From Bacteroidota bacterium (lineage in GTDB: Bacteria > Bacteroidota > Bacteroidia > Flavobacteriales > JADGDT01): a stretch of DNA of 32,870 bases. The stretch covers positions 1 to 32,870 of the forward strand of contig JBDLJM010000020.1 of the NCBI GenBank assembly GCA_039714315.1, written 5' to 3'. Positions 1 to 32,870 of the stretch are shown piece after piece. Under the pieces are notes generated by a model, which saw nothing but the letters and a program-made list of their open reading frames with translations, was not told where the DNA came from and did no database searches. Position 1 is the stretch's first letter; every line of letters starts with the position of its first letter. The translations under genes were made by a program, and so were the position numbers.

Positions 1-163
1 ATGAATGGTTCATTTGTAATAATTGTTTTTCAGTGGTCAAATGGTACATTCATGTATTTAGATACCACAAATTAACGAAATTGTACCCATGAATGGTTCA
101 TTTGTAAATAATTTGTTTTTCATTGGTCAAATGGTACATTCATGTATTTATGATACCACAAAT
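1..163. repeat. Two tandem copies of a ~75-bp palindrome-containing repeat
   Basis: Copy 1 (1-72) and copy 2 (89-163) are near-identical direct repeats separated by 16 bp; copy 2 carries a few single-base insertions. Each copy opens with ATGAATGGTTCATTTG and holds CAAATGGTACATTCAT about 37 bases later, so the ends form an imperfect inverted repeat; ATGAA/TTCAT is also a small hairpin by itself. Copy 1 begins exactly at the window edge, so more copies may lie to the left. No reading frame is apparent. It could be an intergenic repeat family or a remnant of one; its identity is unknown. Confidence 0.8.
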
Positions 164-362
164 ATATCTTCTTCCTATAATTTGTTGAAAACTTTCCTTT
201 TAAGCCGCGATGTTTAACACTTTATCATTTGATAATTATTAATTTTACACCCTCAAAAACAGCAGCGTATTTAAGCATAAATATAGGCAAAGTTAAAACT
301 AGTTTTAACTGCATTAAATATATAAAAAAATAATTTCCGCTTAGCGGGTTGAAAAGTACAAA
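164..362 (+). other. tdk leader region with palindromes
   Basis: This AT-rich non-coding stretch lies between the upstream repeats and tdk. It holds a perfect 20-bp palindrome at 291-310 and a small CCGC-TTA-GCGG hairpin at 337-347, only 15 bases before the tdk start codon. No convincing TTG/TAnnTTTG promoter pair or Shine-Dalgarno sequence was found. Weak Shine-Dalgarno signals are normal in Bacteroidota. Confidence 0.4.
291..310. promoter_or_regulatory. Perfect 20-bp palindrome upstream of tdk
   Basis: The sequence AGTTAAAACTAGTTTTAACT reads identically on both strands and ends 53 bases before the tdk start. It could be an operator for a dimeric regulator, or a cruciform or hairpin element. 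The function is unproven. Confidence 0.4.
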
Positions 363-965
363 ATGTTTCTCGAAAATACAGTAAATCATACAGAACAGAA
401 AGGTTGGATTGAAGTTATTACCGGTTCAATGTTTTCAGGAAAGACTGAAGAGTTGATTCGCAGGCTAAAAAGGGCGAAAATAGCAAAGCAGAAAGTTGAA
501 ATTTTTAAACCTGCAATCGATACCAGATACGATGAAGAGAAAGTAGTTTCTCACGACTCAAACGAAATTCACTCTACTCCGGTGCCTGCAGCTGCAAATA
601 TTCCATTACTTGCCGATGATGTTGATGTAGTTGGAATTGACGAAGCACAGTTTTTCGACAGTGAAATTGTTGAAGTTTGTAATCATCTTGCCAATAGAGG
701 TATCAGAGTAATTGTTGCCGGATTGGATATGGATTTCAAAGGTCAGCCATTTGGACCAATGCCATTTCTTATGGCAACAGCAGAATACGTTACAAAGGTT
801 CATGCGGTTTGTTCAAAAACAGGGAATCTGGCCCATTACAGTCACAGAACCGATGCCAGCGACGATTTAGTTCTGCTGGGCGAAATAAACGAATACGAAC
901 CACTTAGCAGAGCTGCATATTTCGAAGCGATGAACAGTAAGAAAAATGTTGAAGAAGAAGTTTAA
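363..965 (+). CDS. tdk: Thymidine kinase (type II, TK1-like)
   Basis: This 200-residue protein phosphorylates thymidine to dTMP in the cytoplasm as part of pyrimidine salvage. The P-loop GSMFSGKT is at residues 21-28. The DEAQFF motif is at 93-98, with Glu94 in the position of the catalytic base. The C-terminal lasso region ends with YEPLSRAAY, a typical Bacteroidota form. The structural zinc site of classical TK1 enzymes appears lost: the CxxC position reads H147-x-x-C150, and the later Cys pair is replaced by Ser182 and Ala. The length fits the family. ATG at 363 is chosen because the usual short N-terminal tail before the P-loop follows it. A rho-independent terminator follows at 988-1022, so the gene is probably transcribed alone. 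Confidence 0.96.
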
Positions 966-987
966 CTTTATATTCTACATATTTTAT

Positions 988-1022
988 AAAATCCTCTATT
1001 TTACCGATAGAGGATTTTTTTT
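988..1022 (+). terminator. Rho-independent terminator of tdk
   Basis: The arms at 991-999 (ATCCTCTAT) and 1007-1015 (ATAGAGGAT) pair perfectly around a 7-base loop and are extended by AAA/TTT at the base. A run of eight T follows. It starts 22 bases after the tdk stop codon. Confidence 0.9.
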
Positions 1023-1185
1023 GTGCCTTTGTAAGACCTACACATAAGGTTACCGACAAACAAAAATTCATAAAAGACCGGAATATGTATAATTATACTA
1101 ATTTAGACAAGATTTTCACAAATGAAGAATTGGATTAACCCATAACATGCTGGTATTTCCGAAATACTGCGAAACAAAAAATACC

Positions 1186-1824
1186 ATGTCTGAAAAATAC
1201 CAAAATAAATACCGTGTAAAATCCCATAGAATGCCAGGTTGGGATTATTCGGATAATGGGTACTATTACATTACCATTGTTTCCCAAAACAGGGTGTCTA
1301 ATTTAGGTAAAATAGATAATAATGAAATGGTATTGTCTGATTTTGGTATAATTGTAAAGACCGAATTTTTAAAATCATTTGAAATACGAAACGAATTATT
1401 TTTAGGTGAATGTATTATCATGCCAAATCATATCCATGCCATAATAATTTTAAATAAATCGGAATTGGATGATTTGTTGGTGAATGATGATTTGTTGGTG
1501 AATGTAGAGACGCACGGCCGTGCGTCTCTACATAATCACAACCATAACCGTACAAACAACCCAATACCACCAATCAGAAAACCAAAATCGATATCGTCAT
1601 TTATTGCGGGTTTTAAATCGGCAGTGAACACAAAAATTGATAATTATATTGATGAAAACAATTTAGATATTCCGAAATACAACAGAAAAAATCATTTTTT
1701 TCAATCAAACTATCACGACCGTATTATCCGTGATGATGCAGAATATAACAGGATTAAGAATTATATCATTAATAATCCTAAAAATTGGAATAATGATAGA
1801 TTTAATAATTATTCCAATTTTTAG
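1186..1824 (+). CDS. REP-associated tyrosine transposase (RAYT, Y1/HUH family)
   Basis: This single-strand DNA transposase-like protein belongs to the Y1_Tnp (IS200-like) superfamily; such enzymes are thought to nick and join DNA at REP palindromes. Numbered from the ATG at 1186, the N-terminal KYRVKSHRMPGWDY is characteristic. The HUH metal-binding motif is MPNHIHAIIIL, and the catalytic Tyr lies in the C-terminal NYHDRIIRDDAEYNRI segment, followed by the family signature NNPKNW. An ATG at 1147 in frame would add 13 residues; 1186 is preferred because family members begin close to the KYR motif. Between the HUH and Tyr motifs sits an insertion made of an 18-bp tandem duplication and a perfect 32-bp palindrome, both read in frame. 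The gene lies on the same strand between tdk and murF-alr. It appears intact but may be inactive; no target repeat flanking it was proven. Confidence 0.92.
   Translation: MSEKYQNKYRVKSHRMPGWDYSDNGYYYITIVSQNRVSNLGKIDNNEMVLSDFGIIVKTEFLKSFEIRNELFLGECIIMPNHIHAIIILNKSELDDLLVNDDLLVNVETHGRASLHNHNHNRTNNPIPPIRKPKSISSFIAGFKSAVNTKIDNYIDENNLDIPKYNRKNHFFQSNYHDRIIRDDAEYNRIKNYIINNPKNWNNDRFNNYSNF
1468..1503 (+). repeat. 18-bp tandem duplication inside the RAYT gene
   Basis: The unit GATGATTTGTTGGTGAAT occurs twice without a gap (1468-1485 and 1486-1503) and is translated as DDLLVN twice. It immediately precedes the 32-bp palindrome and keeps the frame open. Confidence 0.95.
1502..1533. repeat. Perfect 32-bp GTAG-type palindrome within the RAYT reading frame
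   Basis: The left arm 1502-1517 reads ATGTAGAGACGCACGG, and 1518-1533 is its exact reverse complement with no spacer. It is GC-rich at its centre, unlike its AT-rich surroundings. Beginning with GTAG on both strands, it resembles the REP/BIME elements that RAYT enzymes act on; that link is from family knowledge. It encodes part of the insertion between the HUH and Tyr motifs. Confidence 0.93.
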
Positions 1825-1828
1825 GATT
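1774..1828. repeat. Perfect 21-bp inverted repeat spanning the RAYT stop codon
   Basis: The arms 1774-1794 and 1808-1828 are perfect reverse complements separated by 13 bases. The left arm starts AATCCTAAAAATTGG. The right arm contains the TAG stop at 1822-1824. No T-run follows, so a simple intrinsic terminator is less likely than a processing hairpin or a transposase-recognised end. It ends 23 bases before the murF-alr start codon. Confidence 0.85.
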
Positions 1829-1851
1829 CAAAACCAAATTTTATAATTACA

Positions 1852-4314
1852 ATGACCAAAAATCAATATTCGATAAAAGATATAGCCGGTATAATTGATG
1901 CTGATTTTATAGGCGATGAAAACTATAAAATAAACAACTTAAGTATCGATAGCCGTAAATCGGGGAACAATTCCAAAACCTTGTTTTTTGCATTAGAAAC
2001 CCCAAACAACGACGGTCATAAATATATAGACGAACTGATATTGAAAGGAACATTGAGTTTTGTGGTGAACAAACTCCCCGATAATATAAATAAATCGGCA
2101 AATTATATAGTTGTAAAAAACAGTTTCGATGCCCTTAAAAATCTGGCGAGGTGGAAAAGAGAAAACTCAAATATAAAAACAGTTGCAATAACCGGCAGTA
2201 ACGGAAAAACTATTGTCAAGGAATGGCTGTATCAGCTTCTGCAAAACGATTTCAACATAGTACGAAGTCCTAAGAGTTATAACTCGCAAATTGGTGTTCC
2301 ATTATCGGTTTGGGGGATCAATAAAGAAAATAATCTGGGAATTTTCGAAGTGGGAATATCAAAACCCGGAGAAATGGATGTATTACAGAAAATTGTGAAG
2401 CCGCAAATTGGAATATTTACAAATATTGGAAGTGCACATTCCGAAAACTTTATTTCCCGGAAACAAAAAATTGAAGAAAAGATTAAGCTTTTTAAGAACG
2501 CCGAAAAGCTCATTTTTAAAGATGATGCAGAACTCGGAATGATTATTAAAAATTCTGATTTACTTAAAAACGTTAAAAAACTTTCGTGGGCTTTCCGAAC
2601 AAAAGCCGATTTGCAGATACTCGGAGTGTTAAAAGGTAGCTCGGCAACAACAATAACAGGACTTTTCAACGCTAAAGTTTATACTGTTGAAATTCCATTT
2701 ACAGACGAAGCATCTGTTGAAAATGCAATAACTTCGTGGTTGCTAATGCTTGACTTTGGATATGACAACGACGAAATTAAGAAACGAATCAAAAAATTGA
2801 CCCCTATTGAGATGCGACTGGAACAACTCGAGGGTAATAACAACTGCACAATAATAAACGACGGATACAGTCTCGATGTTGATTCTCTGAAAATAGCGTT
2901 AGACTTTCTTGACACGCAGTTTCAACACAGCGAAAGAACTGTAATTATTTCTAATATCGAACAGCATAAAGAGGATACCGGTCTTTTATACGAAGAAACA
3001 GGACGTTTAATAGAACAACATAAAATAAATAAGGTAATTCTTGTAGGATCAGAAATTTCGCGATATAAAAATAAGTTTCACGCAAAATATATCCACTGCT
3101 TTAACAGTACTGCAGACCTTGTATCGGGTATCGACAAAACAGATCTTAACAATGAAGTAGTATTGGTGAAAGGTGCAAGATCTTTTCGTTTCGAGAAAAT
3201 CGTAACACTTCTTGCCAAAAAATCACATGATACCGTTTTGGAAGTTAATCTTTCGGGAATAGTGAGAAACCTCAACTTCTATAAAAGCCGGCTCAAAGCG
3301 GAAACTAAAGTTATGGTTATGGTAAAAGCCTTTTCCTATGGCGGTGGAAGTTATGAGATAGCTAATATTCTTCAATATCACAATGTTGATTATCTGGCTG
3401 TGGCATATGCCGATGAAGGGAAAGCTCTACGCGAATCAGGAATAAGTACTCCTATTTTGGTCTTAAACCCCGAAGTTTCGAGTTATGCAACTCTAATAGA
3501 ATACAATCTGGAGCCCGAAATATACAGTTTAAGGGTATTAAATGAATTTTTAAAGGTACTTGGCGACAGAAATTTTTCTGTCCATCTAAAAATAGATACC
3601 GGAATGCACAGACTTGGATTTATGGAAAATGATATTGACTTATTGACTGATACCATAAACCGGAATAAAAACATTGAGGTTAAATCCATTTTCTCACACC
3701 TTTCGGCAGCCGATGACCTGTTGGAGACGGAATTTACAGAATCACAGGCAAATAAATTATTTTCAATATCAAAGAAGATAAGCGATGCCATTAAGTTCAA
3801 ACCATTGGTTCATTTGCTAAACAGTGCGGGGATAATTAATTATCCTGAATATCAATTTAACATGGTTCGCATAGGCCTGGGACTTCACGGGATCACAAAA
3901 AACGAAGAAGCCCAGCAATTTTTAGAACCTATTACAAAGCTCAATACAGTTATTTCACAAATCAGAACTATCGAAAAAGGAGAAAGTGTCGGTTACAACA
4001 GGGAATTTACTGCGAAAAAAACAATGAAGATAGCAACCTTGCCAATAGGATATGCCGATGGAATTGACCGCAGGTGGGGAAATGAGATTGGCGGGGTAGT
4101 AATTAACAATAAAAGAGCTGCAATAATTGGCATCATTGCCATGGACATGATGATGGTTGATGTAAGTGATATTAGCTGTGAAGAAGGAGATGCAGTTGAA
4201 ATATTTGGCAATAATATTACTGTTTCGGAAATTGCTGAGAAGATAGGGACTATTCCATACGAAATTCTGACAAAGATTTCGCCGAGGGTAAAGCGGGTAT
4301 ATTATCAGGAATAA
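1852..4314 (+). CDS. murF-alr: Bifunctional UDP-MurNAc-tripeptide:D-Ala-D-Ala ligase / alanine racemase
   Basis: This 820-residue fusion combines two cytoplasmic peptidoglycan-precursor steps. The MurF half (about 1-455) joins D-Ala-D-Ala to UDP-MurNAc-tripeptide, and the racemase half (about 460-820) makes D-alanine from L-alanine. The MurF part shows the ATP-binding TGSNGKT at 114-120, SYNSQIGVPLS, and TNIGSAHSENF. The Alr part shows the PLP-binding Lys492 in MVKAFSYGGG, the LKIDTGMHRLGF strand, and Tyr715 in SVGYNREF, the usual second catalytic base. This fusion is common in Bacteroidota. The gene starts 27 bases after the RAYT stop with no separate promoter recognised, so transcription may begin inside or upstream of the RAYT gene. 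The downstream gene is convergent. Confidence 0.96.
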   Translation: MTKNQYSIKDIAGIIDADFIGDENYKINNLSIDSRKSGNNSKTLFFALETPNNDGHKYIDELILKGTLSFVVNKLPDNINKSANYIVVKNSFDALKNLARWKRENSNIKTVAITGSNGKTIVKEWLYQLLQNDFNIVRSPKSYNSQIGVPLSVWGINKENNLGIFEVGISKPGEMDVLQKIVKPQIGIFTNIGSAHSENFISRKQKIEEKIKLFKNAEKLIFKDDAELGMIIKNSDLLKNVKKLSWAFRTKADLQILGVLKGSSATTITGLFNAKVYTVEIPFTDEASVENAITSWLLMLDFGYDNDEIKKRIKKLTPIEMRLEQLEGNNNCTIINDGYSLDVDSLKIALDFLDTQFQHSERTVIISNIEQHKEDTGLLYEETGRLIEQHKINKVILVGSEISRYKNKFHAKYIHCFNSTADLVSGIDKTDLNNEVVLVKGARSFRFEKIVTLLAKKSHDTVLEVNLSGIVRNLNFYKSRLKAETKVMVMVKAFSYGGGSYEIANILQYHNVDYLAVAYADEGKALRESGISTPILVLNPEVSSYATLIEYNLEPEIYSLRVLNEFLKVLGDRNFSVHLKIDTGMHRLGFMENDIDLLTDTINRNKNIEVKSIFSHLSAADDLLETEFTESQANKLFSISKKISDAIKFKPLVHLLNSAGIINYPEYQFNMVRIGLGLHGITKNEEAQQFLEPITKLNTVISQIRTIEKGESVGYNREFTAKKTMKIATLPIGYADGIDRRWGNEIGGVVINNKRAAIIGIIAMDMMMVDVSDISCEEGDAVEIFGNNITVSEIAEKIGTIPYEILTKISPRVKRVYYQE

Positions 4315-4347
4315 AAAAACAGCCTTTAAGTAAAAACCTAAAGGCTG
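4313..4347 (-). terminator. Rho-independent terminator of the susCD operon
   Basis: The arms 4320-4328 (CAGCCTTTA) and 4339-4347 pair perfectly around a 10-base loop. On the minus strand the hairpin is followed by seven T (4313-4319). It lies between convergent murF-alr and the last lipoprotein gene. There is no T-run in the plus direction, so it serves mainly the minus-strand operon. Confidence 0.88.
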
Positions 4348-4373
4348 CTAATATTATACAATAATTGTACTAA

Positions 4374-5690
4374 TTATTTTCCTGCAATAAAACTTCTTAT
4401 AGCTTCAGTATACTCAGTTTCTGTAACTACTGAGTTTGTAGAAGCAGCTGCCCCTTCAACTTTAGTATAGTTTGTTACAACTTCGGCAGCAGCACCAAGT
4501 AAATCGATATACACCTGGTAAGATACATAGAACGACTTGTCTGAGATATTGTAATTTCCACTATTACCTCCAGCATCTACAGTAGGGCGATAGTATACAC
4601 GGTGTTGATAAGCACCTTCAGGGTCTCCTACATGAAATTTCCCATCCTCTTCATCGAAGTACAGAGCAGTTTCGAATGTTTCGAATGTTATACCTCCATT
4701 TTCGAAATCGAAAGCGAAATCTAAATCAGAATGATATCCAAAAATACCTCCTAAAAGCACAGAGCTTTCGCTACAACCTTTTAACTTAACATCGTACTGG
4801 TATGATGAACCTGAAATTGTTCCTCCAACAAAGTTGAATACTGTATTTACTCCAAGGAAAGTACTCATAACTTCATTATAGTTATAATCCTTCATAGTAA
4901 ATAAATAATCGATATATTCGAATTCTTCACCATTATGATACCATCCTATTTCTTGTGAACTGTTTCCTGCTGCATCAGCAAAAGAACCCTCTGCAGAAAA
5001 TAGAACTAATATATTCCCACAATCAAATTGATATTCGCTTAAATCAACAGTTACACTATTACCAAAAACAGTCACATCTCCTATTAATACATTTACAGAT
5101 TTAGTAACCTCAGGAAGATCTCCTTCGTTTAGTTTAACACTATGTACCTGCATATTGAAACTACCAGGAACAAGAATCACATCTTCATTAAAAAATAATT
5201 CAATAACAGGCGATGTATTAGTTTCTGTTCCTGAAGGAGGATTAGAATACTCAGCTTTTAATATAGGACCGGTAATATCTTCAACAACAACAGTATCAAC
5301 AACTACGGGAGTAATTTCGTCATTAATATTACGTATAAGTGAATAAACATAATACTTAGGAGAACCAGCAATAGTATCGTTAAACACTTTGTTATCTCCA
5401 ATTATTTCGAAACTACCATTTTTAAGTGCATCAACACTACCTGATATTAACTGATAAGCATCAGGAGTAGCAATTAACTCACTTGAGATAGCGTAAAACA
5501 TCTCTCCGTCTGTACTTGTAGATACATCCATTGTTAACGCAATGTTACCACCCGATTCTGCAACAGTTGTATCAGAATAAACAATAGTGTGAGCATCTAC
5601 GATTGTAGGATTAAAATCGGCAGCATTTTCCTTATTACAGGAAAATATTGCTGCTGACATAATCAATGCGATTATATATATTTTTTTCAT
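4374..5690 (-). CDS. Putative surface lipoprotein with Ig-like domain, susCD operon
   Basis: This 438-residue protein has a lipoprotein signal peptide with Cys18 after SAAIFS, so it is probably acylated and exported to the outer membrane. Residues about 140-265 look like an SbsA-type bacterial Ig-like domain (GPILKAEYSNPPSG, IELFFNEDV, FADAAGNSS). The N-terminal 25-135 and C-terminal 266-438 segments are beta-rich and not recognised. It is the last gene of the operon: it starts 5 bases after the preceding lipoprotein gene and is followed by a strong terminator. By position it is an accessory of the SusCD transporter, where SusE/F-like lipoproteins bind substrate on the surface. That role is inferred from context; no SusE/F sequence similarity was recognised. 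Confidence 0.8.
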   Translation of the reverse strand: MKKIYIIALIMSAAIFSCNKENAADFNPTIVDAHTIVYSDTTVAESGGNIALTMDVSTSTDGEMFYAISSELIATPDAYQLISGSVDALKNGSFEIIGDNKVFNDTIAGSPKYYVYSLIRNINDEITPVVVDTVVVEDITGPILKAEYSNPPSGTETNTSPVIELFFNEDVILVPGSFNMQVHSVKLNEGDLPEVTKSVNVLIGDVTVFGNSVTVDLSEYQFDCGNILVLFSAEGSFADAAGNSSQEIGWYHNGEEFEYIDYLFTMKDYNYNEVMSTFLGVNTVFNFVGGTISGSSYQYDVKLKGCSESSVLLGGIFGYHSDLDFAFDFENGGITFETFETALYFDEEDGKFHVGDPEGAYQHRVYYRPTVDAGGNSGNYNISDKSFYVSYQVYIDLLGAAAEVVTNYTKVEGAAASTNSVVTETEYTEAIRSFIAGK

Positions 5691-5695
5691 AGTTA

Positions 5696-6607
5696 TTAAT
5701 TTTTAGTGTAAGTAGTAGTTCCGAACCAATCGAAGAATCCTGTAGCAGCAGCCGAATTCACGTAGAATCCATACTTACTAATAGTCACAGTACCATCGGC
5801 ATTAATAGTACCAACAATATCCCTTTTAGTATCTACAACTCTTTCTCCATCGATAACTTCTACATAAACAACATATACCTTACCATAAGTCTCGTCGGTT
5901 GCAATTACCTGACCTGCCTTAATTGTAAATGTATTAGCTTCTAAATCAACTGAAGCTCTAATATCGTTGTAATCAAATCCTTCCCAGAAACCTCTAATAT
6001 CGAGTTCAGTATTAGAACCTCTTACGGGTAAAAATGTTGATTCCCATGTACTAGTTTCCTCAAAACGATTAGAATAACCTTCAACATTGTAAGTTCCAAA
6101 CAAGTGAGCTAAAGGATGTTCATCATCAATAATATCAACTATATGAGTATTAGCTTCAACTCCTCCAATTCCAATATTAACATCCGAATTGCTTATATTG
6201 GCAATATTAATCTCTATAACTTTATCTCCACCTACTACATCATTATCGATTGTAACAATTTCGAGATAATTATAAACATCTGTTCCATCTAATCGGAAAT
6301 CATCTTTGTTTAGTACAATAAAATGTTCCCCTTCAACTGCTGTACTGTCAAAGCTAAATTCAACTGAAACATTAAGGTCTTTATTGTTAGTTGTAAGATA
6401 AACTGGAATTCGAACAGTATCTACAACATCGTAAACAAGAGTATCTAATCCAACAATTTCAGTAATTTCAACGCCTTCAGTTAAGGTAGAACTTCTACCC
6501 TCAAAAGCTACATGCATTACATTATCCGGTAATTTATAATCGGGCTTTTCACAAGAAGAAGCCACGAAAATCAATGCTAATGCTATAAATTTAATTAATT
6601 TCTTCAT
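5696..6607 (-). CDS. Putative surface lipoprotein with Calx-beta-like domain, susCD operon
   Basis: This 303-residue protein has a lipoprotein signal ending VASSC (Cys19). Residues about 35-160 resemble a Calx-beta-like beta-sandwich (VRIPVYLTT, VSVEFSFDSTAVEGEHF, HIVDIIDDEHP). Residues about 165-303 form a second beta-rich domain that was not recognised. It starts 2 bases after the susD stop codon and lies 5 bases before the next lipoprotein gene, so it is certainly in the same transcription unit. It is a probable surface-exposed accessory of the SusC/SusD pair. The ligand is unknown. Confidence 0.8.
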   Translation of the reverse strand: MKKLIKFIALALIFVASSCEKPDYKLPDNVMHVAFEGRSSTLTEGVEITEIVGLDTLVYDVVDTVRIPVYLTTNNKDLNVSVEFSFDSTAVEGEHFIVLNKDDFRLDGTDVYNYLEIVTIDNDVVGGDKVIEINIANISNSDVNIGIGGVEANTHIVDIIDDEHPLAHLFGTYNVEGYSNRFEETSTWESTFLPVRGSNTELDIRGFWEGFDYNDIRASVDLEANTFTIKAGQVIATDETYGKVYVVYVEVIDGERVVDTKRDIVGTINADGTVTISKYGFYVNSAAATGFFDWFGTTTYTKN

Positions 6608-6609
6608 GA

Positions 6610-7992
6610 TTAATATCCGTTATTTTGTTTCATATTATCGTTTGCAAATAGTTCATCCTGTGGTATAGGCAGATACATGAATTTATGACTATCCGTGTTA
6701 AGAACCTTATATTCTGGTATTAATTCAATATCCTCATCTAAACGCTCTATACCTTCATTGAATCGTTTTAAATCGAACCAACGGTGTCCTTCGTAAGCTA
6801 ATTCTAAACGACGTTCGCTAAGAATACTCTCCAAAGCAATATCATCCGAATTGAAAACTACATCAACATTTCCTTCTATTCTATTAGAACGGAGTCTATT
6901 ATAATCGTCAGCAGAAAGAGATAATTCTCCTGATCGTGCATAAGCTTCGGATCTAATTAAATATTGCTCAGATATTCTAAATAGTTTAGTTAAAGCAAGA
7001 CCAGTATTAGTTTCAGTACCTAAATATTTTGCTACAACCAACTCTCCATCAGCTCTAACATTATAAATTACACTATTTCTAATGTCATTTTCATTAGCAG
7101 AAACTTCGTTTACTATACTGTATGATGGGTGGAATTGAATATTCCCATTTAGGTATGAAGTAAACATATCGCCTAATCTTATATTCTCGTTAGGTAAATA
7201 TTCATAAGCCCAAATAATCTCAGTATCATCCTCGTCTGACCATAATTTATTATAGTTTGCTATAGTACTTAAGTTGTAGTTTTGAATCGACATAGAACTG
7301 AACTCAATAGCTTTAGTATAATCTTGCTTATAAAGATATAAACGAGACAACATTGCCACTACAGCATCTTTAGTAATTCTAGTCTTATCGTCTAAAGACT
7401 CTGGCATTAATTCGTATGCTTTTAATAGATCAGCTTCAATACCATTATAACTCTCTATAACAGATAATCGAGCTGGTGTTTCGATCCCTGATTTGGTAAC
7501 ATAAGGAACTCCAAATTCACTAGAAAGATTATTATACTCGCCAAATAAACGCAATAGCTCGAAGTGCATATATCCTCGAAGTGCATGCGCTTCGGCTTTA
7601 TACTGTGCCAGTTTTTCCTCTTCAGAAGCAGAACTCGCTTTAACATTTCCAACACCTTCTAATAATTTATTCACAATAAGAATTGGGAAGAATCTAGAAC
7701 TCCAATTTCCTGATGCCTCATTAGTACTAGAATTAATAGTCCATGTGTGTATTTGAACACCACCACCAGTATTTGTAGATGCTAAACGAAGATCATCACC
7801 AATACGAGAAGAAATTTCTATTGGTCCAAAAGTTGGCATAGAACCATATGCACCAATCATCATCTTATTGGCATCATCAACTGTAGTCAACACATCCTCA
7901 TCAAGAATAACATCTTGATGATCGATATCTAAACTACAAGAACCAAGTGTTAGTCCAACTATAACAGATATATATTTTATTATATTTTTCAT
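6610..7992 (-). CDS. SusD/RagB family nutrient-binding outer membrane lipoprotein
   Basis: This 460-residue lid subunit of a SusCD-type transporter captures substrate at the outer membrane surface. The ATG at 7992 is preferred over an upstream in-frame Met at 8016, because it gives a clean lipoprotein signal with Cys19 (GLTLGSCS) and avoids overlap with susC. Family features include GNWSSRFFPILIVNKLLEG, the AEAHALRGYMHFELLRLFGEY helix, VAMLSRLYLYKQDYTKAIE (TPR-like), and the C-terminal ERRLELAYEGHRWFDLKRF. The gap from susC is 10 bases. The substrate cannot be read from the sequence; the neighbouring protease suggests peptides. Confidence 0.95.
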   Translation of the reverse strand: MKNIIKYISVIVGLTLGSCSLDIDHQDVILDEDVLTTVDDANKMMIGAYGSMPTFGPIEISSRIGDDLRLASTNTGGGVQIHTWTINSSTNEASGNWSSRFFPILIVNKLLEGVGNVKASSASEEEKLAQYKAEAHALRGYMHFELLRLFGEYNNLSSEFGVPYVTKSGIETPARLSVIESYNGIEADLLKAYELMPESLDDKTRITKDAVVAMLSRLYLYKQDYTKAIEFSSMSIQNYNLSTIANYNKLWSDEDDTEIIWAYEYLPNENIRLGDMFTSYLNGNIQFHPSYSIVNEVSANENDIRNSVIYNVRADGELVVAKYLGTETNTGLALTKLFRISEQYLIRSEAYARSGELSLSADDYNRLRSNRIEGNVDVVFNSDDIALESILSERRLELAYEGHRWFDLKRFNEGIERLDEDIELIPEYKVLNTDSHKFMYLPIPQDELFANDNMKQNNGY

Positions 7993-8002
7993 TTTCAACA
8001 AA

Positions 8003-10969
8003 TTAGAAGTTAACATCTAAACCAAATGTAAAGATTGTAGGTGTAGGATATTCATACTGTGCAATGTTGTTATCATCTTCAGGATCGAATCCTGTCCAGC
8101 TTGTCCATGTTAGCAAGTTTTGAACTCGTCCGTAAACCCTAAGTTTTTGCATTTTAACCTTACTTGCTATTGCATTAGGAACATTATACCCAATACTTAT
8201 ATCGCGAAGCTTAAGGAAAGAAGCATCTTCGATAAATTTAGAAGTAAACTCAAGATTATAACTCTTACCCTGAATATCTGTAATATCACCCGGTTCTTTC
8301 CAAATATCATTCATTTCGGTTGACATATTGAACTGAGTAAAATTGTGGTTTTCCTGGAAGAAACGCTGATTATTAAAACGTTTAAATCCTGTTTGGAAAG
8401 AGAACATCATATTAAAATCGAAACCTTTCCAGCTCATGTTTGTTCCAATACCTCCAATTGACGGTGGAATATAAGTTCCAAAATTTGCAACATTATTATC
8501 TGCAGAATATACAGCTGTAACATTACCATCTTTATCATAATAAAGTGGAGCACCTGTTGCATAATCGACTCCTGCCCATCCAACAATATAATGAGTACCA
8601 AGAGATAAACCTTCACGTATAATCGCGGTTCCATCCTCAAACTCATTAACTTGTCCTAAATCAGTTATCTCGTTTTTGTTATATGCATAATTTGCAAATA
8701 CACCCCATTTAAAATCGCCTGTAAGTATATCGTAATTTACATCTAACTCAATACCTTTATTCTCCATAGAACCGGCATTATACATTATAGAAGAAAATCC
8801 TGTAGTTCTAGACAAATTATAGCTAACAAAGTTATTAGTAACCTTTTCGTGATAAAGTTCAACAGAAGCTCTTAAGCGAGACTCAAACATAGAACTTTCT
8901 AAACCTAAGTTAGATTTATGAGAAGTTTCCCATACCAGATCCTGATTACCTAAAGTTGCCGGTAGGTAACCTTGTTCTCCTCTATAGCTCCCTGTTCTCC
9001 AAGTAAAATCTTTTTGGGTAGGACCTATTGGTCTTTTATTTCCTGTTACTCCATAAGAAGCTTTAACCTTAAGATCATTAATAATATCTATTTCTTCGAT
9101 AAATGATTCTTTTCCGGCATTCCATATAAATCCTACTGAACCTAACTTAGCCCAGCGATTCTCCTTCGTAAATTTAGACGATGCATCCATACGGAAGTTT
9201 CCTCTAATTGTATATTTTTCGTTATAAGTATAACGGGCATCAAAAAAGTAAGACAATAAAACTTCTCTATATCTACCTCCCTTAATAACAGACGGTGCAT
9301 TAAAAAGGTTTCCATCATCATCAATTGATGCCGGCGATAATGAAGCTGGAGAACCATTTAGTTTCTCTGACACTCCATAACCCTGATACCCAAAAGATTC
9401 ATAATTACTCTCTACCCATTCTTGTCCAAGCATCAAACCTATATTGTGTTTATCTTCGATGTACTTATTATAAGAAAGAAGGTTAGTAAAAGTAGAATTA
9501 ATCCCATCGGCATAAGATTGCGACAAACTACCTGTTTTATAATCATCGTTCTGCCCAAACCATGTAGTTGGATTTGTAGAATATTTACTTACAGTTTTTG
9601 TATTATCTATACCATACAAAGTTTTAAAAGACAACTCATCAGTAATATCCCATGTTAAAGAAAACGAACCAACCATTTTTAAGTCTTCGTAAGATCGCGT
9701 ATTCTCAACAAGGTTCTGATAGTTACGAGCTGCATACGAATCACTTTCCAAGGTAAGGCTACCATCTTCGTGATACAATTTTTCGTAAGGATTAGCTAAA
9801 TACGCAGTGGCAAATACATTTCTAAGGTTTACTGAACCTTCAGCTGAAATTTCATTAACAGCTGCACTACCAATCGACATATTTGCACCAACAGTAAGGT
9901 TATCGTACAATTTATGTTTAAAGTTGAATCGACCCGTGATACGTTCCAAATCAGAGCTTAATGCAATTCCTTCCTGATCGAAGTAAGAAATAGACATAAA
10001 GTACTGTGTTTTTTGAGAACCACCTGAGGCACTTAATTCGTGCTGCTTAGTAATACCATTTCGTGTAAAAATATCAGTCCAGTTTGTATTGATATTTGAA
10101 AGACGCTGCCATTCCAGACTGCCTTCTTCAATATCAGCTCCAGGACCTCTACCTACATATTTTTCGAAAAGCAACTTTTCCTCCGAGTTCATCAAAGGAG
10201 TTTTCATATCGTTTCGTTTAGAGTAACCATAGTTAAAACGATAGTTAATCTTTGTTTTCCCTTCGCTACCTTTTTTAGTTGTAATTACAATTACACCATT
10301 TGTACCACGAGATCCATATATAGCAGTAGCTGAAGCATCCTTAAGTACCGAAAATGATGCAAAATCATTAGGGTTTAACGCTGCAAAATCACGACCGCTA
10401 ATCTGAACTCCGTCCATAATATATAATGGATCGGCACCACCGGAAATAGATGAAGCACCACGAATACGTACAGAAGAAGCTGCACCGGGCTGTCCCGAAC
10501 CACTTGTTACCTGTAATCCGGCTGCTCTACCCTGCAAAGCCTGGTCGAACGATGCAACAGGTACTTGCTCTAATTCAGAAGCATCAACAACAGTAATAGA
10601 CCCAGCAATAGTAGCACGTGTTTCTTTAGCATATCCAGTTACAACAACCTCTTCCAAAGCTGTAGCATCAGGATCCAAAATCATATTAACGGTAGTACCG
10701 GTAACTTCTACTACTTTAGTTGTGAAACCAATAAAAGAGAAGCTCAATTCATCTCCCTGATTGGCAGTAATACTATAATTACCATCAAAATCGGTTGAAG
10801 TACCATTAGTCGTTCCCACAACTACAATACTAACTCCCGGCATAGTAAGTCCATCTTCCGACGATGTAACTACTCCGGAAACTGTAATCTCCTGAGCCAT
10901 TGTGGCCAAAGGAGACATTAAGACAATAAAAACTGCCAAAATCCGTGTAAAATTTAACCTCATATTCAT
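8003..10969 (-). CDS. SusC/RagA family TonB-dependent outer membrane transporter
   Basis: This 988-residue TonB-dependent beta-barrel pairs with SusD. In order it has a signal peptide (to about residue 25, ending MAQ), a carboxypeptidase-regulatory-like domain (VSGVVTSSEDG, STDFDGNYSI), the SusC signature LEEVVVTGYAKETRATIAGS, a plug domain (LQGRAAGLQVTSGSGQPGA, VRIRGASSISGGADPLYIMDG in two parts, SVLKDASATAIYGSRG), then the barrel ending in the aromatic residue expected for outer membrane proteins (DVNF). The length is typical. A second in-frame ATG two codons downstream (10963) is possible. Only 62 bases separate it from the upstream protease stop, and that gap is mostly occupied by a hairpin, so co-transcription with the protease is plausible. 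Confidence 0.97.
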   Translation of the reverse strand: MNMRLNFTRILAVFIVLMSPLATMAQEITVSGVVTSSEDGLTMPGVSIVVVGTTNGTSTDFDGNYSITANQGDELSFSFIGFTTKVVEVTGTTVNMILDPDATALEEVVVTGYAKETRATIAGSITVVDASELEQVPVASFDQALQGRAAGLQVTSGSGQPGAASSVRIRGASSISGGADPLYIMDGVQISGRDFAALNPNDFASFSVLKDASATAIYGSRGTNGVIVITTKKGSEGKTKINYRFNYGYSKRNDMKTPLMNSEEKLLFEKYVGRGPGADIEEGSLEWQRLSNINTNWTDIFTRNGITKQHELSASGGSQKTQYFMSISYFDQEGIALSSDLERITGRFNFKHKLYDNLTVGANMSIGSAAVNEISAEGSVNLRNVFATAYLANPYEKLYHEDGSLTLESDSYAARNYQNLVENTRSYEDLKMVGSFSLTWDITDELSFKTLYGIDNTKTVSKYSTNPTTWFGQNDDYKTGSLSQSYADGINSTFTNLLSYNKYIEDKHNIGLMLGQEWVESNYESFGYQGYGVSEKLNGSPASLSPASIDDDGNLFNAPSVIKGGRYREVLLSYFFDARYTYNEKYTIRGNFRMDASSKFTKENRWAKLGSVGFIWNAGKESFIEEIDIINDLKVKASYGVTGNKRPIGPTQKDFTWRTGSYRGEQGYLPATLGNQDLVWETSHKSNLGLESSMFESRLRASVELYHEKVTNNFVSYNLSRTTGFSSIMYNAGSMENKGIELDVNYDILTGDFKWGVFANYAYNKNEITDLGQVNEFEDGTAIIREGLSLGTHYIVGWAGVDYATGAPLYYDKDGNVTAVYSADNNVANFGTYIPPSIGGIGTNMSWKGFDFNMMFSFQTGFKRFNNQRFFQENHNFTQFNMSTEMNDIWKEPGDITDIQGKSYNLEFTSKFIEDASFLKLRDISIGYNVPNAIASKVKMQKLRVYGRVQNLLTWTSWTGFDPEDDNNIAQYEYPTPTIFTFGLDVNF

Positions 10970-10987
10970 AATTTATTTGTGATTAGG

Positions 10988-11022
10988 AAAGGTCTAGTTG
11001 CTTAAAAAGCAACTAGACCTTT
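10988..11022. terminator. Strong 16-bp hairpin between protease and susC genes
   Basis: The arm 10988-11003 (AAAGGTCTAGTTGCTT) pairs perfectly with 11007-11022 around a 3-base loop. On the minus strand only three T follow before C residues, so termination may be partial. It begins 9 bases after the protease stop codon and ends 18 bases before the susC start. It could act as a terminator, an attenuator, or an mRNA-stabilising intercistronic hairpin. Confidence 0.75.
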
Positions 11023-11031
11023 ATTCTTTTA

Positions 11032-14000
11032 TTACTGTTTTATCATTTTATTTATCGATTTTCCCTCTTCGCCTATAAGTTCTACCATGTAAATACCACT
11101 ATTAAGTTCCTTTACAGACTTACGCAATTCTTTATTATTAACATCGCTTGTAAACGATTTTACAACTGCTCCACTTACATCATAAATATTTACTGTAATC
11201 AACTTATCGTCTAATCCATGTAAAGAAATAATTAGATCGTCGGCAACTGGATTTGGATATATTTCCCACTTGTGGGCTAATAAATCATCCATGCCTAAAA
11301 CATTATTTACAACAACAGTTTTTGTTACACTATTTGCTTCACCTTCTTCGTCAACAGCGGTAATATGGAATCTTGTAAATCCAACTTTTAAAGGTTCGAT
11401 GATAATATTATCACCTGCTAAATACATTCTAGCAATAGACTCATCATCAACAGAAGTTGTAAAAGTCATTTCCTGTCCGTCAGGATCATTAAATATCTTA
11501 TATCCACTAGTTTTGTAAATAGGGTTTTCGTAATTTAATTGAATACTAGAATCATCTACTACAACAGGAGCTCTGTTTACATTGTAAACTTCAACATTAA
11601 AGGTTTGTACACCTTCAATTCCTAACGCATCTCTTGTATTTATTTCGAACTCATTATCTCCCTGACTATCAAAATCGGGTCTATACTCGAACGAAAGGAT
11701 TCCATTTTCGTATGATATACTTGCCTGCTTGTATTCTTTATTGAATTTAACATGTGATATTGCATCACCTTCAACATCTACGACCTTAATTTCGGCACGA
11801 AGAGTATCTCCCTCAAGTACTTTTAACTCATCAGTTAATTCTAATGCCGGAGACTGATTTCTACGTAAAATTACTTTTACATCTCCCTCAGGATTTACAG
11901 GATCGTTAGTAGAGATATTAAGTTTAACCTCATTTTGGGCATAAGCAACTCTATCAGGATACATCGTGATATTAATTGTTTCTCGCTCTCCCGGGTTAAC
12001 TATTCCCTCAGCATTAGACAACTCTAGCCATTGCATACTTTCGTACTCTTTTTGAGCAGCTCTAACCATATAATGATACTCTTTAAAATCGGTAGCTTTC
12101 AAATCAATCCACGACTGTCCATCAAACACAAAAAATGTTTTATACAAGTCAGAATTCTTTATTTCGGCAACTCCCAAAGGGTATTCTGCTTCAATTGGAT
12201 ATGTAAATACCACATAGAATCTCTCGTAAGGCAATAAAACGATAGGCTCGCTAAGTTCGAAAGTTAATAAACTACCGGTATCATCTTCTGCATCAACCGA
12301 ATTAGAAACAGTTTGAGTATGTACTACTTTTGCCGAAGCAATATCACTACCTGTACGTATTTCTATTTGAATATCAGCATTTAAAAGTGTACCCGCAACA
12401 TACCATGTTTGAACATGCGACAATTTAAACCCTTCGTCTGGTGCAGTAAATGCAGTAGCAGCAGAAAAAGTATATGCTCCTCCAAAACCTAAACGGGTAT
12501 CGGCCACAGTATTATTTTCATAAGATAATACATTGTAGAATGTCTCTTCATTACTACTGTATGGTACAGTTGACATATTAGTAACATCAGCACTCATTAA
12601 TTCTGCATTAGCAGAAAATGGGACTATTGAAGACAATGCAACTTCGTCGCGTGTATAATCTATTTCTATCTGATATTTTAAATCCGATTTTCCATATCTA
12701 TTCCCTATTCTAAACTCATCAGTAACAACATCATCTGTTGTTATAAGGTTGTAAATAGAATCTTTATCGAGTTTAAATACCGGAGGTCGCTTATAATCTG
12801 CCCTAATAGGAAGATTAAAAGTTCCTTCTCCATAATTGGTCTCAATTATTAAATTGTTGGTATAATCAACAGTTAAATATTCTTCTCTTACCGGATTAAG
12901 AGTAAGACGAATTTTTCCCGACCATGTACTCTCTGTATTAATACTGTATACGGGAACATCTGTTGTACTTGGAGTAATAAGAACCCACTCATCACGTGTC
13001 CAAAAATTACCTTTAACAAGATACTCTACTTTTATATCTTTATTATGTTCAAGTTGAAAGCCTGTAACCTCTAACGGTCTTTTTCCATCATTTGAGATTA
13101 CAATATCCTTAACAATACCTTGAGAATAAACTCCAGGCATTACAACTCCGTAATCAACTGTATCTGACACCAATAAAGGATCTCCTGCAACATGTAAATG
13201 AAGGTTGAAATCTAACTTTTCGTTAAGAGGATCGTTTGTAAATATATTAAGTACATTATCGTAATCGCCTGCATATACCTGATTTGTATTAAGTACGAAA
13301 TCGAATTCTTTCGATTGCCCTGCATCAACAGTATATTTATACGAAGGCGTAATCTCTACAGATACACCGGGCTTAAAGTAATGATCGTATGCTGCAATAA
13401 TTATTTTTTCGCTTGCATCTTTATTTTTTATACCAATCTGACCAAGCCTTACATCTAATCTTCCTTCACTTTCATCGGTGTATCGGTTATACATAAACCT
13501 AATTCTTCCATCTTTTTGTAATACAAGCTGGAAACTGAAAGGTGGTGCACCACCATACGCGCTAGACATATCTCTCCACTCTATCACAAGTTTATCATCG
13601 TACTGACGGTAATAAACTCCAGTACCTGGGGTTAAGGAAAAATCCTGCCCACTAAAAAATGGTGCTATAGCATTATTCACATGATTGTCTTCTCCAAATA
13701 CAGGAACAGTAGGAAACATCCAGACATCATCTCTTTCGGGCTTATCGAACGAAACAACTCCCGAGATACTAACATAAATTTTGCTATACTCCTCTCCATA
13801 AAACTCAAACGCAAAAGGGAGATCATACTCGTCCCAATATTTGCGTATATCGTGTTGTATTTCAAATTTGTTTTCCTCAGATAAATTATACCATATAAAT
13901 GGTACATCAGAGCTATTATACGTAGATTTTACAATATAAGTAAACTCCGGTATCTCGGAAGGAGTATTTTCAGTACTAGTACCTTCAACATTTAATACCG

Positions 14001-17000
14001 TTGATGATCCAAAGGCTATTTCCAATGGAGATTTTCCATTATTAATAGCAGAAACTTTATGTACCTTTATTTGGTCAACTTCAAGAGTATCGGTAATCTC
14101 TGTTACAGAAAGAGCTAATTCCGGTGCTTCTAATATGTTAGCATCTATTGCAATAGGTATAGATGAATTATCGGAAGCTGTAAACTCCAATACATCATTT
14201 ATAGATTTAACCACATCGCTATTTAAAACTACTCTTGCATATAAAACCTGTCTTGGTTTTATAGTAACAGGTAACTCTCCAATATACTGAGAATCTGAAT
14301 TTAAAGACGTAACAGAAATAATATCTATCGGCTTATCTCCACTATTACTAATTTCAACAACATCGCTTACTTCCTTATTATGGAGAACATCGCCAAACGA
14401 AATAGTATTTTTATTGCTATTTAATATTGCTGTTCCTCCCGATGTAACGTTAACATTAACTTCTATAGCATTAGCAACACTATATGTATCGTTAGCAAAG
14501 ATATTTAACCTTTCGGTAAAAGAACCTTCGTTAAGTTTAGTTTCATCTAAAGTAAAAACTACGTTAACCGAATCGCCAACCGAAACTATCCCAGAGGCAT
14601 TCTCTACATTTTTAATTAGTTTAACACCAGGGCTATATATATTGATTATTGTACCCCCTTTGGTCGGAGCTTTAATATCTTCGTCTTTACGCCCTTGAAT
14701 AAACAGACCGCCAGTTTTTATCTCATTTTCTATCGCTACATAGTAATCGTCCTGTAATGAAGAGTCTAAACCATCCATTTTATCGTAAACAAAACTAATA
14801 TTACCATTGTCGAACATTACTATTTGGAAAGTAATATTAACATCGTCGTTATCATTACTAGATCGGAAATTACTGTATTGAACAATAACTTTACCTAATT
14901 CATGTTTTACATAAACCTTTCCCGTTATAGCTATAATAGGATATCTCATACGAAGTCCGGCAATATAACCATCAGGACTATAAGAGTTATAAGTGAATGC
15001 ATTTCCAAGTCCTCCTGCAAAATTAAAACTTAGCAATCCTTGAGGTGTAACTTTTATTATATCGTATGATTTACCAAAGAAAGGAAATTCAAATCCCAGA
15101 TTTAAATCGTAATACAACCCTCCCGACTTAAAGAAATCGGTAATATCTGTTCCTGTTTCAGAAACATCATTAAACACATAAGCTTCGGGGTATTGTACCG
15201 TTTCGTAAGTATAACCTAAATTAGATGATCCACTTAAGTTTACATCTTCGATATGTGAAAGATCACCATATCCCGAAAGTCCATATTGTAAAGGATAGCT
15301 CCCTGTATTTCTAACAACAATTGTGTCAGTTATTATATCACCAACAGTAACATTATCGTAGGTGAAATCAGTTTGTTTTATATCGATAACAGCAGGATCT
15401 AATCCAACTCCGAAAACATTAAACGAATACAAATCGCCATTTGTACTTTCTAATGATATAACTGAGTTATGACTTCCCGCAGATTCAGGAGTAAATTCAA
15501 TCTGAATATTAGAATCACTCCTTCCCGGAACAGATACATTAGACACAACTTTGAATTGAGGATTGGAAGAATTAACTGCTGCTGCAACAAATGCTCCAAA
15601 ACCAACATTTCTTATATCAATGGTAGCTGTAGTAGAAAGTCCCCTAAATTCATTTCCACAATCTATAATAGAAGGTGTATTTAAAACGGGTTTGTGATCT
15701 CTAACTACAGTTCTTAAATTAACTCTATGAAATGGATTCTCTTCGTCGTTCGACTTAAATACCATATTAGAATAATATACCCCATTTACTAAGCGAGATG
15801 CATCTACAGCATAGCTAATTTCACTTTCTCCTTGTCCAAATATTTGTCCTTCTTCGGGTGTAACTGTAACATAATCGTACCATGGGTCTAAATGCGATTC
15901 AGCTGTAACAGCCCATACAAAAGAAGGAGATTCTATTGCAGAAGTTAATGAAGACCATGTTTTCCCCATATCGCTACTATACAAACAGTTTGATGATTTT
16001 GAATCATCTATACCCGGGTAAATTCCAAATGGGAACAAGTTTCCTGATGGTGAATGGAATACAATCCAAAAAGTTTCTCCTTTTTCGAAAAACAAACCTT
16101 CTGTTAGTCCAATAATTCTAAGACTCGCCATATTCTCACTATTACTGGAAAGAGAAGGGTGTTCGTTATCGGAATAAATAAGGTTTTCTTTTAACATAGA
16201 TTCTCCCTTATAAACTTCAATTATAAAGTTTCCATCTTCCTCATCACCACGTAAAGTTGCATGTACACGAGTTAAATTAAATCCATCTTCATCATCAACT
16301 ACAAATTTGGTAGCACTGGAGTTAGTATTAGTCGAATCGAGTTCTCCAATAAAATATGAAGGATAAGTATTATTATAATAACGCTTTGTTTGATTTTCCC
16401 ACATTAATGATGGAAGAGGAATTACGTTTTCCGGTTTCTTCTCTCCATCTACTCTTTCTAGTTTTGCCTCTATTGTTGGATTAGTAACACTAAAGTTTTC
16501 GGGATATTCTACACTGAATACTGAAGCATTCGAGAAATAATGACGATGATCTAATTCCCAGTTTAAAACACCTTCTCCTTGGTTGTATAGAGTAAATACT
16601 CCATTACTTGATTCAGGATCAAGAACACTAACAGTTTTTTCTATGTCTGTAACTTCAGTAGCAATTACTGGTCCTGAATTTGTTTGTCCACTTACAATAT
16701 TGGAAATTTCAGAAATATTACCCCATTTATCGGATGCTAAAACTGCAAAATAATAACTTGTATTTTCTTCTAACCTTAGTGCTTCGGCAATAACAATGTC
16801 TCCCAACTCTCTAGTAGAATTGTCTACAACTGTATATTCTAAACTCAGTATATTTTCTTGTGTTATTATACTATCAGATGCAAAAAGCAAGAATTTAGAC
16901 GGTGTTTCATCATCTACATCAGCAGGTACTGTCCATTGAGCAACAGCAAAATCCTTTGACGTTCCTAAAATAGTAAGATCTGTTACCGCTTCGGGAGGTG

Positions 17001-18507
17001 TGCTCTCGTTAATTTGAAGTGCGGCAGCTGCATCTATTAAACCACTACCCAATTTACCTATGTCACTAGGATTACTATCATCTATATTTCTACCCGAAGT
17101 AATAATACGAGTTTTTAAATCTACATTTGTAAATAAATCCGACCCGTATTTAGATACAACCAAAGCTGCGATCCCCGAAACATGAGGACAAGCCATTGAG
17201 GTACCCTGCATATATCCATAACCATCGCCTGTTGTAGTAGAAAGAATCATAGCACGTGCCCCGAAAGTCATATCTCCACCGGGAGCAGTTACATCTACCC
17301 ATGTTCCATAGTTAGAATAAGGTGCTCTTCTAAAAGTTGTTCCGGTAGCTGACACTGCAACCGTATTTTCGTAATACCCGGGATAGTGAAGTCCTTCGAT
17401 TCCTGAATTTCCTGCAGCAAAAAATACTACTCCTCCTTTCATTGGACTTTCAGAGTAATTTCCTGCTTCTTCATTAAAATAATCAATGGCATCAAGAACT
17501 ATTTGATCATATACACCATCTTGTTGGTATCCCCATGAATTCTGTGAAATAACAGCTCCATTATCTGCTCCATAAATTATAGCTTCGGCATAATTTCCAT
17601 TCCCGGCATCAGTAAAAATCTGACATGACATTAATTTTGCGCCATCTCCGTTTCCGCTACCTCCGGCAACACCTGCTACACCTATACCATTGTTATTAAC
17701 TGCAGCAACAGTTCCGGCAACGTGTGTACCATGTTCATGAGCTATAATTTGCCCTTTATTATCAACAAAGTTATATCCATTTATATCGTCTATATAACCA
17801 TTATTATCATCATCAACACCTTCTTCGCCATATAGCTCAGCTTCATTAACCCAAATATTGGCTTTCAAATCGGAATGACCTACATCGATACCACCATCAA
17901 CAATAGCAACAATAACATTATTACTACCAGATGTTTCTTTCCATGCATCATATAAATTAATATCGGAACCTTCGCTATATCCCTCTTCTTCGCCTGTATT
18001 GTGGTAATGCCATTGATCGGCCAAATACGGATCGTTGGTAGGAAGTCCTTCCTGAGTAGATGCTAAACCAGCTTCTACAACCGGACTATCACCTAATACT
18101 ATAATACTTACAGGCTCGGCAGTTAATACAGTTCCCGATAACTTAAATCTTTCCGTTACAACATTTATATCTGTGTTTCTATCGAGATCTAATTCGTACC
18201 ATAAATGCAAGCCATGCTTAACGTGCTTACTTTCGTGCTTACCGGCATTTGGAAACACTCGTTTCATATTTACAACACTAAACTCTTTGTTTAGTATATC
18301 TAATTTAGATACGCCTGTTTCTACAATTCCAAATGAATTTGGTGTAGCTTTAAATTTACTGGATACAACTAATTCAATATCCTGTTTTAATTTTAATCTT
18401 ACCTTCCCATTTTCAAAACCACTGTTTTGACCAAATGAAAAATTAGACAATAAAACAAATACCAATATCGAAAATAATCTACTGGCAAATAGTAATTTTT
18501 TTATCAT
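11032..18507 (-). CDS. Giant T9SS-secreted subtilisin-like serine protease (paralogue 1)
   Basis: This 2491-residue S8 family protease has the catalytic triad Asp204 (VAIVDGGID), His259 (HEHGTHVAGT) and Ser437 (QGTSMACPHVSG), with oxyanion Asn367 (AAGNSG). An acidic, probably calcium-binding loop (GVDDDNNGYIDD) lies between Asp and His. The signal peptide ends near SFGQ. After the protease comes a fibronectin-III-like domain (about 505-610), a domain at about 730-870 repeated at about 2020-2150, ASPM/Hydin-like repeats, two nidogen-like beta domains (about 1100-1275 and 1520-1720), a cadherin-like segment, and a type A T9SS sorting domain (WEIYPNPVADDL to MIKQ). ATG at 18507 is preferred; an in-frame TTG at 18528 would add seven residues before a good signal peptide. 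It is probably anchored on or released from the cell surface. It is a full-length paralogue of the next gene upstream. The substrate is unknown. Confidence 0.93.
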   Translation of the reverse strand: MIKKLLFASRLFSILVFVLLSNFSFGQNSGFENGKVRLKLKQDIELVVSSKFKATPNSFGIVETGVSKLDILNKEFSVVNMKRVFPNAGKHESKHVKHGLHLWYELDLDRNTDINVVTERFKLSGTVLTAEPVSIIVLGDSPVVEAGLASTQEGLPTNDPYLADQWHYHNTGEEEGYSEGSDINLYDAWKETSGSNNVIVAIVDGGIDVGHSDLKANIWVNEAELYGEEGVDDDNNGYIDDINGYNFVDNKGQIIAHEHGTHVAGTVAAVNNNGIGVAGVAGGSGNGDGAKLMSCQIFTDAGNGNYAEAIIYGADNGAVISQNSWGYQQDGVYDQIVLDAIDYFNEEAGNYSESPMKGGVVFFAAGNSGIEGLHYPGYYENTVAVSATGTTFRRAPYSNYGTWVDVTAPGGDMTFGARAMILSTTTGDGYGYMQGTSMACPHVSGIAALVVSKYGSDLFTNVDLKTRIITSGRNIDDSNPSDIGKLGSGLIDAAAALQINESTPPEAVTDLTILGTSKDFAVAQWTVPADVDDETPSKFLLFASDSIITQENILSLEYTVVDNSTRELGDIVIAEALRLEENTSYYFAVLASDKWGNISEISNIVSGQTNSGPVIATEVTDIEKTVSVLDPESSNGVFTLYNQGEGVLNWELDHRHYFSNASVFSVEYPENFSVTNPTIEAKLERVDGEKKPENVIPLPSLMWENQTKRYYNNTYPSYFIGELDSTNTNSSATKFVVDDEDGFNLTRVHATLRGDEEDGNFIIEVYKGESMLKENLIYSDNEHPSLSSNSENMASLRIIGLTEGLFFEKGETFWIVFHSPSGNLFPFGIYPGIDDSKSSNCLYSSDMGKTWSSLTSAIESPSFVWAVTAESHLDPWYDYVTVTPEEGQIFGQGESEISYAVDASRLVNGVYYSNMVFKSNDEENPFHRVNLRTVVRDHKPVLNTPSIIDCGNEFRGLSTTATIDIRNVGFGAFVAAAVNSSNPQFKVVSNVSVPGRSDSNIQIEFTPESAGSHNSVISLESTNGDLYSFNVFGVGLDPAVIDIKQTDFTYDNVTVGDIITDTIVVRNTGSYPLQYGLSGYGDLSHIEDVNLSGSSNLGYTYETVQYPEAYVFNDVSETGTDITDFFKSGGLYYDLNLGFEFPFFGKSYDIIKVTPQGLLSFNFAGGLGNAFTYNSYSPDGYIAGLRMRYPIIAITGKVYVKHELGKVIVQYSNFRSSNDNDDVNITFQIVMFDNGNISFVYDKMDGLDSSLQDDYYVAIENEIKTGGLFIQGRKDEDIKAPTKGGTIINIYSPGVKLIKNVENASGIVSVGDSVNVVFTLDETKLNEGSFTERLNIFANDTYSVANAIEVNVNVTSGGTAILNSNKNTISFGDVLHNKEVSDVVEISNSGDKPIDIISVTSLNSDSQYIGELPVTIKPRQVLYARVVLNSDVVKSINDVLEFTASDNSSIPIAIDANILEAPELALSVTEITDTLEVDQIKVHKVSAINNGKSPLEIAFGSSTVLNVEGTSTENTPSEIPEFTYIVKSTYNSSDVPFIWYNLSEENKFEIQHDIRKYWDEYDLPFAFEFYGEEYSKIYVSISGVVSFDKPERDDVWMFPTVPVFGEDNHVNNAIAPFFSGQDFSLTPGTGVYYRQYDDKLVIEWRDMSSAYGGAPPFSFQLVLQKDGRIRFMYNRYTDESEGRLDVRLGQIGIKNKDASEKIIIAAYDHYFKPGVSVEITPSYKYTVDAGQSKEFDFVLNTNQVYAGDYDNVLNIFTNDPLNEKLDFNLHLHVAGDPLLVSDTVDYGVVMPGVYSQGIVKDIVISNDGKRPLEVTGFQLEHNKDIKVEYLVKGNFWTRDEWVLITPSTTDVPVYSINTESTWSGKIRLTLNPVREEYLTVDYTNNLIIETNYGEGTFNLPIRADYKRPPVFKLDKDSIYNLITTDDVVTDEFRIGNRYGKSDLKYQIEIDYTRDEVALSSIVPFSANAELMSADVTNMSTVPYSSNEETFYNVLSYENNTVADTRLGFGGAYTFSAATAFTAPDEGFKLSHVQTWYVAGTLLNADIQIEIRTGSDIASAKVVHTQTVSNSVDAEDDTGSLLTFELSEPIVLLPYERFYVVFTYPIEAEYPLGVAEIKNSDLYKTFFVFDGQSWIDLKATDFKEYHYMVRAAQKEYESMQWLELSNAEGIVNPGERETINITMYPDRVAYAQNEVKLNISTNDPVNPEGDVKVILRRNQSPALELTDELKVLEGDTLRAEIKVVDVEGDAISHVKFNKEYKQASISYENGILSFEYRPDFDSQGDNEFEINTRDALGIEGVQTFNVEVYNVNRAPVVVDDSSIQLNYENPIYKTSGYKIFNDPDGQEMTFTTSVDDESIARMYLAGDNIIIEPLKVGFTRFHITAVDEEGEANSVTKTVVVNNVLGMDDLLAHKWEIYPNPVADDLIISLHGLDDKLITVNIYDVSGAVVKSFTSDVNNKELRKSVKELNSGIYMVELIGEEGKSINKMIKQ

Positions 18508-18692
18508 AAGAGGCAGGGTTTGTTTCAATGAATTGTTTCTATTAGATTCTATACTTCATACTCTTTCACTCACTTTCTAAGTGGTAAAAAAACAAGGGTT
18601 TAAGATTTATTCAAAATAAAGGGCATTATAATATCTATACATCTCAAAAAAACATGCCCTACATTACCTATACATAAACCCATATACACCTA

Positions 18693-18709
18693 TACTACAA
18701 TAGATTACA
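18693..18709 (-). promoter_or_regulatory. Motif shared upstream of both giant protease genes (copy 1)
   Basis: The minus-strand sequence TGTAATCTATTGTAGTA lies about 190 bases before the protease 1 start. It matches 15 of 17 bases with 26518-26534 upstream of protease 2. The surrounding 18508-18731 region is otherwise AT-rich and non-coding. It may be a regulator site or residual homology from gene duplication. Confidence 0.3.
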
Positions 18710-18731
18710 ATAATCTCAATATTGTTATTAA

Positions 18732-18776
18732 AATAGGCGTCTCAACTTATATATAGAGATGATTGAGACGCCTATT
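18732..18776 (-). terminator. Hairpin terminator of protease 2 gene
   Basis: The 14-bp arms 18732-18745 (AATAGGCGTCTCAA) and 18763-18776 pair perfectly around a 17-base loop, immediately after the stop codon of the 2552-codon protease gene. On the minus strand TTTTAATAAC follows, a short T-run. Confidence 0.8.
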
Positions 18777-18778
18777 AA

Positions 18779-21700
18779 TTAGTTTTTTATCATTTTATTC
18801 ATCGATCGTCCGTTGTTTCCAACAAGCTCAACCATGTAAACTCCGCTACTCAACTTGCTTACCGGCACAGATATCTTATTGTTTTCTACATCATAAGTAA
18901 ATGACTTAACAACGGTACCACTCAGATCGTAAATATTAACTCTAACTTCCCCCTCCTCTTCAATCTCATTTAGAGAAATAACCATGTCGTTTATAACAGG
19001 GTTTGGATATATTTCCCATTGTGTAGCCAAAAACTCTTCCTCACTTAAAAAAGAGTTAACAACAATATTTTTTGTTGTAACTGTTTTAGCACCATCTGTA
19101 TCGATAGCAGTAAGCTCAATTTTAGAGAATCCTGTTTTCTTTGGATGAACTATGAATCCACCTACTGACATAAACAGTTCTGCAACTTCTTTATCACCAA
19201 TTATCTCAGCTTTAAAAGACATGTCCTGACCATCAGGATCCATAAATATATCATTGAACTTAGATTGGTATTGCGGATTATCAATATCGATAATTATGTG
19301 ACTGTCATCAACAACAATTGGTCCATGTGGAACATTTAGTACCTCAACATAAAACACTCTTGTTGATTTAGTATTTAAGTCATCCTCGGTATAAACTTCA
19401 AATTTTTGTATTCCGGCATCCATATATGTTGGAGAATAGCTAAAGAAAACAGAGTCATTAGCAAAACTGAAACTTGTATTTTCATACTCCGGCATTGTTA
19501 CACTTTTAACTCCATTACCTTCAACATCTTCCACCTTAAATGAAATGTCGATTGTTTCTCCTTCGTACAACGAATAATCTTCATCTGCAAAAATTTCAGG
19601 CCCCTGATTCTTGCGTAAGCTAACTAATACATCCTCCTGTTTATTTTGAGGATCGTCTGTATTGAAAGTTAGAGTAACATTGTTATTTGGTCTTTTAGCC
19701 CTTTCAGGGTAAAATGTTAAAAGAATATCTTTTTGAGCACCAGCCATAAGACTTCCTTCTATTTCGGAAAGCTCTAACCAGTTAACATTTTCTGCTTCTT
19801 TTTCAGCTGCTCGTACTAATAGTCCAACATTTGCTAAACTTGCTATTTCCTGAACGTCGAACCATTTTTCCATATAATAAATGAAATAAGTGTTTGGCTT
19901 ATTCTCTACAGTAGTTACCCCCTGAGGCATCTGTATCTCTATAGGATATGTAAACACTAAAAAGAATTTTTCATAAGGCATAAACAAAATTGGTTCGCTT
20001 AGTTCGAAATCGAGCAAAGAACCTACAATATCTGCTTCTTCAACTGTATGATTAAACACTTCGCTATATTGAATTGTAGAACTTTCTAAAGAAGTACCTA
20101 CTCTAATTTCAACCTTGATATCTGAATTCAAATGTTCATCCGGCACATACCATGTTTGAACATTAGAAAGTTTGAACCCATCTTCAGGAGCAGTAAACGC
20201 AGTAGCAACTGTTAAAGCATAAGCTCCACCAACACCAATTGCATTATTAGCAGCTTCGGCTTCTTCGTAAGCTAATACTCTGTTGTAATCGTTTTGGGCT
20301 TTAGCACCATAATAAGCATCAGTATTAAGAGATTTTTTTTCTACTGTTAACTCTCCTGTAGCAAACATTGGTTCTATAAGCGTATTAGCTACAGATGTTC
20401 TATTATAATCAAGGCTCATCGAATAATCTAATTCCGATTGTCCTTCTACATTTCCTATAGTAATCTTATCGTTTATAACGGTATTATCGAAAACGATATG
20501 TGAAATTTCATTTTTATCGATCGTAAATACAGGTGGTAACTTATATTCTACACTAATTGGCATTTCTGCACTACCTGTTCCAAAATCGGTTGTCATTACA
20601 AGTTTATTACTATAACCTGCATCAACAAAGCTTGGTGTTTCCGGAGTTAAAACAAGTCGGAAAGGACCAAATTCACTACCCGGATCGATATCGAAATTAT
20701 TAGAAAAATATCCATTTGGAAGATCTACCCAAAGATATCTTCCTCTATCTACTACTCTTGCCTGAAGCACAATATCATTATCATTAAGAAGTCCTACGTT
20801 CCTGATGTTCATTCTCCTTGTACCAGAATTTTCGATATAAAACTCTTTATAATAAGTGTTTTTTTCGGGTGATAATATCACTTCTCCAAAATCTAATACT
20901 TCACTTAATGTAACTTCTGCTTCTCCGCTAATAGAAATGTTGGCAGGAATATCAAGCACACTATTAAGGGCACTATTGTTAGAAATAGTTAAATACTCAT
21001 TAAAATCACCAGCATACCTCTCTTTGGCGTTGAAAGCAATATCGTAAGTTTTTGATGCACCGGCAGCCAAAATTTCTTTTTTGGCAGGATAGAACTCAAC
21101 AGCTACGTCTTTTCCGGCAAATTTTTGGTAATACGAAACTTGAACAAACTCTGTTGCATCGTGATTCTCTATTCCAACATTACCGTACATCGCTTTTAAA
21201 GCATCGTGAGTAAATGGTGAACGGTATTGTATTTTAAACCTTCCATCATTAAATATTATTATCTGGTAATCGAAAGGAATAGATGCAGGAGCAAAAAACT
21301 CTCTCCATTCAATTACAAATTTGTCATCATATTGTTTATAGAAAACACCTGATCTTTCGGGCTGATCTTCCCATCGCTGGTAAGTTGTTGGTGAAAAATA
21401 TGGTGCTATACAATTGTTTACATTATCAAGTACCCCCATCTTCTCTGAATACTTAATAAAGTGCATTTTTTGTTCAGGTTCGTCAAACGAAACTGCACCT
21501 TGCAGACCTACCCATAATTTTGAATATTTCTGTTGATAAAACTCAAATTCAAAAGGAAGATCTATTTGATACCAATATTCACTAACTCCATCAGTAAAAA
21601 ACGGAACTTTACTTTCTGCTCCTACATCTATCCAGTTATATGTAGCAGGATGATCGTCATAAGTAGTTTTATAAGCATAAGTAAACTCTTCTATTTCGGT

Positions 21701-24700
21701 ACTAGTTGCGCTAACTTCATTATCTACAGGATATACAAGCGATGTACCAATAATAGCATAATCGAGTTGAGCCTGTCCTGTATTTTCGATAGTTAGAGCT
21801 TCTGTTTTTACCTCTCCAGGATTTAATAATACATTAAACTCATTAACCGAAACACTAACGTTTGGTCCCTCAATAATATTACCTGCAAAATTTACTGTAT
21901 ATACATTCCCCTCACTATCGTTAATAAGAAGTTTATCTGAAATTGCTGCAATGACATCAGTTGCTACCGAATATTCGATATACATTGTTTGCCCGGGTTT
22001 AACTTCTACATCATTATCCCCATTATATACTATCTGTCCGTTTTCGGAATTAATTGTAGTTATGGTTAAGGGTTTACTCCCTGTGTTTAATAACTGAACT
22101 ACTCCATTTTCAACTTTATTCTGGAATACACTACCTAATTGAACTAATTCGTTTGAAAGTTCCAACCCGGCAACTCCTCCCTGGTTGGCTTCAATTTGTA
22201 CTTCAATAAATTTACCTCTGTTGAAAGGATCGTTTGATAAAACTGACACCATCTCGCGATGACTTCCTTCTACAAGCTGTTCTCTATTTACTGTAAATAC
22301 AACATCTTGCGATTTTCCAGGTAAAATAATCCCCTTACCCTCTGTAACATCTTTTATCAAGTTGCTACCCGGGCTTTGAATATATATTATTCTTTTTTCT
22401 CCAACATGTGTTTCTCCAGGCTGAAATCTACTTTGAAGAAATACACCATCATCTTTTGCTCTGTTTTCAACTGCAGCATAGACATTTTTATAACTGTCAG
22501 GATTTAAACCTTGTAATTTGTCGTAGATAAATTTAATATCACCATTATCGTATAAAACAATTTGATAAGTATATTCTACACCATCTTGACTACTAATACT
22601 GTTTACATCAGTGTATTGAACAGTAAAACTACCTAAACCTTTCTTATATGTTATTTTACCTTGAGTTGCTATAGAAAGCTCTGAAGCAAAAGCACACATA
22701 TATCCATCAGGGTTATATTTATCGCGATAAGACATTGTTGCGTTAAACTTCCCATCGGTACCCAGTGTTAACATACTTCTTTTGGTGATATATAACTGTC
22801 TTAGCTTCTCTCCGAAATATGGAAAATCAAAACCAAGATCTACTTCAACAAATTCGTTAAGACCATCATTTTTAAACTCGTGGGTAACATCAACACCTGT
22901 TTCTGAAATATCATTAAATACGTATCCTACGGGATAATCGTACGATCCCATAGCATATCCATATTTCTGAACTTGAACATTAGTCCCAATCCAATCTATA
23001 TGGCTCAAATCGTCGGCGAAATTTGTAAAACCAAATTGTAATGGATATTCTCCAGTGTTAGTAATGGTTACAGTATCTTTTAACTCTTCTACACCGTTAA
23101 TATCTACATCGCTATAAGTTAACACGTTTGGATAATACTCCATGCTTGCAGGAGCAGCTCCAACACCGAAAACATTAAACTCATAAACATCACCTTTATA
23201 ACCCGTTAAAGTTATAACTCCATTATCGTTTCCTGTTCCATCTGGAATATAAGTAACATCAATAACTCCCTTGCTACGAGCCGGGATATCGAAATAAGTA
23301 TCATTTATTTCGAAAACTGATGGATTTGATGAAACAAGTGAAGAGCCTTTAAAACGTCCATATCCATTGTTTACAAGTTCTACTTGAATAGTCTTACTTA
23401 AACCATGAAATATATTTCCGTATTCAACAATATTTTGTGAACTAATTACAGGTTTGTGTCCCGAAACATCAAGTGTTATAGGTATTTTGTAAAATGGAGC
23501 TTCACTGTCGTTCGACATTACAACAACATTCGACTTATAGGTTCCATTAACCATTTTTGAGGCATCGTAATCTACTACAACCTCATTTTGTCCTAAAGCA
23601 GCAACCTCTCCCTGATTTGGAGTTAAAGTAATGTAAGTTTCAAGTTTTTCCTGCTTACTATAAGCCTTAACAGCCCAAACATAACCTGGGTCGTTAACCG
23701 CGGCTTCCATTGTTTGCCAAGTTTCTCCCTGATTAAAGCTCATAAGACAATTTCCTGAAAACTCAGGACTAGCTTCCGGCCTAACTCCTAAAGGATATAA
23801 ATTACCACTAGGTACGTGATAAACTACCCAAAAGATATCACCCTTCTCGAAGAATAATTGTTCTTTAAGTGTATGCGGAAAATCTTGTATCTGATTCTCT
23901 TTATAAGCCATTAAGCCATCAGAAACATTAGTGCTATTACAAGTATAAATTAAGTTCTCTTTTTCGATAGAACTACCTTTATAAATCTCAATAATCGCAG
24001 GTCCATCTTCTTTATCTAGCCACATTAGAGCCGCTACAGTAGTTAGGTTGAACCCTTCCTCTTCGGTTACATAGAATCTGGTAGCCATTGAATTTGCTAC
24101 AGTAGTATCATTTTCTCCAATGAAATATGGAGAAGTTCCGGGAGGATAATACTGTTTTTGTGAAGCCTCCCATTCTGCAGGCGATGCAGATGCAATTTCA
24201 GCTATATTCTGTTCAAACATTGATACTGAAGCATCGGAGTTTGTCACAATAGTTTGCAGTGCAGGATACTCTAACGATTGGGTAGAATATAAACGAGATA
24301 CATCGCGCACTTCGGCATCCCAACGTAAATAACCTGTTTTTGTATTTAAAATATTAAAAGACTCTGTTCCGTAAGCTGAATTACTTGCATCAACACCTAC
24401 AATTAGATTGTCTTTATCGCTCGATATTCCAGGTCCCTCATTAGTTGTTTCATTTACCACATTAGACATTTCTGAACGATTTCCCCATCGGTCAATGGCA
24501 ACAACTGTAAAATAATAATTAGTTAAACCCTTTAAGCCTTCTATTTCGTGCATAACTTCATCTCCTACAAGTTTTTCGTCATTAGAAACAAATGAACTTA
24601 AGGCTGAAGATATATTTTCTTGTGTTATTTCATTTTCAGACCAATGCACACTATAGGCAATAGGAGTTTCATCATCATCATCTACAGGAACATCCCACGA

Positions 24701-26437
24701 AAGAACTACAAAATCCTTTGAAATACCACGTATTGCAAGGTTGTTAATTTTATTTGGTGGAGAACCGGCATTTACTTCAAGAGTTCTTTTAGCATCAATT
24801 AAACCTGAACCAAGTTTTCCTATATAAATTTCATTATTGTGTGATTCTATATCGACTACACCTGTTAGAATACGGCTTTTTAGCTCTTCGCTAGTAAAAG
24901 CGTTTCCTCCAAATTCGGAAATTACTAATGCTGCAATACCTGAAACGTGTGGACAAGCCATCGACGTTCCTTGCATTAATTGATAGTTATTATTACTTGT
25001 TGTACTTAAAACTCCATGTTTAAAACCCATCCCTAGGTTTCCTCCTGGAGCAGTAATATCAACCCAAGTACCGTAGTTAGAATAAGGCGCTTTTACAAAA
25101 TTTGGACCAATCGAAGCCACTGAAACTGTACCGGGATAATATGCAGGATAACTCTCTGCCTCTGTTGAAGCATTTCCTGCTGCAAAAATCACTATCCCTC
25201 CTTTCATTTTACTTCCTTCGTAATTACCTGCTTCTGCAACAAAATAATCTATAGCATCCAAAACAGCCTGTTCGTAAACCCCAACCTGAGTATAAGACCA
25301 TGAGTTTTGTGAAATATTTGCTCCGATATCGGCACCATAAGCAATAGCGTTAGCAAAATTAGCCTGACCATTTTCATTATCAAAAATCTGACACGATACT
25401 AATTTCACTCCATCGTTGTTTCCACTACCACCGGCTACACCAGCGCCTCCTACTCCATTATTGTTCACAGCAGAAACAGTACCGGCAACGTGTGTACCAT
25501 GATCATGTGCAGTAATATTCCCGCTATTTTCTATAAAATTGAATCCGTTAACATCATCAATAAAACCATTATTATCATCATCAACACCAGGCTCTCCGTT
25601 AAACTCTGCCTCATTAACCCACATATTTGCGGCTAAATCTTCATGATCAACATCAATACCTCCATCTACAACAGCAACAACAACATCGCTACTACCTTTT
25701 ACAATCTCCCATGCTTCGAAAAGGTTAATGTCAGATCCCGGTATAGAATTACTGATGCTTCCATCATTATTATAGTGCCACTGATCCGATAAATACGGAT
25801 CGTTCAATGGTAATGCATTAGGTTCTGCCGAAGCTACCCCAGCATCTACCATCAGGTAATCTCCCAATGTTTTTATATGGATAGGTTCTGCCGATACAAC
25901 AGCAGCAGTCGACGAATATCTTTCAGATACTTTCTTTAAATCAGCTTCATTATCAACTTCAAGCTCGTACCATAAATGTAAGCCGTGCTTAATATGTTTA
26001 GACTCGTGCTTCCCGGCATATGGGAAAACCCGCTTCATCTTAGTAACTTTAAATTTACTGTTTAATGCATCTAATTGATAATTCCCTGTTTCAATTATAT
26101 CGCCGTAAGAGCTAACTCTTGCTTTAAGTACACCGACAACTTCAACCTCTACTTGTCTGTTTAATTTCACCCGAATTTTACGAGGGACAAAACCTTCGTT
26201 ATCCTGTGCAAAAGAAGTTAATGTAAAAAATAACATCCCGGTTATTACAAATAACCTTTTAAATAAACGCTTTAAATCTTTCACCTTTGATGCCGGTTTT
26301 ATATTGCTACTATCATCTATCCCAAAATTGCTATTTGAAACAACATTCGATTTCTCAAGTTTATCCAATAAAGATTTTAAAGCTTCTGACTGCTCTTTGC
26401 CCTGCTCTAAAATTTCTTCTATTTCATCTTCTTTCAT
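18779..26437 (-). CDS. Giant T9SS-secreted subtilisin-like serine protease (paralogue 2)
   Basis: This 2552-residue S8 family protease is a paralogue of the 11032-18507 protein along its whole length. The triad is Asp258 (VAVVDGG), His313 (HDHGTHVAGT) and Ser492 (QGTSMACPHVSG), with oxyanion Asn422. It shares the KHESKH(I/V)KHGLHLWYEL propeptide segment and the GVDDDNNGFIDD acidic loop. It also has the fibronectin-III-like domain, two nidogen-like domains (about 1160-1345 and 1575-1785), two copies of the GFNLT/GFKLS domain (about 790-940 and 2085-2215) and the C-terminal sorting domain (WEIYPNPVINDM to MIKN). Oddly, about 56 charged, helix-forming residues precede the hydrophobic signal core at 62-77. 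A GTG at 26284 (Val52) would give an ordinary signal peptide, but the codons upstream look coding. It lies downstream of the TPR/LuxR regulator on the same strand, with a 240-base gap. Confidence 0.93.
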   Translation of the reverse strand: MKEDEIEEILEQGKEQSEALKSLLDKLEKSNVVSNSNFGIDDSSNIKPASKVKDLKRLFKRLFVITGMLFFTLTSFAQDNEGFVPRKIRVKLNRQVEVEVVGVLKARVSSYGDIIETGNYQLDALNSKFKVTKMKRVFPYAGKHESKHIKHGLHLWYELEVDNEADLKKVSERYSSTAAVVSAEPIHIKTLGDYLMVDAGVASAEPNALPLNDPYLSDQWHYNNDGSISNSIPGSDINLFEAWEIVKGSSDVVVAVVDGGIDVDHEDLAANMWVNEAEFNGEPGVDDDNNGFIDDVNGFNFIENSGNITAHDHGTHVAGTVSAVNNNGVGGAGVAGGSGNNDGVKLVSCQIFDNENGQANFANAIAYGADIGANISQNSWSYTQVGVYEQAVLDAIDYFVAEAGNYEGSKMKGGIVIFAAGNASTEAESYPAYYPGTVSVASIGPNFVKAPYSNYGTWVDITAPGGNLGMGFKHGVLSTTSNNNYQLMQGTSMACPHVSGIAALVISEFGGNAFTSEELKSRILTGVVDIESHNNEIYIGKLGSGLIDAKRTLEVNAGSPPNKINNLAIRGISKDFVVLSWDVPVDDDDETPIAYSVHWSENEITQENISSALSSFVSNDEKLVGDEVMHEIEGLKGLTNYYFTVVAIDRWGNRSEMSNVVNETTNEGPGISSDKDNLIVGVDASNSAYGTESFNILNTKTGYLRWDAEVRDVSRLYSTQSLEYPALQTIVTNSDASVSMFEQNIAEIASASPAEWEASQKQYYPPGTSPYFIGENDTTVANSMATRFYVTEEEGFNLTTVAALMWLDKEDGPAIIEIYKGSSIEKENLIYTCNSTNVSDGLMAYKENQIQDFPHTLKEQLFFEKGDIFWVVYHVPSGNLYPLGVRPEASPEFSGNCLMSFNQGETWQTMEAAVNDPGYVWAVKAYSKQEKLETYITLTPNQGEVAALGQNEVVVDYDASKMVNGTYKSNVVVMSNDSEAPFYKIPITLDVSGHKPVISSQNIVEYGNIFHGLSKTIQVELVNNGYGRFKGSSLVSSNPSVFEINDTYFDIPARSKGVIDVTYIPDGTGNDNGVITLTGYKGDVYEFNVFGVGAAPASMEYYPNVLTYSDVDINGVEELKDTVTITNTGEYPLQFGFTNFADDLSHIDWIGTNVQVQKYGYAMGSYDYPVGYVFNDISETGVDVTHEFKNDGLNEFVEVDLGFDFPYFGEKLRQLYITKRSMLTLGTDGKFNATMSYRDKYNPDGYMCAFASELSIATQGKITYKKGLGSFTVQYTDVNSISSQDGVEYTYQIVLYDNGDIKFIYDKLQGLNPDSYKNVYAAVENRAKDDGVFLQSRFQPGETHVGEKRIIYIQSPGSNLIKDVTEGKGIILPGKSQDVVFTVNREQLVEGSHREMVSVLSNDPFNRGKFIEVQIEANQGGVAGLELSNELVQLGSVFQNKVENGVVQLLNTGSKPLTITTINSENGQIVYNGDNDVEVKPGQTMYIEYSVATDVIAAISDKLLINDSEGNVYTVNFAGNIIEGPNVSVSVNEFNVLLNPGEVKTEALTIENTGQAQLDYAIIGTSLVYPVDNEVSATSTEIEEFTYAYKTTYDDHPATYNWIDVGAESKVPFFTDGVSEYWYQIDLPFEFEFYQQKYSKLWVGLQGAVSFDEPEQKMHFIKYSEKMGVLDNVNNCIAPYFSPTTYQRWEDQPERSGVFYKQYDDKFVIEWREFFAPASIPFDYQIIIFNDGRFKIQYRSPFTHDALKAMYGNVGIENHDATEFVQVSYYQKFAGKDVAVEFYPAKKEILAAGASKTYDIAFNAKERYAGDFNEYLTISNNSALNSVLDIPANISISGEAEVTLSEVLDFGEVILSPEKNTYYKEFYIENSGTRRMNIRNVGLLNDNDIVLQARVVDRGRYLWVDLPNGYFSNNFDIDPGSEFGPFRLVLTPETPSFVDAGYSNKLVMTTDFGTGSAEMPISVEYKLPPVFTIDKNEISHIVFDNTVINDKITIGNVEGQSELDYSMSLDYNRTSVANTLIEPMFATGELTVEKKSLNTDAYYGAKAQNDYNRVLAYEEAEAANNAIGVGGAYALTVATAFTAPEDGFKLSNVQTWYVPDEHLNSDIKVEIRVGTSLESSTIQYSEVFNHTVEEADIVGSLLDFELSEPILFMPYEKFFLVFTYPIEIQMPQGVTTVENKPNTYFIYYMEKWFDVQEIASLANVGLLVRAAEKEAENVNWLELSEIEGSLMAGAQKDILLTFYPERAKRPNNNVTLTFNTDDPQNKQEDVLVSLRKNQGPEIFADEDYSLYEGETIDISFKVEDVEGNGVKSVTMPEYENTSFSFANDSVFFSYSPTYMDAGIQKFEVYTEDDLNTKSTRVFYVEVLNVPHGPIVVDDSHIIIDIDNPQYQSKFNDIFMDPDGQDMSFKAEIIGDKEVAELFMSVGGFIVHPKKTGFSKIELTAIDTDGAKTVTTKNIVVNSFLSEEEFLATQWEIYPNPVINDMVISLNEIEEEGEVRVNIYDLSGTVVKSFTYDVENNKISVPVSKLSSGVYMVELVGNNGRSMNKMIKN

Positions 26438-26517
26438 TATGATGCAGATATAGGTTCTGAATTACAAAAATGTTAATTAGAGATTCAATTGGTTGATAAT
26501 ATCAGTTATATTATACC

Positions 26518-26534
26518 TACAACAATAGACTACA
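26518..26534 (-). promoter_or_regulatory. Motif shared upstream of both giant protease genes (copy 2)
   Basis: The minus-strand sequence TGTAGTCTATTGTTGTA lies about 80-97 bases before the protease 2 start. It differs from the copy at 18693-18709 at two of 17 positions, and both are followed within two bases by AGGT. The function is unknown. Confidence 0.3.
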
Positions 26535-26677
26535 GTATTACTTTATCTATACAAAATACCGCTTACAGTTGATTTTAAGCGTATTATGCAAAAACACTGT
26601 ATTATGGCTCCCTTTATCTTTTGGAAGAGATATTAGGATATACGTTAAATATGAGATGCGTATTATTGCAGAGAATA

Positions 26678-28282
26678 CTACAACTTGGCAATAAAAGAAC
26701 TTAAATTTGTATCGGTATTATTGATATTAAGTTTTTTTCGTAGTCTATATCTGGTAACATCAATAGTTCTAACACTTTGACCGGTAATTGCTGAAATCTC
26801 CTTTGAGGTTAAATTCAGTTTAAGAAATGCAGCCATACGTCTCTCGGCTGTGGTGAGTGAGAATTCTTTATCTAATCTATTATAGAACTCAGTATGAACG
26901 TCATGGAATGTTAACTCAAATTCCTTTAAAACATCTTTATCTCTTCCGGTTTTCAGACTTTTTATAATTCTTGCTAAGTGCGTTCTTTGCTTGGGGCTTA
27001 AATCTTTAGCGAAATCCTGTAACTGCTCGGCTATACTAATTATTAACTCATTTCTGCTAATTTGGAGCATAATGTTTGTTACAAGCTTCTTGTTTTTAGC
27101 TTCAAGCGTACTCTCAACTTCGCTCTTTTCAGCTTTTAACAACATATTTTCAATGTGTTTTTGCTTTACTTTTCTCTTTTGAACCAAATAGAGTAACGCA
27201 ACAATTAATGCAGCAATTACAAGTATTAATAGTGCAATATAAAGACGGTTTAGATGAACTTTTTCCTCCTTTTTTAGAAGCTCCATTTCATACTTCAAAT
27301 TCAAATCATTAATAGCGCTTGAATTTGAAGTTTTTATTATGTTTAAGTGCTTTTCTTCAGAAATAGTTAGGTATTTATAGGCATTTGTGAAATCGCCTTT
27401 TTGTGCATAAATTTTGCTTAGAAGTTTAGAGCTAATATAAATATCATACGAAACTCCAAGATCTGCAGAGTTAGAATAGCCCTTATTTAAATAGAATAAG
27501 GCACTATCAATATATTCTGCTTCGTAATATATCTCGCCTAAATTATTAAGCGATCGAGTAACGTCTATTTTACTATTTAAGCCTTTCCTTATTTCTAAAG
27601 CCTTATTCTCATATACTATAGCATCTTTTAGGTAGCCTTTCTTCTTTTGTAATTCGGCCTTATTTGAGTAGGCAATAGCCTCGTTTACTTTATCGCCTCT
27701 GTTAATTGATAAATCAATAGCCTTTAGCAAATATTTCTCTGCCTCAACATAGTTAGATAATTTTGCATTAGCATTAGATATATTAATGTAAATAGTAGTT
27801 AAATATCCAAGTTTTTTATCCTTTTCCTGAGGAATACTTGTAATATGATTATTAAGATTGATCTCTGCGTTTTTTAGTATTTCAATTGCTTTTAAATATT
27901 CTTCCTGACGCAGATAAACTCCTGCAATACTAATATCTCCGGCACTAGTAATTAAAACGTCGTCATATATTATTCCCAGTTCCTTAAGGTTCATATAACT
28001 ATTGACAGCCATATACATTTCACCTTTAAAAAAGAAAGCATTACCTATATCGATATAAAGCTTTACCTGGTCTTCCTTACTTAATGATAACCTTTTAAGC
28101 TGATTGAGGTAATATATGGTAGAGTCGAGATCATTGTTAGATAGATTCTCTATCTTTTGCTTATAATTATTAATCAATAAAGAATCTGATGTACTTGAAG
28201 CATAACTATATTGTCCTACCGTTGTAAACAGTAAGCAAAAATAAATAATTCTATAAGTTTTATTCAAACCTGATACAGTCAT
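26678..28282 (-). CDS. TPR-repeat, membrane-anchored LuxR-type transcriptional regulator
   Basis: This 534-residue protein has an N-terminal signal or anchor segment (about 10-28) and tetratricopeptide-like helical repeats (about 70-330, for example AIAYSNKAELQKKKGYLKDA). A transmembrane helix follows at about 347-367, then a coiled coil (about 368-410) and a C-terminal GerE/LuxR-like helix-turn-helix (about 475-520: LTTAERRMAAFLKLNLTSKE, then VRTIDVTRYRLRKKL). This layout is common in Bacteroidota regulators that have periplasmic TPRs and a cytoplasmic DNA-binding tail. No response-regulator receiver or kinase domain is present. It sits between the repeat-rich surface protein and protease 2, all on the same strand, so it is a candidate regulator of either. 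The target and signal are unknown. Confidence 0.88.
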   Translation of the reverse strand: MTVSGLNKTYRIIYFCLLFTTVGQYSYASSTSDSLLINNYKQKIENLSNNDLDSTIYYLNQLKRLSLSKEDQVKLYIDIGNAFFFKGEMYMAVNSYMNLKELGIIYDDVLITSAGDISIAGVYLRQEEYLKAIEILKNAEINLNNHITSIPQEKDKKLGYLTTIYINISNANAKLSNYVEAEKYLLKAIDLSINRGDKVNEAIAYSNKAELQKKKGYLKDAIVYENKALEIRKGLNSKIDVTRSLNNLGEIYYEAEYIDSALFYLNKGYSNSADLGVSYDIYISSKLLSKIYAQKGDFTNAYKYLTISEEKHLNIIKTSNSSAINDLNLKYEMELLKKEEKVHLNRLYIALLILVIAALIVALLYLVQKRKVKQKHIENMLLKAEKSEVESTLEAKNKKLVTNIMLQISRNELIISIAEQLQDFAKDLSPKQRTHLARIIKSLKTGRDKDVLKEFELTFHDVHTEFYNRLDKEFSLTTAERRMAAFLKLNLTSKEISAITGQSVRTIDVTRYRLRKKLNINNTDTNLSSFIAKL

Positions 28283-28323
28283 ATTAGAAATACAAATTAC
28301 ATATTCTCACATTCATTAATTGA

Positions 28324-28331
28324 CAAAGATA
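28324..28331 (-). promoter_or_regulatory. Candidate -7 promoter element of the TPR/LuxR gene
   Basis: The minus strand reads TATCTTTG, an exact match to the Bacteroidota -7 consensus TAnnTTTG, about 42 bases before the start codon. The -33 position, 19 bases upstream, is TTT rather than TTG and falls in the T-run of the preceding terminator. Confidence 0.4.
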
Positions 28332-28349
28332 AAGCAATATTACATATTG

Positions 28350-28385
28350 AAAAAAAAATCCCGCAATCTTGAAGAATGCGGGATT
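28350..28385 (-). terminator. Rho-independent terminator of the 1276-codon surface-protein gene
   Basis: The arms 28357-28365 (AATCCCGCA) and 28377-28385 (TGCGGGATT) pair perfectly around an 11-base loop. A run of nine T follows on the minus strand. It starts 27 bases after the stop codon. Confidence 0.92.
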
Positions 28386-28412
28386 AAATATGGTTTTAAG
28401 TGCTTAAAATAA

Positions 28413-31400
28413 CTACTCTTTAATAATACGAGTAATTGAAACACCTTCTTCTGAATTTACTTTTGCAAAGTATATTCCGGCTTTTAGACCTGAAATATTA
28501 AATTGAGATTTTGTTGCATTAGCTTCAATTACTTTAACAAGAGATCCTGAAATACTATATAATTCTATAAAGCTGATTTCAGAATTAGCATCAATAGTAA
28601 TTAATCCGGTTGTTGGATTTGGATATACACCAATTTTTACATCACTATCATTTAATCCTAATGTAACAGTGAAATTAACTGTGTAAGTTAATACTGTTTC
28701 TCCATCCTCAGCTGTAACAACAACAGTTGTTGTTCCAGGAAACTCAGCAGCCGGAGTTACAACAACAGTAGAATTCTCGTCAGTGGAAATACCAACAACT
28801 TCCGGTACAGCAGTTGTTCCTTCTTCTAACTCAACATCATAATCAAATACAGCAGAATCAAATCCTTCAACATTCACACCTCCAAAAGTAATATCACTTA
28901 ACGTAGCATCTTCACTTGGGAATAATGGTGTAACAGCTAAATTATCAAAACTCATATCTCTATAGTATACATGAGAAAGAACAAGCTCACTAGCGTTCGC
29001 TCCATTTATAAAATACTTTTGATCTTCTACCAAAGTAACAAAGGCAGTTTCGTCTTCTGTACCTTGCTTAACTTTTACAGTATAAGTAAAATTAACAGCA
29101 TCAACAATGAATACAAAGTCGTAAGACGTATGTAATTCATATGCATAATCTACACCAGCTTCTATAATCTGAGGTCTATTACCAGACATATCTATCTGAG
29201 CAATAGTACTAATCTTTCCTTCTGTATTAAACTGAACATTTGGACCGAAGTTACTAAAGTTTCTGAAGTCAGGAAGACCTGCACCTTCTACAAGGAATAA
29301 TCCTGCTCTAGAAACACGTGGAGTTACCGTAGCTGCTAATTCGTATTTCCAATCTGTAGCATCAGCAGAGTAGTCAATATTATCCTCAGTAGCACAAGCT
29401 TCAACTACTAAGTTTTCAATTTTCGTATCACCTCCATAAAGATAGTGAGTTAAAGCAACTTCATTTCCATTGAATAAAGTAAATTCAGGATTAGTTTTAT
29501 CAACATCAGAATAAACAACAATAAAGTCTTCAGTACCGTTTTCTCTAATTTTAAATGTAAATGTATGAGTAATTGGATCTATAGTATACTCGATATCATA
29601 TTTAGCATCTGCACTATATTTAATACCTGTACTTATAGATTCATACATGCGAAGACCTTTTGCAGTTGAAAGCTTTATTGTAGCTCCAGTACCTATATCA
29701 TAAAATAGACCTGACACTAAATTAGACGCTTCTTCATTAACACTTTCGCCATTTAACAATCTAAAACTAGATTTGGCAGCACCAGAGATAGTAGCCGAAA
29801 GTTTGTAAGGGCGGTCTGTTGGCACATTGTCTATTGCAATAGCTAAAGGTGTTACTCTAAATTTTTCAACTTTAAAATCTTTTGAATCGTAGTGAGTAAA
29901 GGCGATATTGTTATTAGTAAGTCCACCATCTACAGAAAAATATGTTGTATCCTGAATTATAGTTACAAATTCAGCATCCGCACTATTTTTCACCAATAGG
30001 CTATAAGTATGATTTACCGGATCTATTGTGTATTTAATATCATATTTATCTCCCATTGTATATGGAACATTTGCTACAGAAATATTACTTGGAGCACCAA
30101 ATCTTGTTTCAGGACCATACTGTGCAACAATTGCATTATATCCTCTAAATCCACCTACTTTAGTAACTGCAAGTTTAACTCCAATATTAGTAGCATCTTC
30201 ACTTTCAGATTCACCGTTAATTAGCTTGAAATTACCTGCAAATGAACTACCGGTAATTGAAGCTGTTATTTCGTAAGGTGTTGAAGGCTCAACGAAAGCA
30301 ACACTAGCAAGCATTTGTATTCTTACCTGTGAAAGAACCTTAGTTCCAAGCTCATCAGTTGCATAACGAGTTATTTTTACGTTATCTCCTAAACCAAATC
30401 CGTAATCAACAAATGTTTTACCTGCAAGATCACAGTCTGCTGTAGATATTCCAAGGTCCGTCTCTACCGAACCGGTTACAGAAGAAGCTATTGTCCAACT
30501 ATAAGTTAAAGTTCCAAAACCTTCAGATGCAGCTGTTTCAGAAGCAATCGCTTCGATTACAGCCGTTTCTCTAACATTGTTTTGTGTAGTAACAATTTTA
30601 CCACCTACAGGGCTCTTCTCCATAAGAACCTCAACTGTAGTACTTGTAGATAACTGATCGAATATACCATCTTTATCGTTTGCGAATCTTGTAAAAGTAA
30701 CTGTTTTACCTCCAAAAGCATCACCGAAAATAGTGGTATTATTTAAGAAAGGAGCATTGTTATAATACAATAAAGTTCCATTTGTATCAGTATCCTGGTT
30801 ACCATCGTTATCTAAATCTAATGGATATCCATTATCATAAGTTACAGTAGCTATTGTCATTTCTTCTCCAGCCACACCATATCCCCAAGTGTAATATGAA
30901 CTAGCATATGCAGCAGTTTCTTCACCCACCTGACCTGGTGCTTTATCAAAGTAAAGTTTACCGTCAACAGAATTAGCCGGTGCTTTTATACTACCTGCAG
31001 TAATTTCAGAAGCTGAAAAATTTTCTACTGTAAAATCTTTTGAATCGTAGTGAGTAAAAGCAATATTGTTATTAGTAACTCCACCATCTACAGAAAAATA
31101 TAGCGAATCTTGTGCAAGATTTACAAAATCAGCATCCGCACTATTTTTCACCCATAAACTATAAGTATGATTTACCGGATCTATTTTGTATTTAACATCA
31201 TAAGTATCTCCTTTAGTATATGGAACATTGGCTTCAGAAATATTACTTGGAACCATCATTCTTACTTCAGGGCCAAACTGAGCAACAATTGCATTATATC
31301 CTCTAAAACCACCTACTTTAGCAACTACAAGTTTAACTCCAACATTAGTAGCCTCTTCATTTTCAGACTCACCGTTAATTAGCTTGAAATCAGCTGCAAA

Positions 31401-32228
31401 TGAACTACCTGTAATTGAAGCAGATACAGTATAAACAGCAGCAGGCTCCTCGAAAGCAACACTTGCAAGTATTTGTATTCTTACCTGTGCAAGAACCTCA
31501 GTTCCAAGTTCATCAGTAGCATAACGAGTTATTTTTACGTTATCTCCTAAACCAAATCCGTAATCAGCAAATGTTTTACCTGCAAAATCACAGTTTTCTG
31601 TAGAAATTTCAAGGTCTGTCTCTACCGAACCGGTTACAGTAGTAGCTATTGTCCATCTATAAGTTAGAGCTCCATAACCTTCGGATGCAGCTGTTTCAGA
31701 AGCAATTGCTTCTATTACAGCTGTTTCTCTAATATTATTTTGTGTAGTAACAATTTTACCACCAACAGGTCTCTTCTCTAAAAGAACATCAACAGTTACA
31801 CTTGTTGAAGTTTGATCTAATAAACCATCAACATCATTTGCAAATCTTGTAAAAGTAACAGTTTTTCCACCGAAAAGTTCACCAAAAGTACTATTGTTAT
31901 TTAAGAAAGAAGCAGTGTCATAATACAATAGATTTCCATTTGTATCAGTATCCTGAACGCCATCATTATCGGCATCAAGAGGATATCCATTATCATAAGT
32001 TACAGTAGCTATTGTCATTTCTTCTCCAGCCACTCCATATTCCCATGTATAATAGAAATTATCATATCCGCTTGCAGCAGTTTCTTCAGTCACCTGACCT
32101 GGTGCTTTATCATAATAGATCTTACCATCTATGGAATTTCCAGGTGCTAAAATGCTACCCGGATCTCCTTGAGCGTAACTTGTAAACGAATACAAGGCTA
32201 ACACCATTAGTGTAAACAATTTTTTCAT
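28413..32228 (-). CDS. Repeat-rich T9SS-secreted surface protein
   Basis: No known enzyme was recognised. The reading frame opens with two possible ATGs (32243 and 32228); the second gives a compact signal peptide (MKKLFTLMVLALYSFTSYAQ) and is preferred. In the 1276-codon numbering from 32243, residues 29-409 and 417-795 are two near-identical units. Each has a front half with PLDxDNDGxQDTDTNG, a possible calcium site, and a back half of about 135 residues (ASITGSSFA, FKLINGESE, IDPVNHTYSL, NNNIAFTHYDSKDF). The back half recurs in degenerate form at about 813-947 and 967-1103, giving four copies that look like jelly-roll or LamG-like domains. A cadherin-like beta-sandwich domain follows (about 1113-1193), then a T9SS sorting domain (VYPNPTTGLITID to RIIKE). 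It is likely a cell-surface binding protein or adhesin. It has its own terminator. Confidence 0.87.
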   Translation of the reverse strand: MKKLFTLMVLALYSFTSYAQGDPGSILAPGNSIDGKIYYDKAPGQVTEETAASGYDNFYYTWEYGVAGEEMTIATVTYDNGYPLDADNDGVQDTDTNGNLLYYDTASFLNNNSTFGELFGGKTVTFTRFANDVDGLLDQTSTSVTVDVLLEKRPVGGKIVTTQNNIRETAVIEAIASETAASEGYGALTYRWTIATTVTGSVETDLEISTENCDFAGKTFADYGFGLGDNVKITRYATDELGTEVLAQVRIQILASVAFEEPAAVYTVSASITGSSFAADFKLINGESENEEATNVGVKLVVAKVGGFRGYNAIVAQFGPEVRMMVPSNISEANVPYTKGDTYDVKYKIDPVNHTYSLWVKNSADADFVNLAQDSLYFSVDGGVTNNNIAFTHYDSKDFTVENFSASEITAGSIKAPANSVDGKLYFDKAPGQVGEETAAYASSYYTWGYGVAGEEMTIATVTYDNGYPLDLDNDGNQDTDTNGTLLYYNNAPFLNNTTIFGDAFGGKTVTFTRFANDKDGIFDQLSTSTTVEVLMEKSPVGGKIVTTQNNVRETAVIEAIASETAASEGFGTLTYSWTIASSVTGSVETDLGISTADCDLAGKTFVDYGFGLGDNVKITRYATDELGTKVLSQVRIQMLASVAFVEPSTPYEITASITGSSFAGNFKLINGESESEDATNIGVKLAVTKVGGFRGYNAIVAQYGPETRFGAPSNISVANVPYTMGDKYDIKYTIDPVNHTYSLLVKNSADAEFVTIIQDTTYFSVDGGLTNNNIAFTHYDSKDFKVEKFRVTPLAIAIDNVPTDRPYKLSATISGAAKSSFRLLNGESVNEEASNLVSGLFYDIGTGATIKLSTAKGLRMYESISTGIKYSADAKYDIEYTIDPITHTFTFKIRENGTEDFIVVYSDVDKTNPEFTLFNGNEVALTHYLYGGDTKIENLVVEACATEDNIDYSADATDWKYELAATVTPRVSRAGLFLVEGAGLPDFRNFSNFGPNVQFNTEGKISTIAQIDMSGNRPQIIEAGVDYAYELHTSYDFVFIVDAVNFTYTVKVKQGTEDETAFVTLVEDQKYFINGANASELVLSHVYYRDMSFDNLAVTPLFPSEDATLSDITFGGVNVEGFDSAVFDYDVELEEGTTAVPEVVGISTDENSTVVVTPAAEFPGTTTVVVTAEDGETVLTYTVNFTVTLGLNDSDVKIGVYPNPTTGLITIDANSEISFIELYSISGSLVKVIEANATKSQFNISGLKAGIYFAKVNSEEGVSITRIIKE
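29859..32159 (-). repeat. ~1.16-kb internal tandem duplication in the surface-protein gene
   Basis: Unit A spans 31017-32159 and unit B 29859-30995, an offset of about 388 codons. The DNA is still very similar: 31033-31101 and 29875-29943 differ at only 3 of 69 positions. That points to a recent duplication or ongoing gene conversion. Confidence 0.9.
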
Positions 32229-32583
32229 ATTTATTGATTTCATTAATAAAATTTAATCTGGCTCAAAAATGATATAATGCTGAAAATTAAGGACGAATAC
32301 TCAGTTTCAATTATCATACACTACACGAAAAACAACAATACAATAACCATACACTAAACGGCAATCAACTGTAATTTAAAGAAATACACAACACACCTGT
32401 TCGGAGGTGAATATTAACAGACTTATATCAAACATATGGCTAAAAGTTAAAACTTAACATCTTATAGGTATTACTGCTTGCAAATTATCTACTACAACAA
32501 GAGATATGTTATCAATATCAAAAGGCTAAATAATTACAATCTAGAAATGAGTAAAAATCCTTAAACATAATTATTTCCCAGGG
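32229..32583 (-). other. Gene-free upstream region of the surface-protein gene
   Basis: This 355-base AT-rich region has no credible reading frame. It holds two direct repeats of CATACACTAMACG on the plus strand (32315-32327 and 32348-32360, 33 bases apart, one mismatch) and a minus-strand TATGTTTG at 32429-32436 that fits the -7 consensus but has no good TTG partner. An AT-only 9-bp inverted repeat (32528-32536 / 32568-32576) follows the truncated upstream gene and could be a weak terminator. Confidence 0.4.
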
Positions 32584-32870
32584 TTAATTCTCTTTAAGCA
32601 TAGTATTAAATGAACGTCCTTCATTAGAAATAAGTTCTATAAAGTAAACACCGCTACTTAACTCCTCTACAGATATTCTCAAATAGCCATTCTCTACCAC
32701 TGCATCAAAAGACATTAATTGCTCACCATTTACATTATAAATTATTAGTCCAAGCGATTTATCCTCCAAATTACCGGTTGCTATTACAAGTTCACCTTCA
32801 ACCGGATTAGGATAAATACTCCACTTATTTGCAAGTATCTCATCATTACTAAGCACCGAGTTTACCACAA
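32584..32870 (-). CDS. C-terminal end of a T9SS-secreted protein, cut by the window edge (possible third giant protease)
   Basis: The last 95 codons of a larger gene are visible, and the frame stays open to the right edge. The first codon, GTG at 32868, is internal and not a start. The residues VVNSVLSNDEILANKWSIYPNPV align with VVNNVLGMDDLLAHKWEIYPNPV and VVNSFLSEEEFLATQWEIYPNPV from the two giant subtilases, shown here only as the segments around YPNP. The remainder (LIIYNVNGEQLMSF, LSSGVYFIELISNEGRS) is a type A T9SS sorting domain. The shared pre-sorting linker, not just the domain, suggests a third paralogue. What lies upstream cannot be seen. Confidence 0.85.
   Translation of the reverse strand, partial: VVNSVLSNDEILANKWSIYPNPVEGELVIATGNLEDKSLGLIIYNVNGEQLMSFDAVVENGYLRISVEELSSGVYFIELISNEGRSFNTMLKEN

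Follow-up and report, generated by a model that had tools for sequence, protein, structure and literature searches.

The RAYT gene (TnpA-REP, a Y1 HUH transposase) of the window, i.e., the whole 32,870-nucleotide stretch of DNA analyzed here, contains in frame a perfect 32-bp palindrome, which we consider to be rather probably the enzyme's own cognate REP, captured in a tolerant disordered loop and travelling with the gene. From enzymes of other groups we infer that this enzyme may recognize and cleave this element, and that such REPs may move. The features concerned are:

1186..1824, plus strand: RAYT / TnpA-REP (Y1 HUH transposase) gene, 212 aa, subclass 2.4-like (profiles, PDB 4er8, alignment)
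1423..1437, plus strand: HUH motif PNHIH, residues 80-84 (PNH.H invariant in both RAYT alignments)
1438..1590, plus strand: hypervariable beta3-alphaC loop region (AlphaFold2 model; palindrome-bearing region of related RAYTs)
1468..1504, plus strand: 18-nt tandem duplication, GATGATTTGTTGGTGAAT twice (DDLLVN DDLLVN), an in-frame repeat abutting the left foot
1502..1533, no strand assigned: perfect 32-bp palindrome, its own reverse complement, with a hairpin on either strand
1504..1531, no strand assigned: 28-bp double-foot REP unit GTAGAGACGCACGGCCGTGCGTCTCTAC, GTAG...CTAC (genome family and dispersed-site boundaries in genome G350)
1762..1764, plus strand: catalytic tyrosine Y193 in YIINNP (invariant in both RAYT alignments)

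Judged from its sequence, the window gene is a RAYT, as the HUH motif, a single catalytic tyrosine with NP, and an IS200-like Y1 fold are all present. This identity, proposed in the initial annotation, is backed by the NCBIfam profile NF047646 (REP_Tyr_transpos), which matches the window protein with E = 8e-14 and 51.8 bits, i.e., below its curated cut-off of 80, and by PDB 4er8 (TnpA-REP with a REP hairpin), which was the top fold match (E = 1.4e-5) and was also matched by sequence. Among aligned relatives, NF047646 matches 36 of 36 and Pfam Y1_Tnp 24 of 36. Homology and alignment with other RAYTs place the likely start at 1186 (MSEKYQNKYR) rather than at the mechanical ORF start, 1147. The AlphaFold2 model of the protein has a mean pLDDT of 79.6, and pLDDT falls below 50 at residues 100-122 and 128-130, so that the residues encoded by the palindrome fall in a predicted disordered loop. 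Two other repeats were seen in this region of the contig: a 24-nt inverted repeat (96% complementary, 7-nt spacer) at 1774-1828 spans the gene end and stop codon, one arm encoding the residues just past the catalytic tyrosine (NNPKNWNND) and the other the last residues and the stop, and a direct repeat of roughly 90 nt (atgaatggttcatttgtaa...), read by eye, occupies window positions 1-165 at the contig start.

The palindrome itself, ATGTAGAGACGCACGG|CCGTGCGTCTCTACAT, has 16-bp arms and a gap of 0, and is the only gapless perfect palindrome of such length in the whole window, where the chance expectation ranges from 8e-6 under uniform bases to 3e-5 under the window's own composition. GTAG forms the 5' foot on both strands, at 1504-1507 and as the complement of 1528-1531. 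Since the feet exclude the outermost two pairs (AT/AT), the REP unit corresponds to 1504-1531, which has the double-foot form GT[AG]G...C[TC]AC; the same 28-bp boundaries were seen in G350 at dispersed sites with unrelated flanks. The palindrome is read in frame as VETHGRASLH, covering residues 106-116, and its folding into a hairpin has a z-score of about -5 both as DNA and as RNA. Its GC content is 56% (64% for the 28-bp core) vs 29% in the remaining gene. The initial annotation had thus correctly described a gap-free 32-bp palindrome with GTAG at its foot on both strands, translated between the HUH motif and the catalytic tyrosine, and GC-rich in AT-rich surroundings. Comparison with Rfam returned nothing but sub-threshold chance matches. 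Loop tandem expansions resembling the duplication at 1468-1504 were also observed in loci L031, L034, L040, and L115.

In the host genome (G000; 3.4 Mb in 273 contigs), eight copies of GTAGAGACG-N10-CGTCTCTAC were found at ≤2 mismatches, against 0 for a reversed control pattern. The family is therefore a repeated, dispersed palindrome, i.e., a REP, while the exact stem sequence is unique: recurrence in the genome holds for variants and not for the exact palindrome, and the description of the element as REP-like stands, this being a REP with GTAG feet that has relatives at other genomic sites. Two of the eight copies fall within two RAYT genes of 0.6 kb (P = 4e-6): besides the window gene (RAYT-1), RAYT-2 (contig C192, 35% identity) has GTAGAGACGATGCACGCATCGTCTCTAC within the corresponding loop, likewise in frame, with a further family copy directly upstream of its gene. 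The centers of the remaining copies are like that of RAYT-2 (ATGCACGCAT and variants) or that of RAYT-1 (AACGGCCGTT), the latter center being found in two copies with partly shared flanks. A third RAYT (RAYT-3, contig C25) has a different palindrome in the same loop; at the start of its locus (L016, 1-115), the gene is preceded by a unit with TCCGGGCAGCCCTATAGCAGGTAG that is repeated in tandem at least four times. On contig C9 (L005, minus strand, about 1890-1139), a non-RAYT ORF, which resembles an anti-sigma factor, contains three in-frame degenerate REPs of the RAYT-2 type (VKTMRASSQ-like), which lie within longer repeated segments.

Next, we surveyed related RAYTs. Of 396 genomes of the phylum, 169 had relatives detected by a profile HMM built from seven RAYTs; 80 further loci came from named genomes that were also scanned. 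A loop palindrome, defined as perfect, with arms ≥10 and gap ≤6, and located in the HUH-to-alphaC loop, was present in 120 of the 185 RAYTs surveyed (66/112 and 54/73; 183 distinct), these being the hits nearest to a profile built partly from palindrome carriers. Overall, 130 palindromes were counted in 29 kb of loop, 5 in 82 kb of other gene parts, and 38 in 358 kb of far flanks, i.e., a loop density about 70 times that of the remaining gene and about 40 times that of the far flanks. Per kb, the two samples displayed 4.2 and 4.9 palindromes in the loop, 0.05-0.07 in other gene parts, 0.65-0.87 in the 300-nt flanks, and 0.06-0.13 further out. The best 12-bp quasi-palindrome was perfect in 45% of real loops, and perfect 12-bp arms were found in none of the codon-shuffled loops and none of the equal-length N-terminal parts. 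Both feet were detected in 76 of 129 surveyed loop palindromes, and the GTRG foot was read in two frames (60 and 16 cases) and never in the frame reading TAG. About one third of the sampled RAYTs had no perfect loop palindrome. In one locus (L097; G066 C2:2300420-2302056), three RAYT genes stand in tandem, two of which share an identical in-gene palindrome, GTAGGGGCAATTCATGAATTGCCCCTAC, with a further paralogue.

The loop palindromes follow the RAYT lineage. Among 119 RAYTs with a loop palindrome, 60 distinct half-arms were found, and palindrome similarity was correlated with RAYT core identity, calculated with the loop left out (Mantel r = 0.425, reached in 0 of 2000 permutations). At the highest identities, simple inheritance could account for part of this tracking. 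For RAYTs with 60-70% core identity, fourfold sites were saturated (0.33), and palindrome arms were 0.63 identical. Divergent RAYTs within one genome had different palindromes, and genome G163 has two families of dispersed REPs, one corresponding to the in-gene palindrome of each of its two RAYTs. Because the in-gene palindrome follows the RAYT tree and is usually the sole exact copy in its genome, it probably marks each enzyme's own target.

The same pattern is visible among orthologues. Flavobacterium RAYTs in the window RAYT's clade, at about 50% third-position identity, carry GTAGAACCGCACGGCCGTGCGGTTCTAC; compared with the window's own palindrome, the orthologue palindrome (GTAGAACC...GGTTCTAC) differs at four bases, which form two fully compensated pairs; third positions match in 8 of 9 cases. 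In two orthologues (L027, L139) the feet are lost and the 20-bp core is kept, and the palindrome of F. ajazii has a one-base break. F. salmonis (L141), which shares 96% core identity with F. cheongpyeongense, lacks a whole 114-nt segment. The element therefore sits in an inserted segment, as the initial annotation had suggested and as the alignment of orthologues indicates, with other palindromes at this position in the other host RAYTs; the notion of a simple single insertion was not upheld, as tandem and degenerate repeats make the loop a patchwork and F. salmonis differs by much more than one REP. For the latter reason, F. salmonis was rejected as a clean single-REP empty site. In a congener (G001) inspected as an empty site for the RAYT gene, the gene arrangement beside the MurF-Alr gene differs. 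Distant RAYTs do not share the window's residues with non-palindromic codons: their residues differ, and their palindromes differ yet are still perfect.

Taken together, these patterns most likely reflect a mechanism in which a RAYT would recognize a GTAG foot along with a specific hairpin in single-stranded DNA, copies of its cognate REP would be placed in the RAYT gene or close to it, insertions would be tolerated by the loop in both frames in which the TAG of the foot is not read, and the copy would be inherited with the gene. If the copy is inherited in this way, each RAYT lineage would hold a specimen of its own substrate, even with few or no other copies in the genome. Capture in a tolerant loop is suggested because REPs appear to land near the gene, the density in the flanks being raised as well.

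Alternatively, the REP may be a selected cis element, kept as an autoregulatory site (a hairpin in its own mRNA or in transient single-stranded DNA) or as a substrate-enzyme master copy for horizontal transfer. Perfect pairing kept via compensated changes at saturated divergence would be expected from such an element, as would its presence even when the genome has no other copy. However, the palindrome is missing in some relatives (F. salmonis L141, G056, G002), its position and frame differ among clades, and arms can stay paired through template switching even in the absence of selection (PMC8794818); with F. salmonis and about a third of the sampled RAYTs having no perfect one, the loop palindrome is dispensable. 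A regulatory or master-copy role may be under selection, and we tentatively entertain, with more doubt than confidence, the broader proposal that the RAYT gene has in its REP a functional component under selection, a specimen of the enzyme's substrate carried in cis that autoregulates the gene or seeds new REP families after horizontal transfer. A selected cis element as the explanation of the patterns reported here seems to us unlikely.

The copy number of these palindromes bears on a second alternative, namely that the loop is just a tolerant target passively hit in genomes rich in dispersed REPs. In F. limi, which belongs to the same order as the host and a different family, and in F. cheongpyeongense, both with genomes of 5 Mb, the palindrome sequence occurs once only, inside the RAYT gene. 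More broadly, 17 of 23 RAYTs audited with complete lists had no exact copy outside their own locus or a paralogous RAYT (G000 RAYT-1, G003, G443, G018, G066, G352, G406, G123, G203, G350, G077, G306, G182, G071, G070, G163-L066, and G108), so that spread from the in-gene palindrome is not visible in those genomes. Exact copies elsewhere were found for G000 RAYT-2, G308, G102, G163-L058, Planktothrix, and Planktothricoides; the dispersed copies of Planktothrix share flanks and are therefore part of a longer element. The pattern GTAGRGRC-N12/13-GYCYCTAC was matched in 9 of 80 genomes without a RAYT hit, a rate that cannot be fairly contrasted with that in 36 hit genomes, since the latter were chosen for palindromes. 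In-frame REPs are also present in other genes, including the host ORF on C9 (see also PMC3733652), and the loop is predicted to be disordered, both consistent with a passive hit. However, most of these genomes have few dispersed copies or none, and the loop is hit all the same, at the roughly 40-fold density noted above, and the palindrome tracks the RAYT lineage; the sole-copy cases (F. limi, F. cheongpyeongense, G018, G352, G306) strain this explanation further, and we consider it distinctly improbable. Accordingly, we rejected the in-gene copy as a mere reflection of a large dispersed population, although that description does fit Planktothrix and RAYT L058 of G163.

A third alternative is that hairpin template switching, a documented mechanism (PMC8794818, PMC7202029), keeps and perfects the arms without selection or RAYT action. 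In its favor, locus-specific palindromic extension beyond the feet was found in 20 of 76 in-gene copies and in 18 of 60 dispersed ones, where about 1 would be expected in each set; such extensions are compatible with template-switch copying and with insertion into the tips of hairpins that were already present. Mutational upkeep would, however, leave the GTAG feet, the concentration in the RAYT loop, and stem conservation within clades unexplained, and it has very little probability as the overall explanation. With frequencies so similar in the two sets (Fisher p = 0.70), extension beyond the feet was rejected as a mark of in-gene copies. Across individual genomes, most dispersed REPs of one genus (L276-L292; G108, G082) are extended by at least 3 locus-specific complementary bases past the feet, and extensions of this size are rare in G350, G077, and G163. 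Finally, a chance palindrome forced by the protein sequence is refuted by the window expectation of at most 3e-5, by the codon-shuffled loops, and by the persistence of palindromy in RAYTs with different residues.

An in-frame REP within a RAYT gene is a phenomenon described in 2018 (PMC6006769; BMC Genomics 2018 19:475), to which the window RAYT adds a case. According to that article, tnpA-REP genes of subclass 2.4 (Bertels group 4), mainly found in Cyanobacteria and Bacteroidetes, carry in-frame REPs between HuH and Y, these REPs having a double foot, and the inserted REPs were suggested to have little effect on activity because the region is peripheral. The window RAYT shares with this subclass, as characterized there, the double-foot GTRG...CYAC REP, the variable in-frame insertion in the hypervariable domain between beta3 and alphaC, and the motifs NH[IFV]H and YIxNNP (here NHIH and YIINNP). 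Unlike the class motif WQ given there, it has F before Q (FFQ), and FQ at this position is common to the window RAYT and its Flavobacterium clade, WQ being found in RAYT-2 and most relatives. To what we found stated in that article, our analysis adds two points: many genomes have no exact copy besides the in-gene one, and the palindrome tracks the RAYT lineage.

Two other known systems offer partial parallels. REPtrons and GTAG REPs (PMC3733652; E. coli TnpA-REP, PDB 4er8; PMC8266576) similarly associate a RAYT with GTAG-footed palindromes, but there the REPs flank the gene and have one foot, whereas the window has a symmetric double foot inside the gene. GTAG and CGTC REPs occur in frame in many genes, recalling Rickettsia elements (PMC3733652). 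Rickettsia palindromic elements (RPE) are likewise palindromic repeats in frame in coding genes, but hit many unrelated genes, whereas in the window the repeat lies in the gene of the transposase that presumably acts on it; in the host genome, one non-RAYT ORF with three in-frame degenerate copies was noted. Biochemically, cleavage of single-stranded REP at CT is documented for the TnpA-REP enzymes of E. coli, S. maltophilia, and Marinomonas, the last of which also cuts at CA, and both GTAG and the stem are important (PMC8266576). Recognition and cleavage of REPs by the associated RAYT have been demonstrated for enzymes of other groups only (PMC8266576).

The window RAYT thus provides a clean case of a mobile-element enzyme with its putative target DNA inside its own coding sequence. 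RAYT targets are known biochemically for few enzymes only (PMC8266576). If the in-gene REP is selected or functional, the specificity of each RAYT would be readable directly from its gene sequence, and if the loop palindrome is the cognate REP, as we favor, hundreds of enzyme-substrate pairs could be read from single genes, and a specificity code would become testable.
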